Source of the DNA: Pseudomonadota bacterium
Lineage (GTDB): Bacteria; Pseudomonadota; Gammaproteobacteria; Xanthomonadales; Ahniellaceae
DNA: 64,000 nt
Assembly (NCBI GenBank): GCA_022843465.1
Contig: JALHNO010000017.1
Location: forward strand, 1-64,000
Reading direction: 5' to 3'
In this document: positions 1 through 64,000 of the stretch, in pieces
Numbering within the stretch: the first letter of the stretch is position 1
How the letters are laid out: every line of letters starts with the position of its first letter
Position numbers and translations under genes: made by a program
Notes under the pieces: model-generated
What the model saw: the letters and a program-made list of their open reading frames with translations, nothing else
What the model was told of the DNA's origin: nothing
Database searches by the model: none

Positions 1-149
1 TTCTTGTTGCCATTGGCGTCATAGGTCAGGACGGTGGAGCGGCCGGGCTCATCGATCGTGAGCACGCGATCGAAGGCATCGAAGCTGCGCAGGGTCTCGC
101 GCTCCAGGGCATCGAGCGTACTGACCGGATTGCCGGCGTTGTCGGGGTG
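1..149 (-). pseudogene. Truncated second Rhs (YD-repeat) core fragment
   Basis: Read on the minus strand, this segment encodes Rhs core sequence containing DNAGNPVSTLDALERE. It is nearly identical (142 of 143 bases by eye) to 6318-6460 inside the large rhs gene, with the same reading frame. Homology stops abruptly near base 144, next to a strong palindrome at 151-196, so the upstream (N-terminal) part of this copy is missing. The reading direction runs off the left edge, so the downstream part may continue outside the window. Rhs loci often keep displaced core pieces beyond the toxin and immunity genes, and the position fits that pattern. Whether it is a dead fragment or the visible end of a second module cannot be decided here. 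Confidence 0.8.
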
Positions 150-150
150 A

Positions 151-196
151 AGGGCAGCGCTTTCGACATGCGTTGAAGCGCATGTCGAGCTGCCCT
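151..196. repeat. Long imperfect palindrome at the Rhs fragment breakpoint
   Basis: Left arm AGGGCAGC..TCGACATGCG pairs with right arm CGCATGTCGA..GCTGCCCT around a short TTGAA loop. A few extra bases bulge in the left arm. It begins one base after the point where Rhs homology is lost. It could be an insertion end or a REP-like palindrome; no second copy was seen in the window. Confidence 0.7.
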
Positions 197-210
197 GAAC
201 GCCCGGCAGG

Positions 211-258
211 GCGAGGGCATGGATGCCCGAGGTAGAGCAATGCAAGGAGCAATTGCCG
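211..258 (+). repeat. Dispersed 47-48 bp two-hairpin repeat, copy 1
   Basis: Starts GCGAGGGCATGGATGCCCGA and contains two small hairpins: GGGCAT/ATGCCC, and GCAAT/ATTGC around a purine-rich loop. The same element occurs in inverse orientation at 54366-54412 and 54567-54613. There the second stem reads ACAAT/ATTGT, so both sides of the stem have changed together. Confidence 0.75.
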
Positions 259-419
259 GATGCCGGGCCGGGCGCCCTGCACCAGGGACGGTTCGCATGG
301 AGCATGGCGGTGATCGAAGCGGTGATTTGCTCTCGCTCCAGAGCCCAATCGCCGAACGCCAAAGCTCTAACCGATCCTGGAACAGTGCCCGACTTGCTGA
401 TGCGCAGGGGTAGACGCAC

Positions 420-1334
420 ATGCTGTCGATCATGCTGTGGTGGCTCGTTCGGCTGATCTGGAGCAGATGGTTCGACGAACATCCCAGGCATCGACGACCA
501 AGGCACGATGGTCTCGACTTCGACGACATGCTCGCTGCCCACAACGCCACCTCGATGCGCGGCAAACGCAAGCCGCGCTGGGTCGGCGATGAACTGGTGC
601 GCATGAAGGCGTACTGTCCAAAGCTCGGCTGCAGCAAACTCGCCGATGCTTTCAACCGGCGCTTTGCGGTCAGCCGTGGCATGAAGGTGAGCAAGAGCAG
701 CGTCAATCGCATCCTCAGGACGCGCCGCCACGATGTGCTGCAACTGCGCCGAGATGCGCGCCATCGCCTGCCCCGACCAATAAGCAGGAATCGAACCTGG
801 GGATTGGATCTGACGCACGTTACCGATACCAGCAAGCAACAGCGCCTGGTGCTGGGCATCCTGGATCATGGAACGCGTGCGTGCATCGCGCTGCAAGAAC
901 TCAACGACAAAAGCTCGCTGACCATCCTGCGCGCGATCATCGCCGCCATCCGTCGATATGGGACCCCAAGAAATATCCGTGTTGACAACGACGCCTGCTT
1001 GAAATCCAAGCGGATGCGGCTTGTACTGGCCTTGCTCGGCATCCGTCTCCAGATCACCGCACCCGGCTGCCCGTGGATGAACGGAAGAATCGAACGCTTC
1101 TTCGGCACCTTCAAGGCCGCGATCGGAAAAATCGCCATCATCAACGGCGAACACCTCGCCACCAAGCTCATCGAGTTCCGTGCCTTCTACAACCACGTCC
1201 GCTCGCATCAGCACCTCGACGGACGCACGCCCGCCGAGGCATGGAGCGGATCCGGAAGGGCGTTTGGCAGCGGCGAGCTGGTCCAGCTCTGGAAAGGAAC
1301 GCTCTGCGGCTACTACTTCCCGCTGCGCCAGTAG
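420..1334 (+). CDS. DDE-type transposase / integrase core protein
   Basis: A 304-residue protein with an N-terminal DNA-binding part and an rve-type integrase core. The catalytic triad is visible as D130 (in WGLDLTHV), D189 (in RVDND) and E225 (in NGRIERFFGTFK), giving the D(35)E spacing of the IS3/IS481-like integrase superfamily. The C-terminal FYNHVRSHQHLDGRTPAEAW block is also typical. This enzyme class cuts and joins element ends. No convincing terminal inverted repeats or target duplications could be defined, so the element boundaries are unknown. It sits between an Rhs fragment and the immunity gene of the main Rhs locus, a common place for such genes. ATG at 420 is the first start; an internal start cannot be excluded. 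Confidence 0.85.
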   Translation: MLSIMLWWLVRLIWSRWFDEHPRHRRPRHDGLDFDDMLAAHNATSMRGKRKPRWVGDELVRMKAYCPKLGCSKLADAFNRRFAVSRGMKVSKSSVNRILRTRRHDVLQLRRDARHRLPRPISRNRTWGLDLTHVTDTSKQQRLVLGILDHGTRACIALQELNDKSSLTILRAIIAAIRRYGTPRNIRVDNDACLKSKRMRLVLALLGIRLQITAPGCPWMNGRIERFFGTFKAAIGKIAIINGEHLATKLIEFRAFYNHVRSHQHLDGRTPAEAWSGSGRAFGSGELVQLWKGTLCGYYFPLRQ

Positions 1335-1655
1335 CCGATCAGGCGGAAGCGCTGGCGCCCGCAGCGCGACGGCAGCTTCAGGAGACACGACGCCGATCAA
1401 GAACAAGAAAAGAACGGAAGCGGCACACCGTCCCAGCCTTCGGCTACCGGTCAACGGAAAACCGGTACGCATGAACGAACAAAGCCACCAAAAAACAGTG
1501 GCTTTGTTCAAAATCACATCGTTGGCAGATCGCAGTTCCATCCGATCAAGTCAATTCAGGCAGAAAAAAACGTGCTTCCGCATGGTGGCGGTTAGGTTGG
1601 GACGGTGGGACGTGACAGCGGGGCTTGGTGTGGGCTTCTCGGCTAAATGAAATCA
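1335..1655. other. Non-coding gap downstream of transposase
   Basis: No credible gene seen. It holds a 7-bp inverted repeat TACCGGT/ACCGGTA (1445-1467) and the 12-bp inverted repeat listed separately. The tail of a mobile element could lie here, but no element end was recognised. Confidence 0.6.
1477..1509. repeat. Perfect 12-bp inverted repeat
   Basis: GAACAAAGCCAC and GTGGCTTTGTTC flank a 9-base A-rich loop. There is no T-run after the stem on either strand, so it is not a standard intrinsic terminator. It may mark the end of the transposase element or act as a bidirectional transcription stop. Confidence 0.6.
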
Positions 1656-2198
1656 TCAAGCAAGTGCTTGACCGGCAGTTTGTCCAACGAGACTCAGGTA
1701 CGTGGCCAACTCGCCTATCTCGTAGTTCGACACAAGCCTTTGGCCGCCAAGCATCTCCCAAGGTTTTAGGATGAAAGCCTCACCATAGCGGAGCCTTCTC
1801 TTCGTCTTAGCGAGCGCCTCGAACATTGGCTGCCGCAAGACTTTTTCGACAATAGACGACTGCGCAATGAACTCATCAAGTACCCAAGCTGGATCAGCAT
1901 CAACAAACTCAAGATGCGCCGATTGGCACTCAAGAAACTGCACGCCCTGAGCCGATGAAAAAATAAATACGTCGCCGAACGCGGTCGCTGCAATTGGAAG
2001 GGCATCATGTGGAACTAGCCATTGCCACTCATCAAGCAATTCAGAGGCCAGCTTTCGATCAATGAGCGTGAGTAATCCACCACCATACGAGCCTGCCACT
2101 ACCGTCAGGAAGCGATCCCCTGCCAGCGTCGCGAGTGCGGTTTGCGCGATATCAGCAGCATCAATACGCATGGCTTGAAGCGCCTTCAAAGCAACCAT
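1656..2198 (-). CDS. Tdi1-like (DUF1851) immunity protein
   Basis: A 180-residue protein that I assign to the GAD-like/DUF1851 family typified by Tdi1, the immunity protein of the Agrobacterium Tde1 DNase. The C-terminal half shows the family pattern: FGDVFIF followed by a strand pair, then RYGEAFILKPWEMLGG, and a closing helix ELATYLSLVGQTAGQ. It lies directly after the rhs stop codon. The likely ATG is 2 bases past that TAG; a GTG overlapping the TAG at 2201 is possible. A GAGGAAA ribosome site lies at 2206-2212. Since the preceding gene ends in an Ntox15 (Tde1-type) domain, it is very probably the cognate cytoplasmic antidote. Family assignment is from remembered motifs, not a search. Confidence 0.8.
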   Translation of the reverse strand: MVALKALQAMRIDAADIAQTALATLAGDRFLTVVAGSYGGGLLTLIDRKLASELLDEWQWLVPHDALPIAATAFGDVFIFSSAQGVQFLECQSAHLEFVDADPAWVLDEFIAQSSIVEKVLRQPMFEALAKTKRRLRYGEAFILKPWEMLGGQRLVSNYEIGELATYLSLVGQTAGQALA

Positions 2199-2200
2199 CA

Positions 2201-5200
2201 CTATATTTCCTCATCAACAGTTGAGCGCACCCTTACACGCGCGTTCGGTGGCGCTGCTTGAACAGCCTCGTACACTTTCGGCGCCCTGTATCGATTTTGC
2301 GCGCCGATAGATGAATTTTCAGCCGCGCCACCAACCCCGCTAACGACATTCGGATTGCCACCAATACAGCAATCTGGTGCATGCAAGACAGGTTGATCCG
2401 TGGGTGCTTCGGGATTCTCACGACGAAATTCTCGAATGGCCGCACTCGCTTCCGTTGGACGACCTTCGCTGCGGAAGCGCTCAATACGCGCACGAATTTC
2501 AGCTGCGGTGGATTGCGCAAATCCTTCATCTTGCAGAGCTAACTGTCGACGGAACTCGTCTGGGTTTCCATGGATTTTGTATCGAAGTTCAATATCCACG
2601 GTTGACTCAATACCTGCTTTGCTTTCAACGGCCACCACACCCAACGCTGCCTGCTCCGGCACATTGGCTATGACCGGGGCGCTGCTCGGCCCATGCGTTC
2701 GATCAAGGCTCCCAATCGACGAGCTGTCCAGGTCAAGATCGATATCGCGCGCACCGATTTCTGGTCCACCATTGCGCAAGCCCATGCGCATCGACATGAG
2801 CTTGCGCATGGCAGCGACGCCGCCGGCGCCCATCAGCACGACGTCCTGCGTCGCCAACTGCGCCTGATGACCGACGTAGGTACCACCGAAGATATCGCCC
2901 TCAGCTTCCAACTGCGCAGCAAGCGCGTTCATCTCCTGGATCGGCGTGATGAACGTGTCAATCGGATGCAAGGCCGCTTGGCCCAGCTTTCTACTGCGCT
3001 CTTCCACCGCCTGCCTGCCGCCAAAATCCAGCCCGAGGATCATTCCGATGCCGGTGTTCTCGGCGGCAAACTTGCTCGCGTCTGCCGCCATTTCCGCTAT
3101 GCCGACGGCGGTGTCCCGGAAATACCCCAACGTCGCGCCGAGCCGCGCATTCTCACGAATGCCTTCAACACGAATCTCTTCCCGAAGCTCCGTTGCACGC
3201 ACCGGACTATTCGTGTATGCAAGTTCATTGATGCGCATCGTCTGAGCACCCCACACCTCACGACCATCCGGATCAGTGAAAAACGTGGGGTTAGTGTGGG
3301 CGTACAGATACTTATTGAGCGACAGCGGAGTACCCGTGTCCCCCATCGCCGGATCAATCCCATTGAAGCCGCCAACGAGCGGGTCATACCAACGCGCCTG
3401 CGCGTAGTAGAGGCCGGTGTCTTCGTCTTTGCGGTAGCCAGTAAATCCAATCGATTGACCGTCGTTGCGGAGCAGTGCGGCCTGACCGGTTTCGTCAGGC
3501 GCATAGTTCGGCAACGCCCACGGCGCCTGCGCGATGCCGTTGGCGACTTGCTCTTCGATCTCGCCCCAGGGCGAGTACGCGGTGCGGTTGATCGTGGTGC
3601 CGTTGCCGTCGGTCATGGCGACGGGGGTGTCGAGGGCATCGAGGTGGTAGTGGCGGAGCGTGGTGTTGCCGCTCTGCGCGATCGCCAAATGTCGATCGAG
3701 CCTCGCGCTGTGGCGGTAGGTGTCGGTCAGTCTGAGGCCGGTCGCGGTGTTCTCGGGTTCGGCTTCGTGCAGCAGGGTGGTGCCGTTGTAGAGGTAGAGC
3801 GTCGCGCTGGCGTTGCCGCCGGTGGCTGGGGTTTCCAGGCGCTCGATCTGGCGACCGTCGGCGTCGTACTGGTATGCGATGGTGGCGGCGTTGGCGGTAT
3901 TGGGCGCATTCGGCTGCGCGCCAATCATGCGATCCCGTGCATCGAAGACGTAGGTCGTGGTCTGGGCTGGCTGACCTTGCTTGGTGACGGTGCGGCTGGT
4001 GCGATTGCCGTTGTTGTCGTAGCCATAGGCGACGCTCAGTTGGTTCACCGAGTCGGTCATCAACTCTAGCTGATCGCGGTCGCTGTATTGATAGACCTTG
4101 CTGCTGGTGATGGTGTCGGCGCCGGGGCAGCGGATGATGCTGGTGGCGAGACAGGTGACGATTTCGGTCAGGCGATTGCCGACGTCATCGAGGGTCCAGT
4201 CGGTTTTCTCGTCGGGCGTGGTGGTGCTGGCGGGCTGATGGCGGACTTCGGTTGCGGTCAGCCGGTCATCCTCGTCATAGCCGTACTCGGTCGTGGTGAT
4301 GCTGCCGCCCTGCCCGTCGATCGCTGATTGCGTGCGGGTTTCGGTTTCGCGATTGCCGTTGCGGTCGTAGCTGTATTCGAACGACAGCGTGGTGGCGCCG
4401 TTCTGGCTGTGGGTGATCGATGTGATCCGCTTGGCATCGTCGTACTGGTAGCTGCTGACGGTGCCATTGGCATGGGTCACCGATTGCAGGGTGCCGTCGC
4501 GGTTCCAGACATTGGCGGTGCTGCCCTCGTTGGGCGTGGTGGTGGTCTGGATGCGGTTGTGGCTGTCGAAGCTCTGGTTGCTGGTGGTATTGCCGGCATC
4601 GGTGGTGGTGGTGCGGTTGCCATTGCCATCGAGGCCATGGCGCTGCTGGTGGCTGTAGGCGGAGAAGCCGGAGCCTGCGGAGGCAGTGACACCCTCGCGT
4701 TCCAGGCGATTGTGCACATCAAAGCCGCGGGTGGTGGTCAATACACGGCTGGATTGATTGAGCGTCGCCTGGGTGGGATTGCTGTTGGCGTCGTAATCGA
4801 GGATGACGGTCGCGCCCGTGGGCGCTCCCACATTGCTCGTGTAGCTGATATTGCGGGCACGGTTGAGGCCATCGAATGTGCGGCTGATGCTGGTATCCGG
4901 ATGGGTCTCGACTCTGGCATTGCCCTCGCCATCGAACTCGGTGGCGAAGCGGGCACCGCCCGGATACACCCGCGCACTGATCCGCGCCAGCGCATCGGAC
5001 GCCAGGGCCACGCTGTGTCCATTGGCATCGCGGATGCTGGCCAGCTGATCATCGCGGTGATAGCCATAGGTCGTGGTATGGGTCAGCGGACTGGTGACCG
5101 TCTCCAGCCGATTGGCGGCATCGAAGCCCTGCAACCAGGTATGGCCCTTGGGCAATTGGATGGCCGCGCGGTTGCCATTGCCATCGAGGGTGTAGAGGCG

Positions 5201-8200
5201 TTGCTCGCCGGCGCCATTGGTCTCGGCGGTCAGCCGGTCGCGCAGGTCGTAGTCGAAGCTGCTGAGGTCGCCATCGGCATCGGTGTGGGTCTCGATCTGA
5301 TTGGTGGCGGTATAGGTCCAGGCCTGGGTATGGCCGGCGCGGACCGAGCCGATGCGCTGGTTGGCGGCGTCGTAGCTGTAGCTGGTGCGTACGCCATTGG
5401 CGTCGGTCTGGCCGATCAGGTTGCCATTGCCATCGTAGTCGTTGGACTGGCGCAGGCTGCCGGCACGGCTCAGGGTCTTCAGCCGATCCGCGCCGTCGTA
5501 GGTCATCGACTCGACGATGCCGGCGCGATCGGTATGCGTCAGCGGGTTGTTGCGCAGGTCATAGGTCCAGGCTTCTGCCGACCCGCCATCATTGCCATCG
5601 ACTGCACTGGACGTGCGGCGATTGAGGTCGTCATAGCCAAACACCGTAACCACGCCATTGCTGTCGGTCTGCTGCAGCACATTGCCGAGCTTGTCGTACT
5701 GCCAGGCACGCGGCATCTGGGCACCCGAACCGGCCGGCAACAGGGTACTCAGGCGCTGACCCAGGGCATCGTAGCTGTGCGTGGTGATGTGATCCGTGGC
5801 ACTGGTCTCGCTCAGCAGATCGCCATGGACGCTGTAGCGCCAGCCGAGGCTGCGCGACTCCGGCAGATGCGCCTCGGTACGATGGTTCAGCGCGTTGACG
5901 ACATAGCTCGTCGTATTGCTGCGGGCATCGATCTCGCTGGTGACATTGCCATCGACGTCGTAACCGCGCTTGAGGAAGCGACCGAGCTGATCGCTGCTGT
6001 TGTCCAGGCGATGCAGATCATCGTAGACATGCTGAACGATACGGCCATTGGCAAAGGTCTCGGTCTGGAGATTGCCGACGGCATCGAAGGCGTTGAGCGT
6101 GAACTGGTCGCTGCGCGGCCCCCGCATCTCGATCACGCGATTGCGTACATCGAGTTCGTAGCGCACGGTGGCGTTGCGCGGATCGGTGCGGGTCTTCAGT
6201 TCACCATTGGGGTACCAGGTCTGGGTCGTGACCTCGCCTGCCCCATCGGTCGCCGTCAGCTGGCGATTGGCGCGGTCGTAGGTCCAGCTGCGCGTGCGCC
6301 CGCCGACCGACTCGGTCTTCTTGTTGCCATTGGCGTCATAGGTCAGGACGGTGGAGCGGCCGGGCTCATCGATCGTGAGCACGCGATCGAAGGCATCGAA
6401 GCTGCGCAGGGTCTCGCGCTCCAGGGCATCGAGCGTGCTGACCGGATTGCCGGCGTTGTCCGGATCAATGGTGGTAACCCTCGCACCCGCCTGCCCACCC
6501 AACTGCGCCACGCGGGTGCGGAAGTACAGCGGGTGCTCGTAGGCGTACTCGGTGATGCGGGTCGCGCTGTCCGGTCCTTCGATCGTCTCGCGCAAGACAT
6601 GACCAAGGGCATCGTGGACAAAGCGGGTGATCTTGCCCAGCGGCTCGGTACGCGTCTCAAGCCGGTTGCCGTCATCGTAGACATGGACCGTGGCATTGCC
6701 GCGGAAGTCGGTCTCGCGGGTCTTGTTGCCATTGCCATCGTATTCCAGCACACGCGACTGGTTCATCGCATTGCTGATGCGCGTCGGCCGGCCAAGCGCA
6801 TCGAACTCGCTGATCGTGGTCTTGCCGAGCTCATCGCGTGCGGTCTGCCGGCGCCCGGCCTGCTCGTACACGGTCGAGCGCGTGCTGCCATCGGCATACT
6901 GGCTCAGCGTCAATCGATCCGAACCGTCATAGGTGTGGGTGGTCGAGCGCGCATTGGCATCGCGCTCGGCGATCAGGCGGCCACGCACGTCATAGGTACT
7001 GCGCCAGGTATTGCCGAGCGGATCGATCCGCGTGGACGGGAAACCGAAGCTGTCGTAGCCAAAGGTCCAGTCACCGCCATTGAAATCCGTATGCCGCGTC
7101 CGATCACCACGCGCGTCATAGCCAAACGACTCCGTCACCCCACCACGACTGCGGCCCGTCCGATGTCCGCGTGCGTCGTAGGTGTAGGTCTCGGTGATGC
7201 CGCGCGCATCGGTGTAGCTCTGCGCACGATTCAGAATCGGAACCCCAAACGACTCCGGCGATTCAAACACCCAGGAACGGCTGACCCCGCCTTCGATGCT
7301 TTCATTGATCGTGTTGCCATGCTCATCGTAGGTGTAAGTCGTCGTCCGGCCGAGCGCATCGGTGACGCTCTCGGGCAGGTAGTGCGTGAAGTTCCAGACC
7401 GTGCTCGTGGTGCCGACCGGATCCTGTACCGACACGGCCGCGCCATAGGGATTGAGCGAGTGAGTGGTGATCCGCTGGCGGCCGTCGCTGACTTCGGTGA
7501 CCGCAGGTACCACGCCGCGATTGCGTGGCACGTAGGTGAAGCCCCAGAGGCTGCCATCGAACTCTTGAAGATCGTGCACGCCAAAACTCGGCACCTGGAC
7601 AAGGCCGACACTGACAATCAGTTCATCAAGCGTCAGACGCCCGTATTGGAAACTGGTATCGGCATTGCCGCGTTGACTGATACCGGTCAAGGTCGGACCG
7701 TGTTCGACCGAGGTCGGAAACTGCGCGCCAGGCACCAGATACGCGCTTCGTCCCATATCGGTGTAAGTGTAGGTCTCGCAGAGTCCAGGCGCACAATCTG
7801 CAAGACCGGTGCGTTCGGCACTGATCAGCATGCCCGCTTCGTTGTACTGGTAGTTGACCGTCAGACCGCCAGGTCCGGAGATACTCTGAAGAACGGAATG
7901 ACGCAGCGAAGGAAGTTCTTCATTGCTGCCCGGCATCTTGATCCGTTCCTCGAACAGGCCATAGCTCAGGCGCAGGACGCGACCCGCACTGTCACGCAAC
8001 TCAACGACGCGCTCTTCGCCATCGATGTCACTGACGGCATAGGTGTACTCGACGCGATTGCCATCGGGATCCTCGATCAGCGACAACCGCGCCAGACGAT
8101 CGCCGGTCGCACGCTGATAGTGATAGCGCGTGCCATTGACGCTGTAGTAATCGAAGTCGCCGCTGCTATGGCGCACCAGCCGGCCGTGATAGCCGTGCAG

Positions 8201-11200
8201 GGCGCGATACGTGGTTGAACTTTCGGTGCTGGAGATCGTGTCGAGGAATCGCTGAGCACCGCCATCAGCGCCGGTGACCATATAGCCACCGCAGCCCTGG
8301 GCAAGCCGAACCGCGGATTCCAGATTGGTGTGCCAGCTGTAACCCATTGCGCCAAAGTCGCCGCGCGCCGGACGCGGACTGGTGTAGTAGCGACTGAATT
8401 TCAGTCCGGGCCCACGACCACCATAGTCGGCATCGACACGCGCGATGCCGAGCGCGCCATCATGCAGGTCGACGTTCTTGACGATGGAGTGCCCAAGCGG
8501 CAGAGCGTCCAAGGTGCGCAGCTCATTGGAGAAAGAAGCTCGGTACACTTCTTCTTCATCGGTTTCGGTATCGAGCGCACGAATCTCAAGCCTATAGTCG
8601 CCCCAAGGCACATCGGAAGGAAGCAATGGCTGACGATGCTCACCTTGCTCGTACTCAGCACGATCGATCAGCGTGATCGGGCTGCCCTCGGCACCTGACT
8701 GCGAGATCGGGAAGGCCAGCACTTCAACTGTGGCCGTGCGATAAAGATCGAACACAAATTCAGTTGGTTCAGAACACACGATGTCTGCAGCGCGATCGAG
8801 CGTCTGCTTCATGGACAGGCGCGACGGGTAGCGACCAAACGTCCCGAAGCTGACCTTCTCTCGCAAATGCTTCTGCGATCGATCAGTGCGACCCACTACC
8901 GGTTCTACACCTGAGAGCCCGTAACGCTCGAGAATCGGGCGCCGAAACTCGATAACCACTGGCTCACTGTGCAAAGCCACTGGTGAGCCATAGTGGAGGA
9001 CGACTTCAGCCGTGAACTCGTGTTCCTCGATATCCTCAAACCTCACCGAACGCGCCGGAAGCAGAATTTCTCCCTGACCGTTCTCAGCCGCCTCCAGGTC
9101 GGTACCGACACGCCAGAACGCGTAGTCCCGGCCGTCGCGCTTGATCAGCACGGTGCGATTCAGTGGATAGGTCAAGATATCTGGCTGGAGTGCGTTCGGC
9201 GGGGGAGCTGGTTTGGACCATTGCCACGGCAAGGCCCAGTCCGTCTCGAGGTAGCCGCTTTCATCCAGCGCGACCGGCGGCACCAACTCTTCGAGGATGC
9301 TGAAACGGACCGTATAAAAGCCGCCAAGCCGATAACGGGCTTGTGCGGGTGCGGGTTCGTCGCGCAGGATCAGTGATTGGTACTCGACTTCGGCACCTGC
9401 GCTATAAGTCGTCGAGTGAAGACCGACTTGGCCCTCGCTGACAAGTGGCGCGACGATGCCCTCCGGCCCTCCCTCCTCCACCATGAAGGCAGGAGATGGC
9501 TCATAGGGCTTGAACTCAAGCGTGGTCTCTCCGGGGCCGTCTGACCCCTCGTTCCTGAAGAAGCGCAAGGGGCGCCGGTACGCGAGGGGCTCTCCTGGCG
9601 TCTGGGCCTCGATGAACCGACCATAGGTGTCTACGTGCCCGGTCGTCAGGACGTACTCGGCTTCTCCAGGTCTACAGGGCGTGGTCCAGCTGAGGTCTAC
9701 GGGACTCGCGCCTGCTGCGGACGCCACAGCCCGATTGGTCGCTCCAAATACTTCGCCATTGAAGATATGAACCGGGCTTTCCGTCCATATCGTGGAAGAC
9801 ATCAAAGTGGCCTGGGTTGAGCCGCACTCGCCGTAGGGCAGCAGCGAGTCAACTGGACACTCTTCGTTCACGAAGAAGAGCGGTGGTCCTTGGCCAATCG
9901 CCCTGTCGCAATTCCGGTCGGGCGTGGGTGGCGTAACTTCGGACGATATGTCGATCGCCACATTTGAAACGACGTTCTGGTGTTCATCCAGGGCGAAAAT
10001 GAGCCACGCCCCCATGTACATGGACGCCGCCCACTGGCCACTCTGCAGGTATGCGGAACGTGCCGTTCTGAGTTCAGCAACCGCATCGGGTCGCGCAAAC
10101 ACTGTAAACGGGTCGCCCAATGCCGCCAATATTCCGCCACCCAATTCGGGCGGAACTTCGACACGCACGCCGACTCGATTCAGCCCAACAAACGTCGGGA
10201 ATTCGTCACTCTGTTCGACATAGAGTTCTCTGCCGATCTTGATCTTGCCGGCCGGTTTGAACATCGCGCTGGCCAGTCCATTCTGGTCCGTGGTCACGCG
10301 CGCTTCCGTACCCCATTCCCCGGAATCGCCCTTGACTTCGCCTTCGCCGGCAAGTACCTGGAACACAACCTGGGCGCCCTGAACAGGCCGATATTGACGG
10401 TCGGACACTCGGACCGTGAGCGCTTTGTCGGCCTCCGTGTCGACTACGACCAGCTGAAAGTCGGTATTCGACTGCTTGTCTACGAACATCGCAGAGGTTG
10501 GATCCTCGTTGACCCCGGGCGTGTTGGGATCATCAAAACGGATGGGCCACTGAGAGGGATCCTCTGTAGTCGCACCACCCGCATAGCGACCGGCGATGAA
10601 CCAGCCGCTGGCGCCGGTCTGCGTGTCCTCGGCGTGCCAGACGGCACCGGTCCAGAGATTGAGCGCGAGTTCTTCGCCGGCCAGCTCGATGCGCCAGCCG
10701 CGGGCGAGTTGCTGATTGATTTCGGCGCGCACGGCCGCGGGTAGATTCACCGAGGCCGGCAAGGCACCGCCCGTCTGTACGATGCGGTTGATACCGCGCT
10801 GCGCGGCCAGCTGCAGCCCCTTGTCGGCCGAGATCGAGGCGACGCCCCAGTCGTTCTCGAAAATCCAGTGTTCGAGGGCGCTGCCATGCAGACTGGTGTA
10901 GCGCAGAAACTCAGCCTCGCGCGTACGCAAGGCAGTCGGTGCGATGGCCTGAGTGGCGCGCTGGGCGGCGTCCAGGCTGATGCCCTTGAGGGTCAGCCGA
11001 TTGGGTAGCCCAAGCAGGGTCTCGACCTGATACTCGACCAGGGTCAAGGCCACACTCGGCGCTGGCCGCAGCGGCAGCACGCCGACCAGATCGGCGAGCT
11101 GGTTCTCGGCCAGATCCCAGCTGGCGGCATAACGCAGGCCCAGACTCGCAAGCCGCTGCGCCGCGACGAACTCACTGTCATTCGGATGTGGCACATCGAG

Positions 11201-13066
11201 GGCCGCAACCGGCGTGGCGCCGGCCTGGGCGCCGACCGTGATCGCGGTGTAGCTGCCGGCAATCAGCAGCTGACTGGTGGCGAGCTCGCCGGCGGGTGTT
11301 TCGCTGATCAGTTCCAGCCGATGCGCCGTTCCGGGTATCCAGTCAAGACTGCTGTGTCGCTCGGGCTCGCCACGCAGCATCAGGCGCGCGCGCAATCGGA
11401 TCAGGTAGGCAGGAGTGAGCGGGAGTGAACCGAACTGGTGGACGATATCCTGATCATCCTCGGTCGCTGCCTGATAGGACAGCGTGAGTCGGCGACCCAG
11501 CAGATCGCTGACGCGCAGTCGCTGCTCCATCGCGATCGCGCTGTCGGCGCCGGCATCGGCACGCAGTCGAATGCGCAGCCATTGCTGATCGGCATCGGGC
11601 AGGACGGCCGACTCATACACGAAGCCACGCAGCCCACCCGGCAGACTGGCCGGCAGGATGCCGAGCGGACGCGCAGCGATGACACGACGCTGCAGCTGAG
11701 TATCCAGCAGTTGCTGGCCGGGCTGACCGCTCAGCCAGGCCTGGGCGCGCTCACGCAAGGTATCAAGTGGCAGGCTGGCGTTGGGTGCAGCCAACCATTC
11801 GGTGATGAACGTGCCTGCCTGGATACCGGCGCGACTCAGCACATCGCCAGCGGCGACATGCTGGTATTCCTTGATCGCGGGCGCGAGCGGAATCCAGGCG
11901 CGGCCACCCGTGTCGATATGGCTGCCGCGATAATTGCCGTAGGGCACATAGGCGCTGACGAAGATGTGTTCGATACGGAATCCGCGGATGCTGGCGCCAC
12001 TCAGGACCGGCTCGTGCGCGATGCCAGCGGCGCTCAGTGCACGACCGATATCGGCTGCGGTTTCCACACCCAGCATCGGTCCCAGTTGCGCAAGTTCGAG
12101 TTCAATCACACCCTTGACGTAACGCGCCGGCATCGAGCTGGCGCGCAGCAGCGCGATCAACAGGCTGGCCTGGTCGGCATCATTGCCGGCACCACTGCGC
12201 AGGGTCTCGGCGGCGCCCTTCTGGGCGCCGGCATACCATTCGGTACGAATCTGGCTGCGGACGAAATCGTGAATGCGCACGGGCTCGTAGCCGAGGCTCT
12301 GCGCCTTGGCCAGCACCGTCGCGGACAATTCGGCGCCGATGCTGGGCTGGAGTGCCACGGCATCGCCCGCTACCGCTTCCGAATCGGCAAAGCTCGGCTT
12401 GCTCGACACGGTCTGTGGCAGCGGTCGCGGCGCGAAGTCGGGCGGTGCAACCGGCAGAGCGCGGGTGCCAAGGACGCGCAAGGTCGGCTCTGCGGTGCCC
12501 GCAAGAAGTTCCTGCAACTCCGCCTGCTGAGCTTTCGAAAGCCTTGCTGTCGCGGCGCTTGTCACGGCGCGCTGCAGCGCCGCTTCGAGCAACTGAAGCT
12601 GCTTGCCCTGCGCCGCCTCGACAGCGCGCCAGCGCGCGAGGCCGACCGAAGTCTGCGCTGAACCAGCGAGCATGGTGCCGGTCTGCGCGAGATCGGCACG
12701 CAGCAGGCTGACGTCGCCCAGCGCCTTGCGCAGCAATGGAGCCAGGTCAGGCGGGGTTCCTTCCTTGACTTGTGCATCTGCCAGCGCTGCAGCAAGGGCT
12801 TGCAACGCCGCGCCAGGTCGCGGACTCGCTTCCTTGAGCGCAGGTGCGACGAATGCCGTGCCTTTGGACCTCAGTTCGGCGATGTAGGGCGCCGGATCGT
12901 CGCCCCGCAGCATGGCCAGGCGTGCGGCATCCTGCAGTGAATCCGGCGCCGGGCCTGCCGATGAGAAAGTGCTCGCCAGCAGGACCGGTACAGCAAGAAC
13001 CAGGGCCCTCATGCAGGAGCTGCGCACTGCAGACGCCGGCCCGCGCCCGTCAAGATTCCTTCTCAT
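2201..13066 (-). CDS. Exported Rhs polymorphic toxin with C-terminal Ntox15 nuclease domain
   Basis: A 3,621-residue protein. The start is ATG 13066 (MRRNLDGRG..), which overlaps the stop of the upstream gene as ATGA and has an AAGGAG site; the open frame to 13321 lies inside the neighbour and is not used. A signal peptide (LVLAVPVLLASTFSSAG) indicates export. Order: transglutaminase-like domain about 240-400 with Asp where the catalytic Cys is expected (GNDADQASLL, about 299); invasin-type Ig domain about 870-980; DUF6531-like block about 1520; YD repeats about 1600-3200; Rhs core (YYAQARWYDPLVGGFNGIDP, then DPDG about 3264); variable pre-toxin region; Ntox15 about 3495-3621. Ntox15 hallmarks are RRQLALQDEG, LHAPD (H3562, D3565) and NSSIGAQ. 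In Tde1 the HxxD motif is needed for DNase activity. Delivery route unknown; no VgrG or PAAR seen. Confidence 0.9.
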   Translation of the reverse strand: MRRNLDGRGPASAVRSSCMRALVLAVPVLLASTFSSAGPAPDSLQDAARLAMLRGDDPAPYIAELRSKGTAFVAPALKEASPRPGAALQALAAALADAQVKEGTPPDLAPLLRKALGDVSLLRADLAQTGTMLAGSAQTSVGLARWRAVEAAQGKQLQLLEAALQRAVTSAATARLSKAQQAELQELLAGTAEPTLRVLGTRALPVAPPDFAPRPLPQTVSSKPSFADSEAVAGDAVALQPSIGAELSATVLAKAQSLGYEPVRIHDFVRSQIRTEWYAGAQKGAAETLRSGAGNDADQASLLIALLRASSMPARYVKGVIELELAQLGPMLGVETAADIGRALSAAGIAHEPVLSGASIRGFRIEHIFVSAYVPYGNYRGSHIDTGGRAWIPLAPAIKEYQHVAAGDVLSRAGIQAGTFITEWLAAPNASLPLDTLRERAQAWLSGQPGQQLLDTQLQRRVIAARPLGILPASLPGGLRGFVYESAVLPDADQQWLRIRLRADAGADSAIAMEQRLRVSDLLGRRLTLSYQAATEDDQDIVHQFGSLPLTPAYLIRLRARLMLRGEPERHSSLDWIPGTAHRLELISETPAGELATSQLLIAGSYTAITVGAQAGATPVAALDVPHPNDSEFVAAQRLASLGLRYAASWDLAENQLADLVGVLPLRPAPSVALTLVEYQVETLLGLPNRLTLKGISLDAAQRATQAIAPTALRTREAEFLRYTSLHGSALEHWIFENDWGVASISADKGLQLAAQRGINRIVQTGGALPASVNLPAAVRAEINQQLARGWRIELAGEELALNLWTGAVWHAEDTQTGASGWFIAGRYAGGATTEDPSQWPIRFDDPNTPGVNEDPTSAMFVDKQSNTDFQLVVVDTEADKALTVRVSDRQYRPVQGAQVVFQVLAGEGEVKGDSGEWGTEARVTTDQNGLASAMFKPAGKIKIGRELYVEQSDEFPTFVGLNRVGVRVEVPPELGGGILAALGDPFTVFARPDAVAELRTARSAYLQSGQWAASMYMGAWLIFALDEHQNVVSNVAIDISSEVTPPTPDRNCDRAIGQGPPLFFVNEECPVDSLLPYGECGSTQATLMSSTIWTESPVHIFNGEVFGATNRAVASAAGASPVDLSWTTPCRPGEAEYVLTTGHVDTYGRFIEAQTPGEPLAYRRPLRFFRNEGSDGPGETTLEFKPYEPSPAFMVEEGGPEGIVAPLVSEGQVGLHSTTYSAGAEVEYQSLILRDEPAPAQARYRLGGFYTVRFSILEELVPPVALDESGYLETDWALPWQWSKPAPPPNALQPDILTYPLNRTVLIKRDGRDYAFWRVGTDLEAAENGQGEILLPARSVRFEDIEEHEFTAEVVLHYGSPVALHSEPVVIEFRRPILERYGLSGVEPVVGRTDRSQKHLREKVSFGTFGRYPSRLSMKQTLDRAADIVCSEPTEFVFDLYRTATVEVLAFPISQSGAEGSPITLIDRAEYEQGEHRQPLLPSDVPWGDYRLEIRALDTETDEEEVYRASFSNELRTLDALPLGHSIVKNVDLHDGALGIARVDADYGGRGPGLKFSRYYTSPRPARGDFGAMGYSWHTNLESAVRLAQGCGGYMVTGADGGAQRFLDTISSTESSTTYRALHGYHGRLVRHSSGDFDYYSVNGTRYHYQRATGDRLARLSLIEDPDGNRVEYTYAVSDIDGEERVVELRDSAGRVLRLSYGLFEERIKMPGSNEELPSLRHSVLQSISGPGGLTVNYQYNEAGMLISAERTGLADCAPGLCETYTYTDMGRSAYLVPGAQFPTSVEHGPTLTGISQRGNADTSFQYGRLTLDELIVSVGLVQVPSFGVHDLQEFDGSLWGFTYVPRNRGVVPAVTEVSDGRQRITTHSLNPYGAAVSVQDPVGTTSTVWNFTHYLPESVTDALGRTTTYTYDEHGNTINESIEGGVSRSWVFESPESFGVPILNRAQSYTDARGITETYTYDARGHRTGRSRGGVTESFGYDARGDRTRHTDFNGGDWTFGYDSFGFPSTRIDPLGNTWRSTYDVRGRLIAERDANARSTTHTYDGSDRLTLSQYADGSTRSTVYEQAGRRQTARDELGKTTISEFDALGRPTRISNAMNQSRVLEYDGNGNKTRETDFRGNATVHVYDDGNRLETRTEPLGKITRFVHDALGHVLRETIEGPDSATRITEYAYEHPLYFRTRVAQLGGQAGARVTTIDPDNAGNPVSTLDALERETLRSFDAFDRVLTIDEPGRSTVLTYDANGNKKTESVGGRTRSWTYDRANRQLTATDGAGEVTTQTWYPNGELKTRTDPRNATVRYELDVRNRVIEMRGPRSDQFTLNAFDAVGNLQTETFANGRIVQHVYDDLHRLDNSSDQLGRFLKRGYDVDGNVTSEIDARSNTTSYVVNALNHRTEAHLPESRSLGWRYSVHGDLLSETSATDHITTHSYDALGQRLSTLLPAGSGAQMPRAWQYDKLGNVLQQTDSNGVVTVFGYDDLNRRTSSAVDGNDGGSAEAWTYDLRNNPLTHTDRAGIVESMTYDGADRLKTLSRAGSLRQSNDYDGNGNLIGQTDANGVRTSYSYDAANQRIGSVRAGHTQAWTYTATNQIETHTDADGDLSSFDYDLRDRLTAETNGAGEQRLYTLDGNGNRAAIQLPKGHTWLQGFDAANRLETVTSPLTHTTTYGYHRDDQLASIRDANGHSVALASDALARISARVYPGGARFATEFDGEGNARVETHPDTSISRTFDGLNRARNISYTSNVGAPTGATVILDYDANSNPTQATLNQSSRVLTTTRGFDVHNRLEREGVTASAGSGFSAYSHQQRHGLDGNGNRTTTTDAGNTTSNQSFDSHNRIQTTTTPNEGSTANVWNRDGTLQSVTHANGTVSSYQYDDAKRITSITHSQNGATTLSFEYSYDRNGNRETETRTQSAIDGQGGSITTTEYGYDEDDRLTATEVRHQPASTTTPDEKTDWTLDDVGNRLTEIVTCLATSIIRCPGADTITSSKVYQYSDRDQLELMTDSVNQLSVAYGYDNNGNRTSRTVTKQGQPAQTTTYVFDARDRMIGAQPNAPNTANAATIAYQYDADGRQIERLETPATGGNASATLYLYNGTTLLHEAEPENTATGLRLTDTYRHSARLDRHLAIAQSGNTTLRHYHLDALDTPVAMTDGNGTTINRTAYSPWGEIEEQVANGIAQAPWALPNYAPDETGQAALLRNDGQSIGFTGYRKDEDTGLYYAQARWYDPLVGGFNGIDPAMGDTGTPLSLNKYLYAHTNPTFFTDPDGREVWGAQTMRINELAYTNSPVRATELREEIRVEGIRENARLGATLGYFRDTAVGIAEMAADASKFAAENTGIGMILGLDFGGRQAVEERSRKLGQAALHPIDTFITPIQEMNALAAQLEAEGDIFGGTYVGHQAQLATQDVVLMGAGGVAAMRKLMSMRMGLRNGGPEIGARDIDLDLDSSSIGSLDRTHGPSSAPVIANVPEQAALGVVAVESKAGIESTVDIELRYKIHGNPDEFRRQLALQDEGFAQSTAAEIRARIERFRSEGRPTEASAAIREFRRENPEAPTDQPVLHAPDCCIGGNPNVVSGVGGAAENSSIGAQNRYRAPKVYEAVQAAPPNARVRVRSTVDEEI

Positions 13067-16000
13067 GATGTTCTCCTTGACGCCGGCAGTTGCCGGCGTG
13101 CTATCAGCAGGATCAGCAAGGCCAGCAGCCACCAGGCATGGTGATGCGCCGATGGAACCGGGATCGCCTCGCCTGCAACTACCGCAAATACCGTGAGGGT
13201 GAGGGTCGCGCTGGTATTGCCAAAACCATCTTCGGCGCGGACATTGAACACATTGTCGCCGGCCAGCAGCGGCACGCCAGCGACGGTGAACAGGCCATTG
13301 CCGTCCGCTGTTGCCGTCCACTGCATGCCCGCTCGCGAGACCCGAATCAGGGCACCGGGACTGCTGCTGCCGACAAAGTCGATGCTCGGCGCCTCAATGC
13401 TGCTGCCATCGAGCGGTGCCGACAGCGTCAGCGGCAGCACACCCACCACCGAGATTTGAAGTGACTGTGTCGTGGCGACATTGCCGGCGCTGTCGGTGCT
13501 GCGCGCCTGCAACTGATGCGGCCCGAGTGCCAGCGCGGGCAGGTCGCTGCCATAGATTCCGGCCGGCAAGTCGGTCGGGCCAAGATCGAACCAGGCGCCG
13601 CCGTCGATGCGCAGCTGCACCTGGGCAATCGCGCTCAGGCGGTCACTGCTGCGCACACGAACCGGATCGCCGACGTGCACGGCAGCACCCGCAGTGGGCG
13701 CGGTGAACGCCAGCAGCGGTGCCTCACGGTCCACCAGATTCAGCGCATGGCTGTCGAGCAGGACCGGCGCGCGCCGTCCCGGCAGGTCGGCGATCAGTTC
13801 GATGTCGATCATGCCGAGCCCCCACTCTGCCGTCGGCCACTGGATCGCCTGCTGCTGCTGCGCATCCGCAGGCAGGTCGAACACGAAAGCCGATGTCTGC
13901 ACGACGACCTGGTCATCACGGCGACGCGCCTGCGCGCGCACCGGCAAGGCGATCAGATCGGCCGTACCAATATTGTGCAGGTTGAACTGGCTGGACAGCA
14001 GGGTTCCGTTCGGCCATTCGGTCGCGGTCAGTTCAAGATTGCCCTGCAGGGCGACCACGGGCTTGGCACGACGTTCGACGGTGATGGTCGCTGCGGGACC
14101 TGAATTGCCGGCGCGATCGGTGGCGCGCCCGGTGATCTGATTCATGCCCGGCACCAGGGGCACATCATCCACGCTGAACACACCGGCAGTATCTGCTGGC
14201 AGCACCACGGTGTAGGTGCCGACCTGCAGGGCGATGCTGGCCAGCGGTTCGCTGCTGCCGGCCACCCGCGTCGCCTCGGCAAAAATCACCGCGCCGTCCT
14301 TTGGCACGCTGAACTGCACGACCGGTGGCGTGGTGTCGAGGGTGAAGCTGCGCACAGACTCGCTGGTTCGACCCAGACTGTCGGTGGCGACCACACGCAG
14401 CAGATGCGCACCCTCGCTCGCCACCGTGCTGCCGGAGACGAAGGTCTGACCATCCAGCGTGATGCTGGATTGCACCGGCGAGACGTCGCTGATGGCGATG
14501 CTGAGCGTGACCGGCTGGTTGACCCAGGCGGCCTCATCAACACCGGTGATGGTGATCTGCGGTGGCAGCAGATCGACAACGACCGAGCGCTGCGGCGATT
14601 CGGCGAAATTGCCGGCAGCATCCTCGGCACGCGCCGACAACAGGAGCGGCCCTTCGACGGCGCGCTTGACGGTGGCGATGTATTCACCGGCAACAGCGGT
14701 CGGCGCCATCGGCTGGGCAATGCCGGCCACCAGGGCCTGCACCGCCGCGATCGGACTGTGCAGATCGCTGACCTGGGCGCGCATCGTGAATACGCCATCG
14801 AGATAGCTGCCCTCGGCAGGTGCCAGCAGGCTGACCTGTGGCGCCTCTGCATCGCGCACCAGGGCCTGTGCCGTCGCCAGGGTCTGCCAGCTTTGACTGC
14901 CATCGCCGGCGCTCAGGAAGGCTTCGAGCACGGCCAGATGGGCACCGGGGAAACTGCCGGCCGTCGCCAGCGCGATGGCATCGGAGAGCGCGGCGCCTGG
15001 CGCCAGAGTCACCGCGAACGGATGCTCCGACAACTGTTGCTGATCGGACACACGCAGCCAGCGCAGTCGGGTCGGCAGGTCCAGGGTGGCGACGTTGCCG
15101 CTATTGGTGATGGTCAGGTTTGCGGTCAGCGGATCGCCAAGCGCAAGATCGATGGTCGACAGCGTCAAGTCGGCGACCAGACTGGCGCCCGCATTCGGTT
15201 GGTAGACCACATTGCGGATCAGCCATTCGCTGGCATTGCCCACGCCATCGACCGCGCGCACCTGCAGGACATTGGGACCTTCCTGCAAGCTGACGCCGGA
15301 GATGATGAAGGAGCCCGCGGCATCGGCGAACACCACCGAACTGCTGGCACCCAGCATGAACTCGACGCGCAGCAGGGGCTCGGTAAGACCGCCAACATCG
15401 ATCACCGGAGTCGCGATGATCGCGCCCTCAGCGGGGAAGCTGTAGGCGATCACCGGGGCGGTGAGATCGATCGTGAATCCAAGCATGCGCTCAGCCTGGT
15501 TGCCGGCCGTATCGGTCGCCTGCACCTGCAGGATGTGATCGCCGTCAGCGGAGATCGTGGTGCCCGCAACGAAGGGTGCACCATCGAGTGTGATGGTCAC
15601 GCTGCCCGGATGGACATCGACAATCTGCACTTGCGGTGTCACCGCCGCGTTGTAGGCAGCACCATCGCTGACACCGCTGATGTCGATCTGCGGCGGCGTG
15701 CGATCGACACTGAACATCTGCAAGGGTGCCGAGGCCACATTGTTGGCGTTGTCGGTCGCGCTGACGCGCAGTTGATAGTCGCCATCGGTCAAGTCCAACG
15801 CGGCGCTTTCATGGAGACCCGGACTGCCAGCAACGGGACTCATGAGGACTGGCGCGCCGGCATCGATCTGGTAGGCCACCGAACTGACCACACCATGGAC
15901 GTCGCTGGCCGATGCGCGAATGCGCACCGCCGTGTTCAGCAGGGCATTCGCAGCCGGCTCCAGTACCGTGAGTTCGGGCGCGACGGTATCGACGATATCG

Positions 16001-19000
16001 AACTCGGCCGTGGCCAACAGCACCGGCTCGCTGCCGACCATGACCGACAGGGTGGCGATATAGCGACCGAGCTCGGCACCGATGGTGCTGAACTGGCTGT
16101 TGCCCGCCACCTGCCCGCCGGCCGGCACATCGATGAGCTGGGTGTCGTCGCCCAGGGTCTGGGTCGTCAGCAGATGCTCCGCGTGCAGGCGCAGCGACTG
16201 GTTGTTCGCGGCCGTCGCACCGGGATTGAGTACCTGCCAATTGAGCACCGCCGGCTGACCGCTCGGCAAGAGCGCGCTGCCGGGAATCAGGCTACCGACC
16301 AGGGCAGCACCGCTGTTGTCGATGCGGATAACCTGGATCGATACCTGACCACTGGCATTGCCGGCGCGATCCACCGCGGTGGCCGACAGTGTGTTGGCGC
16401 CAAACACCAGGGGCACCGCAGTGAATTCAGCGACGCCGGCCAGATCCGATTGCACACTGGCGGAATAGGCGCCGACGCTGAGCGTGACCGCGATGTCGGC
16501 TTCGGTCTGGACGCGCGCGACGATGCTGGCGGCAGTCGTCTCGGCACCATCGACAGGCTCGGTGAACACGATGGTCGGTGCGGTGGTATCGATCTCGAAG
16601 CGCAGGCTGCGCGCCGCGACATTGCCGGCAAGGTCGCGTGCCACCACCGACAGCAGATAGACGCCATCGGCGTTTACCGTGGTGCCGCTGACATAGGGCG
16701 CGGCATTCAGCGTGATGCTGGTGGCTGCCGGATTGGCCTCGGTGATCGTGATCACTGGCGTCGCCGGCAAGGTCAGCAGATCGCCGTCATTGACGCCGCT
16801 GATCTCGATCACCGGTGCGGTGGCATCGACCTGGAAGTCGCGCGACTCGCTGATCGATTCGTTGCCGGCGCGATCGCGTGCGCGCATCTGGAAGCGATGC
16901 AGGCCGTCACCCAGCGCGCGCAGATCGCTGCCATACCAGCCCTGCGGAAGCAGGGGTGCCGGCTGCCACGCGCCGCCATCGAGGGCCAGTTCGACCCGAT
17001 CGACACCACTGTGGGCATCGGTCACGGCTGCGGCCAGCGTCGCGTTCGCGCGCACCCAGGCATTGGCTTCCGGCGTACGCAGGGCAATGCCCGGCGCGAT
17101 GCCGTCAACCACCGAGACACTGCGCGAGGCCAGCGGGACAAAGCCAGCAGCGGGGCTCGACTGCCAGTCAAGCAGGGCCAGATACTCACCCAGGGGCAAC
17201 TGCGGCGCCGCGATCAGCAGGGCGCCATCCAGCCGGCCAGCGGCGGGTGCGGTACCCGGAATGATCTGCGCGGCGACTTCGCTCATGTCGCTGCCGCGCA
17301 GCAGCCGCAGTCTGAGCGCATCGACTGCAACCGCGGCCGTGGACGGATTGAGCAGGCTGAAATCGATTCGACCCTCGCGCCCTGCGATCAGCGGTGTCGG
17401 CGTTGGCTGGATCGCGCCGGTCATCGCCAGTGTCGAGCCCGGAACAGACAGCACAAAGCTGGACTGCGCCAAACGGGTGACGACGCCGCCTTCCAGCAAT
17501 TCGGCGCGCACGGCGTAGACGCCAGCATTGCCGAGCGAGGTCCAACTCGCCGGAATCTGGATGCGATAACCCGGCAGCAGGCTGGCGAGTGCGCGCGTGG
17601 TCGCAAAGACTTCGCTACCGGCAGGATCGAGCACACGCGTGCGCAGCGAGGCACCGGCGACCACCGCATTGCCGCTGCGGTAGTCGAGCGTGGCATTCAG
17701 GCGAACCAGATCGCCGGTCTGATAGTCAGCGCGATCGCTGACGACCTCGAGACGCAGATCGCGGACGACATCGACCGAGAACGCGACGGTGCGGCTGGCG
17801 AGCACGCGCTGCTGTGCATCCAGCAGATCGGCCTGCACGCGATATCCACCAGCAAGCACATTGCCGGTGGGCCAGCGCCAGGTCTGAGCGATCTCGGCAC
17901 CGAAGCCCAGGCCATTGATCGCCAGTGGCGGCAGTTCGGACAGCGGCTCACCCGCGGCCGTGAAAATGCGCGTGCGAACCGAGCCGTTCCAGGGACTGCC
18001 GGGATTGCGTACCAGCACGCGGCCGGTCGCATCCAGACCCGGTGCAAAGTTGGCGGCATCGGCCGAGAGTTCCAGGGCAGGTTCGGCACCGGCCAGCAGA
18101 ACCAGGCGCTGGCTGCTGCTGTGATTGCCGGGATTGGCGTCGGGACCCGACACCAGCAATTCGACGTGCAACCAGTAGGTACCGGCAAGATTGAGCTGCC
18201 CCAGCGCCAATCCGATCTGGGTACTGCTGCCCGCCGCCAGCATCGGCACCGTTGGCGTCTGCGGCAACGCGGTCTGCACGCCGTCCGGGCTGGTCAGGGT
18301 CGCGCGCAGGCCAGCGACGGCACTGCTCGTCTGACCCAGGTTGCGCACCCTGATCTGGGCGCCGTGCACCTGTCCCGGCGCGCCGCCGGCGGGCACAAAC
18401 AGGATGTCATCGGCACGAACACTCAGATCGGGCAGAGCCTGCTGACCCGAAGCAACGCGCACCACGCCGGCCTGCGCGCCGGGCTGTCCCTGGCCTCCGC
18501 CATCCACAGCAAACAGCTCGATGCGGTTGTCGCCGGTCAGCAAGGCGACCGGCGCGGAGCGGAAGCTGCCGACGGGATCGACCACGCGCATGCCACTGGC
18601 TGTCGCCACAAACAGGCGACCCGACATCGACCAATCGAGATCCTCGATGTCTCCGCTGGCGAGCGGAAGACGACGCAACAGCGCATCATCGCTGGCGGCG
18701 TGGAAGGCAAGCGTGCCACTGGCTTCGGCGACCACGTACTCGGCCCCATCAGCCGACCAATCGGCCACCCTGCCCGCTCCGACCGAGCGTCGATTGCCCT
18801 CAGGGTCGACACGGTTAACGCTAGCCTCAGCCCCGTTGCCGATGACAAACAGTGCGCTGCCATCGCTCAGCGACAGCGACACCCGCACATCGGCGATATC
18901 GGTTGCCCAGACCCGCGCACGCGCCGTCGACAAGCGCAGATGGACCAGTTCGGCGGAGTGGCTGCGCCATGCCGCGAAGCCGGCGAATTCGGCAAAGCTG

Positions 19001-22000
19001 ACGCTGCGGAAATCCACCGAATTCGGATCGATGCCCAGCACCTGGCGCGCGCTGTTCTGGCTGCGATCGACCAGCCAGATCGCGCGACCCGCGGCCGGCG
19101 CTGCCGGATTGTCCGCGAGCGCCAGGGCGAATCTGAGGTCGCTGGAGAATCGCGCCTGGTCGATATTGATCAGCGGCAGCGTCAGGGTCTGGCTGGAGCC
19201 GCCTGCCGCCGCTGTGCTGAGCAAGTTGTTGTCATTGTCACGGTGGATAAAGCGGTCATCGCGCGTCCAGCCGTACATGTTGCTGGTTGGCGACTGACCC
19301 AGATAGCCGGAATTGTCGGCGGCATAGACCTGCTGACTGTCTTCGCCGTACAGCATGCTGCCGCTGGGTGCAGCCTGCACCCGACCGAACAGACTGATGT
19401 TGCTCAGCTCGGCGACCTGGTCCTGCACGAGCGCAGGCGCCTGCGCCAGCGCGACACCCGAGCGGCGGACATCGACGCGCGCGCCTGGCTCCGACACGCC
19501 CGTCACGATGGTGCTGTTGGCGATCAGGTCGACGGTCTCACCCGGGTGTACCGGGAAACCCAGCGTCGGTGGCAGGGGAGCCTGCTGATCCTGCGGCACA
19601 CCGGACACCGGCGCGGTCTGGCCGCTGGCATTGCCGACGGCATCCAGTGCCTCGATGGTGTACCAGTAGCGTTGGCCATTGCTCAGCGGCTGATCGGTCC
19701 AGATCAGCAACGCGGTTTCTGCGATGGAAGCGAATGGTCCGGATTCGGTTTCGGCGCGACGCACAACGAAGCGCGTTGCGACTGCGCCGCCACCACGCGC
19801 CCAGCGCACTTCCAGCTTCGAGCCTGCCGGTGGCGCCAACACGCTCGGATTCTGCGGGAGACCGGGACCCTCACTGCTGACGGTCAGCGTCACGGCATTG
19901 GACGGCGGGCTGGCATTGTCGAATGCATCCAGTGCAATCACGGTGTAGACGTATTCACCATTCGCTAGTCCGGCATCCACATAGGCGGTGACCGGCGCCA
20001 ACACGTAGGCAAGGTGCACGCCGTTGCGCAGCAGTTGATAGCGCGCAACGTCCACTGAGGCACTGGACGTCCAGTTGAGCTGGGCATCCTGCGCGACCAG
20101 CAGGCCACTGAGCAGCACCGGATCCGGCGGCTGGACGTCGCCTACTTCGGCGATCACCGGCGCCGAGCGCGCGCTCTCGAAGCCGAGCGTGTTTACCGCG
20201 CTGACCGAGTAGCTGTAGCTGCCATCGATCAGCTGCTCGACGTACCCGGTGTCCGTGATCAACACCTGCTCGCTGACCGTCACCTCAGCCAGGGCAATGC
20301 TCTCGCCATAGCGCGCGCGTGTCGGCGCGATGCGGATGCGATCGCTGAAATACGGCTGACTGAAGCGCACAGTCTGCTCGGCCTCAACCGCCGTGACGGA
20401 TGCCAGCCGGGCCCAGGTGCGGCCGTTGAAGCCCATGATGTCGAATGAGAGCGGGGTGCGGCCGGTCTGCCACTGCAGGTGTACCGAAGTGATCTGGTGT
20501 GGTGTTGTGCTGGCGAGTTCCAGCCAGACGCCCTCGACCTCGTCGTAGTAGAAGCCAGTTGTCGACAGCCAGGATGTGTCCGGATCGCCATCAATCGCGG
20601 CCGAGGGCGCGTCGTCGGGTTCGGAGCTGGCGGTCAGGTCAGCGATCTCAGCCTCGGGCAGAACCGGATAGTCGCGGCGGAACAGGCGGTAGCCGGCGAT
20701 GTTGGATTCGGCGTTGGCGTTCCAGCTCAGGGTAACGTTCTGCCCGCTGACAGCCGCCGCCAGGCCGGTCGGCGTGGCGGGCGCGCTGCCGCTGGTGATC
20801 CAGGTCTCCGCGGCGCGGCTGATATTGCCATCGGCATCGGTAACGCGGAGCTGCAGCTGGTTCTCGCCTGTAGCGAGCGGAACCGCCGGAACCACGAAAT
20901 CACCTTCGACGACCGTGATGTTGGCAACCACGGTCGCCGGCCCACCTGTGCTACGCGCCACTTCGAGCGCACCCGCGATCGGCGTCTGGCCGTTCAGCGA
21001 TACCGACATCAGGGAAATCGGCGAGTAGGGATCGTCGACCGAAATCGTGAACAGCTGGGCGGCATCCACTGCGGATGCCGGGGCGGCATTGTCGGCGGTA
21101 TCGAGCGCGATGACGCGGTAGTAATAGATGCCGTCATTGCGATCGCTATCGACGAAGGAAGTGGCTGGGGCGGGCACAATGCCGATGTTCTGGAAACCAG
21201 CGGTCGCAGACCCGCTGCGTTCGACGCGATAGCCGGAGAGGTCGGTTGCCGCGCTCGCGGTCCACGACAGCCGCACATCGGCACCATCGCCATGTGCGCT
21301 CACGCCCTGCACCTGATCGGGCGCTTCGACATCGGCATAGCGAACCCGGACGATGGCGGGGCTGGCGTCTTCGAGTCCCGACTGATCACGGGCCTGGGCG
21401 CGAATATCGTACTCGCCCAGTGGCAGTGCGCCCGGGGTCCAGGTCACCGCAAACGGCGCCTCCGTGAGTGCGGAGCCGATCGGCGTCCAGCCCGAGTCAC
21501 CTGCGGCGCGGTAATCAAACCAGACCTGTGCGATGTCGAGGTCGTCACTCGCCGCGACGACTGCCACCGACTCGCCAAAACGGAACAGGGCGGCGGGCTC
21601 GACGATGCGGATGTCCGGTGGTCGTCGGGCAATATCGAGTTCGGCGGGTGCCGAGGGCGCGCTCAGATTACCGGCGCGATCGATCGCATAGACGATCCAG
21701 CTGTGATGGCCATCGACGAGGGCGGGATCGAGATAGCTGTTCGCCGCCAGCGCCAGCACGCGCGGATCATCCGGGAATATGGAGCCACCATTCACCGGGC
21801 TGCCGTTGCGCAGCAGGATATAGCCCAGCAGATCGGGCTCGAGGTTGGCGTTCCAGTTGATCTGGCCATCGCCATTGACGTCGACCGCGGTCAGTCCGCT
21901 CGGCGTCGCCGGAGCGAGATTGTCGATGCTGACCTGAATCGAATCCGAAGCGCGATTGCCGCTGCGGTCCCAGGCCTCCAGCAGCAGCTGGACGGTAGCG

Positions 22001-25000
22001 CCTTCAGCCAGTGTGCGGGTATCCCAACTGGCCAGCGCCGCCGACTGTACGGGTCGCGATGAGGTCGACAGCACAGCGAGCACACTGCCCGAAACGGGAT
22101 CGACCAGGGTCAGGCGCAGGCGATCGAAATCGCTTTCGCTGAACGCCGTACCAAGTACATCGACCACGCCCGAGACCAGGGACTGATCGAGCGGACTGAT
22201 CAGATCGACGACCGGCGGCGTCCGATCGACATCGATCACGACGGCATTGCTGCGCGCCGACTCGTTGCCGGCATGATCGAGCGCACTGACTTCATAGCGC
22301 AGCGATCCACCGGGCACATTGGCATCGGTGTAGGCCTGACCCTGCACCAGATTTGCTGTCAGCGCCGAGCCGTCACGGTAGACCCGATAGCCGGCAAGAT
22401 CCGCCGGCGCCGTGTGCTGCCAGGCCAGCGCGATATCGCTGTCGCCCTGACGATGGCCGACCAGGGAAACCGGCGCCTGCGGTGCACCGGCATCGAGTCG
22501 TATGCGGATACGCGCGGTGCTGCGCTGCTGCACCTGATCGCGCGCGACCAGTTCCAGCAGATAGTCGCCATCGGGTACCTGCAGATCGACGAAACCGAGT
22601 TCACCATCGGTCACCGCGCTGTGCTGGATCAGCACGTCGGACCAGAGACCCAGACTCGCCTGATCGGGCGTCGCCAACCGCAGGCGATAGTCGGCGAGAT
22701 GTGCGTCGCTGGCGGTACCGGAGACCCGGAAGCGCGCGGATACGTAGGCGTTGTTCGCGGGCTCTGAAATCGCCGCCACCGGCGGCGTGTGGTCGATATG
22801 AATCGCACGGCTCACCGTGGTCTGGTTCCCGGCCTTGTCGTGTACCCGCAGCTTGAGCAGGTAGGCGCTATCGGGTCGCTGCAGCGACAGTGTATGCAGC
22901 GATGCGGAGCTTACCGCCGTGGTCGAAGCCAGCAGCTCGGTTTCCACTTCGGGGGACCCGGAGCGGGCGATGCTGAGGGTAAACCCGTCAAAGTTCTCGT
23001 CGGTCGCGGTGCCCATCACCGCTGCCTCGTTCGCCGCACCGCCGAGCACCGCCGCTTCCGTCGGTGCCGTGATGCTGGCCTGCGGCGCGCTGCGATCCAG
23101 GGTAAATGCCCGCTCGAAACGCGTTGCATTTCCGACCCGATCCCGCGCCTCGATCACCAGCAGGTGCGCGCCTTCGGCGACGGACGAGAGATCGATCAGG
23201 GCGGATTCGCCGGGAGCGGAGATCGCGCCCTGATGCGTACCCAGTGTCCACTCCGCCGACAGATGATGGGCCTCTTCGAGCAGGACACGCAGGGATTCGT
23301 CGCCGCGGACATGGGCCGCGGTCGGGCTGAGCAGGGTCAACTGCGGCGCCGTCCTGTCGACCACGGCAGCCAGCGTCAGCCGCTCCTGTCGTTGCGGATC
23401 GGCGGGATCGATGGCGAGCAGCTCAATCCGGTAGCTGCCATCAGCAGCGCCGGGCGCGAGCCCCTCGCCCGCCCACTGTCGGGCATGATTGCCGGCAGGC
23501 TTGGGCTCGGCGTTCTGCAGTACGGTGAGCAGACTGCCGTCGGCATTCAGTATGCGAATGCTGACCTCAGCACCGCTGGCGAGCGCGTAGCGGATGTCCA
23601 CCCGATCGAGCGTGCCATCGCCATTGGGCGAGAACAGGCCGGGCGTGACGGTTGCATCATCGAACAACTGTGCTGCGCGCGGCAGCAAGTTGATTTGACG
23701 CTCGGTGACGCCGGTATTGCCAACCAGATCGGTGGCGGTGACACGCAGAATCACCGGACCGCTGATGGCGCCGCGATTCCAGCTCGTGTTGAAGTCTCCC
23801 GCAGGCAGGCTGTAACGACGGATCGGGCCACTCAGCAGCGGAATCGACTGCGCAGATTCGGCCGTCAGGGCGAACGAGCCCCCGCTGGCGTCGATAGCCG
23901 TGCCCGCGATCGCGACCAGCAGCTCATCGATAGTCGCACCTGTCTCCGGCGCGAGATAGGCAACTTCGGGCGGCGTGGTATCGACCAGCACGGCCGAGCC
24001 ACCGGTGGCTTCGTAGCCACAGTCATCGGTCGCGACAATACGAACGCTGTAGCGACCATCGGGTGCTGGCGTACCGTTGCCATCTGTGCCATCCCATGTG
24101 AAGGCATGGGTTCCCTGCGCGTAGTCGGCCGGGGCCACCAGTTGCCGGACAAACACCCCGCTATTCGCGCCGCCACCCACGACTTCACGCCACAACTCCA
24201 GGCGCGCCTGCACCGGCTCATTGACGCGCATGCTGAAGCGCAGTGCATTGTGCGGCTGAGCGCCCAGCGGGTTGATGACCGGAATGCGATCCACATCCTC
24301 GGTACGGACCGTGGCAGGATCGAGCAGGGTCTCCAGTTCGACGTCGAGGTCGGCAAAGAACTCGATCACCCGACATTGCGGCGCGCCGCTCCAGTTCATC
24401 GCAGCAAACTGGGCCTGGACCGCACCCCGCATCGCACCCAGGGACAGATTCTGCCCCGGCGCGATTTCAAGATTCAGCGGATACTTGAGTTCGCTGGAGG
24501 GACTGAGCTGAGCCCCAGTGTCAATGAGTGCATCCTTGTACTGAAGCGGGCGCGGATACAGATTCCAGCTCGAACGCGGGATCAGCGACCACTGCACCGG
24601 CGCCTGTTCCGGTGGCACCGGCGCAAAGCGCAGCTGGGCGCTGACGCCAGACACATCGGTGATGCGGGCATCGACCGGAAATCGCATGCGGTTCTGATTC
24701 GCCAGCGGCAGCACATCGTGCGTCACGCATTCACGCCGACCTGCGCGTGGGGCACGGATATCCAGCTCTGCCGGTGTCCGATCAACATGGAATAGGCGGG
24801 AACGCGACGCAGGCGCACCATCAGAGTAGGTCAGCTCAAAGCGGAACTCGTAGCGGTTGTCCGGAAGATCCGAGGCATCAAAGGTGTCATTGATCCAGCG
24901 CTCCGCGACACAGTCCGGGTTATCGGCGCATTCCACCGTGATCGGGGGTGGGTCAACCCGATTGAACACCTGTCGGCGGCTGCCATCGGGAAGCAGGATG

Positions 25001-28000
25001 TCACCACGCACCTGGGTGATGCTGCGGCCATCCAGTGGCACGAACGCCGCTTGATAACGCATCAGGTGACGCGGCGCGACATCGCAGCTCTCTTCGATTT
25101 CCGGGAACACGCGAACCACTTCGAGCACGGTGGCGGGGGTGCCGACACAGGCGGATCGCGACTGGTACTGGCGACCGGATGCACTGCTGGCACGGGCAAT
25201 CAGTTCCCGGCAATTGACGTCGGGAATATCGAAGAGCACCACGCCATCGCTGATGCGGACTGGTGACTGCACGGCGCGCACGACGCCATCGAGGCCAATC
25301 ACCGTCAGCGTTGGCGCGAGCACCAGGCCCGGCAAGCCTTCCTCGAAACACACCCAGCTTCCAGGCACGGCGGGCGTCGGCAAGCCGGCTTCTATGCCCT
25401 CTGGCGTGCAGGTCTCCTGCATGAAGTAGGCGCGCGGCGGCGAGATGCCGATGTACTCGAACACGGCCGCCTCGGAAAGCATTGTCGAGCCGTTGCCCAG
25501 CACGGTGCCGGCCCGGATCGCAATGACTGAGCCCAGCGGCAGATTCGGCGCCAGTGCATGCAGGCGCAACTCGGTGCCATTGCGATCAACGGATTGAATC
25601 GCCAGTTCCTGCCATGGCCCGCCGCTGACCGGCGCGCCCATCCCGAACTTTGTCACCTGGTAGCGCAGCGACAGCTCCGAATCGGCCGTTCCCGGCGCCC
25701 GATAGAAATCCAGCGCGATCGAAGCATCCGCTTCGATCGGATGCGCCAAGGCGCCGGTGTATCCCTGATTGCCCCAGACGCAACCCAATCCGAGATTGGC
25801 GTCGCGATCACATCCCCACTCCGACGTAGGCGCTGTTCCTTCCCACACCCAGCGTCCGACCAGGGCAAGATCGGCTGGAACCCAGCCGACCAGGGCGCTG
25901 CTCGCACGATTGCCCGCGCGATCCTCGGCGACCAGGCGATAATTGCCGTCGTCGCTCTTGGGCAGTACACGCAGACCGACTGCTGGCAGTGCGTTGTCGA
26001 GCACGGTCCACACATCGGGCTGGGCGCGCTCGCTGCGTTGCAACTCCAGCACCTGCGGGTTGGCCTCGGCGGTGTTCCAGAGCAGGCGCATCGAGACCGA
26101 GTCAAACTGGATCTGGGCGACCTTCCCCTCGGCGCGACCCGCGCCCCGATTGATCTGTAGAACTGGCGGGGTCGAATCAACGGTAAAGCTGGTCTGGAAC
26201 CAGGAATTGATCGCAATCCGATAGGCACCATCAGGCGCGACCTGTCCCGAGGCCAAACGGCCATCCCAGGACCAGTTGTACGGCGTATCGCCCGGTACGA
26301 CCTGTACCGTGTCCGTGATCAGTGCGGCGCCCTGGGCATTGCGAATCTCGAATCGCAAGGTGGTCGGACGCAGTGCCTGCAACGAGACCTGCAGCGCGTC
26401 GCGGATGCCGTCGCTGTTGGGCGATACGTAGCGTGAGGCCAGACGCACATTATCGATATCCGAACCACTCGGCGACATCGCCCGGGTGGTCGCCTGACTC
26501 CGATTGCCGGCCTTGTCCTCGCTGCGCAGACGCAGCAGGTACTGCCCTGCTGCCGGCGGCGTCCATGACATCAACTCGCCGTTGAGGGCAGGCTCGGCAA
26601 CGCTGGGCCCAATGGCATGCCACTGATCCGGCTGACTGGGCAATGCCCATTCAAGGTCGTACTGCTGGAAGTTCTTGTCCGCCGCGATGCCGAGCAGATC
26701 GATGCCGGTGGCCGAGCCGCGGGCGCGGAGCTTGGTGGGTTGGTTGGCGAGCGAAGAGTAGATCCACATCTGGTTCGTAGGACCACCCACTATCCCGAAG
26801 AGGTGGCGCTCCGAGTCCCAAGCGCCACGAAGCTCGGTGGCATTCGGAAAAACCGCACCTGTTCGAAATCCGCCAGCGAGAAATACTCCGTATCCGGGCG
26901 ATGATGCTTGCACCGACGACGCCGCAATTCCACTTCCGTCAGCCAGGAGCAACCAGGGATCAGATAGCGAGGACAAATCAGAATACTCAGCCTCAAGTTG
27001 CCGTAGCAGGCCGTAGTCTCCCTGTGCGTACCCGTACTCGGAAGCAGGGACAAAGATGGCCTGATCTCGTGGATCCAATAGCGGCCAGTAAGAAAAACTT
27101 CCAAGCAGCGTCACTTCTCCTGTTGATCTGTCGAGAACAAAGGCGCTGTTGGCGCCGTAGTGCTCAAGTTCGTAATCGTAGTATCCGTTGAGAATACGGA
27201 CGAGTTCACCCGAATAGATCAAGGAAGTAGCGGGCGGCCTGTTCCGGTTGAACTGTTGACGCACAATCAACTTGGCGTCCTGGAGTTCGTCCGCAGCGCT
27301 CGCTGGCGAGTGCTTCTCATTCGCTGCGCGCTGCACGCCGAGGTCTCCCGAGCAGAGCTCCGCAGCCCCCGCTCCGATCAAGGTTCCGTGGTAGCTGTAC
27401 TCCGACTCATAAACTTCGGTTTCGGCTACATAAGCACCGACACGGCTCACAGCCGGCAGGCTGATGGTGCGCACGGCTCGGTCATCAACGGAAATCAGCG
27501 CAACATTGCGCTGTACATGGTTCTGGACCAGCACTTCACCGCCGAGCCAAGTGACGTCTTCGTGACCGAGCACACACCAACGGCTGCTCTGCGCCAACGC
27601 GGACCGCTGCTCATCCAACAGGACATGCGCTTCACTATTGCGCAAGTTTCGCCACTCCATGGTTTCCCGGCTGCCGTCTACCCGATGCAGCAGTGCCCCG
27701 TTGCTACCGTAATGGAAGATGTAGCCGCTGCCCTGGCCCGAGAAGACTGTGTTAGGCGCTTGCGTCGAGTCGAATGCTACGAAGTGCAACTGTGTCCTGC
27801 CGTTGCCGACCAGGAGCCCATCTTCCAGCACGTGCAGCAAGCTCCCCCCGGTACCTCCTGTCTGCAGAATCGTCTCGCTGAGTGTGCCCAGTTCATAGCG
27901 CCTCGCCAGCGAACTGGGAGCCGCGAAATTCCACAGGACGACATGCCGGGGACCCGAATCCCTGAGCTCCGGAGCAGCCATCTGCGCCATCGGACCAGCC

Positions 28001-31000
28001 AAACGCATAGCCGAGTTGCGGCCATCTACGCGAATGCGCCAGAGAGAGTCCTGATTGCCGGCCCTTACAACAATGACCAGGTACTCGCCCCCAGCCGCCC
28101 AATGCATCTGAGAAATCTGTGGCGCTGAGCCCTGTGCAAGCAACCAGCTTCCATCGAGCACGGGGTCCAGCGTGCTGAGCAGTACGTCGAAGCGATAGAT
28201 TCCCGACAGCCGATCAAGCGGATCCGCGGTCGCCAGGTTCAGTGGGTCCTTCAGCAGCACGACATCCTGATCCGTATAGGCAGCGGGTGGCAGAGCCATC
28301 GCCCATGCGGCATACGGGTGCGCAAGATGAGTGAATCGCTCCAGCCCAGTCCCCACCGCCTCAAGAATCGACGAGCGATTGGTATCGACAACCACGGCGA
28401 CTTCGGCGAGTACGCTGGCGTCAGCGGCGACTGCCTGCACGCGATGGCGACCATCGCCAACCACGCGGCCTTCGTTGTCGCGGCCATCCCAGAGCACGGC
28501 GACTCCATTGCCCGAGATGAACTGCTCGGGCGGATAGCTGCGCACGACGCGATCGGCGATGTCGCGGACGTCGATCAGCGCTGGCGTCGAGGCGAGATTG
28601 CGGAAAACGATCTGGGTGGATTCCTTGACGCCATCGTCGTTCGGCGAAATGTAGGGCTCGGTGGCGTAGTGGTCGCCGAGTTCCTGCAGGCTGAGCACGG
28701 CGAGGTTGTTGTCTTCGCGGATTTCGCTGATCAGATTGTCGGGATCGAGTTGCACACTGAGCGATCGCGGCCCCGACCCGTCAGAGTAGGTCCAGTTGAA
28801 GCTGAGCTGGGCGGTGCCGCCGCCTGGAATGTCTGCTGCCACCTGATCGGCCGCGACCGCGGTGCCCTGCGGCGGCGCTCCGTCGAGCAGACGTACCTCC
28901 AGGCCGACCAGCGGCTGCTGACCGAAATTGTGCACGGTCACAATCGCCTGCACGGATTCACCCGTTTGTGGAATGGTCGGGCTCAGGCTGATGCCGGCGA
29001 CCGTCACCGATGCATCCGGGATGCTGCGAACCATGCCCTGGGCGAAGGCGGTGTTGTCGTCCTCGCTGAGCTCGGCGAGGTGATTGTCCGGATCGGCAAC
29101 CACAAAGAAATAGCGCAAGCCTGCTGTCGGCAAGGGTGGCAGGTCGATACTCAGATCGACGGTTGCGCCGCCCGCGAGACCTGCGGGAACTGAGGTTCGC
29201 GCGAGCTCCGTTCGTGCACCGGATTCGCCTCCGGTACTGACTGCAACGGTCCACGAGTCAACAAAGGCAGCACCGGCATTGCGCAGACGCACCTGCAGAT
29301 GGGCGGCTTGTGCCTGATTGAGCGGGTTCGGTGTAAGTTGTATCGACTGCGCCTCGACGATCAGATTGGGCGCGTTCGCGTTCATCACTTCGAAGGCGAG
29401 GCTCGCGGCATTGTTGCCGCGCTCGGTCTCGCTGACTGCCGATGTCGGATCGAGCACGACTTCCAGGCTGGCCGCGCCGAGCATCGGATTGTTCCAGACC
29501 AGCTCCCGCTCGCTGCTGGCGCCGGCATCCAGCTGCAGCGTAAGATCGCCCAGCGGATAGCTCTGCGCGCCCTGGCGAATCGCAGCCGACAAGACAAAAT
29601 TCGGTGAGGCCGTGGCGCCGTGATTATGCGCGGTTACCCGCAGACGCACGGGATGCCCCACCAGCGCAGGCTCGGTCAGCAGGACCAGATCGCCAGCCGA
29701 AATGGCGAGATCAACGCCAGCCGACGAGGCCAGCTGGAAGCTCAGCTCATTGTTGTTCTCGCGAATCTCGGGAACGCTGTTGTCCGGATCGGCGACGAGA
29801 AGCAGTTCCAGCGAATCGCCGCGCTCCAGCGTGAAGCCCAGCGTCAGCGCCGCACTGCCCTGCGCGGCGATGTCCAGCGTCGTTCGCGCGCGTTCACTGC
29901 GGACTCCGTTGCGCAGGCTGTACAGCACGACGGGAAGCGCGGTCAGATCCGCGCCACCCAGGTTGGCGACATCGCCGGCAATCGTTATTGCAGCCGGATA
30001 GGCGTTCACCGCGGCCGGCGTGATCGTGAAGTTGCCTCGGATCAGCGCCGCGTCCGGCGCATTGGGCAGCGGCGTCACGGTTACCGTCAGCGACTGACGG
30101 TTGTCGGCTTCGTTGAGCTCGTCGATGCTGTTGGCGCGATCGAGCACGGCCCAGATCTGCTGTGCTCCGGAAAGGCCGGCGGTACTCCAGTCGAACTCGA
30201 CGGCGAGTGACTGACCCGCACCCAGCGCACCCAGCTCGATCTCGCTGCCGATGAGCACACCGCCAGCGTCCGGATCGCCGAGATACCAGCTCAATCTGGC
30301 TGCAAGTACTTCGCGCCCATCATTGCGCACGCGCGTGCGGATGCGCACCACATCACCTGCGATCGGTGCAGCAGGATCGGCGCTTGCGGCCGAATCAAAT
30401 GAAAGGTTCGGCTTGTTGATCTGCTCCAGTACTCGGACCACTTCGGCGGTAACGAAGACACTGCCATTGAAATCGCCGGTCGCCAGGGTCTGGCGAGCGC
30501 GCAGAAACGCCACGGATGCTGAAACGTCGGCGCCGGCGCCCATGCGCACCAGGCCCGCAATCGCCCAGGCCGTCGGCAGTACGGCATCCGCGCCGGTTCC
30601 GTAGCTGCCATCCGGATTGCGCTGCGTCAGCAACCAATCCGCTGCGCTGACGGCGATCTGGCGTGCCGCGGCATCGGCCAGCGGTGCCAGTTCATTGAGC
30701 GTCCACGCGGTCACCGCGACCTGACTGGCGCCACCTGGGCTGACCCCGAATCCACCGTCCGCATTCTGCAACTGTGCCAGCGCCGCCAGATAGCCCTGGC
30801 GCTGAGCTGGCAGCAGGTCGGCAAACTCACTGGAGGCCAACAAGGTGGCCGCATCCCAGGCGCTGGCTGACCAGGCGGCACCCAGCCCCTGCAAGCCCTG
30901 CAAACCTTGGAGGCGCGCATCGGCAAGCGCACGTTCCGGGTCGGACCCAGGGGCTACCCTGACCGCGGCCTTCCAGGCCAGATCATCGAATTGTCGCGAC

Positions 31001-32307
31001 TCGAATGCTGCCAGCCATGCAGACGCGGCCTCGGCCTGCCCGGTCGAACCGATGGGTGTCCGCTGCATCGCGCGCAGCACCGCGGCACTGGCTTGAAACT
31101 GATTCAGACCCTTGTCGGCAAATGAGCCATCGGCAGAACTCTGCTGCCCGGCCAGCCAGACCTTGGCCTGGGCGAGATCCAGATTGCAGACCGTGCACAA
31201 TGGACCGCCGGTGACGATGTCCGGTGTGCCGGCGACTGCGGTCTGGGCCGGATCGTTGCGGATCGACAGCGAGGCGCGTCCACGCGTCATCGCGGCGAAA
31301 CGCGCCTCGAAGTCGACGGCAAAGCGCTGCAGGTCGAAGATTGCCTGCTCGCTGATGGACTGACCGGGCCGCACCAGCAGTACCAGCCCGGCACTCAATT
31401 GCCTGGGACTCTGGGCCACATCGGGAACGCGAACACCATTGGCCGCGATGATCTGATCGATCGTGACCAGTTCGGCATTGCCCGGTGTGCGATGGCCAAG
31501 CACCGGCAAATCCTGGGCGGTTGCACCCACGCCATTGCGAATGAGCGTCATTGCCGGCACTTCCGACGCGGCGTACCAGCCGGCGAGATAAAGATCGAGC
31601 GGTGACAGCCGATGCCGGATATCGATCGCTTCGAAAGTTCCATCCGGCGCCAGCCGCCAGTCGGCGCCGTACATCACCGAGGCATCGGTATCGAGAAAGA
31701 AACTCCAATGCGAATTGCCGCTGCCGAGCAGATCGGAACTCGGTTGACCGTCGCGCAGGTATTGCGGGTGCGCGACCCAGCGATGCATGACCTCATGCGC
31801 CGCCACACTCAGCGTGGTGGCATACCCCGCCGATGCGGGGTTGAACTCCCAGCGCGACAACGCGGCCATGTCGATGTAGTTCTGCAGACGCCCACTGGCA
31901 CTGCCGAATGCCGCGCTGGAGTCGAACAACGGTATGCCGAGGCCGTGGACGTCGTTCTTGATGACACTGGCAAATGCCGCCGCTTCGCCGGTATCGAACT
32001 CGAACGCGGAAAACACCAGCAGCAGGTCGTGCTGATCCTGATAGCGCGCGAGATAGCGCTGCGCTACCTCGGCGCGAGCGGCGGGAACGTCACGACCATA
32101 GTCGCCTGAAAGCTCGAAAATGACGATGCCTTCGACATTGGCTTCAGCGACTACTGCCTTGGCGGCCGACTTGGCATCGGCGGGCGCGGCCAGCACCACG
32201 AAATCGACGTCGTCGCCCAACTGGGGCGTAGCGGCGAACGCCAATCCCTGCGACAGCAGGAGCAGCAATGCCAGCGCAGCGCGGCACAGGCAGGACTTGA
32301 TATTCAT
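13063..32307 (-). CDS. Giant (6,414 aa) multidomain surface protein with N-terminal HExxH domain
   Basis: A signal peptide (1-26) is followed by a metallopeptidase-like region with HEVMH at 171-175, then alpha/alpha-toroid (squalene-cyclase-like) repeats about 385-640. A run of CARDB modules spans about 650-1200, and FlgD-type Ig blocks with SPNDDG/SPNSDG/SPNGDG sit near 1210, 1955 and 2880. A propeller-like region lies about 1330-1890, many Ig and fibronectin III domains follow, an F5/8C (discoidin-like) domain is at about 3889-4010, a second propeller-like region at about 4300-4600, then more CARDB/Ig domains. It ends in a hydrophobic helix plus Arg (AWWLLALLILLIARR), resembling a sorting or membrane anchor. 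The design suits an adhesin or stalk with possible protease activity. It is translationally coupled to the rhs gene. The role is inferred; third metal ligand not identified. Confidence 0.85.
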   Translation of the reverse strand: MNIKSCLCRAALALLLLLSQGLAFAATPQLGDDVDFVVLAAPADAKSAAKAVVAEANVEGIVIFELSGDYGRDVPAARAEVAQRYLARYQDQHDLLLVFSAFEFDTGEAAAFASVIKNDVHGLGIPLFDSSAAFGSASGRLQNYIDMAALSRWEFNPASAGYATTLSVAAHEVMHRWVAHPQYLRDGQPSSDLLGSGNSHWSFFLDTDASVMYGADWRLAPDGTFEAIDIRHRLSPLDLYLAGWYAASEVPAMTLIRNGVGATAQDLPVLGHRTPGNAELVTIDQIIAANGVRVPDVAQSPRQLSAGLVLLVRPGQSISEQAIFDLQRFAVDFEARFAAMTRGRASLSIRNDPAQTAVAGTPDIVTGGPLCTVCNLDLAQAKVWLAGQQSSADGSFADKGLNQFQASAAVLRAMQRTPIGSTGQAEAASAWLAAFESRQFDDLAWKAAVRVAPGSDPERALADARLQGLQGLQGLGAAWSASAWDAATLLASSEFADLLPAQRQGYLAALAQLQNADGGFGVSPGGASQVAVTAWTLNELAPLADAAARQIAVSAADWLLTQRNPDGSYGTGADAVLPTAWAIAGLVRMGAGADVSASVAFLRARQTLATGDFNGSVFVTAEVVRVLEQINKPNLSFDSAASADPAAPIAGDVVRIRTRVRNDGREVLAARLSWYLGDPDAGGVLIGSEIELGALGAGQSLAVEFDWSTAGLSGAQQIWAVLDRANSIDELNEADNRQSLTVTVTPLPNAPDAALIRGNFTITPAAVNAYPAAITIAGDVANLGGADLTALPVVLYSLRNGVRSERARTTLDIAAQGSAALTLGFTLERGDSLELLLVADPDNSVPEIRENNNELSFQLASSAGVDLAISAGDLVLLTEPALVGHPVRLRVTAHNHGATASPNFVLSAAIRQGAQSYPLGDLTLQLDAGASSERELVWNNPMLGAASLEVVLDPTSAVSETERGNNAASLAFEVMNANAPNLIVEAQSIQLTPNPLNQAQAAHLQVRLRNAGAAFVDSWTVAVSTGGESGARTELARTSVPAGLAGGATVDLSIDLPPLPTAGLRYFFVVADPDNHLAELSEDDNTAFAQGMVRSIPDASVTVAGISLSPTIPQTGESVQAIVTVHNFGQQPLVGLEVRLLDGAPPQGTAVAADQVAADIPGGGTAQLSFNWTYSDGSGPRSLSVQLDPDNLISEIREDNNLAVLSLQELGDHYATEPYISPNDDGVKESTQIVFRNLASTPALIDVRDIADRVVRSYPPEQFISGNGVAVLWDGRDNEGRVVGDGRHRVQAVAADASVLAEVAVVVDTNRSSILEAVGTGLERFTHLAHPYAAWAMALPPAAYTDQDVVLLKDPLNLATADPLDRLSGIYRFDVLLSTLDPVLDGSWLLAQGSAPQISQMHWAAGGEYLVIVVRAGNQDSLWRIRVDGRNSAMRLAGPMAQMAAPELRDSGPRHVVLWNFAAPSSLARRYELGTLSETILQTGGTGGSLLHVLEDGLLVGNGRTQLHFVAFDSTQAPNTVFSGQGSGYIFHYGSNGALLHRVDGSRETMEWRNLRNSEAHVLLDEQRSALAQSSRWCVLGHEDVTWLGGEVLVQNHVQRNVALISVDDRAVRTISLPAVSRVGAYVAETEVYESEYSYHGTLIGAGAAELCSGDLGVQRAANEKHSPASAADELQDAKLIVRQQFNRNRPPATSLIYSGELVRILNGYYDYELEHYGANSAFVLDRSTGEVTLLGSFSYWPLLDPRDQAIFVPASEYGYAQGDYGLLRQLEAEYSDLSSLSDPWLLLADGSGIAASSVQASSPGYGVFLAGGFRTGAVFPNATELRGAWDSERHLFGIVGGPTNQMWIYSSLANQPTKLRARGSATGIDLLGIAADKNFQQYDLEWALPSQPDQWHAIGPSVAEPALNGELMSWTPPAAGQYLLRLRSEDKAGNRSQATTRAMSPSGSDIDNVRLASRYVSPNSDGIRDALQVSLQALRPTTLRFEIRNAQGAALITDTVQVVPGDTPYNWSWDGRLASGQVAPDGAYRIAINSWFQTSFTVDSTPPVLQINRGAGRAEGKVAQIQFDSVSMRLLWNTAEANPQVLELQRSERAQPDVWTVLDNALPAVGLRVLPKSDDGNYRLVAEDRAGNRASSALVGWVPADLALVGRWVWEGTAPTSEWGCDRDANLGLGCVWGNQGYTGALAHPIEADASIALDFYRAPGTADSELSLRYQVTKFGMGAPVSGGPWQELAIQSVDRNGTELRLHALAPNLPLGSVIAIRAGTVLGNGSTMLSEAAVFEYIGISPPRAYFMQETCTPEGIEAGLPTPAVPGSWVCFEEGLPGLVLAPTLTVIGLDGVVRAVQSPVRISDGVVLFDIPDVNCRELIARASSASGRQYQSRSACVGTPATVLEVVRVFPEIEESCDVAPRHLMRYQAAFVPLDGRSITQVRGDILLPDGSRRQVFNRVDPPPITVECADNPDCVAERWINDTFDASDLPDNRYEFRFELTYSDGAPASRSRLFHVDRTPAELDIRAPRAGRRECVTHDVLPLANQNRMRFPVDARITDVSGVSAQLRFAPVPPEQAPVQWSLIPRSSWNLYPRPLQYKDALIDTGAQLSPSSELKYPLNLEIAPGQNLSLGAMRGAVQAQFAAMNWSGAPQCRVIEFFADLDVELETLLDPATVRTEDVDRIPVINPLGAQPHNALRFSMRVNEPVQARLELWREVVGGGANSGVFVRQLVAPADYAQGTHAFTWDGTDGNGTPAPDGRYSVRIVATDDCGYEATGGSAVLVDTTPPEVAYLAPETGATIDELLVAIAGTAIDASGGSFALTAESAQSIPLLSGPIRRYSLPAGDFNTSWNRGAISGPVILRVTATDLVGNTGVTERQINLLPRAAQLFDDATVTPGLFSPNGDGTLDRVDIRYALASGAEVSIRILNADGSLLTVLQNAEPKPAGNHARQWAGEGLAPGAADGSYRIELLAIDPADPQRQERLTLAAVVDRTAPQLTLLSPTAAHVRGDESLRVLLEEAHHLSAEWTLGTHQGAISAPGESALIDLSSVAEGAHLLVIEARDRVGNATRFERAFTLDRSAPQASITAPTEAAVLGGAANEAAVMGTATDENFDGFTLSIARSGSPEVETELLASTTAVSSASLHTLSLQRPDSAYLLKLRVHDKAGNQTTVSRAIHIDHTPPVAAISEPANNAYVSARFRVSGTASDAHLADYRLRLATPDQASLGLWSDVLIQHSAVTDGELGFVDLQVPDGDYLLELVARDQVQQRSTARIRIRLDAGAPQAPVSLVGHRQGDSDIALAWQHTAPADLAGYRVYRDGSALTANLVQGQAYTDANVPGGSLRYEVSALDHAGNESARSNAVVIDVDRTPPVVDLISPLDQSLVSGVVDVLGTAFSESDFDRLRLTLVDPVSGSVLAVLSTSSRPVQSAALASWDTRTLAEGATVQLLLEAWDRSGNRASDSIQVSIDNLAPATPSGLTAVDVNGDGQINWNANLEPDLLGYILLRNGSPVNGGSIFPDDPRVLALAANSYLDPALVDGHHSWIVYAIDRAGNLSAPSAPAELDIARRPPDIRIVEPAALFRFGESVAVVAASDDLDIAQVWFDYRAAGDSGWTPIGSALTEAPFAVTWTPGALPLGEYDIRAQARDQSGLEDASPAIVRVRYADVEAPDQVQGVSAHGDGADVRLSWTASAATDLSGYRVERSGSATAGFQNIGIVPAPATSFVDSDRNDGIYYYRVIALDTADNAAPASAVDAAQLFTISVDDPYSPISLMSVSLNGQTPIAGALEVARSTGGPATVVANITVVEGDFVVPAVPLATGENQLQLRVTDADGNISRAAETWITSGSAPATPTGLAAAVSGQNVTLSWNANAESNIAGYRLFRRDYPVLPEAEIADLTASSEPDDAPSAAIDGDPDTSWLSTTGFYYDEVEGVWLELASTTPHQITSVHLQWQTGRTPLSFDIMGFNGRTWARLASVTAVEAEQTVRFSQPYFSDRIRIAPTRARYGESIALAEVTVSEQVLITDTGYVEQLIDGSYSYSVSAVNTLGFESARSAPVIAEVGDVQPPDPVLLSGLLVAQDAQLNWTSSASVDVARYQLLRNGVHLAYVLAPVTAYVDAGLANGEYVYTVIALDAFDNASPPSNAVTLTVSSEGPGLPQNPSVLAPPAGSKLEVRWARGGGAVATRFVVRRAETESGPFASIAETALLIWTDQPLSNGQRYWYTIEALDAVGNASGQTAPVSGVPQDQQAPLPPTLGFPVHPGETVDLIANSTIVTGVSEPGARVDVRRSGVALAQAPALVQDQVAELSNISLFGRVQAAPSGSMLYGEDSQQVYAADNSGYLGQSPTSNMYGWTRDDRFIHRDNDNNLLSTAAAGGSSQTLTLPLINIDQARFSSDLRFALALADNPAAPAAGRAIWLVDRSQNSARQVLGIDPNSVDFRSVSFAEFAGFAAWRSHSAELVHLRLSTARARVWATDIADVRVSLSLSDGSALFVIGNGAEASVNRVDPEGNRRSVGAGRVADWSADGAEYVVAEASGTLAFHAASDDALLRRLPLASGDIEDLDWSMSGRLFVATASGMRVVDPVGSFRSAPVALLTGDNRIELFAVDGGGQGQPGAQAGVVRVASGQQALPDLSVRADDILFVPAGGAPGQVHGAQIRVRNLGQTSSAVAGLRATLTSPDGVQTALPQTPTVPMLAAGSSTQIGLALGQLNLAGTYWLHVELLVSGPDANPGNHSSSQRLVLLAGAEPALELSADAANFAPGLDATGRVLVRNPGSPWNGSVRTRIFTAAGEPLSELPPLAINGLGFGAEIAQTWRWPTGNVLAGGYRVQADLLDAQQRVLASRTVAFSVDVVRDLRLEVVSDRADYQTGDLVRLNATLDYRSGNAVVAGASLRTRVLDPAGSEVFATTRALASLLPGYRIQIPASWTSLGNAGVYAVRAELLEGGVVTRLAQSSFVLSVPGSTLAMTGAIQPTPTPLIAGREGRIDFSLLNPSTAAVAVDALRLRLLRGSDMSEVAAQIIPGTAPAAGRLDGALLIAAPQLPLGEYLALLDWQSSPAAGFVPLASRSVSVVDGIAPGIALRTPEANAWVRANATLAAAVTDAHSGVDRVELALDGGAWQPAPLLPQGWYGSDLRALGDGLHRFQMRARDRAGNESISESRDFQVDATAPVIEISGVNDGDLLTLPATPVITITEANPAATSITLNAAPYVSGTTVNADGVYLLSVVARDLAGNVAARSLRFEIDTTAPTIVFTEPVDGAETTAASIVARVQTEADIAVTLSVGAYSASVQSDLAGVAEFTAVPLVFGANTLSATAVDRAGNASGQVSIQVIRIDNSGAALVGSLIPGSALLPSGQPAVLNWQVLNPGATAANNQSLRLHAEHLLTTQTLGDDTQLIDVPAGGQVAGNSQFSTIGAELGRYIATLSVMVGSEPVLLATAEFDIVDTVAPELTVLEPAANALLNTAVRIRASASDVHGVVSSVAYQIDAGAPVLMSPVAGSPGLHESAALDLTDGDYQLRVSATDNANNVASAPLQMFSVDRTPPQIDISGVSDGAAYNAAVTPQVQIVDVHPGSVTITLDGAPFVAGTTISADGDHILQVQATDTAGNQAERMLGFTIDLTAPVIAYSFPAEGAIIATPVIDVGGLTEPLLRVEFMLGASSSVVFADAAGSFIISGVSLQEGPNVLQVRAVDGVGNASEWLIRNVVYQPNAGASLVADLTLSTIDLALGDPLTANLTITNSGNVATLDLPTRLRWLRVSDQQQLSEHPFAVTLAPGAALSDAIALATAGSFPGAHLAVLEAFLSAGDGSQSWQTLATAQALVRDAEAPQVSLLAPAEGSYLDGVFTMRAQVSDLHSPIAAVQALVAGIAQPMAPTAVAGEYIATVKRAVEGPLLLSARAEDAAGNFAESPQRSVVVDLLPPQITITGVDEAAWVNQPVTLSIAISDVSPVQSSITLDGQTFVSGSTVASEGAHLLRVVATDSLGRTSESVRSFTLDTTPPVVQFSVPKDGAVIFAEATRVAGSSEPLASIALQVGTYTVVLPADTAGVFSVDDVPLVPGMNQITGRATDRAGNSGPAATITVERRAKPVVALQGNLELTATEWPNGTLLSSQFNLHNIGTADLIALPVRAQARRRDDQVVVQTSAFVFDLPADAQQQQAIQWPTAEWGLGMIDIELIADLPGRRAPVLLDSHALNLVDREAPLLAFTAPTAGAAVHVGDPVRVRSSDRLSAIAQVQLRIDGGAWFDLGPTDLPAGIYGSDLPALALGPHQLQARSTDSAGNVATTQSLQISVVGVLPLTLSAPLDGSSIEAPSIDFVGSSSPGALIRVSRAGMQWTATADGNGLFTVAGVPLLAGDNVFNVRAEDGFGNTSATLTLTVFAVVAGEAIPVPSAHHHAWWLLALLILLIARRQLPASRRTS

Positions 32308-32316
32308 GAGTACAGC

Positions 32317-32742
32317 CTAATCCCGGTCGGGGGCAGATTCCCTGGATGCCAGGCCGGACTCTGGCGTGGTGGCAATCACCTGCACGTCCTGACCGCCCTG
32401 CTCGCGCAGTGGCCGGACGCGCAGCGTCTCCCCGAGACGGATTCGGTACGCGATGACCTCGCCGGTGGATGCATGCCGCACATCCAGCAAGGCGGAACCG
32501 TCGGCAACCGCTCTCAGCAAAAGCCCGTCGGCGGACTCCTCGTCCAGTTCAAGCACGATGGTCTGCGCGGACTCGTTCAACAGCACCGCTCGCCCGGCGC
32601 GCTCATCCAATCCCACCAACTCGAAGGCAGGTAGTCCATTCGATTCACCGGTGGCCGCCGCGAAGCCGCACGATCCGAAAAGGATCATGCCGGCACACAC
32701 CAGGGAACAGACCGCCTGGACGGTCGCAACCGACGAACGCAT
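32317..32742 (-). CDS. Small secreted protein of unknown function, first gene of the Rhs operon
   Basis: A 141-residue protein with a clear signal peptide (MRSSVATVQAVCSLVCAGMI..FAAA) and a mature part rich in short beta strands (ELVGLDERAGRAVLLNESAQ, then ADGLLLRAVADGSALLDVRH). ATG 32742 is chosen because it places the signal peptide at the N-terminus and has a GGGG ribosome site; the frame also opens to 32808. The stop lies only 9 bases before the giant surface-protein gene, so the two are co-transcribed. No family recognised. By context it may help export or fold the large downstream proteins, which is speculation. Confidence 0.7.
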   Translation of the reverse strand: MRSSVATVQAVCSLVCAGMILFGSCGFAAATGESNGLPAFELVGLDERAGRAVLLNESAQTIVLELDEESADGLLLRAVADGSALLDVRHASTGEVIAYRIRLGETLRVRPLREQGGQDVQVIATTPESGLASRESAPDRD

Positions 32743-32795
32743 GACAATACCCCTGTATCGAAGATGCCAGCCCACCCCCGTGCACCAGCAAAGTG

Positions 32796-32824
32796 ACGAT
32801 AACGTCAATGTATGGACAAGGCAA
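32796..32824 (-). promoter_or_regulatory. Possible promoter of the giant-protein/Rhs operon
   Basis: Minus-strand TTGCCT (-35), 17-bp spacer, TATCGT (-10), about 55 bases before the start of the secreted-protein gene. Only a partial match to the sigma-70 consensus. Confidence 0.25.
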
Positions 32825-32985
32825 ACGAGATTCGACCAGTTTCTTCCTGGGAAATGTCGCAGTGCGATCTGAGATGAGGATCAGTTGATGCGAGGGGATT
32901 GTGGAGGTGTTGGCGGGACCTGATGCCTCGCGCTCTGCCCGGGCTCTTCCAGGCGAACCTCATGGAGCGCGGGCTTTCCGCGCTC

Positions 32986-33063
32986 AGCAACGGCAACGGC
33001 GACGGCGACGGCAACAGCAACGGCGACGGCAACAGCAACGGCAACGGCAACGGCAACGGCAAG
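32986..33063. repeat. 13-unit hexanucleotide tract (consensus GGCAAC)
   Basis: Thirteen contiguous 6-base units drawn from GGCAAC, GGCGAC and AGCAAC, ending GGCAAG. It lies in the 590-bp intergenic region between the ribosomal operon terminator and the Rhs operon. Short frames across it give low-complexity NG or AV peptides and are not genes. Just left is a GAGCGCGG/CCGCGCTC hairpin (32965-32985). Confidence 0.9.
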
Positions 33064-33102
33064 TGCAGCGCGGCAAGCCACGTTCTTGTACGCTGGTTTT
33101 TC

Positions 33103-33177
33103 TGTAGGGCATCTCTGTGAGATGCCGGTTCCCATGCGCCGCGGAGTTGGGACGGCATCTCACAGAGATGCCCTACA
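33103..33177. repeat. Inverted pair of GTAG-type repetitive extragenic palindromes
   Basis: Two 24-bp arms, 33103-33126 and 33154-33177, are perfect reverse complements separated by 27 bp. Each arm is itself a hairpin (GGCATCTC, TGT, GAGATGCC) preceded by a GTAG foot. That is the layout of REP elements such as the SMAG repeats of Stenotrophomonas and of RAYT-mobilised REPs. Confidence 0.85.
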
Positions 33178-33240
33178 GGGTCAGAGACGAGCAGCGCGGC
33201 AAGCCGCGGGCTACGAACTGGCGCCCCAGGAATTGCGGAC

Positions 33241-33270
33241 AAAAAAAGGGCACCGGGGTCAGCGGTGCCC
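33241..33270 (-). terminator. Intrinsic terminator of the rpsF-rpsR-rplI operon
   Basis: On the minus strand, an 8-bp stem GGGCACCG/CGGTGCCC is followed by seven T residues, 61 bases after the rplI stop. Confidence 0.92.
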
Positions 33271-33330
33271 TATGAATTTCCCTGAAGCAGCACAACCGGA
33301 CCAAGAAAGCCGGCTGGTTTTATTCCGCCG

Positions 33331-33780
33331 TTAACTCTCCGGGACCACGATGACCTTCACCGTGCAATGCACATCGGCATGCAGGGTGATGTGGACTTCG
33401 TGTTCGCCGGTGCGACGGAGCGGACCTTCCCCGAGAATCACTTCCGACTTCGCCAGCGGATATCCCGCTGCTGCGAAGGCTTCTGCGATGTCACGTGGAC
33501 CGACCGAGCCGTAGAGCTTGCCTTCCGTGCTGGCATTGGCGCGAATGGTGACCGTGGCGGATTCGAGCCTTTCCTTGCGCGCGTTCGCATCCGAATGAAG
33601 GCTGTTGGCCTTGGCTTCGAACTCGGCGCGGCGCTTCTCGAAATCCGCAACGTTGGCCGCAGTGGCAGATACCGCTTTGCCCTGTGGCACGAGATAGTTC
33701 CGGCCGTAGCCGGGCTTTACATTGACCTTGTCGCCGAGGGCGCCAAGGTTCTTTACCTTCTGAACCAGAATCAGTTCCAT
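33331..33780 (-). CDS. rplI: 50S ribosomal protein L9
   Basis: A 149-residue protein, the same length as E. coli L9. It starts [17 protein letters not shown] and contains the [15 protein letters not shown] signature of the N-terminal RNA-binding domain, a long central helix, and the C-terminal domain. L9 binds the base of the L1 stalk in 23S rRNA and helps keep the reading frame. ATG 33780 is used because it gives the family start and has a GAGGAG site; the frame open to 33816 is too long. It is the last gene of the rpsF operon, 11 bases after rpsR, and is followed by a strong terminator. Confidence 0.98.
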
Positions 33781-33791
33781 GATTGAGCTCC

Positions 33792-34025
33792 TCAGCGTCC
33801 CTGGTGGTTGTCGCAATACGGCAGCAGTGCCAGGAAACGAGCGCGCTTGATGGCGGTCGTGAGCTGACGCTGATAACGCGACTTGGTACCGGTGATGCGG
33901 GAAGGCACGATCTTGCCGGTCTCCGTGAGGTACTGACGCAGCGTGTTGAGATCCTTGTAATCGATCTCGGTCACGCCCTCGGCGGTGAATCGGCAGAACT
34001 TCTTGCGGCGGAAAAATTTAGACAT
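33792..34025 (-). CDS. rpsR: 30S ribosomal protein S18
   Basis: A 77-residue protein starting [17 protein letters not shown], with the conserved core [20 protein letters not shown] and the basic [19 protein letters not shown] segment. S18 pairs with S6 on the platform of the small subunit. It is the middle gene of the rpsF-rpsR-rplI operon, with short spacers on both sides. Confidence 0.98.
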
Positions 34026-34044
34026 GTTCTATTCCTCGTCCTGA

Positions 34045-34440
34045 TCAGGCTGCTGCTTCTTCGAACTCGGAATCCGAGAATCCGGTTTCGTCGTCACGGC
34101 GGCGGCGCTCAGGTTTCTCATCCTTCATCTTGGCGATGATCGAGATCTCGCTGACGGCGTCCTCGCGGACGGTGATCAGGTGACGCAGAACGGCATCGTT
34201 GAAGCGGAACGAGGACTGCAATTCGGTGAGTACGGTCTGGCTGCACTCGATGTTCATCAGCACGTAGTGTGCCTTTGCAAGGTTCTGGATCGGGTAGGCC
34301 AATGCACGGCGACCCCAATCTTCGAGCCGGTGAATCTTTCCGTTATCCCCGGACACGAGCGTCTTGTAACGCTCGATCATCGCGGGAACCTGTTCGCTCT
34401 GGTCCGGGTGGACGAGGAACACGATTTCGTAGTGACGCAT
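34045..34440 (-). CDS. rpsF: 30S ribosomal protein S6
   Basis: A 131-residue protein starting [19 protein letters not shown], with the [19 protein letters not shown] block characteristic of S6. The C-terminal tail is charged and ends in an acidic stretch ([10 protein letters not shown]); in E. coli such a tail receives extra glutamates from RimK. It is the first gene of the operon, with a GAGGAG ribosome site. It binds S18, and the pair may bind its own leader (see the leader hairpin). Confidence 0.98.
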
Positions 34441-34493
34441 GAAAACTCCTCTTGGACATTGATGGCCTCCTGGCTATGCAGTGAGGCAAGGTG

Positions 34494-34515
34494 CTCGGCC
34501 CTACAGCCCGCCGAG
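34494..34515 (-). promoter_or_regulatory. Leader hairpin of the rpsF mRNA
   Basis: In the predicted transcript CUCGGC pairs with GCCGAG around a 10-base loop, directly followed by CACC. Many bacteria carry an S6:S18-binding structure in the rpsF leader. This hairpin is in the right place, but I cannot confirm that it has the conserved fold. Confidence 0.4.
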
Positions 34516-34522
34516 TGGGCGC

Positions 34523-34552
34523 ATATTAGCCGTTCGGGTCCCCTGACCGCAA
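34523..34552 (-). promoter_or_regulatory. Candidate sigma-70 promoter of rpsF operon
   Basis: Minus-strand TTGCGG (-35), 18-bp spacer, TAATAT (-10), placing the transcription start just before the leader hairpin. Confidence 0.5.
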
Positions 34553-34721
34553 CGGAAAATTCCAGTGAAATCAGAGGCATGGATGCATAACCCAAGCCGA
34601 ATCAGCAACTTACCGACCCTATCCACAAGGTCAGGGGTGCACTGCACCAAAATGGCGCTTCAACCCGGTCGGGCGCTAAGTCAATGATGCGCCTGAGAAT
34701 GGGGTACCGTACCGGCCAGTC

Positions 34722-35048
34722 TCAGGAAACCGTGAAACTCTCGCCGCAGCCGCACTCGTTGGTGACGTTGGGGTTGCGGAAGGCAAAGCTCTGGTTGAGG
34801 CCCTGGCGGATGTAGTCGATCTCGGTCCCAGTGACCAGTGGCAGGCTGTCGGGATTGACCAGGACCTTGATGCCGCGACTCTCGAACACGCTGTCGTCCT
34901 GCTCGATGTGATCGGTGATGTCGACCACATAGGCCCAGCCCGAACATCCGGTCTTGCGCACGCCAAAGCGCAGCCCGATCGAACCGGGTTGCTCGCGCAG
35001 ATAGCCGCCTACGCGTTCGGCTGCGGCTTCGGACAATTGGATCGACAT
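34722..35048 (-). CDS. iscA: Iron-sulfur cluster assembly protein IscA
   Basis: A 108-residue A-type carrier. The three cysteines that hold Fe-S clusters are C35 (in TGCSGWAYV), C99 and C101 (in NECGCGESF). The end [20 protein letters not shown] follows E. coli IscA closely, more than ErpA. ATG 35048 gives the normal [13 protein letters not shown] start; the frame open to 35114 is not used. It stands alone, divergent from asnS and away from an isc operon, so it may act as a general housekeeping A-type carrier. Confidence 0.9.
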
Positions 35049-35293
35049 CGGTGCATCCTCGGTATCAGTGGAGCGGAACACGGGACCGCGCGACAAACGC
35101 CGCGACGATGGCATCGGGTATCATCGCGGCCCTTCGGTCGGATCGGCTCGGGCACTCTGGCAACGTGTTTCCACGCAACCGGATACGCCATGCCGATTTG
35201 CCGTCCCTTCATCATATCTGGGGTCATCCAGATCCTGTTTCAATTGCACCGCTGCGGTATCCACTGCGGCGGCAGTCCAGCGGAGTTCGTGCA

Positions 35294-36694
35294 ATGAGTG
35301 TAGCAAGCGTAGTGGATGCGCTGAGTGGGCGCCTGACTGTAGACACAACCGTGACCGTGCAGGGCTGGGTGCGCACGCGCCGCGATTCCAAGGCCGGCTT
35401 CTCCTTCATCGCGGTCAATGATGGCTCCGGCCAGGATTCGATCCAGGTCGTCGCGCCCAGCAGCCTGGCCAACTACGAAACCGAAGTCGTCCGTCTGACC
35501 GCCGGTTGCTCATTGCGTTGTACTGGCACCCTGGTGGCCTCGCAGGGCAAGGGCCAGAGCTTCGAGATCCAGGCCAGTGCGGTCGAGGTACTCGGCTTCG
35601 TCGATGATCCGGAAACCTATCCGGTGCAGCCCAAGCCGCATTCGATGGAGTTCCTGCGCGAGGTGGCGCATCTGCGGCCGCGCACCAATACCTTCGGCGC
35701 GGTTTCGCGCATCCGGCATTGCATTGCGCAGGCGATCCACCGCTACTTCCATGAGCGCGGTTTCTTCTGGGTCAATACGCCGATCGTCACTGCCAGCGAC
35801 TGCGAGGGTGCCGGCCAGATGTTCCGGGTGTCGACGCTCGACATGATGAACCTGCCGCGGACGGACAAGGGCGCCATCGACTGGCACCAGGATTTCTTCG
35901 GCAAGGAAGCCTACCTGACGGTATCCGGCCAGTTGAACGTCGAGGCCTACTGCCTGGCACTGAGCAAGGTCTACACTTTTGGCCCGACCTTCCGCGCCGA
36001 GAACTCGAACACCACGCGCCATCTTGCCGAGTTCTGGATGATCGAGCCGGAAATCGCCTTTGCCGACCTCAATGACGATGCCAATCTCGCCGAGGATTTC
36101 CTCAAGTACGTGTTCAAGGCCGTGCTCGACGAGCGCATGGACGATATGCGCTTCATCGTCGAGCGTGTCGAGAAGAATGCGGTGGCGCGCATGGAAGCCT
36201 TCATCAAGTCGCCGTTCGAGCGCATCGAGTACGGCGAAGCCGTGGAAATCCTGAAGAAGGCACCGAAGAAGTTCGACTACGCCGTCGAATGGGGTGCCGA
36301 CCTGCAGACCGAACACGAGCGCTATCTGACCGAGGAACATGTCGGCCGGCCGGTGGTGGTGATGAACTATCCGGAGAAGATCAAGGCCTTCTATATGCGT
36401 CTGAATGACGATGGCCGCACCGTCGCCGCCATGGACGTGCTCGCGCCCGGCATCGGCGAGATCATCGGCGGCTCGCAGCGCGAGGAACGCCTGGACTATC
36501 TGGACCGACGCATGCAGCAGTTCCACATCGTGCCGGAAAGCTACCAGTGGTATCGCGATCTGCGCCGCTATGGCAGCGTGCCGCATGCCGGCTTCGGCCT
36601 CGGCTTCGAACGCCTGGTCGTCTATATCTGTGGGCTGGGCAATATCCGCGATGCCATCCCCTACCCGCGTGTGCCCGGCAGCGCAGAATTCTAG
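35294..36694 (+). CDS. asnS: Asparaginyl-tRNA synthetase
   Basis: A 466-residue protein, matching the E. coli enzyme in length. It has the N-terminal OB-fold anticodon-binding domain ([20 protein letters not shown]) and a class IIb catalytic core, with motif 2 [20 protein letters not shown] and motif 3 [19 protein letters not shown]. It charges tRNA-Asn with asparagine in the cytoplasm. ATG 35294 ([13 protein letters not shown]) has a GGAG site and gives the family start; the upstream extension to 35051 has no homology. A small acidic protein gene follows 8 bases later, probably on the same transcript. Confidence 0.98.
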
Positions 36695-36702
36695 GAATCA
36701 CC

Positions 36703-37071
36703 ATGAACGACGACCACAACGAAGAACTTGACCAGGGACCGGTCATCATCGCGACCGAGTGGTGGCTGGCCAGCCTGGGCAATGTCATGGTCTGGGCAAG
36801 ACTGCGCGTCGAGGAGTCCGATGCCGCCGACGTGCTGTCTTCGGATGGGTTGCTGATCCGCTATCCGGATGTGCTGGAAGCGCGCACGGCCCTGATGGAT
36901 GCCGGCTATCAGTCGCTCGATGGCATGGACGAGGACGATGCCCTGCCCTTCGGCAAATCTCTGGAAGAACTTGAGCCACCGCAGCCCGACGGCGACAGCG
37001 ATGAAGAACTGGTGCCCTTCCTGATCGAACGGATCAATGCCAATCGCGATCCCGGTACCTACAGCCTCTGA
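36703..37071 (+). CDS. Conserved acidic hypothetical protein
   Basis: A 122-residue, strongly acidic protein starting MNDDHNEELDQGPVIIATEW. It has a compact hydrophobic section (WWLASLGNVMVWARLRVEES) and an acidic, Pro-rich C-terminal half. There is no signal peptide or membrane helix. It begins 8 bases after the asnS stop with a good AGGA site, so it is likely co-transcribed with asnS. I do not recognise a family. Confidence 0.75.
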   Translation: MNDDHNEELDQGPVIIATEWWLASLGNVMVWARLRVEESDAADVLSSDGLLIRYPDVLEARTALMDAGYQSLDGMDEDDALPFGKSLEELEPPQPDGDSDEELVPFLIERINANRDPGTYSL

Positions 37072-37106
37072 AATGAAAGCGACTCAGGTGCCGCGAGCGT
37101 CCGCCC

Positions 37107-37745
37107 ATGTATAGCCCACGTCACTTCGTAGAATCCGACCTGACCGCACTGGACGCCCTGTTCGAGCGCGATGCTTTCATCACCCTGGTTTCCAACGTGC
37201 AGGGCGTGCCGTTCGCGAGCCATCTGCCGGTGCTGTATCGACGCGACTGCGACCGGATCGTGATCCAGGGACACTGGGCACGTGCCAATCCGCAATGGCA
37301 GGAGATCGCCGGCCAGCAGGTACTGATGATCGTGCACGGTCCGCATGCGCATGTCTCGCCGTCCTGGTACGCCGACCCCGGCGAACAGGTGCCGACCTGG
37401 AATTATGCGGTGGCGCATCTGCGGGGGCAGGTTGAAGCCACCGAAGATGCCGCGGTTCTGCAGGCCATCGTCAGCGCACTGGCGGATCGCTATGAGGCGG
37501 CGGTCGGCAGCAACTGGCGCTTTCCACAATCGGCACCCGGACAACTGCCGGCCCTGCGCGCCATTGTCGGGTTCCGCTTCGAAGTCCAGCGCGTGGACAT
37601 GAAGTTCAAGCTCAACCAGAATCATCCGGCTGCGAATGTGCGTGGCGCGATCCGGGGTCTGATGGAGCGCGGAGATGAAAACGCGGTGGCGATTGCCGAA
37701 TTGATGCAGCAGCGGCTGGACCGCAAGAATCCGAGCGAGGACTGA
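37107..37745 (+). CDS. PaiB-family FMN-binding protein (putative negative regulator)
   Basis: A 212-residue protein starting MYSPRHFVESDLTALDALFE. It carries the family blocks HGPHAHVSPSWYADPGEQVP, TWNYAVAHLRG and MKFKLNQNHPAANVRG. PaiB of Bacillus represses sporulation and protease genes; most relatives are FMN-binding split-barrel proteins of unclear role. It has no helix-turn-helix, so regulation by direct DNA binding is not evident. It lies 1 base before an SDR gene, suggesting a short operon. Confidence 0.85.
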   Translation: MYSPRHFVESDLTALDALFERDAFITLVSNVQGVPFASHLPVLYRRDCDRIVIQGHWARANPQWQEIAGQQVLMIVHGPHAHVSPSWYADPGEQVPTWNYAVAHLRGQVEATEDAAVLQAIVSALADRYEAAVGSNWRFPQSAPGQLPALRAIVGFRFEVQRVDMKFKLNQNHPAANVRGAIRGLMERGDENAVAIAELMQQRLDRKNPSED

Positions 37746-37746
37746 A

Positions 37747-38535
37747 ATGAATCTTGATCTGCAGGGGCGCCATGCCCTGGTCTGCGGCGCTTCCCAGGGA
37801 ATCGGCCGGGCTGCCGCCCATGCGCTTGCGGCGCGCGGTGCCGACGTCACCTTGCTGGCACGCAATCGTGAAGCACTCGCATTGGCAGCCGCTGAACTGC
37901 CCTGCCCGCTCGCCGGACAACGTCATGGCTGGCTGAGCGCCGATGTATCGCTGCATTCCCGGCTGATCGATCAGGTGAGCGCGGCGGCCAATGCGCGCGG
38001 TTTCGAAATCCTGGTCAACAATACCGGCGGGCCGGCGCCCGGCCCGATCGCGTCCGCTACGATCGATCAGTTTCTCGACACCTTCAACCGGCACCTGGTC
38101 GCCAACCATGTACTGGTACAGACCGTGCTGCCAGGCATGCGCAGTGCCGGCTTTGGCCGCATCGTCAATGTGATCTCGACGTCGGTCAAGGAACCGCTGC
38201 GCAATCTCGGTGTGTCCAACACCATCCGCGGCGCGGTGGCGTCGTGGGCGAAAACGCTGGCAGGGGAACTGGGCGGCTTCGGGATCACGGTCAACAATGT
38301 GTTGCCCGGATTCACCCGCACCCAGCGCCTGGACCAGATCATCCGCGAACGCATGGCCGCGACTGGCCAGAGCGAGGAAGCCATCATCAAGGGCATGCTG
38401 GCCGCGGTTCCGGCGGCACGATTTGCCGAACCATCGGAAGTCGCCGCTGCGATCGCCTTCCTCTGCAGCAGCGAGGCCGGCTACATCAATGGCATCAATC
38501 TGCCGGTGGATGGCGGACGCACACAGTCGCTGTAG
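37747..38535 (+). CDS. SDR-family oxidoreductase with a non-canonical active site
   Basis: A 262-residue Rossmann-fold protein. The cofactor motif GASQGIG (14-20), NNTGG (91-95) and the C-terminal YINGINLPVDGG are typical of FabG-like reductases. The catalytic Tyr and Lys of YxxxK are replaced: the aligned segment reads SNTIR (S157, R161). A known SDR subgroup with similar changes (SNxxRxAV then KTLA) exists, so this is probably a real but different enzyme. Substrate unknown. It starts right after the PaiB-like gene and converges with the exopolysaccharide run. Confidence 0.85.
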   Translation: MNLDLQGRHALVCGASQGIGRAAAHALAARGADVTLLARNREALALAAAELPCPLAGQRHGWLSADVSLHSRLIDQVSAAANARGFEILVNNTGGPAPGPIASATIDQFLDTFNRHLVANHVLVQTVLPGMRSAGFGRIVNVISTSVKEPLRNLGVSNTIRGAVASWAKTLAGELGGFGITVNNVLPGFTRTQRLDQIIRERMAATGQSEEAIIKGMLAAVPAARFAEPSEVAAAIAFLCSSEAGYINGINLPVDGGRTQSL

Positions 38536-38555
38536 CTGACCCGCTGCAGAGTCGA

Positions 38556-39788
38556 TTACTGGCGGGCGATGCGCAGGCCGTCGAACACGATGCTGCCCGC
38601 GATGCGTCGTTCCGACGCCACGCGCGCGGGCAGCACCAGTTGCAACCACTGGCCGGCGCAGGCTTGCCGAGGCACGTCGATATCGATCGCAAAATCCTGC
38701 CAGGCGGCACTGCCACGCAGGGGGGCGCCCTGGGCGATCACGCGCAGATCTTCCGCGCAGCGCAGTTCCCAGATCAGGCCGCGCTCGCTGCGCAGCTCCT
38801 CCAGCAGCACACGGCCGTCCAGGCGATAGCGTCCGGCCGCTAGCAGCAGCAGTTGTTTCAGGTGATTGAAGGCAACCCGCTGGTCGTCGAAGCTGATGCG
38901 CAACGCCGAACCCGAGTCTGCCGACTCCCCATTCTGCAGTTCGAAGCGGGCACCGGGCACGGCCTCGGTACGCCAGTCGAAACCACTATCGCTCAGCGGC
39001 AAATCAAACCCGCCGTTGAATACATTGCCGATCACCTCGCGCTGCGCCACCGGCAGTGCCGAAGCCCATTGCACATAGGCATCAGCATAACGACGCTCGC
39101 GAATCAGGCGTTCGATCCAGTGGTCCTGAATGCTGGCATCAATGCCCGCTGCCTGCGCGCGCAGCGCACCCAGCATTCGACCCATCGCATCGACGTCGGG
39201 GGCGTTCTGCACCAGCATCGGCAGCACCGAGGCACGCCAGGGCGGCGCTGCAGCGAGTACAGCCACGAACGCAGGCTGAGTCTCCGGCCGCGTGGCGACG
39301 CCGACCAGGATTTCAGTCAATGCCGGAATCAGCTGCGGCCTTGCGCGCAGCATCAGGTCCAGATCGTGCATCGCGGCGACCGCATCGCCGGCACCGATGT
39401 GATGGTTGAACAACCATGTACGGGTCGGCAGATCGCGCGGCAGGTGGCGCCCGGCAATCCGGTACAAGGTGTAGGCGGATTGGGCGTCATTGGCAGCTTC
39501 GGCTGCCCGCGCCAGCACGCGATAGCCGCGCTGCTGCAATGGGCTGGAACGCAGGGCAGCGCGCGCCAGTTCGGCGGCTTCCTGCCAGGCCCTGGCCTCG
39601 GCCAACTGCTCGGCGCGCCGGCCCAGGGCATCCGGGTGATCGCCGCGCCAGGTCAGGGCCCGCTCGGGATCGCCACGCAGGTGGTGCTCGGCCAGTCCCA
39701 GGGTCAGGGCGCGCCAGCCGAGTGCCAGCAAGGCAAACATCGACAGCGCGGCGAACCAGCGGTTTCGGCGCCTCGCCATTGCGCTCAC
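38556..39788 (-). CDS. Membrane-anchored TPR protein of the exopolysaccharide run
   Basis: A 410-residue protein. An N-terminal membrane helix (RWFAALSMFALLALGWRAL) is followed by TPR-like helices about 40-260 (ALGRRAEQLAEARAWQEAAE and similar), then a beta-rich C-terminal domain starting NVFNGGFDLPLSDSGFDW that resembles a carbohydrate-binding jelly roll. The start codon is a GTG overlapping the preceding stop as GTGA; an ATG three codons later is also possible. It is the last gene of the Wza/Wzc run, so a periplasmic scaffold role in polysaccharide assembly is plausible but not shown. Confidence 0.75.
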   Translation of the reverse strand: MSAMARRRNRWFAALSMFALLALGWRALTLGLAEHHLRGDPERALTWRGDHPDALGRRAEQLAEARAWQEAAELARAALRSSPLQQRGYRVLARAAEAANDAQSAYTLYRIAGRHLPRDLPTRTWLFNHHIGAGDAVAAMHDLDLMLRARPQLIPALTEILVGVATRPETQPAFVAVLAAAPPWRASVLPMLVQNAPDVDAMGRMLGALRAQAAGIDASIQDHWIERLIRERRYADAYVQWASALPVAQREVIGNVFNGGFDLPLSDSGFDWRTEAVPGARFELQNGESADSGSALRISFDDQRVAFNHLKQLLLLAAGRYRLDGRVLLEELRSERGLIWELRCAEDLRVIAQGAPLRGSAAWQDFAIDIDVPRQACAGQWLQLVLPARVASERRIAGSIVFDGLRIARQ

Positions 39789-41281
39789 TGCACCTGATGG
39801 CGAATGCGCGCGATGCGCACCTCACCATCTTCCCGGCGCAGTTCGAAGCGGATATCACCACCGATCCGGCGCGCACGCGGGCGTCCGCTGGAGGTGATCG
39901 CTGCGTTGAAGCGCGCGATGACGACGACCTGCTCGCCCTCGCGCCACCAGCTCATGTCGGACAGGGAAAGCGTACGCGCGCTGCTGGTGGCGAACAGCTC
40001 GCGATAATCGTCGGCAAGCAGTTTCGAGTCCTTGGCGGTATTGCGGGCATCGCGGGTGAACAGGGCCATCAGACCGATCAGATTGCCTTCGTCGTAGGCG
40101 CGCCGGAATTGCTCGAGCAGGCGATCCACGGTATCGCCGGGCATCGGGTCCATCCGGTTGCTGATCACGGTGACTGGCGCCTTCGCGTCCGGGTTCGTCG
40201 CGACCGTGCTGACGCTCGTTGGCGGGTCGCTCGCCGGCCCGGTGTCGCCGGGCGCGGTCACGGCCACGGAGGCAGGTGCAGGCTCGCCAACACCCGAAGG
40301 CAAGGGTGCCGTCGCCGCCGGTTCGGATTCCGTTCGCAGGGTCGCGGCGGGCGGCTCCGCCTTCTGCACAGCGGGCGACGCTGCGGCAAGCGGTCGGACG
40401 ACGGCTTCCAATGTGTCGGCAGTGGCCGGCACCGACACCACCGCCGCAGCGGCTTCCGGATGCACCGCCGCTACCGGCTCGGAATTCGAATCTGCATCGA
40501 TCTGCGCGTCGCCCGGCGCGGCCGGTTCGGGTTCGAGCGCTGAACCGGACGATGCCGTCTGCACCATCGGCTTGGCGGAGCGCGCGCGCTGCTGATCGGA
40601 TTGCCCCGCCGGCGCCACCGGCGCTGGCGACACCGCATGTCGGGCCTGCCGGTCGGCCTGATAATCAGCGTACATCAGAGCCAGTACCACCGCCGCGAAT
40701 ACCCCGAGACCCGCCATCACCACGGTCGGCAGCTGACGCATCGTGCGTGCTGATACCCGCTTGCCCGCGCCAACAGCCAGTGTTGAAGCCGCGGCGACAC
40801 CCATCGGCATCTTGTTGACCGGATCGGCGGCCTCCGCTTCCTCATGATCGGGGCCCAGACGATCATACTCGGCACGGGATTCAGGATCGCGCAGGTCCCG
40901 CCAGGCCTTGTTGACGCGATCCAGGTACACCGTCTGCCAGGCATCGGAATTGCGATCCGGATGCAGCCAGCGCACCAGCAGCCGATAGTGTTCGCGAATG
41001 CGTGCCGTCGGCTCGTCGCGATTGACCCCCAGCACGCGGTAGCTGTCGATGCCGGGGGTGAAGCAAACCTGCAGGACAAAAAACTCGGCCGCTTCGCGGA
41101 TCGACTCTTCGGTTTCGTTGGACTCGATGACGGCCTGTTCCAGCGTCGCTGCATCGCCTGCAACCAGGCGCAGCATCGCGGTCATGTCATCCGGGAAATC
41201 ACGGCCGCGTGCCTCCTGCAGACCAGCCGGCGCGGACACCAGCTCCAGCGCCTGGCCGATGGCGCCGGCAACGGCAACCAT
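39785..41281 (-). CDS. DnaJ-domain membrane protein with C-terminal NTF2-like domain
   Basis: A 498-residue protein. A J-domain lies about residues 80-140 (YRVLGVNRDEPTARIREHYR, then LVRWLHPDRN with the HPD motif). A membrane helix about 185-205 (VVMAGLGVFAAVVLALMYA) is followed by a long Ala/Pro-rich linker and a C-terminal domain (LLEQFRRAYDEGNLIGLMAL) that looks like an NTF2/SnoaL-fold unit. The J-domain would recruit cytoplasmic DnaK; the C-terminal part would be periplasmic. The start shares one base with the kinase stop (TGATG), so the two are translationally coupled. Specific function unknown. Confidence 0.8.
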   Translation of the reverse strand: MVAVAGAIGQALELVSAPAGLQEARGRDFPDDMTAMLRLVAGDAATLEQAVIESNETEESIREAAEFFVLQVCFTPGIDSYRVLGVNRDEPTARIREHYRLLVRWLHPDRNSDAWQTVYLDRVNKAWRDLRDPESRAEYDRLGPDHEEAEAADPVNKMPMGVAAASTLAVGAGKRVSARTMRQLPTVVMAGLGVFAAVVLALMYADYQADRQARHAVSPAPVAPAGQSDQQRARSAKPMVQTASSGSALEPEPAAPGDAQIDADSNSEPVAAVHPEAAAAVVSVPATADTLEAVVRPLAAASPAVQKAEPPAATLRTESEPAATAPLPSGVGEPAPASVAVTAPGDTGPASDPPTSVSTVATNPDAKAPVTVISNRMDPMPGDTVDRLLEQFRRAYDEGNLIGLMALFTRDARNTAKDSKLLADDYRELFATSSARTLSLSDMSWWREGEQVVVIARFNAAITSSGRPRARRIGGDIRFELRREDGEVRIARIRHQVQ

Positions 41282-43581
41282 CAGGAGCGGCCCAGCTTGG
41301 GTACGGCCTTGCGCTGGTAACTGTAGTAGTTGTAGTCACCGTAACCGTAGCCATAGCCACTGTTGCGCGATTCAAACTTGGTCAGGATGCCGCCGACCAC
41401 GAAGGCATGCGCCGCCTGCAGGCGCTTGATGGCATTGCGCGCGATGCTGACCCGGGTTTCGCCGGCCTCGACCACCAGCAGGGTTGCGCGAGCCACATTG
41501 GCCAGAATCGGCGCATCGGCAAGCCCGAGCACCGGCGGGCCATCAATGATGATCTTGTCGAACTTCACGCCGGCTACCGTGAGCAGGGACAGCATCTTGC
41601 TGCCGGCCAGCAATTCGGCGGGATTGGGCGGCAGCGGTCCGCTGGTCATCACCATCAGGCCGCGATCGCCCGTGGTCATGATCACATCGTTGGCGCGCAC
41701 GGCACCCGCGAGCAGGTTGCTCAGTCCCTTGCTGTTGTCGATGCCGAGTGTCTTGTGCAGGGTCGGATTGCGCAGGTCGGCATCGATCAGCAAGACCCGG
41801 GTGCCCATTTGCGCAAAGTTGCGGGCAAGCGTCAGCGCGGTGGTCGACTTGCCCTCGCTGGGCGTGGCGCTGGTGACCAGCAGGGACTTGGGCGCACCCG
41901 CCGCCGTCGAGAACTGCAGCGCCGTACGCACCGAGCGGTAGGCCTCGGAAAATGCCGAGCGCTGGTCCTGCCAGGCCTGATGCGGCGACTGCTTCTTCAA
42001 CATCGGGATCACGCCGAGCACGGGTACGCCGAGTTGGCGCTCCAGGTCTTCGGGTGCCTTGAAGGTGTCGTCGAGGTATTCGAAGCTGACCGCCAGGATC
42101 ATGCCCAGCAGCAGCCCGAGCAAGGCGCCGATCAGCAGATTGCCCTTCAGGCTCGGCTTGTATTTGCCGCCTGGCATTGCGCGATCGACGACCGAAATAT
42201 TGTTGGTGCTGACACCGCCGGCCACGCCGACTTCCTTGTAGCGCTGCAGCAGGCCATCGTAGAGCTGGCGATTGGTATCGACTTCGCGCTTGTAGATGTT
42301 GTACTGGATGCTGCGGTTCTGCAGGTCCAGCGCTTCATTGGTGACACTGACCATCTGCTCGTTGAGCAGGCGTTCCTGTTCCTGGGCACCGAGATACTGC
42401 GCCCTGATCGACGACTTGATGTTGCCGATCTCATCGACGATCTGTCGGTCGATCTCGCCGATCTGTCCCTTCATCTGCAGCATCAGGGGATAGTCGGGCT
42501 TGTACATCCTCAGCTTGTCCTGGTATTCGGCCAGCAGCTTGCCGCGACTTTCCTTGAGCGATTCGATCATCGAACTGGTGCCCGCCTCGCCGTACAGCAC
42601 CATGCCGGTGGAAGCCTGCGCCTGCCGCCACAGCGACTCGGCACGGATGCGATCCTCGCGTGCCTTGCCGAGCGCGGTGTTCAACGAGGCAAGCGTCTGT
42701 TCCGATAGGGTGGACGACTGCTCGCCGACACTGACGATCTGCTCCTTCTGCGCGAACAGCACCAGGTTGCGCTCGGATTCCTCGAGTTTGAGCTTGAATT
42801 CCTGCAGTCGCTCTTCCAGATAGCCCTTGGCATACGAGGACGAATCGAACCGACGTTCCAGATTGCTGGCGATGAAGATCTCGGCAACGGCATTGGCGGC
42901 GCGCTGCGAGAACTGACGATCCGGACTGTCGTAGTTGATCCGCACCAGGCGCGAGTTGCGCACCGGTTCGATGGTCAGACCTTCGCGAAACAGATTGACG
43001 ACGGATGTCCGCAGGGCATCCGCGCTGGCAGGGCGCGCCAGTGCGCCCGAAGTGGACGCGACCGGAGTATCGCGTGCGCTGCCACTGAAGAAACCGGTCA
43101 GCCGGGACCACAGTGTGCGCGGCTTGATCCGCTGCAGTTCCCCGCTTGCCACCAGATCCATCTTGGCAACCACCCGTTCGGCCAGGGTCCGGCTTTTCAG
43201 GAGTTCGTACTGGGTCTGGTAGAAATCGCGATCGCCGGCGCCCTCGAGCGGCGTCATCGCCCCGACATCGACCACCTTGATGGTGTCGCGTTCAATTTGC
43301 AGCGTGGCCGAGGAACGGTAGATCGGTGTGGTGAGCAGGGTCCCGACCAGGACCGATACCAGCACGATCAGCCAGGCACCCAACACGGTCCAGCGCCGCT
43401 TGACCAGGATGCGCCAATAGGCGCGCAGGTCCATGTCGTTCTCGGAACCCTCGGCCTCCGCGGCCCGCAAATCGACACTGATCGCACGCTGCGGATCGTG
43501 TGCGGTCAGCATGGTCCGCCGCGTTTCAAGCGCAATCGGCAACTGGCCGGAGTGGGCGTCCTCGTGCTGGTGTCGTGTCAT
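41281..43581 (-). CDS. Wzc-like polysaccharide co-polymerase / tyrosine autokinase
   Basis: A 766-residue inner-membrane protein. It has an N-terminal Wzz domain with a first membrane helix about 64-87, a long periplasmic coiled-coil region, a GNVR-type block, a second helix about 480-500 (LLIGALLGLLLGMILAVSFE), and a cytoplasmic BY-kinase. Kinase motifs are SATPSEGKSTTALTLAR (Walker A), VLLIDADLRNP (A') and KIIIDGPPVLGLADAP (B). The tail carries a Tyr cluster (SGYGYGYGDYNYYSYQRK), the usual autophosphorylation site. These proteins control chain length and export of capsule or exopolysaccharide together with a Wza channel, which is encoded 21 bases upstream. Confidence 0.95.
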   Translation of the reverse strand: MTRHQHEDAHSGQLPIALETRRTMLTAHDPQRAISVDLRAAEAEGSENDMDLRAYWRILVKRRWTVLGAWLIVLVSVLVGTLLTTPIYRSSATLQIERDTIKVVDVGAMTPLEGAGDRDFYQTQYELLKSRTLAERVVAKMDLVASGELQRIKPRTLWSRLTGFFSGSARDTPVASTSGALARPASADALRTSVVNLFREGLTIEPVRNSRLVRINYDSPDRQFSQRAANAVAEIFIASNLERRFDSSSYAKGYLEERLQEFKLKLEESERNLVLFAQKEQIVSVGEQSSTLSEQTLASLNTALGKAREDRIRAESLWRQAQASTGMVLYGEAGTSSMIESLKESRGKLLAEYQDKLRMYKPDYPLMLQMKGQIGEIDRQIVDEIGNIKSSIRAQYLGAQEQERLLNEQMVSVTNEALDLQNRSIQYNIYKREVDTNRQLYDGLLQRYKEVGVAGGVSTNNISVVDRAMPGGKYKPSLKGNLLIGALLGLLLGMILAVSFEYLDDTFKAPEDLERQLGVPVLGVIPMLKKQSPHQAWQDQRSAFSEAYRSVRTALQFSTAAGAPKSLLVTSATPSEGKSTTALTLARNFAQMGTRVLLIDADLRNPTLHKTLGIDNSKGLSNLLAGAVRANDVIMTTGDRGLMVMTSGPLPPNPAELLAGSKMLSLLTVAGVKFDKIIIDGPPVLGLADAPILANVARATLLVVEAGETRVSIARNAIKRLQAAHAFVVGGILTKFESRNSGYGYGYGDYNYYSYQRKAVPKLGRS

Positions 43582-43602
43582 GGGGCTTGACCTGGACCTC
43601 GC

Positions 43603-44328
43603 TCAGAACAGTACGAAGAAACTCAGCACCGGCACGGTTTCGATGAATCTGCGTAGCGCAGTCTTCGATCCCGACTGCTCGATCACGATGATGTCGTCAC
43701 CATACACGCGCGGGTCCTCGGCATTGCCACTGCGGATGGCGGCGATGTCAAAAACCGCGGCCATCTTCTTGCCTTCGATCATCCGGAACACCACGACGCC
43801 CTGCGGGTTGGCCAGGGGGTCGAGTCCCTGCGCCATCGCGATCGCCTGGATCAGCGAGGTGCGCCCGGTAAGCGGGTAGATACCCGGATTGCGCACGGCG
43901 CCTTCCAGCGTGATGCGCTGGCTGGCGAATTCCTTGACGAAGACACTTACCTGCGGGTTCTGCAGATATTTTTCGCTGAGGCGCGCGGCGATCTCGGCTT
44001 CGAGTTCCTGCACGGTCTTGCCGCCGGCGCGCAATGTGCCGACCAGGGGCAGCGAGATCTGACCGGCGGAATTCAAGCGGACCGTACGATTCAGATCGGC
44101 AACCTGGAAGACGCTGACCTCGATCAGATCCTGCGGACCGACGCGATAATCGGACACCCCTTCGTAGGCACCACTACTGGATGAGGTATCCGGCGCAGGC
44201 AGTGCCTCGCTTGCCGTGACGGCGGACATCTTGCCGGCCGCGGTCTTGCTGCCGCCAGAACCTGCGCAGCCTACTACCAGCAAGAGCAGGAAGATCGATA
44301 CGAAAAGCCTGGTGGAGCTGGTCAGCAT
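43603..44328 (-). CDS. Wza/GumB-type polysaccharide export lipoprotein
   Basis: A 241-residue protein. ATG 44328 gives a lipoprotein signal (LFVSIFLLLLVVGC, lipid on Cys of VVGC); the longer frame to 44481 would bury it. The Poly_export domain begins DYRVGPQDLIEVSVFQVADL, and an SLBB-like domain follows (QRITLEGAVRNPGIYPLTGR). It forms the outer-membrane secretin-like pore for exopolysaccharide and works with the adjacent tyrosine kinase. No glycosyltransferases lie in this window, so the sugar-assembly genes must be elsewhere. Confidence 0.93.
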   Translation of the reverse strand: MLTSSTRLFVSIFLLLLVVGCAGSGGSKTAAGKMSAVTASEALPAPDTSSSSGAYEGVSDYRVGPQDLIEVSVFQVADLNRTVRLNSAGQISLPLVGTLRAGGKTVQELEAEIAARLSEKYLQNPQVSVFVKEFASQRITLEGAVRNPGIYPLTGRTSLIQAIAMAQGLDPLANPQGVVVFRMIEGKKMAAVFDIAAIRSGNAEDPRVYGDDIIVIEQSGSKTALRRFIETVPVLSFFVLF

Positions 44329-44517
44329 GCCTGGTCCCGGTTTCCCGACTGCATTATGTGCGCCGCAGCAGCGAATGGCAAAGCCTGTGATGGACCGGGA
44401 TCGACCGCCGGGCCGGGACAGCGTGGTATTCATCGGCAGAGCGAGCCGGGCCCGCCGGCAGGACACCACGGCGACCGACAAATTGTTGCAATGGAAGAAC
44501 TGCGCAACCCGCAGGTT

Positions 44518-45528
44518 TCAGTCCGGCGCCACCTCGGCGCGTGAGTTGCGCTGTGCTTCGCCCTGCTCCAGCCAGCGCCAGGCCGAGGCCACGATCGCCG
44601 CCAGATTGTCATGCCTCGGCGCCCAACCGAGCAGGGCGCGTGCCTGAGCACTGTCGGCATAGAGCCGTGCCGGATCGCCGGGCCGGCGCGGCATTTCCTG
44701 CACCTGCACACGACGACCACTGACCTGTTCGCAGCAGGCGATCACCTCACGCACCGAGTAGCCACGGCCGCTGCCGATATTGACGGCATGACTGGCGCGT
44801 TCACGCTGCAGGCGTTCAAGCGCCAGCAGATGCGCCGAGGCAATGTCCTCGACATGGACATAGTCGCGCACACAGGTGCCGTCCACCGTATCGTAGTCGG
44901 TGCCGAATACCTGCACGGGACGATTCTCCCGGATCGCCAGCAATACGTTTGGAATCAGATGGGTTTCCGGCTCGTGCCATTCGCCGATCGCGGCATCGGT
45001 GGCGGCACCCGCGGCATTGAAGTAGCGCAGCGCCACATAGTCGAGACCACCCGCGGTCGCAACATCCGCCAGCACGGTCTCGAACACCGCCTTGCTGCGA
45101 CCGTAGACACTCAGGGGCTGGATCGGCAGTGACTCGTCGACCGGCATCCGCGCCGGCTGTCCATAGATCGAACAGCTGGAAGAGAACACCAGCCGGCGGA
45201 CGCCGGCGCGATCCATCGCCTGCAGCAGGCGGATGCCGGCGGCGATATTGTTGTCCCAGTATTGCAGGGGAGCGCGCTCACCCTCGCCGGCAAGTGCGCT
45301 GCCGGCAAGGTGCATCACCGCGTCGATCGGATAGCGAGCGAAGACAGCGTCCAGAAAGCCAGGATCGGCAAGATCGCCGCGCAGGGAATCGCCCCAGCGC
45401 AAGGCCCAGGCATTGCCGGTGCGCAGATCGTCGACGCAGACCGGCGTGATCCCGCCACTCGCCAGCGCGCGACAGACATGACTGCCGATATAGCCGGCAG
45501 CGCCGGTCACCAGGACGTGACGACTCAC
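44518..45528 (-). CDS. galE: UDP-glucose 4-epimerase
   Basis: A 336-residue extended SDR. NAD site GAAGYIGS (9-16), catalytic YGRSK (Y142, K146) and [14 protein letters not shown] are as in GalE. It interconverts UDP-glucose and UDP-galactose. The start is a GTG overlapping the stop of the upstream decarboxylase gene (GTGA), so the two are coupled. With ugd and uxs it supplies nucleotide sugars for the polysaccharide machinery encoded next to it. Confidence 0.93.
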
Positions 45529-46511
45529 GGCGCGTGTACCGGCGTCGGAATCTCGCGACCGGCAAGCAGTGCATCGAAATAGCTGATCGTGCTGCGCAGA
45601 CCGGTTTCCAGATCAATGCCGGGCGACCAGTCAAGCGCCTCGCGGGCCCGGCTGATATCCGGCTTGCGCTGGGTCGGGTCATCGGCCGGCAAGGGCATGA
45701 AGACCAGCTGCGAGCGCGAGCCGACCAGGGCAATCACCTTCTCGGCCAGTTCGCGGATGGTGAACTCACCCGGATTTCCCAGGTTGACCGGGCCGGTGAA
45801 GCCCTTGGGCGTTGCCATCAACTTGAGAAAGCCATCGAGCAGATCGTCGACATAACAGAACGAACGGGTCTGCTGGCCTTCGCCATAGATCGTGATGGCT
45901 TCATTCTTCAGCGCCTGCACGATGAAATTGGAGACCACGCGACCATCATTGGGATGCATGCGCGGACCGTAGGTATTGAAGATCCGGGCCACCTTGATAT
46001 CGAGCCCATGCTGGCGGTGATAGTCGAAGAACAGAGTCTCGGCGCAGCGCTTGCCCTCGTCATAGCAGGAACGTGGACCGATGCTGTTGACGTGGCCCCA
46101 GTACGACTCGGGCTGCGGATGCACCTGGGGATCGCCATAGACCTCGCTGGTCGATGCCTGGAAGATCCGGCAGTCGAGCCGCTTGGCGAGGCCCAGCATA
46201 TTGATCGCACCATGCACGCTGGTCTTGGTGGTCTGTACCGGATCGTGCTGATAGTGGATCGGCGACGCCGGACAGGCCAGATTCCAGATCTCATCGACTT
46301 CGATGAAGAGCGGAAAGGTGATGTCATGGCGCAGGAACTCGAAACGCGGATGCGCCAGCAGATGCGCGATGTTGCGCTTGCTGCCGGTGAACAGATTGTC
46401 GGCGCAGACCACCTCGTGCCCGGCAGCGAGCAGACGATCGCACAGATGCGAGCCGAGAAATCCGGCGCCACCGGTGACCAGAATGCGTTTGGTGGACTCG
46501 TAATTGCGCAT
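45525..46511 (-). CDS. uxs: UDP-glucuronate decarboxylase (UDP-xylose synthase)
   Basis: A 328-residue extended SDR. NAD site GGAGFLGS (14-21), family block [20 protein letters not shown], catalytic Y150xxxK154 (SCYDEGKR) and [20 protein letters not shown] are characteristic of UXS rather than of epimerases. It converts UDP-glucuronate, made by the Ugd encoded just upstream, to UDP-xylose. It lies 117 bases after ugd and overlaps galE by 4 bases. Confidence 0.93.
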
Positions 46512-46628
46512 GCTGCTCCTGATCGGATTGTGTCCGGAAGTCGATACTACTTTGTGCTGAACCGTGCCGGACGCATCGTCAGCGCATCGGCAGCGCGGAC
46601 GCCAGCAGCCAGCACAACATGGTGTGCT

Positions 46629-47969
46629 TCAACGCCTGGCAACCGAGCGCCCCCGGCCTATGCCGTAGTAGGCCAGGCCCGCGGCCTCGACCGTGCGCGG
46701 ATCGAAGATATTGCGCCCGTCAAACACCACCGCGGCCTTCAGTGCGCTCCGCATCGCCGGAAAATCGGGGCTCCAGAACGCCTTCCATTCGGTGACCACG
46801 GCCAGCGCATCGGCACCTTCCAGTGCTGCAGCGGCGCTCTCGCACAACTGCAGATCGGCGCGCTCGCCGAAAATCCGTCTGGCCTCGTGCGCGGCCTCGG
46901 GATCGAAGGCGCGCACCCAGGCGCCGGCCTGCCAGAGTTGTTCCAGCAGTACCCGCGACGGCGCCTCGCGCATGTCGTCGGTATTGGGCTTGAAGGCAAG
47001 TCCCCAGACCGCGATCGTGCGGCCCTGCAGCGCACCATCGAAGTGCCCGCTGATCAGCTCGAAGAGCCGGTGCTTCTGGCTCTGATTGACCGCCTCGACC
47101 GATTCGAGCAGGCGCGGGGTATAGCCGTGCTGGCGCGCGGTCCGGTCGAGGGCCTGCACATCCTTGGGAAAACACGAGCCGCCGTAACCGGCACCGGGAT
47201 AGATGAAGGCATAGCCGATTCTTGAATCCGACCCGATGCCATGGCGAACGTGCTCGATATCGGCGCCGACCCGCTCGGCGATATTGGCCATCTCGTTCAT
47301 GAAGCTGATCTTGGTCGCCAGCATGGCATTGGCCGCGTACTTGGTCAGCTCGGCCGAGCGGACATCCATCAGGACCATGCGCTCGTGATTGCGGTTGAAC
47401 GGCGCATACAGGGTCTTCATCAATTCGATGGCACGGGCGCTGTCACTGCCGAGCACGATCCGATCGGGACGCATGCAGTCCTTGACCGCATCGCCTTCCT
47501 TCAGGAACTCCGGGTTGGACACGACATCGTGCGGCACAGCAACTGCGCGCGCGGCCAACTCGGCGGCGATGGCAGCACGCACGCGATCGGCAGTGCCGAC
47601 CGGTACCGTGGATTTGTTGACGACCACCGCGTAGTGGTCCAGATGGGCACCGACGGTGCGTGCCACCGCCAGCACATGCGACAGGTCGGCACTGCCATCT
47701 TCATCGGGCGGTGTGCCGACCGCGATGAACACGATCTGCGCGCCCTGCAGGGCGCTTGCGGCATCAGTGGTGAAACGCAGACGCCCGGCCCGATGATTGG
47801 CCAGGACCAGGTCCTCAAGTCCGGGCTCGAAGATCGGCACCCGCCCGGCATTGAGTCCAGCGACCTTGTCGGCGTCGATGTCGACACAGATGACCGAATT
47901 GCCGACATCGGCGAGACAGGTGCCGGTGACGAGTCCTACGTATCCCGTTCCAAAAATCGTGACTTGCAT
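46629..47969 (-). CDS. ugd: UDP-glucose 6-dehydrogenase
   Basis: A 446-residue enzyme. It has the NAD motif GTGYVG (7-12), the active-site Cys about 266 in [10 protein letters not shown], the central helix block [20 protein letters not shown] and the C-terminal [13 protein letters not shown] block. It oxidises UDP-glucose twice to UDP-glucuronate. ATG 47969 ([13 protein letters not shown]) is the family start; the 15-residue upstream extension is not needed. It is the first gene of the ugd-uxs-galE group. Confidence 0.96.
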
Positions 47970-48190
47970 GGATTCCTGTGACCTTGTGTGCAGGCCGGCA
48001 CAGCGATCGTGCAACCGTGCTGTGGACCCTTCCGATGGATCTCAGCGCCCCAGGCCCGAACCAGCCGGGCCAGGACGCGTGCTCACTGATGCCGAGGCGG
48101 ATCGCAACGACGATCCTGAGGCATTGTAGTGCCGGAAGCGGGCCGCGGGATTACAGCGGGCAGCGCCGACCGATGCACCAGGCTGCCGCC

Positions 48191-50074
48191 TCAGTTGGGA
48201 CTGGCGACATCGCCACCGCGATCCGGATCGATGATCGGTTCGTCGGGACGCGGTTCACCCGATCCCTCGCGTGTAGTGGGGATCAGGGGCACCGGCGCCC
48301 GCAGTTCGGTCAGCGCCGCATAGACATCCAGCGGGCAGTTGTCCATGGTGCGGACCGCGAGCCGGCGCAGCACGATGGCATCGACGCGCTCACCGGAGAG
48401 ATCGCCACTGACCAGTTGCGAGCGATCCTTGACCGCATCCGGCGAGGTGTCCGAGGCCATCACGAAGCGCTCGCCGCGTGGCACTTCGCCCTCGAGCGGA
48501 ATCACCCGCGACGGTTCACGGGCGCCATCGGTGTAGACCTCGACCACATAACCCTGTTGCGCAAGATCGACGGCTGTGCCGGTGTTGTTGAACAATTCCA
48601 CGAAACGCCAGGACGCCTCATTCTCGGCTTCACGACGGGCCTCGTACTGCGCGATCACGACGTCGTTCGAGGCGATCGGGCAGCTGGGTCGGAACACGCC
48701 GCCGTCCGGGCTGCCATCGCGCCAGCCGATGCCGAGGAAGGCATCACCGGCATTGCCATCACCATCGCAGGAGTCATTTTCACGCGCCAGCGATTTGGGC
48801 ACGATACCGAGCGGCGCCACCCATTCGCTGGTGGCGACATCCTCCGGGCGAATCTGGCCGACACTGTCGGCATTGCGCAGGGCATTGGCCTGCTTCTGCT
48901 CGACCTGGTCCTGACGCCATTCCTCGGACTGTTCACCCAGGCCATTGAGGGTGCCAGCCACCGAGACCTCGGCGCAGTCGCAGCCACTGGACTGCAGGCC
49001 GCGACGCAGCACGACCGCTTCGCTGGGCTGCAGCAGGGCCGACTGCACCAGCATGTCGGCGCGCTCGGCGAGGCCACTGCTGGCGCCGGTACCGGCCACC
49101 ACAAACAGACCCTTCGGCGGAATCTGCCCAGACAGGCCGATACGACGGCCGGGACCGCTGACGCCGGGGAAATAGAGTTCGGCCTGGTAGCTCTCGCCAG
49201 CGAGATCGACGACGCGGTCACTGCCATTGAACAGCACCAGGGCACGGTCGCCGCCTTCGGCGACATAGGAGTCGATCAGCACTTCGCTGCCATCATCGCG
49301 CGCGCGTTCCTTGCCTTCGTCTTCCTCACCTTCCACGGCAAGTTCGTCCTCGATGGACTCGTCCTTGCAATCGACCAGACGCGTGCGCGGCGGCGTCGAG
49401 GCATCAAGCCCGCCCGCCATCCAGACCTGTTCGGGTTCAAAGGTATTGGAGGGATCGGTATCGCGGGCACAACGCTGGTCGTCCTTGCGCTGCAGGCTGC
49501 CGCCCGACGCCAGCACCGGCCCGGTGATGCTGCCGATCTGGCCCAGTGAATCGACTACGCCACCGGCGCGGCGGTTGGCCGCAACGGCCGCGGCAAGAAT
49601 CTGCTCAGCGCGATCCGGCAGTGCCAGCGCGGCGGCCTGGGCGGCGGCACCGGCGCAACCACAAAGCGAGAATATCTCGACCGGAAGCCGACGGACGCCA
49701 GCGCGGGTGCGCGCTTCGATACGTGCGGCCGACCAGATGTTTTCTCCGGCGCAGGGGCAGCGCGCACTGATCGCGGCGGCTTGCACCAGATCGGTGGCGC
49801 GCGCGGGGGCGAGTTCACTGGCAGCGCCGACCGAATCGTAGACGGTGTCGCACTGGCCATAGGTCTCGATCACGGCCTGCACCGCATGTGCCGGATCAAT
49901 CCCGGACTGGATCAGTCCGCGGGTCGCGTCGGCCGCCGAAACCCTGTCGTCTTCTGCCCGACCTGCATTGGCGAGGGTGGAGGCCGAAGGTTCGAACCAT
50001 TCGGGTACCTGGGCCTGGGTTGACCCGGTCAGGATCAGCCCACCCAGCATCAAAGCAAGCAAGCAACGGGACAT
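48191..50074 (-). CDS. Secreted protein with two lamin-tail-like domains
   Basis: A 627-residue protein with a signal peptide (MSRCLLALMLGGLILTGSTQAQ). Residues about 30-200 are helical and Cys-containing (ATRGLIQSGIDPAHAVQAVI, FSLCGCAG). Two beta domains, about 265-358 and 470-568, share a lamin-tail (LTD) pattern: ALVLFNGSDRVVDLAGESYQ then PPKGLFVVAGTG, and FVELFNNTGTAVDLAQQGYV then PRGERFVMASDT. Between and after are acidic and Pro-rich stretches. LTD domains in bacteria occur on secreted enzymes and surface proteins. It is divergent from a nucleotidyltransferase-fold gene. Function unknown. Confidence 0.75.
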   Translation of the reverse strand: MSRCLLALMLGGLILTGSTQAQVPEWFEPSASTLANAGRAEDDRVSAADATRGLIQSGIDPAHAVQAVIETYGQCDTVYDSVGAASELAPARATDLVQAAAISARCPCAGENIWSAARIEARTRAGVRRLPVEIFSLCGCAGAAAQAAALALPDRAEQILAAAVAANRRAGGVVDSLGQIGSITGPVLASGGSLQRKDDQRCARDTDPSNTFEPEQVWMAGGLDASTPPRTRLVDCKDESIEDELAVEGEEDEGKERARDDGSEVLIDSYVAEGGDRALVLFNGSDRVVDLAGESYQAELYFPGVSGPGRRIGLSGQIPPKGLFVVAGTGASSGLAERADMLVQSALLQPSEAVVLRRGLQSSGCDCAEVSVAGTLNGLGEQSEEWRQDQVEQKQANALRNADSVGQIRPEDVATSEWVAPLGIVPKSLARENDSCDGDGNAGDAFLGIGWRDGSPDGGVFRPSCPIASNDVVIAQYEARREAENEASWRFVELFNNTGTAVDLAQQGYVVEVYTDGAREPSRVIPLEGEVPRGERFVMASDTSPDAVKDRSQLVSGDLSGERVDAIVLRRLAVRTMDNCPLDVYAALTELRAPVPLIPTTREGSGEPRPDEPIIDPDRGGDVASPN

Positions 50075-50167
50075 GGCGTCCTCCAGCAGTAATGACCAAA
50101 TTCTAGTGCAGTGGCCTCACTCGGTCACGCACTGCCGCTACCGGCAGGCACAGACTATCCTCGCAGC

Positions 50168-51142
50168 ATGCCTGAAAATCCTCCTGATCCTGTGAAGCAA
50201 TGTGTCGCTGATCCGGCATTCGACTGGCTGCGCGCCTGCCTGCAGGGGCGTCGGGTTGAGCTGAACCCTCAGCAGATCGAGATGCTGGAGCAGCACGGCC
50301 TCTCAGCGCTCGTCCATGCCCTGCTGAATGCACACAACGTGGCGGCCGTGCCAGAGTTGGCAGCCAGCGCGCGTCGACTTGCCATGCGTGAACTTGCGCA
50401 TCAGCAGGCCCTGGCACAACTGGCAACCGCGTGCGCAGACGCGGTGCTCGATGTGCTGCTGATCAAGGGCGAGGCAGTGGCGCGAACGATGTACCAAGCC
50501 GGAACCCGCAGCCGCAGCGACATCGACCTCTGGGTCCGTGCTGACCAGGTCGACGCCCTGCGTGCGGTGCTGGTGGCGCTGGGTTATCCGAGTGTGCGCG
50601 CGATCAGGCAACGCTGGGCGCGCTTTGAACTGGTACATGGCGGTGGCAGTGCCGCCGAAATCGGCTTCGATATCCACATCCATCCGTTCTTCCGACCCCG
50701 CATGCTGGCGCAACGCGACTTCGCGGCAGTCTGGTCGGATGCCATCGCGATTGCCGATCTTCCGCGACTTCGTCTGCCCTGCGCCTTCGATGGCTTCCTG
50801 ATCGCCGCCCTGCATCTGGCCAAGAACCGCCACAAACGCTGGATCTGGCTGCACGACATCGATCTCTATTGTCGGCGCGAACCGGAAGCCGTGCAGCGCG
50901 CCTGTTCGATGGCCGGCGAATGGCGGATCGCCGCCCTGATTGCCGACGCCCTGACGCGCAGCGTTGCCGCATTCGACACGCCATTGCCTTGCGAACTGCC
51001 GGTGCCCATTCACCGGGAACCCCTCGCCCAGATGCTGGAACCGGTCAATCGCTGGGCCGCCCTGCGCAGGGATATCGCCGCCCTGCCCGATATCGCCGCG
51101 CGCCTGCAGTTTGTCCGGGAACTGCTGCTGCGCAGAGTGTGA
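50168..51142 (+). CDS. Nucleotidyltransferase-family protein (NTP_transf_5-like)
   Basis: A 324-residue protein. A basic/acidic block LLIKGEAVARTMYQAGTRSR followed by SDIDLWV gives the nucleotidyltransferase-fold motif, with a later conserved-looking GFDIHIHPFF and LHLAKNRHKRWIWLHDIDLY. This matches the family annotated as nucleotidyltransferase (PF14907), common in capsule, exosortase and peptide-modification loci; substrates are unknown. ATG 50168 is preferred over the frame opening at 50111. It is divergent from the lamin-tail protein gene. Confidence 0.75.
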   Translation: MPENPPDPVKQCVADPAFDWLRACLQGRRVELNPQQIEMLEQHGLSALVHALLNAHNVAAVPELAASARRLAMRELAHQQALAQLATACADAVLDVLLIKGEAVARTMYQAGTRSRSDIDLWVRADQVDALRAVLVALGYPSVRAIRQRWARFELVHGGGSAAEIGFDIHIHPFFRPRMLAQRDFAAVWSDAIAIADLPRLRLPCAFDGFLIAALHLAKNRHKRWIWLHDIDLYCRREPEAVQRACSMAGEWRIAALIADALTRSVAAFDTPLPCELPVPIHREPLAQMLEPVNRWAALRRDIAALPDIAARLQFVRELLLRRV

Positions 51143-51328
51143 ACTCTGTTGTCGTCGTGGCTGCTGGCGCGGGCCGCAGAGGCAATGCGCGTAGGGTGAC
51201 GCCAAATCCATTGCGGCGAATACCGATGCCCATCGCCGGATGATCCGCGGCGATTGTTCCTTTGACACGACAGCGAAGGGCAAGAATCGATGATGCCCAT
51301 GGCGATACAAATTCTTTCAAATCAATCG

Positions 51329-51370
51329 CAATGCCGCTATGGATATCCACAATGCCGCGATCTGATATCC
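51329..51370 (+). promoter_or_regulatory. Tandem operator-like repeats upstream of vapB
   Basis: CAATGCCGC occurs at 51329 and 51350, and GATATCC at 51342 and 51364, giving two 21-22 bp direct repeats immediately before the antitoxin start. This is the spacing of two helical turns, as expected for binding of ribbon-helix-helix dimers. Confidence 0.5.
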
Positions 51371-51377
51371 TCCATCC

Positions 51378-51623
51378 ATGCCCAAGACCCTGATCAATCT
51401 GGAGCACGAGGACAAGGCCTGGCTGGACCGGGAGGCGCGCCGACGCCAGGTTCCTATGACCGAACTGGTGCGGCAAGCGGTGCGCAGCTTTCGCCTCACT
51501 GAGGAGAGTCGTCAGCGGCCGAATCTACAGCAGGCCCTGGCGCGCACGGCCGGACTCTGGCGGCAAGGAGACGGTCTGATCTGGCAGGAACGTCTACGTG
51601 GCGAGTGGGATCGCGCGGAGTGA
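51378..51623 (+). CDS. vapB: VapB-type antitoxin (ribbon-helix-helix)
   Basis: An 81-residue protein. The N-terminus (TLINLEHEDKAWLDREARRR then PMTELVRQAVRSF) fits a ribbon-helix-helix DNA-binding domain. The Trp-containing C-terminal tail would wrap the toxin. The vapC start overlaps its stop by 4 bases (GTGA). It likely represses its own promoter through the two direct repeats just upstream. Confidence 0.85.
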   Translation: MPKTLINLEHEDKAWLDREARRRQVPMTELVRQAVRSFRLTEESRQRPNLQQALARTAGLWRQGDGLIWQERLRGEWDRAE

Positions 51624-51988
51624 AATACCTGCTCGACTCGGTGATCGTGATCGATCACTTCAACGGGGCCGAGGCAGCGACACAGTTCCTGGCGGATCAT
51701 GGCGACGCCTGCGCACTCTCGGTGATCACCCGTGCCGAGGTACTTGCCGGCTTTGGTGATGAGCACGATGCGCTGGCGCTGGAATTGCTCGACCAGTTTC
51801 CGGCCCTGCCCATCACCAGCGAAATCGCCAACCTCGCCGCGCGCCTGCGCAGAACCGAACGCTGGAAACTTCCCGACGCCGTGCAGGCGGCGGTAGCCAT
51901 CCATCACGAGTTGGTTCTGGTAACGCGCAATACGCGGGATTTTCGTACGAGCGAGAGATTGGAAGTGCTGGTGCCCTACGCGATTTGA
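51620..51988 (+). CDS. vapC: VapC-type PIN-domain ribonuclease toxin
   Basis: A 122-residue PIN protein. The acidic residues of the active site are D6 (YLLDSVIVID), E40 (TRAEVLAGF), D86 (LPDAVQAA) and D107 (NTRDF). VapC toxins cut tRNA or rRNA when released from VapB. The GTG at 51620 gives the usual start and overlaps the antitoxin stop; the frame also opens at a GTG at 51605. It is the last gene before the repeat-rich zone. Confidence 0.9.
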   Translation: MKYLLDSVIVIDHFNGAEAATQFLADHGDACALSVITRAEVLAGFGDEHDALALELLDQFPALPITSEIANLAARLRRTERWKLPDAVQAAVAIHHELVLVTRNTRDFRTSERLEVLVPYAI

Positions 51989-52105
51989 GACCGCCGTCAG
52001 TGTTCACCCCGGCGCGTCAACGAAAAGCCGCTGAATCAGTGGTTTGGTTCGAGCTGCGGCGGACAGCGGGCTTGCCCCGCTGCCGTTGATTGTGATCTTG
52101 TAGCG

Positions 52106-52375
52106 CGGGCTTGCCCCATAGGCGTCAGCCGGTTTTTCCTGGCGGTAGATCGGGGCTTGCACCATAGGCGTCAGCCCGTTTTTCCTGGCGGTAGATCGGG
52201 GCTTGCCCCATAGGCGTCAGCCAGTTTTTCCTGGCGGTAGATCGGGGCTTGCACCATAGGCGTCAGCCTGCTTTTCCTGGCGGTAGATCGGGGCTTGCTC
52301 CATAGGCGTCAGCCCGTTTTTCCTGGCGGTAGATCGGGGCTTGCACCATAGGCGTTAGCCTGTTTTTCCTCGCCA
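52106..52375. repeat. 46-bp tandem minisatellite, six copies
   Basis: The unit runs GGGGCTTGCNCCATAGGCGT.. to ..CCTGGCGGTAGATC with an exact 46-base period (starts near 52106, 52152, 52198, 52244, 52290, 52336). The first unit differs on its left, the last ends early. The base after CTTGC varies C, A, C, A, T, A. A related sequence appears in reverse orientation at about 52885-52915 and 53672-53702. Confidence 0.92.
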
Positions 52376-52428
52376 ATGATTGCCCTGTCCAAAGCGCGGC
52401 TGTCTATCATCCGGCCTTGGTGTGCGCT

Positions 52429-52836
52429 CGCCCCGAAGGGGCACATCAATTCAGCCCAGGGCAACGCCCTGGGTAGGCGGGCAGATGATCCCGAAGCCCT
52501 GAAAGGGCGATTCAGTCCCTCACGTTGCGTTCGTCAAACGCGACGCGGCCGTTCAAGAAGCGCACGGATTTCGTCCTCGAACGTCCTGACGCGATGATGC
52601 GCAGGCTGCCTCGCAAACGTAGCGACGCACCGGTGCCAGGATTGATTCGGACACGGAAGCGGCGCCATAGCCGGTGTGCCACGCGAAGTACACGGTTCCT
52701 CGTGCTGAATACCATGCAGATGCAAACGCGCCAACGATTGAGACATCGATTTGACTCGCCCTTTCAGGGCTTCGGGTGGAGCGCGACCATACCCAGGGCG
52801 TTGCCCTGGGCTGAATTGATGTGCCCCTTCGGGGCG
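52429..52836 (-). mobile_element. REP-flanked RAYT-derived element, copy A
   Basis: Terminal inverted arms of about 80 bp (52429-52510 and 52757-52836) each carry three hairpins: GCCCC-GAA-GGGGC, CCCAGGGC-AAC-GCCCTGGG and GCCCT-GAA-AGGGC. Between them lies a degenerate minus-strand remnant of an IS200-like transposase gene (52512-52746). The layout is that of a non-autonomous, MITE-like derivative. Confidence 0.7.
52512..52746 (-). pseudogene. Internally deleted IS200-like/RAYT transposase remnant, copy A
   Basis: Begins MSQSLARLHLH, continues after a frame change as VFSTRNRVLRV, and ends near VAFDERNVRD. These are the two ends of the Y1 transposase family. The central catalytic region with the HUH motif is absent. 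Length is not a multiple of three, so the frame is broken. Confidence 0.7.
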
Positions 52837-53073
52837 CAAATCTATGGTGTGCCGGGCCAAAATTCAGGAACCAGCCAAACAGGTTGACGCCTATGGGGCT
52901 GGCCCCGATGACCTTGATCTTGATCGTGATTTCGGTCCTGATCCCGGCGCCGAGCGCCGATCAAGCCCCGCTTTGCAGGACCGGACAAGGATTGCGGTCC
53001 AGACGCGCGCGACGAGCCCCGCTCGTGAGAAGAGCGCGAGACACTCGGCGCAAGCTTGGATTCACATACCCCC

Positions 53074-53098
53074 AAAAAAAAGCCGCCCTGTGGGCGGC
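53074..53098 (-). terminator. Terminator copy in block A (tRNA-Ser type)
   Basis: Minus-strand stem GCCGCCC/GGGCGGC with ACA loop and eight T residues. Same stem as the terminator after tRNA-Ser. The adjoining TGGCGGAGA resembles the tRNA 3' end (CCA plus acceptor strand). Confidence 0.8.
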
Positions 53099-53217
53099 CT
53101 CCTGGTATGTGGCGGAGATCGGGATTGCTGGGCTCATCCCTGAGCCCAGCCCGCGCGTTGCACGGGCCAGCCTCTGGGTGTCCTGAATCGCTGTCTATCA
53201 TCCGGCCTTGGTGCGCT

Positions 53218-53626
53218 CGCCCCGAAGGGGCACATCAATTCAGCCCAGGGCAACGCCCTGGGTAGGCGGGCAGATGATCCCGAAGCCCTGAAAGGGCGAT
53301 TCAGTCCCACACGTAGCGTTCGTCAAACGCGACGCCATGCCGTTCAAGAAGTGCACGGATTTCGTCCTCGAACGCCCTGACGCGATGATGTGCAGGCTGC
53401 CTCGCAAACGTAGCGACGCATCGGTGCCAGGTTTGATGCGGACACGGAAGCGGCGCCATAGCCGGCCTGCCACGCGAAGTACACGGTTCCTCGTGCTGAA
53501 TACCATGCACATGTAAACGCGCCAGCGATTGAGACATCGATTTGACTCGCCCTTTCAGGGCTTCGGGTGACGCGCGACCATACCCAGGGCGTTGCCCTGG
53601 GCTGAATTGATGTGCCCCTTCGGGGC
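53218..53626 (-). mobile_element. REP-flanked RAYT-derived element, copy B
   Basis: Same structure as copy A: inverted arms 53218-53298 and 53548-53626 with three hairpins each, enclosing a transposase remnant at 53301-53537. Confidence 0.7.
53301..53537 (-). pseudogene. Internally deleted IS200-like/RAYT transposase remnant, copy B
   Basis: An open 78-codon frame that begins MSQSLARLHVHG and ends EIRALLERHGVAFDERYVWD, the typical end of IS200-like transposases. In another frame the middle reads VFSTRNRVLRV and GYGAASVS, also family motifs. HUH histidines and most of the catalytic core are deleted. It cannot encode an active enzyme. Confidence 0.72.
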
Positions 53627-53861
53627 GCAAATCTATGGTGTGCCGGGCCAAAATTCAGGAACCAGCCAAACAGGTTGACGCCTATGGGGCTGGCCCCGAT
53701 GACCTTGATCTTGATCGTGATTTCGGTCCTGATCCCGGCGCCGAGCGCCGATCAAGCCCCGCTTTGCAGGACCGGACAAGGATTGCGGTCCAGACGCGCG
53801 CGACGAGCCCCGCTCGTGAGAAGAGCGCGGGACACTCTGCGCAAGCGTGGATTCACATACC

Positions 53862-53883
53862 AAAAAGCCGCCCTGTGGGCGGC
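53862..53883 (-). terminator. Terminator copy in block B (tRNA-Ser type)
   Basis: Stem GCCGCCC/GGGCGGC followed by five T residues on the minus strand, again next to TGGCGGAGA. Confidence 0.75.
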
Positions 53884-54015
53884 CTCCTGGTATGTGGCGG
53901 AGACAGGGATTGCTGGGCTCATCCCTGAGCCCAGCCCGCGCGTTGCGCGGGCCAGCCTCCGGCTGTCCTGAATCGCTCCAGGCGATTCAGTCGAACCCCA
54001 GTCGCCCCGAGCTAA

Positions 54016-54084
54016 CCACTCTCTCTGCCACATACCAAAAAGCCGCCCTGTGGGCGGCCTCCTGGTATGTGGCGGAGAGAGTGG
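54016..54084. repeat. 21-bp inverted repeat of the tRNA-Ser 3' end around its terminator
   Basis: CCACTCTCTCTGCCACATACC (54016-54036) is the reverse complement, with one mismatch, of 54064-54084. The second arm is the T-arm/acceptor/CCA end of tRNA-Ser plus 6 downstream bases. The terminator stem sits in the centre. Confidence 0.85.
54037..54058 (-). terminator. Terminator of tRNA-Ser
   Basis: Minus-strand stem GCCGCCC/GGGCGGC with ACA loop and five T residues, starting 11 bases after the encoded CCA. Confidence 0.85.
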
Positions 54085-54159
54085 GATTCGAACCCACGGT
54101 GGGCTTACACCCACGGCAGTTTTCAAGACTGCTGCCTTAAACCACTCGGCCATCTCTCC
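54070..54159 (-). tRNA. tRNA-Ser (anticodon UGA)
   Basis: A 90-base gene including an encoded CCA. Acceptor GGAGAGA/TCTCTCC, D-stem GCC/GGC, anticodon stem GCAGT/ACTGC with loop CTTGAAA (anticodon TGA), long class II variable arm GTGGG/GCCCAC and T-stem GTGGG/CCCAC with loop TTCGAAT. It reads UCA and wobble codons. Three partial copies of its 5' half lie upstream, and terminator copies lie downstream. Confidence 0.97.
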
Positions 54160-54276
54160 GATTTTTTACCTCCGCGACGCCACCGCCACGGCAGTTTGAC
54201 TCCGGGCTCCCTGCCCTCCGCCCTTCGGGCCGGCTCCGCTGCGCTGCGCCGTTCGCAATCGTTCCAGACGATTGCG

Positions 54277-54313
54277 TCAAGACTGCTGCCTCAAACCACT
54301 CGGCCATCTCTCC
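54277..54313 (-). pseudogene. tRNA-Ser 5'-half copy 1
   Basis: 37 bases equal to tRNA-Ser from its 5' end through the anticodon TGA, with one difference in the D-loop region. A 79-bp insert (54198-54276) then separates it from AAACTGCCGTGG (54186-54197), the next 12 bases of the tRNA. The rest of the 3' half is missing. Confidence 0.9.
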
Positions 54314-54365
54314 GATTTTTTTACCTCCGCGACATCACCGCCACGGCAGTTTGACTCCGGGCTCC

Positions 54366-54412
54366 CGACAATAGCTCCTGCATTGTTCTACCTCGGGCAT
54401 CCATGCCCTCGC
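54366..54412 (-). repeat. Dispersed 47-bp two-hairpin repeat, copy 2
   Basis: Lies inside the insert of tRNA half-copy 2. The insert of half-copy 1 is identical around this point but lacks exactly these 47 bases, giving an empty site for comparison. Confidence 0.85.
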
Positions 54413-54478
54413 CTGCCCTCCGCCCTTCGGGCCGGCTCCGCTGCGCTGCGCCGTTCGCAATCGTTCCAGACGATTGCG

Positions 54479-54515
54479 TCAAGACTGCTGCCTTAAACCA
54501 CTCGGCCATCTCTCC
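54479..54515 (-). pseudogene. tRNA-Ser 5'-half copy 2
   Basis: 37 bases identical to the tRNA 5' half, interrupted right after the anticodon by a 126-bp insert (54353-54478), then AAACTGCCGTGG (54341-54352). The repeat period to the neighbours is 201-202 bp. Confidence 0.9.
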
Positions 54516-54566
54516 GATTTTTTACCTCCGCGACGTCACCGCCACGGCAGTTTGACTCCGGGCTCC

Positions 54567-54613
54567 CGACAATAGCTCCTGCATTGTTCTACCTCGGGCA
54601 TCCATGCCCTCGC
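54567..54613 (-). repeat. Dispersed 47-bp two-hairpin repeat, copy 3
   Basis: Identical to copy 2 and in the same place within the insert of tRNA half-copy 3. Hairpins GGGCAT/ATGCCC and ACAAT/ATTGT. Confidence 0.85.
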
Positions 54614-54679
54614 CTGCCCTCCGCCCTTCGGGCCGGCTCCGCTGCGCTGCGCCGTTCGCAATCGTTCCAGACGATTGCG

Positions 54680-54716
54680 TCAAGACTGCTGCCTTAAACC
54701 ACTCGGCCATCTCTCC
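54680..54716 (-). pseudogene. tRNA-Ser 5'-half copy 3 (promoter-proximal)
   Basis: 37 bases identical to the tRNA 5' half, followed by a 126-bp insert (54554-54679) and AAACTGCCGTGG (54542-54553). Every insert starts with a CGCAATCGT/ACGATTGCG hairpin. This is the first copy after the candidate promoter. Confidence 0.9.
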
Positions 54717-54758
54717 GATTTGCTGCGCCCGCGACGTCGTGGTCCGGGCCAGTCCGGC

Positions 54759-54788
54759 ATTGTAGGTGCGACTGAGGGCCGGCGCCAA
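54759..54788 (-). promoter_or_regulatory. Candidate promoter of the tRNA-Ser array
   Basis: Minus-strand TTGGCG (-35), 18-bp spacer, TACAAT (-10, 5 of 6 consensus), about 43 bases before half-copy 3. No comparable promoter was seen directly before the intact tRNA. Confidence 0.5.
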
Positions 54789-55057
54789 GCGCGACCGGCA
54801 TTTCTGGTTGGGCTGAGCCGCGGGCACAGGGGCAACACTGGCGTTCTGGGCTGGGCTCTGGCCAGGGAAAACCGCGGGGCATTGCCTCCACGCCCGGACC
54901 GGTTCAGGATGTCGTCCAGGCCGGTGCAGCGGGGAATCAGGCGGGGTGGCTGGAGGTTTGTCCGGATTCGGGCTGGGAAATCTCTGAATTGCACCACTTT
55001 TGCTTGCTCCGTGTGTCGGGCTTGAAAGAGGATGGCGGCTTCTGCTGGGGGAAAAAT
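54789..55057. other. Intergenic region before the response regulator
   Basis: No gene or clear repeat seen. It must hold the promoter of the rightward regulator gene, but no strong sigma-70 match stands out. Confidence 0.5.
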
Positions 55058-55705
55058 ATGATTCGGCTGCTGATCGTGGATGACCACGCGATGATTCGTA
55101 CTGCGTTCAAGGCGGCACTCGCCAAGTACGCCGATCTGAATGTGATTGCCGAGGCGGGTACCGGCGAAGAAGGCGTCAGATTGGCGAAAGAGTTGAAGCC
55201 CGATGTGGTGCTGATGGACGTCAATCTGCCCGGCATCACCGGCCTGGAAGCCGCTTCACGGATCGCCTTGCAGAGCCCACGCAGCCGGTTGATTGCGGTG
55301 ACGGCACTGGAAGATTCGCCGTTTCCGCGCAAGTTTCTTGAGGCCGGGGCCGCTGGTTTCGTGACCAAGGCCTGTCCGCTGGAAGAACTGGTGCAGGCGA
55401 TCCGCACGGTGGCCGCGGGCGGCAAGCACATCAGTCAGCACATCGCGCAGGCGATGGCACTGGATGCAGTGAATGGCAAGATCACCTCACCGTTCGACTG
55501 CCTGACCAAGCGCGAGACCGAGATCGTCATCGGCATTGTTCAGGGCGAAGACATGACCGCGATCGGCGGACGGCTGCATGTCTCTGCGAAGACGGTGGCT
55601 TCGCACAAATACAATGCCTTCGCCAAACTCGGTGTCGACAATGATGTCGCGCTGGCACGCCTGGCCATCCAGCACGGTCTGGTCGAGCACGACCAGCGTC
55701 GCTGA
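55058..55705 (+). CDS. gacA: GacA/UvrY-type response regulator
   Basis: A 215-residue NarL/FixJ-class regulator. Receiver domain: acidic pair D8-D9, phosphoacceptor D54 (LMDVNLPG) and K104 (FVTKA). The C-terminal LuxR helix-turn-helix begins near LTKRETEIVIGIVQG and contains SAKTVASHKYNAFAKLGV. The segment EDSPFPRKFLEAGAAGFVTK and the ISQHIAQAMAL block follow GacA/UvrY rather than other NarL relatives. In that family the partner is the BarA/GacS kinase and the targets are small RNAs that titrate CsrA. No kinase gene is adjacent, which is normal for GacA. ATG 55058 has a GGGGGA site; the frame open to 54989 is longer than the family. Confidence 0.88.
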   Translation: MIRLLIVDDHAMIRTAFKAALAKYADLNVIAEAGTGEEGVRLAKELKPDVVLMDVNLPGITGLEAASRIALQSPRSRLIAVTALEDSPFPRKFLEAGAAGFVTKACPLEELVQAIRTVAAGGKHISQHIAQAMALDAVNGKITSPFDCLTKRETEIVIGIVQGEDMTAIGGRLHVSAKTVASHKYNAFAKLGVDNDVALARLAIQHGLVEHDQRR

Positions 55706-55739
55706 GCGCGGACCGGCGCGCTGCAGAGCGGCGCGATCC

Positions 55740-57035
55740 TCAGTCCGCTTCGAGCGGGATCGACCTGCCTGCCTTCACCACCCCGCGGACCTGCCGCAGA
55801 CATTCGATATCCGCCAGCGGATTGCAGGCCACGGCCACCAGATCGGCCGCCTTGCCCGGCTTGATCGAACCGAGTTCGGCTTCCTTGCCGAGCAGCCTGG
55901 CCGATTCAATGGTGGCCGACTGCAGCGCCTGCAGCGGTGTCAGGCCATGGCGCACCATGTAGGCGAACTGCAGCGCGTTGTCGCCATGCGGGTAGACCCC
56001 GCTGTCGGTGCCATAGGCGATGCGCACGCCGGCGGCGACCGCCTTGCGGAATCCGGCGCGCTGGGTCTCGGTGGTTTCCAGGTTCTTGCGCAGGATTTCT
56101 TCGGACCAGCCATCACGGCGACCGACGCGGTCGATGTAGTCGCCGTTGTAGATGTCGGCCACCAGCCAGGTGCCGGCAGCCTTCATCATTGCGATCGCCT
56201 CATCGTCCATCAATGAACCGTGCTCGATCGAGCGGACACCCGCGCGCACGGCATACTTGATGCCTTCGGCGCCATGGGCATGGGCGGTCACGAACTTCCC
56301 GCGTCGGGCAGCGGCGTCCACGGCGGCGCGGATCTCGGCCTCGGAGTACTCCGACTCGCCGGGTTCGGTACCGGCAGTCAGCACGGCTCCGGTGGCAATC
56401 ACCTTGATGAAGTCGGCGCCGTGGTCGATCAGGGCATTGACCTTTACGCGCACCTGCTTGGGACCGCGCGCAACACCGCGACGGAACTCCTCCGGCACCT
56501 TGACGCCTTTGGCCAGTCCGGTGATTTCACCGCCGCCCTGCGGGATGGTGATGTAGGCGCCGGCGACGAACATCCTGGGCCCGGGAATCAGACCGGCGTT
56601 GATGGCATCGCGCAGCGCGACATCGGCAAAGCCGCGATAGACGCCGACATCGCGCACGGTGGTGAATCCGGCCTGCAGGGTGTCGCGGGCATTGCGGGCG
56701 CCGATAAAGGCGTCGCGGGCAGGATGGCTGTTCAGCGGTGCCGCCGGATCGGCACTCTGGCCCTCATCCGCGAGGTGGGTATGCATGTCCATCAAACCCG
56801 GCACGACGACATGGGCCGACCAGTCGAGCACGGGGCGCGCATCCCGGGTCGAATCGTCCCAGGGCGCGATCGAGACGATGCTGCCGCCCCTCAGCACGAT
56901 GTGCTGATCCCGCAGCAGCGCTCCGGTTTCAACATCCACCAGCGTTCCGGCGCGAATGCGCTCGATGGTTGCTGCAAGACTCACCGCGGGCATCGCCGCA
57001 CCCAGCATCGCCATCAGCAACACCGGCCGCCTCAT
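55740..57035 (-). CDS. Exported amidohydrolase (Xaa-Pro dipeptidase/imidazolonepropionase-like)
   Basis: A 431-residue protein with a signal peptide (VLLMAMLGAAMPAVSLAA). Amidohydrolase metal ligands are visible: H85 and H87 in MDMHTHL, a Lys likely carboxylated in FIKVIATGAV, His in TAHAHG and SIEHGS, and Asp in GTDSG. Relatives hydrolyse Xaa-Pro or Xaa-Arg dipeptides or cyclic amides; the substrate here is unknown. The start overlaps the stop of the Rieske oxygenase gene as ATGA, so both are made together. It converges with the GacA-like gene. Confidence 0.88.
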   Translation of the reverse strand: MRRPVLLMAMLGAAMPAVSLAATIERIRAGTLVDVETGALLRDQHIVLRGGSIVSIAPWDDSTRDARPVLDWSAHVVVPGLMDMHTHLADEGQSADPAAPLNSHPARDAFIGARNARDTLQAGFTTVRDVGVYRGFADVALRDAINAGLIPGPRMFVAGAYITIPQGGGEITGLAKGVKVPEEFRRGVARGPKQVRVKVNALIDHGADFIKVIATGAVLTAGTEPGESEYSEAEIRAAVDAAARRGKFVTAHAHGAEGIKYAVRAGVRSIEHGSLMDDEAIAMMKAAGTWLVADIYNGDYIDRVGRRDGWSEEILRKNLETTETQRAGFRKAVAAGVRIAYGTDSGVYPHGDNALQFAYMVRHGLTPLQALQSATIESARLLGKEAELGSIKPGKAADLVAVACNPLADIECLRQVRGVVKAGRSIPLEAD

Positions 57036-58099
57036 GGGCGCACCCCGGCGGCGGCGTAAGCCGCACGCAACTGGTTGTGGAAATGCCAGACGCCACTCTC
57101 CCGTTTGGGACAGAGCCGGCCGGCATCGTAGGTACCGGATGCCAGGCCACGCTGCACCGCTTCGCAGATCATGATGTCCTCGTGCTGGACTTCATCGCTG
57201 AACTCCTTGTCGCGCGCGATGCGTGCCTGTGCCGCGGCATCTTCGGCATAGTAGTAATCAAACTCGACACGGCAGCGATCCGGCGCCAGTGGCAGGATGC
57301 GATTGGTCTGCATGCGGCCCGGCATGATGTTGAGCATGACGTTGGGATAGACAAAATAGTAATAGGCATCGCCGCTGCCGTAGATCTCTTCGCTGTCGCG
57401 CAGAGGCGAGTGCTGCAGCGATTGCCACGGGAACAGCTCGGTATCGTAGGCACGGTAATCGAGCACCTTGGACAAACCCGGATGCACATGCGGCAGATGA
57501 TAGCCCTCGAGAAAGTTGTCGATGTAGACCTTCCAGTTGCAGCCGACTTCATAACTGTCGCGCCGCAGGAAGCGCATCCCGGCCGGATTGATCGGCGCGA
57601 TCCGCGCCGCGATGCCGGCATAGACCTCATCGAACTCGGCCACCGCCTCATCAAGCGCCACAAACACCAGGCCCTGCCACTCGTGCACGCGCAATGGCGG
57701 CAGCCGGATATCGGCGACGTCAAAATCCTCAGCGCCCTGCATCTCCGGTGCGCTGCGCAACTGGCCGTCGAGCGCATAGGTCCAGCCGTGATACTTGCAA
57801 TGGAGGGCACGCGCACCCTTGCCATTGCACAGTGCCAACGGCCCGGCGCGATGCCGGCAGACATTGGGAAAGGCGCGCAGCACGCCATCCTGGCCACGCA
57901 CCAGCAGCACCGGCACCTTGCCGATCCGTTCGACCACATGGTCGCCCGGCTCGCTCAATTGATCCTGACGCGCCAGTAGCTGCCAGCTGCGCGCGAACAC
58001 TGCGCGGTGTTCGAGATAGAGCATGTCCTGGCCAAAATAATGGTGCGCGGACAGCGCCCGCGCCTGCTCCAGCGGACGACTGATTTCATGTGCTTGCAT
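57032..58099 (-). CDS. Rieske non-heme iron oxygenase, alpha subunit
   Basis: A 355-residue enzyme. The Rieske [2Fe-2S] ligands are C81 and H83 (CRHRAGPL) and C101 and H104 (CKYHGW). The catalytic domain has D194 and iron ligands H201 and H206 in DNFLEGYHLPHVHPGL. The pattern is closest to choline monooxygenase / phenylpropionate dioxygenase large subunits. ATG 58099 (MQAHEISRPLEQ) is chosen; the frame open to 58507 overlaps the divergent gene. No small subunit or reductase lies nearby, so electrons must come from an unlinked partner. Substrate unknown. Confidence 0.9.
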   Translation of the reverse strand: MQAHEISRPLEQARALSAHHYFGQDMLYLEHRAVFARSWQLLARQDQLSEPGDHVVERIGKVPVLLVRGQDGVLRAFPNVCRHRAGPLALCNGKGARALHCKYHGWTYALDGQLRSAPEMQGAEDFDVADIRLPPLRVHEWQGLVFVALDEAVAEFDEVYAGIAARIAPINPAGMRFLRRDSYEVGCNWKVYIDNFLEGYHLPHVHPGLSKVLDYRAYDTELFPWQSLQHSPLRDSEEIYGSGDAYYYFVYPNVMLNIMPGRMQTNRILPLAPDRCRVEFDYYYAEDAAAQARIARDKEFSDEVQHEDIMICEAVQRGLASGTYDAGRLCPKRESGVWHFHNQLRAAYAAAGVRP

Positions 58100-58157
58100 A
58101 GGCGAGTCCCCGACAGCGATATGATCCGACGCTAGCAGACTACAGCGGAGTGTGACC

Positions 58158-59318
58158 ATGCGCAGCGGTGCCGGTTTGTTGTTGGCCCTGTACGCGCTCG
58201 GCAGCAGCGCATTGGCCGAAGCACCGCGTGCGCGCGATCTCGGTGTGCCCTTCGAGGGCAGGCCCGGCGCACTCAATGCCATCACCGATATCGCGGGCGT
58301 CCAGGTGGGCCATGTCACCCTGATCGAGGATCGCGTGGATGGCAGCAAGGTGCGCACCGGCGTGACCGCGATCCTGCCACGCGGTGCCGAGACTGCGCAG
58401 TTGCCCGTGTTCGCCGGCTGGTTTGCACTCAATGGCAATGGCGAGATGACCGGCACTGCCTGGATCGACGAATCCGGCCAGCTCGAGGGCCCGGTGATGC
58501 TGACCAATACCCATAGCGTCGGTGTCGTCCGCGATGCCCTGATTGCCTACCGCGTGAAGGCCGGCGATGCTGATGCATCCGGCTACTGGTGGTCGCTGCC
58601 GGTCGTTGCTGAAACCTGGGACGGCCACCTCAATGACATCAATGGTTTTCATGTGCGGGCCGCACATGCGGTCGACGCCATCGCCAATGCGCAGGCCGGA
58701 CCGGTAGCCGAAGGCAGTGTCGGTGGCGGCACCGGCATGATCTGCCATGAATACAAGTGCGGTATCGGCACATCGTCCCGGCGCACCCGCAGCGGCGGTC
58801 GTGAATATCTGGTCGGGGTGCTGGTGCAGGCCAACTACGGACTGCGCGACAGCCTGCGGATTGCCGGGGTTCCGGTAGGCGCGCATCTGCGCAACGATCG
58901 CATCTACAGCGAGCCCGATCCCGCTGCCGGCGACACCGGATCGATCATCATCGTCGTCGCCACCGATGCACCCCTGCTGCCGCATCAACTCAAGCGCATG
59001 GCGCGACGCGCCGGCATGGGTCTGGCGCGAATGGGCAGCTATGCCGGCAACGGCTCGGGCGATATTTTTCTGGCGTTCTCCACTGCCCGAGCCAAGGCGT
59101 CGGCAGAGTCCAGACTGAGTTCCGCCGAATTCCTCGGCAACGATGATCTGGACCCCTTGTTCGAGGCCACGGTGCAGGCGACCGAAGAAGCCATTGTCAA
59201 TGCCATGATTGCCGCCCGTGATATGCAGGGACACGAGGGGCACTATGCCCGTGCGATCGATCATCGCGATCTGGTCCGACTGCTCAAGCGCTTCCGCCGC
59301 TATCAAGCCGCCGATTGA
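58158..59318 (+). CDS. P1-family (DmpA/BapA-like) aminopeptidase
   Basis: A 386-residue exported protein (signal peptide LLLALYALGSSALAEA). The autocleavage site of the Ntn-type P1 peptidases is visible as DTG/SIIIVVATDAP: cutting before S262 would yield a 125-residue beta chain with Ser as nucleophile, the size known for DmpA. The conserved TNTHSVGVVRD and GSVGGGTGMICHEYKCGIGT also fit. These enzymes release N-terminal D- or beta-amino acids. It is divergent from the Rieske oxygenase gene. ATG 58158 has a GGAG site; a GTG two codons earlier is less likely. Confidence 0.93.
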   Translation: MRSGAGLLLALYALGSSALAEAPRARDLGVPFEGRPGALNAITDIAGVQVGHVTLIEDRVDGSKVRTGVTAILPRGAETAQLPVFAGWFALNGNGEMTGTAWIDESGQLEGPVMLTNTHSVGVVRDALIAYRVKAGDADASGYWWSLPVVAETWDGHLNDINGFHVRAAHAVDAIANAQAGPVAEGSVGGGTGMICHEYKCGIGTSSRRTRSGGREYLVGVLVQANYGLRDSLRIAGVPVGAHLRNDRIYSEPDPAAGDTGSIIIVVATDAPLLPHQLKRMARRAGMGLARMGSYAGNGSGDIFLAFSTARAKASAESRLSSAEFLGNDDLDPLFEATVQATEEAIVNAMIAARDMQGHEGHYARAIDHRDLVRLLKRFRRYQAAD

Positions 59319-59326
59319 TCCGGGTC

Positions 59327-61336
59327 TCACGGCAACGGCGCGCGCAGGTACCTGTCGTACCAGTCCAGCGTGCGCTGCAGCCGATCGCGCAGATAACTCG
59401 GCACGCTCAGGCCATGGTGCTCGCTGGGATAGATCACCAGGCGCGTCGGCACATTCAGTGAGCGCAGTGCCTGGAACATCTGTTCGGCACCCAGACAGGG
59501 CACATTGGCATCGAGTTCGGCGCACTGGAACAGGGTCGGCGTGCGGATACGGTCGGCATGCAGGAAGGGAAAGCTGGCGCGGTCATAGGCGGCGCGATCA
59601 CGCCAGGGCAAACCGAGCTCAAGCTCGTACTCGCGTATGTACTGATCGTGGCCGTACAGCGCATACATGTTCGACGCGCCGGCGCCACTGACCGCCGCGG
59701 CAAAACGGGTATCACGGGCGATCACCGCATTGCTCAGGATCGATCCATAGCTCCAGCCACCCACGCCCAGACGTTTGGGATCGGCAATACCCATCGCCAC
59801 CACGTGATCGACCGCAGCCAGGGCATCCTCCACATCGAGCCGTCCCCAGTCGGCGTAGATCGCCCGCGAGAAATCAAAACCACGCCCGGAACTGCCACGC
59901 GGATTGACCGCGACCACGGCATAACCCTGGGCGGCATAGACCTGCCAATCCGCCATGAACTCGTGGCTGAACTGGTAAACCGGACCACCGTGCAGACGCA
60001 GCAAGGTCGGATAGCGCCGGCCTGGCTCGTAGCCTGCGGGACGCACCAGCATGCCTTCGATTGCAGTGCCATCGGCGCTGTTGAAGTGAATCGCCTCGAC
60101 CCTGGCAAGCTGGCGATCGCGGAGCCAGCCATTGTGATCGGACAGTGGCCGCAGGCCGCCCTTTTCGACCGCCGAGATTTCATACGGCCGTGCATCATCA
60201 CCACCCAGCACCACGATGCGCCCGGATGCCGAGACATCGAGGTCGTAGTCGAAGCGCGCCCCATGAGTCAGCGCCTGCACCTTGCCGCTCGCCACATCGA
60301 TGCGCGACAGATGAGTCACCCGGCTGTGTTCAATCAGGGCGTACACGCTGCGGCCATCGGGCGACCAGCGCGGCTTGCTGAAACAGCGGTCGATCAAGGC
60401 CGGCTGGCTGGCGCGGCCGGTGGCCACCTCAATGACGGCGAGCTGCCAGGGCGCGTAGTAGATCCACTTGTCCTCGCCACTCTGCAGATAGGCGATGCGA
60501 CGACTGTCCGGGCTCCAGGCCGGTCGCGACTCCCAGTACGGATCCAGATCTGATCCGGGGAAGGTCGTCAACTGGCGCTCGCTGCCGCCAGCGCGCGCCT
60601 CGATCAGATAGATGTCGAAATTCAGATGACGATCCGGATCGGCACCGCGCTTGCTGACATAGGCAATCAACTTTCCGTCCGGCGACCAGGCCGGCAGCTG
60701 CTCGTCATGCGCCCCGGACGTCAGCTGGTCAAGCCGGCCATCGGCAATCGTGTACAGATAGAGATGACTGCGCCTGTTGCCCAGATAGCCGCGGCCGTCC
60801 TCGCGGAACTGATAACGATCGATCACGATCGGTGCCGGCGTGCGCACCGAACCGGAAACGGGCTCCCCGGGATCGTAGGCGATCAGGGCCAGCTGCTTGC
60901 CGTCCGGCGACCAGACGAAATCCTCGACGCCCTGGGCAAGCGCCGTCAATCGCTGCGGTTCGCCGCCCGCACGCGGCATCACCCAGACCTGGGGCTTGGG
61001 TTCCGACTCGCTACCCTGTGGGCGATCCGACAGGAACGCAAGCTGACGACCATCGGCCGACCACTGCGGCCGCCACTCGCTGCTGGCTTCGGTCTGGGTC
61101 AGGCGGACGCGGCCACGGCCATCGAAGCCGACGCGCCAGAGATCTGATTGCTGTTCGTCGCGCTGCAGATTCGACTCCGTCACCGTGTAGGCAAGCCAAC
61201 GACCATCGCTGCTGAGCGCGGGTTCGCTGACATCGGCGATCTTCAACACGTCGTCAATTGAAAACAGGTTGCCGGCGCGCAATTGCACCGGCGTAGTCGA
61301 TACCGCGAAGGCAACCGCAATCGCCGCAATTCTCAT
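59327..61336 (-). CDS. S9-family serine peptidase (prolyl oligopeptidase type)
   Basis: A 669-residue exported protein. An N-terminal TolB/DPP-like beta-propeller (repeats such as WSPDGKQLALIAY) is followed by an alpha/beta-hydrolase domain with catalytic S529 (GGWSYGS), D609 (AELDANVP) and His about 640 (SEHHGL), all present. It likely trims periplasmic oligopeptides as an acylaminoacyl- or dipeptidyl-peptidase. The start overlaps the stop of the CehA-like gene as ATGA. It converges with the P1 peptidase gene, so three degradative enzymes cluster here. Confidence 0.94.
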   Translation of the reverse strand: MRIAAIAVAFAVSTTPVQLRAGNLFSIDDVLKIADVSEPALSSDGRWLAYTVTESNLQRDEQQSDLWRVGFDGRGRVRLTQTEASSEWRPQWSADGRQLAFLSDRPQGSESEPKPQVWVMPRAGGEPQRLTALAQGVEDFVWSPDGKQLALIAYDPGEPVSGSVRTPAPIVIDRYQFREDGRGYLGNRRSHLYLYTIADGRLDQLTSGAHDEQLPAWSPDGKLIAYVSKRGADPDRHLNFDIYLIEARAGGSERQLTTFPGSDLDPYWESRPAWSPDSRRIAYLQSGEDKWIYYAPWQLAVIEVATGRASQPALIDRCFSKPRWSPDGRSVYALIEHSRVTHLSRIDVASGKVQALTHGARFDYDLDVSASGRIVVLGGDDARPYEISAVEKGGLRPLSDHNGWLRDRQLARVEAIHFNSADGTAIEGMLVRPAGYEPGRRYPTLLRLHGGPVYQFSHEFMADWQVYAAQGYAVVAVNPRGSSGRGFDFSRAIYADWGRLDVEDALAAVDHVVAMGIADPKRLGVGGWSYGSILSNAVIARDTRFAAAVSGAGASNMYALYGHDQYIREYELELGLPWRDRAAYDRASFPFLHADRIRTPTLFQCAELDANVPCLGAEQMFQALRSLNVPTRLVIYPSEHHGLSVPSYLRDRLQRTLDWYDRYLRAPLP

Positions 61337-63888
61337 GGCAGGCTTCCGCTGGATTGTGTTGGCACTGGCTCGGCCAGGGTCTGAAAGCGCGCGAGCGCGG
61401 CACGAAGATAGTCGAGGGTTTCGCTGCGTTCGCGGGTGTCGTTGTAATCATCGCGCGCCTCGGCAGCCGCCAGCACGCGTTGCATCCATCCAACAAAATA
61501 GCGCGCATCGGCGCGCACGGTTGCCGGTTCCACGTCGCCGCCCAGCCAAACCGGATTGGTCGATGCATAGGGATAGAGATCGAGCACCAGCGGATCGGCG
61601 CCGGCATTCCAGGCACGCAGCAACAGCCAGCCACCGGATTTCAGCTTGAGGCTCCCCTTCGCGTCCAGACTGCGCCGATCACCGCGCAATCTGAAGCTGC
61701 GGACCACCTGTCCGTTGTGCACGAGCTCCAGATGCTCGATGGCCACCGGAGAACGCAGGGCCAACTGGAATTGCACGGTGGTCGGCGCCCGCGCAATCAA
61801 CTGCCCGGGCGCCACTCCATCCACCAGCAGACCCAGCAGCGGACCATTGCTGACGAATCCGCGCCCGGCTTTCAACGCGGCACGGGTGATGACCGCATCG
61901 CTGTCACCACCGGTATCCAGAAACACCCGGTTGAGCCCGACCGGACCGCGCAGCGAGGCATAGTTGGCCATCGCATCGGTGCCTGCTCCCGCGCTGATCC
62001 GCAAACCGAGATTCAACAGGCGATACCAGGCTGCCGCGGTGGCGCGATGATCGGAGAAACCCACCACCTCGAGATAATCGACCTTGCCGTGTATGGCGTC
62101 TGCAGGCAGCTGATGACTGAGACTGGTTTCCTTCGCGGGCTCGATCATCCAGTCAAAGGGATGGACGTAACCGACCAGACCACCCTGGGCGTGGGCCAGA
62201 TCGGCAATCACGCCGTTGTGCGGGTAGGGACTGCTCAGTGCCGTGTGCCGGTAGGCGGCAAAGTCAGGCGTCAGCAGATGATCACCCAGGTGCAGCAGAC
62301 CCAGATGCCCCCAGAAACTGGTGTGGTATTCCTGTGCCTGCAGCACGCTGACCGACGAACCCGCCAGCGGTTCGGCATCCGGACGGAAGTGCGCAATGTC
62401 GGGAATGCGTTCCTCCTTGTTCACGATCAGATTGTGCACCTGGTCGAGGTCCTCGGCGCGCGCCTGCAACGCCAGCCGTTCCGGCGTATTGCGGTAGTGA
62501 CCCCCGTAGTTCATATGCACGTGCAGATCGGCGCTGATGAAGTCGCCGTATTGCCTGGGCAGGCGCATCGCCTTCAACTGCGCCGCGACATGCAGGGTTT
62601 CGCCGGCGCGTGCATTGAACGAGCGCTGCCAGGGCGCATGCTCGAAGCCGTGCTGAATCCGAATTCGGGTTGCTCCAACCGGGACATCGAGGCGGCACGG
62701 CGAAACACAATGAAAGTACTGGGTCTCGATGGCCTGGCGGGCCCGGTCGAAGCCGTCATCGCCATGCAACCAGGCGTCATCCGGCGCATGCGCACGACCA
62801 TCCTCAGCAAGCACCGATACCCGTGCCGGCACGCGCTGGCCCTCGGCATTGCGGACATCGATGATCAGGGGCACGTGCGGTCGCAGCGTTTGGCGCTGCG
62901 ACGCAGTGATCGTGCGCGTGGCGCCGCCGACGACCTGCAGCACCCGCAGTGCGGTATTGCCATCGCGGTTGTCGATATAGCCGATCTTGCGGGCGTCAGG
63001 CGACCAGCGCGCCTGGCGACGATCGAAATCACCAAAGGTCAGCGGCAGCGGTGCGGCACCGTCAGCTGTCGTCAGCCAGAGTTGATGGCTCGGGCCACCG
63101 CGGTAACTGCTGTACATCAGGCGACGACCGTCAGGCGCCAGTTCGGGACGTGCCGCCCAGCTGGTTTCTTCACTGAGCACTTTGCGGCGCTCGCTCGGGT
63201 TCAGCACGTTCACCGCCCAGAGATCACCACTGCCCCAGACCACCTCGGCATTGCCGACGTAGTAGAGGGTCTTGCCATCGGGCGACCACGACGGATTGAT
63301 CGCATGATCGATCGCCGAGTAGTAATAGCGCTCGATGTTGCTGCGACGCTCGCCCAGCAGACGACGGGGCTGTTGCAGACCCTGCGCACCGAGCTCGGCG
63401 ATATAGAGATTGAAGTGCCCGCCGTCCTGCGTCGACACCCACACCAGTTGCCTGCCATCCGGCGAAATCCGTGGCTCGACATTGACCGCACCTGCCGAGG
63501 TCAACGGCTGCTCGACAGCATCAGTCAGACTGCGCCGCCAAAGCTCCATGGAACGCCCGTCGTAACGCACAAAAACAACGAAGCTGCCATCGGGCGCGAC
63601 ATCCGGCTGAAAATCGTAGGCCGCATGCGCGTGCGTCAGTTCAACCGCCAGCGGCGCGTCGATCTGCTGCCACCATAGCGATCCGGCCATGCTGTAGATG
63701 AGCGTATCGCCATCCGGCATGAAGCTCAGCGCGGACGGCCCGGTGGTCAACTGGGGAAGGTAGAGCTCGCGCCAGTAGTAGCTGTGCGGCAGATCGACCT
63801 GGGCCAGCACCGGCGCCCGTTCGGCCTGCACGGCAAGGCTCATCAGCAGGCTCGCTGCGGCGTAGACGATGCATCGGCGCAAACACAT
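61333..63888 (-). CDS. Exported CehA/McbA-like metallohydrolase with TolB-type propeller
   Basis: An 851-residue protein with a signal peptide (MCLRRCIVYAAASLLMSLAV). The first 330 residues hold propeller repeats (RISPDGRQLVWV, SWSPDGKTLYYV). The PHP-like hydrolase domain starts about 450 with SADLHVHMNYGGHYRN and continues with GYVHPFDW and VVGFSDHRATA, which supply metal-binding His and Asp. CehA/McbA relatives hydrolyse carbamate or phosphoester bonds, but most members of this architecture are uncharacterised. It is translationally coupled to the S9 peptidase gene and starts 4 bases after the aminotransferase gene. Confidence 0.85.
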   Translation of the reverse strand: MCLRRCIVYAAASLLMSLAVQAERAPVLAQVDLPHSYYWRELYLPQLTTGPSALSFMPDGDTLIYSMAGSLWWQQIDAPLAVELTHAHAAYDFQPDVAPDGSFVVFVRYDGRSMELWRRSLTDAVEQPLTSAGAVNVEPRISPDGRQLVWVSTQDGGHFNLYIAELGAQGLQQPRRLLGERRSNIERYYYSAIDHAINPSWSPDGKTLYYVGNAEVVWGSGDLWAVNVLNPSERRKVLSEETSWAARPELAPDGRRLMYSSYRGGPSHQLWLTTADGAAPLPLTFGDFDRRQARWSPDARKIGYIDNRDGNTALRVLQVVGGATRTITASQRQTLRPHVPLIIDVRNAEGQRVPARVSVLAEDGRAHAPDDAWLHGDDGFDRARQAIETQYFHCVSPCRLDVPVGATRIRIQHGFEHAPWQRSFNARAGETLHVAAQLKAMRLPRQYGDFISADLHVHMNYGGHYRNTPERLALQARAEDLDQVHNLIVNKEERIPDIAHFRPDAEPLAGSSVSVLQAQEYHTSFWGHLGLLHLGDHLLTPDFAAYRHTALSSPYPHNGVIADLAHAQGGLVGYVHPFDWMIEPAKETSLSHQLPADAIHGKVDYLEVVGFSDHRATAAAWYRLLNLGLRISAGAGTDAMANYASLRGPVGLNRVFLDTGGDSDAVITRAALKAGRGFVSNGPLLGLLVDGVAPGQLIARAPTTVQFQLALRSPVAIEHLELVHNGQVVRSFRLRGDRRSLDAKGSLKLKSGGWLLLRAWNAGADPLVLDLYPYASTNPVWLGGDVEPATVRADARYFVGWMQRVLAAAEARDDYNDTRERSETLDYLRAALARFQTLAEPVPTQSSGSLP

Positions 63889-63892
63889 TCGG

Positions 63893-64000
63893 TCAGCCCC
63901 TCAGACGCAGCGCAGCGTCGAGACTGGCGCGCAGCATCGCGAGGGCTTCATCGACTTCGGCCGCCGTGGTCGTCAATGGCGGCATGAAACGCACCGTGCT
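63893..64000 (-). CDS. Class III aminotransferase, C-terminal end (partial)
   Basis: The last 35 codons of a minus-strand gene entering from the right edge: STVRFMPPLTTTAAEVDEAL then AMLRASLDAALRLRG and a TGA stop. The RFMPPLT.. block followed by a helix is the usual end of PLP-dependent class III aminotransferases (ornithine, GABA, diaminobutyrate types). Substrate cannot be told. It ends 4 bases before the CehA-like gene and is probably in the same operon. Confidence 0.75.
   Translation of the reverse strand, partial: STVRFMPPLTTTAAEVDEALAMLRASLDAALRLRG

Follow-up and report, generated by a model that had tools for sequence, protein, structure and literature searches.

The window, by which we mean the whole stretch of 64,000 nucleotides analysed here, carries on its minus strand an intact, uninterrupted tRNA-Ser(UGA) gene at positions 54070-54159 (ARAGORN; Rfam RF00005, 62.7 bits). 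Serine tRNAs have long variable arms, so that any second copy of this gene would be expected among tRNA matches longer than 80 bases; ten such matches occur in the source genome, and this is the only one with a UGA anticodon. Three tandem units lie 5' of the gene on the same strand, starting at 54717, 54516 and 54314 and measuring 201, 202 and 154 bp, each composed of tRNA bases 1-37 (through A36), an insert, 12 further tRNA bases (AAACTGCCGTGG) and a spacer of 25-26 bp. Unit C (54517-54717) thus has its 5' half at 54680-54716, an insert of 126 bp in the anticodon loop at 54554-54679, the 12 tRNA bases at 54542-54553 and the spacer at 54517-54541. The corresponding parts of unit B (54315-54516) lie at 54479-54515, 54353-54478 (also 126 bp), 54341-54352 and 54315-54340, and those of unit A (54161-54314), whose 5' half has one substitution, at 54277-54313, 54198-54276 (79 bp), 54186-54197 and 54161-54185. 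The insertion site falls exactly between tRNA positions 36 and 37, and both break points are unambiguous, since a C stands at either end of the insert, the first following A36 and the last preceding A37. The tRNA copies of the array have neither T arm nor acceptor 3' strand; their leader-like spacers resemble the sequence upstream of the array. The initial annotation had described tRNA-Ser(UGA) 5' halves with a period of 201-202 bp and one shortened unit, broken at 36/37 after the anticodon by an insert of 79 or 126 bp, followed by 12 tRNA bases and a spacer and placed 5' of the intact tRNA on its strand; the coordinates, the junctions and a TRF analysis (period 201, 2.5 copies, 99% matches, score 1001) bear this description out.

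The aligned inserts have four hairpins in common (HP1-HP4), which form a core of about 80 nt. In unit A this core is the whole insert, and the difference between 79 and 126 bp corresponds to a second repeat of 47 bp nested in the HP4 loop of units B (54365-54411) and C (54566-54612), on the minus strand in both, which by eye forms two hairpins with GGA in the loop and has 25 further matches in the source genome outside the array (contigs 35, 26, 38, 21, 13 and others; L040-L064). Six cores taken from three genomes, with no E. coli sequence among them, served to train a covariance model, R1. It scores unit A at 100.3 bits (54195-54280), the sequence itself being in the training set, and units B (54386-54482) and C (54587-54683) at 87.3 bits each, most of each core being a training sequence.

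Downstream of the gene, a hairpin that by eye resembles a terminator and has a T run occupies 54031-54069 on the minus strand, its stem continuing into sequence complementary to the 3' end of the tRNA; an identical second copy lies at 53856-53894, and a terminator scan of 53700-55000 listed no site. At several tRNA genes (window 54031-54069; L075, L078, L065) such hairpins extend into the complement of the acceptor 3' strand, giving long palindromes whose pairing could compete with the folding of the tRNA. A further unit at 53895-54030, again on the minus strand, is made of a strand resembling the acceptor complement, then ...GGGGTTCGA, a core at 53912-53990 placed in the T loop, and AATCCCTGTCTCCGCCA; R1 recognizes this core, which is outside its training set, at 53908-53994 (53.4 bits, E 1.7e-10). 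An incomplete second copy (53123-53201, minus strand; a weak R1 match of 17.8 bits, E 0.017) sits inside a direct duplication of 796 bp (52399-53192 and 53190-53977, 95.7% over that length) that holds four copies of a 47-bp motif in both orientations. The Rfam family Acido-Lenti-1 reaches 35.4 bits, against a cut-off of 37, on the two of these motif copies lying in the stretch scanned; this family, sX4 and others were rejected as identities since all score below their cut-offs. Elsewhere in the window we noted a 46-bp tandem repeat (52107-52370; 5.7 copies, 94% matches) and a GCAACG hexamer repeat (32987-33062; 12.7 copies).

Similar units occur at other tRNA genes of the source genome. Three T-loop units follow tRNA-Gln(CUG) on contig 5, the first repeating the last 18 tRNA bases, ATCCTAGTCTCCCAGCCA, and an R1 match is found just downstream of two serine tRNA genes, tRNA-Ser(GGA) (contig 2) and tRNA-Ser(GCU) (contig 3). 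In all, R1 has 11 matches in this genome at E <= 1. The nine with E <= 1.1e-4 all lie within 430 nt of a tRNA, at four loci; the loci of the other two (E 0.001 and 0.83) contain no tRNA. By arithmetic from 43 tRNA matches, at most about 1.2% of the genome is within 700 nt of a tRNA. As a separate observation, a csrA gene (Pfam CsrA, E 3.5e-25) lies directly upstream of tRNA-Ser(GCU) on contig 3 (L078:620-817, 1064-1154), which places the regulator beside a candidate sponge.

The core is widespread. Counting the source genome each time, R1 detected it in 116 of the 200 order genomes sampled (E <= 1e-4), in 111 of 276 genomes of the class sample (E <= 1e-5) and in 47 of 299 genomes of the phylum sample (E <= 1e-6), 22 of these 47 being outside the class. 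Because the training loops of R1 carried GGA, a loop-blind model, R2, was built with the HP1 and HP4 loops masked, from an alignment (A6) of seven sequences; with it, 51 of 140 genomes proved to contain the element. Named genomes were also scanned with a DNA pattern, which gave at least 119 stretches, some of them from Dyella, Rhodanobacter, Dokdonella, Alishewanella, Rheinheimera, Bowmanella and Gilliamella; 80 of the stretches were taken into the analysis. The hairpins are supported by compensatory variation. In alignment A4 (142 distinct rows) 97.2% of cells are paired and both sides change in 21 of 24 pairs, which none of 500 shuffles reaches, against 30-43% for slid structures; in alignment A8 (68 rows) the values are 98.3%, 20 of 21 pairs, and 28-43% for slid structures, both alignments being fitted to models, which favours the structure and is offset by the controls only in part. 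The insert is therefore a conserved, covarying four-hairpin RNA element. Both models also recognize the E. coli repeat rrB, located between two terminators of rrnB and outside training (R1, 64.7 bits, E 4e-14; loop-blind R2, 54.9 bits), so that the window element has the sequence and structure of the RrB core and, judged on these, the core belongs to the TLR/RrB family (RrA/RrB/RrF). R1 matches the E. coli tyrT repeats (rttR) weakly (25 bits, E 3e-5).

In other genomes, the sampled matches, which are the top-scoring ones, cluster at tRNA genes. Counting as near any match within 700 nt, 100 of 141 in the pooled samples are near a tRNA, inserted mostly in T, anticodon or D loops, and 98 of these 100 are on the tRNA strand. 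Set b of the order sample (80 of 85 matches, leaving out the five weakest, from 60 regions picked among the top-scoring order rows and partly overlapping set c) has 60 of 80 near a tRNA, all 60 on its strand, 40 of them downstream and 20 upstream. The two class samples (33 of 37 and 28 of 32 matches used; one set of 20 regions was picked from class-search rows) have 23 of 33 near a tRNA, 21 on the same strand (16 downstream, 5 upstream) and two on the opposite one, and 17 of 28, all on the same strand (12 downstream, 5 upstream). In these three samples 20 of 80, 10 of 33 and 11 of 28 matches, or between a quarter and two fifths, have no tRNA nearby. Set a (107 of 137 matches, the 30 weakest left out) has 88 near a tRNA, 86 on the same strand and two on the opposite one; it was fetched with a pattern beginning TTCGAC and is therefore biased towards T loops. 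For set c, 51 of 61 matches were used, one left-out row being a duplicate place and nine being weaker or side matches, including those of L067, L081 and L094. Once the repeats of set c are removed, the 54 places of set b break downstream in the T loop (31) or at unassigned or other sites (4), and upstream in the T loop (7), the anticodon loop (5), the D loop (5) or elsewhere (2). The left flank of the core ends mostly in GA (TTCGA, CTTGA, GCTGA).

The initial annotation had proposed looking in related genomes for inserts in the anticodon loops of other tRNAs, and these do exist. Upstream anticodon-loop grafts occur in tRNA-Ser(UGA) in the window, in G199 (L280), in G014 (L256, with the break one base earlier) and in Rhodanobacter fulvus Jip2 (L172), as well as in tRNA-Ser(GGA) (L284), tRNA-Arg(CCG) (L250) and, by eye, tRNA-Ser(CGA) (L351); D-loop grafts are found in tRNA-Ser(GCU). 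At L256 (contig 107) an upstream copy of tRNA-Ser(UGA) is nearly complete; its acceptor 3' strand is altered, and its anticodon loop and T loop hold a core each, which suggests that the 5' halves of the window may be truncated forms of such grafted tRNA copies. Arrays or copies of 5' halves in G028 (L067), G038 (L068, with the same 36/37 break) and G017 (L069) hold inserts that R1 does not match, so that not every 5'-half array carries this core; these inserts may be diverged cores or different inserts altogether. A family of the order, f12, has the core inside another repeated hairpin, ACTTTTCTTTGCTTG...AAAGAAAAGTAACC (L110, L112, L123, L245, L293 and others), with many copies in some genomes.

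Of the four loops, two carry a common motif, mostly CNGGA in HP1 and mostly A(N)GGA in HP4, which we take to be close to the CsrA consensus. Among the 142 R1 rows GGA is present in HP1 in 136 and in HP4 in 137, compared with 3 for HP2 and 15 for HP3, R1 having been trained on GGA loops. The signature persists in the loop-blind search: among 64 distinct rows from outside E. coli, 50 have GGA in HP1 and 51 in HP4, compared with 11 in HP2 and 10 in HP3, some R1 bias remaining since the 46 sources of R2 rows comprise 30 R2-search loci, 14 from R1 searches and two from E. coli. Shuffling letters within loops (500 times) for 70 rows, with repeats and rrB kept and rttR left out, gave GGA in 13.9 and 20.3 rows on average, and in at most 23 and 31, against the 55 and 56 rows observed. 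Loci fetched by the DNA pattern, which fixed HP1 and left HP4 free, show GGA in HP4 in 107 of 125 distinct rows, in HP2 in 9 and in HP3 in 30. The motif is missing from both HP1 and HP4 in rttR and in some rows of L352, L357, L360, L361 and L362. Such joint loss is more frequent than expected (45/6/7/7 without rttR, Fisher p 0.004, the rows not being phylogenetically independent), and two coupled GGA sites would suit the CsrA dimer.

A sigma-70-type promoter (TTGGCG, 18 nt, TACAAT) is predicted by consensus match alone at 54759-54788 on the minus strand, upstream of the whole array; it is the only promoter-like site in 53700-55000, where shuffled sequences have 0.1 on average. Because the only predicted promoter lies upstream of the array, every tRNA-Ser(UGA) transcript is predicted to carry three modules in its leader. 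Folded together with the anticodon stem, the core gives four hairpins closed by that stem plus UUGAC/GUCAA (z -1.98). The 3' unit of tRNA-Gln adopts a closed multibranch fold with the tRNA pieces as closing stem (z -8.1), and the 3' unit of the window has a z of -5.5. Two other stretches gain no stability over shuffled sequences, namely unit A taken with some of its spacer (z -0.15) and a piece of a long unit (z 0.10). Starting from what is observed of the anatomy, family membership and conservation of the core, its tRNA linkage and strand, and its loop signature, we judge it fairly probable that the array consists of TLR-kind modules grafted in the loops of partial tRNA-Ser(UGA) copies and titrating CsrA/RsmA, a reading in which we infer transcription, processing, binding, the regulatory effect and the way the core entered. 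RNA polymerase starting upstream of the array would copy three leader modules with every tRNA, and tRNA processing would release them. The pieces of the tRNA arm, namely the anticodon stem plus UUGAC/GUCAA, would form the stem that closes the core, and the GGA loops of HP1 and HP4 would fill both sites of a CsrA/RsmA dimer. Such titration would make CsrA activity track tRNA synthesis and growth. Downstream modules, unlike those in the leader, would need terminator read-through. RNAs containing tRNA halves, which the initial annotation had envisaged, are plausible, given that the array shares the strand of the tRNA and is preceded by the only predicted promoter and followed by the tRNA itself. 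Its idea of a decoy comes close to the proposed titration, although the target would be CsrA/RsmA and not tRNA-acting factors.

Several other explanations deserve consideration. The core might be a mobile palindromic repeat, that is, a DNA element, selfish or spread passively, that favours hairpin loops or is merely tolerated there, multiplies in tandem by unequal crossing-over and makes a functionless RNA. Many dispersed copies in G162, G037, G308 and G420, the f12 cores lodged inside another repeated hairpin, the second repeat nested in HP4 and the variable presence of the element all fit this idea; G001, of the same genus, has no R1 match in its genome and, in the stretch compared, an intact tRNA-Ser(UGA) without 5' units. 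Yet the T-loop site contains the palindrome TTCGAA, and the copies near tRNAs are nevertheless on the tRNA strand in 98 of 100 cases; GGA is kept in two of four loops; and G-U outnumbers A-C in paired cells (81 versus 22, or 36 versus 17 without the dominant pair, in an alignment fitted to the model, which favours G-U). The E. coli rrB RNA, moreover, is transcribed, processed and experimentally bound by CsrA (PMC8144298). The same-strand orientation, the GGA loops on one strand and the G-U excess favour an RNA role, whereas the dispersed copies with identical scores that some genomes hold point to spread as a repeat; the two are not mutually exclusive, and we regard a mobile repeat with a functionless RNA as rather unlikely. 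An aid to processing or folding seems to us less probable still: the modules would hold the nascent pre-tRNA or trailer folded, or offer RNase E/P sites, any CsrA binding being incidental. This would agree with the tRNA pieces closing the tRNA-Gln 3' unit and with the proposal that RNase E recognizes the repeated 3' end (PMC8144298), but it leaves GGA in two of four loops unexplained and sits poorly with the small number of tRNA genes that have modules (four tRNA loci among the 43 tRNA matches of the source genome).

A further explanation is the decay of a duplicated tRNA gene holding a random insert; simple decay of this kind in relatives, together with a lack of transcription, is what the initial annotation had named as overturning its reading. 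It is consistent with units that are near-identical tandem copies, as from duplication, and with the lack of units in G001 in the stretch compared. A random insert is nonetheless untenable because the insert covaries and recurs in 116 of 200 order genomes and in E. coli rrB; this ruled out random decay as far as the insert is concerned and makes the explanation very improbable, while simple duplication is likely the source of the number of units. The reading as an intron or split tRNA rests on a site that adjoins the classic 37/38 intron position, a likeness already pointed to in the initial annotation. It does not hold, the insert being confined to the flanking tRNA copies: the intact tRNA is uninterrupted, cores also use T and D loops, and no Rfam intron family matched in the window, 53000-55000 included, all of which reduces the chance of this interpretation to almost nil. 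Anticodon and T loops are known integrase sublocations, and site-specific integration by a tyrosine recombinase is a candidate origin of the grafts, against which it can be said that the junctions keep both sides of the loop around the core and that D loops and non-tRNA hairpins are used too.

CsrA is a global regulator, and titration of CsrA/RsmA by the grafted modules, as preferred here, could have a significance beyond this locus. We advance as a tentative possibility, held with less confidence than the reading of the array itself, a growth-coupled control of CsrA throughout the Gammaproteobacteria, in which a two-site CsrA-binding module is grafted into the loops of tRNA or 5S rRNA pieces, the downstream modules being made by read-through and the leader modules (in anticodon, D or T loops of upstream copies) in fixed ratio to the tRNA; the tRNA-Ser(UGA) associated with the leader modules of the window is single-copy. 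Our samples suggest that, outside E. coli, tRNA-linked copies mostly retain both GGA loops. That an RNA module has been grafted so precisely, and repeatedly, into the loops of tRNAs is of interest in itself, and whether tRNA transcripts titrate CsrA/RsmA becomes a directly testable question. The element also provides candidate RsmA-sequestering RNAs for this order; for Xanthomonas, PMC7694677 states that no significant CsrB/RsmX/Y/Z homologue exists in any sequenced genome.

Among known systems, the closest are the TLRs of E. coli. The initial annotation, whose inventory of three 5' units stands, had missed both the 3'-side T-loop unit (54030-53895) and the membership of this class. TLRs occur as one to five repeats per locus within a tRNA or rRNA transcription unit; here there are three 5' units, one 3' unit and one incomplete unit in the window and three at the tRNA-Gln of the same genome, and the window units adjoin the tRNA on its strand, with a promoter predicted by consensus match. 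Their hallmark, an identity of 18-19 bp between the 3' end of the repeat and the 3' end of the upstream RNA gene, is seen over 18 bases in the first tRNA-Gln unit (ATCCTAGTCTCCCAGCCA) and only approximately in the 3' unit of the window (AATCCCTGTCTCCGCCA versus AATCCCACTCTCTCCGCCA); the 5' array, built of a 5' half and 12 central bases, does not show it. We therefore regard the 3'-side units as TLRs and, because the hallmark fails while the core is common, set the 5'-side grafts apart from published TLRs as a new type of placement. Among the open PMC papers listed, we recognized no report of upstream (5'-side) TLRs; for the E. coli TLRs, PMC8144298 cites Rudd 1999 and Egan and Landy 1978.

The likeness to E. 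coli RrA/RrB/RrF takes in the four-hairpin core, the GGA loops, the tandem units in tRNA or rRNA transcripts (a predicted transcript in the window) and, in the 3'-side units, the repetition of the RNA 3' end from the T loop on. The rrB core also splits a host RNA, the 5S sequence GAGTAGGGA|ACTGCCAGGCAT reappearing as GAGTAGGA|core|ACTGCCAGGCAT. As described in PMC8144298, E. coli TLRs lie downstream of the RNA gene, unlike the main array of the window, which is upstream and in anticodon loops, and unlike other cases that use D or T loops of upstream tRNA copies. The same source gives the function of TLRs as not known, presents the CsrA-binding members of rRNA operons as exceptions among them, predicts that the 19 TLRs of E. 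coli tRNA operons do not bind CsrA, and reports modest and similar effects for deletion and overexpression of rrA/B/F (PMC8144298); the tandem tRNA-linked copies found here, in contrast, are mostly of the GGA type. RrB has been reported from Enterobacteriales (PMC8144298), whereas here many genomes of the class, as well as some from beyond it, carry the core. RtT RNA (RF00391; the tyrT/tyrV repeats, rttR) is similar in its break in the T loop, its tandem repeats behind a tRNA and its weak core match, but rttR is without GGA in HP1 and HP4. The RtT family matches the E. coli rttR repeats but nothing in the window, and even a limit of E <= 5 brings up no RtT hit in 53000-55000; an Rfam scan of the end of E. 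coli rrnB returned no family for rrB itself.

CsrB/CsrC, RsmX/Y/Z and RsmU share with the core several GGA motifs, generally in hairpin loops. According to PMC7694677, the CsrB-type RNAs are separate sRNA genes and RsmU is a product of an mRNA 3' UTR, unlike modules grafted into tRNAs. Rfam families for CsrB and RsmX/Y/Z have no match at their cut-offs in the window, rsmX reaching 16.6 bits against 56. A last parallel comes from biotechnology, where an engineered tRNA scaffold for RNA expression has foreign RNA grafted into the tRNA anticodon arm. The array likewise carries RNA grafted into an anticodon arm, and differs in being natural, multi-copy, situated in a leader, and devoid of the acceptor 3' strand and T arm. 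If the growth-coupled control of CsrA suggested above for the Gammaproteobacteria is true, the modules would be a natural counterpart of that scaffold and would provide a role for TLRs, long without a function.
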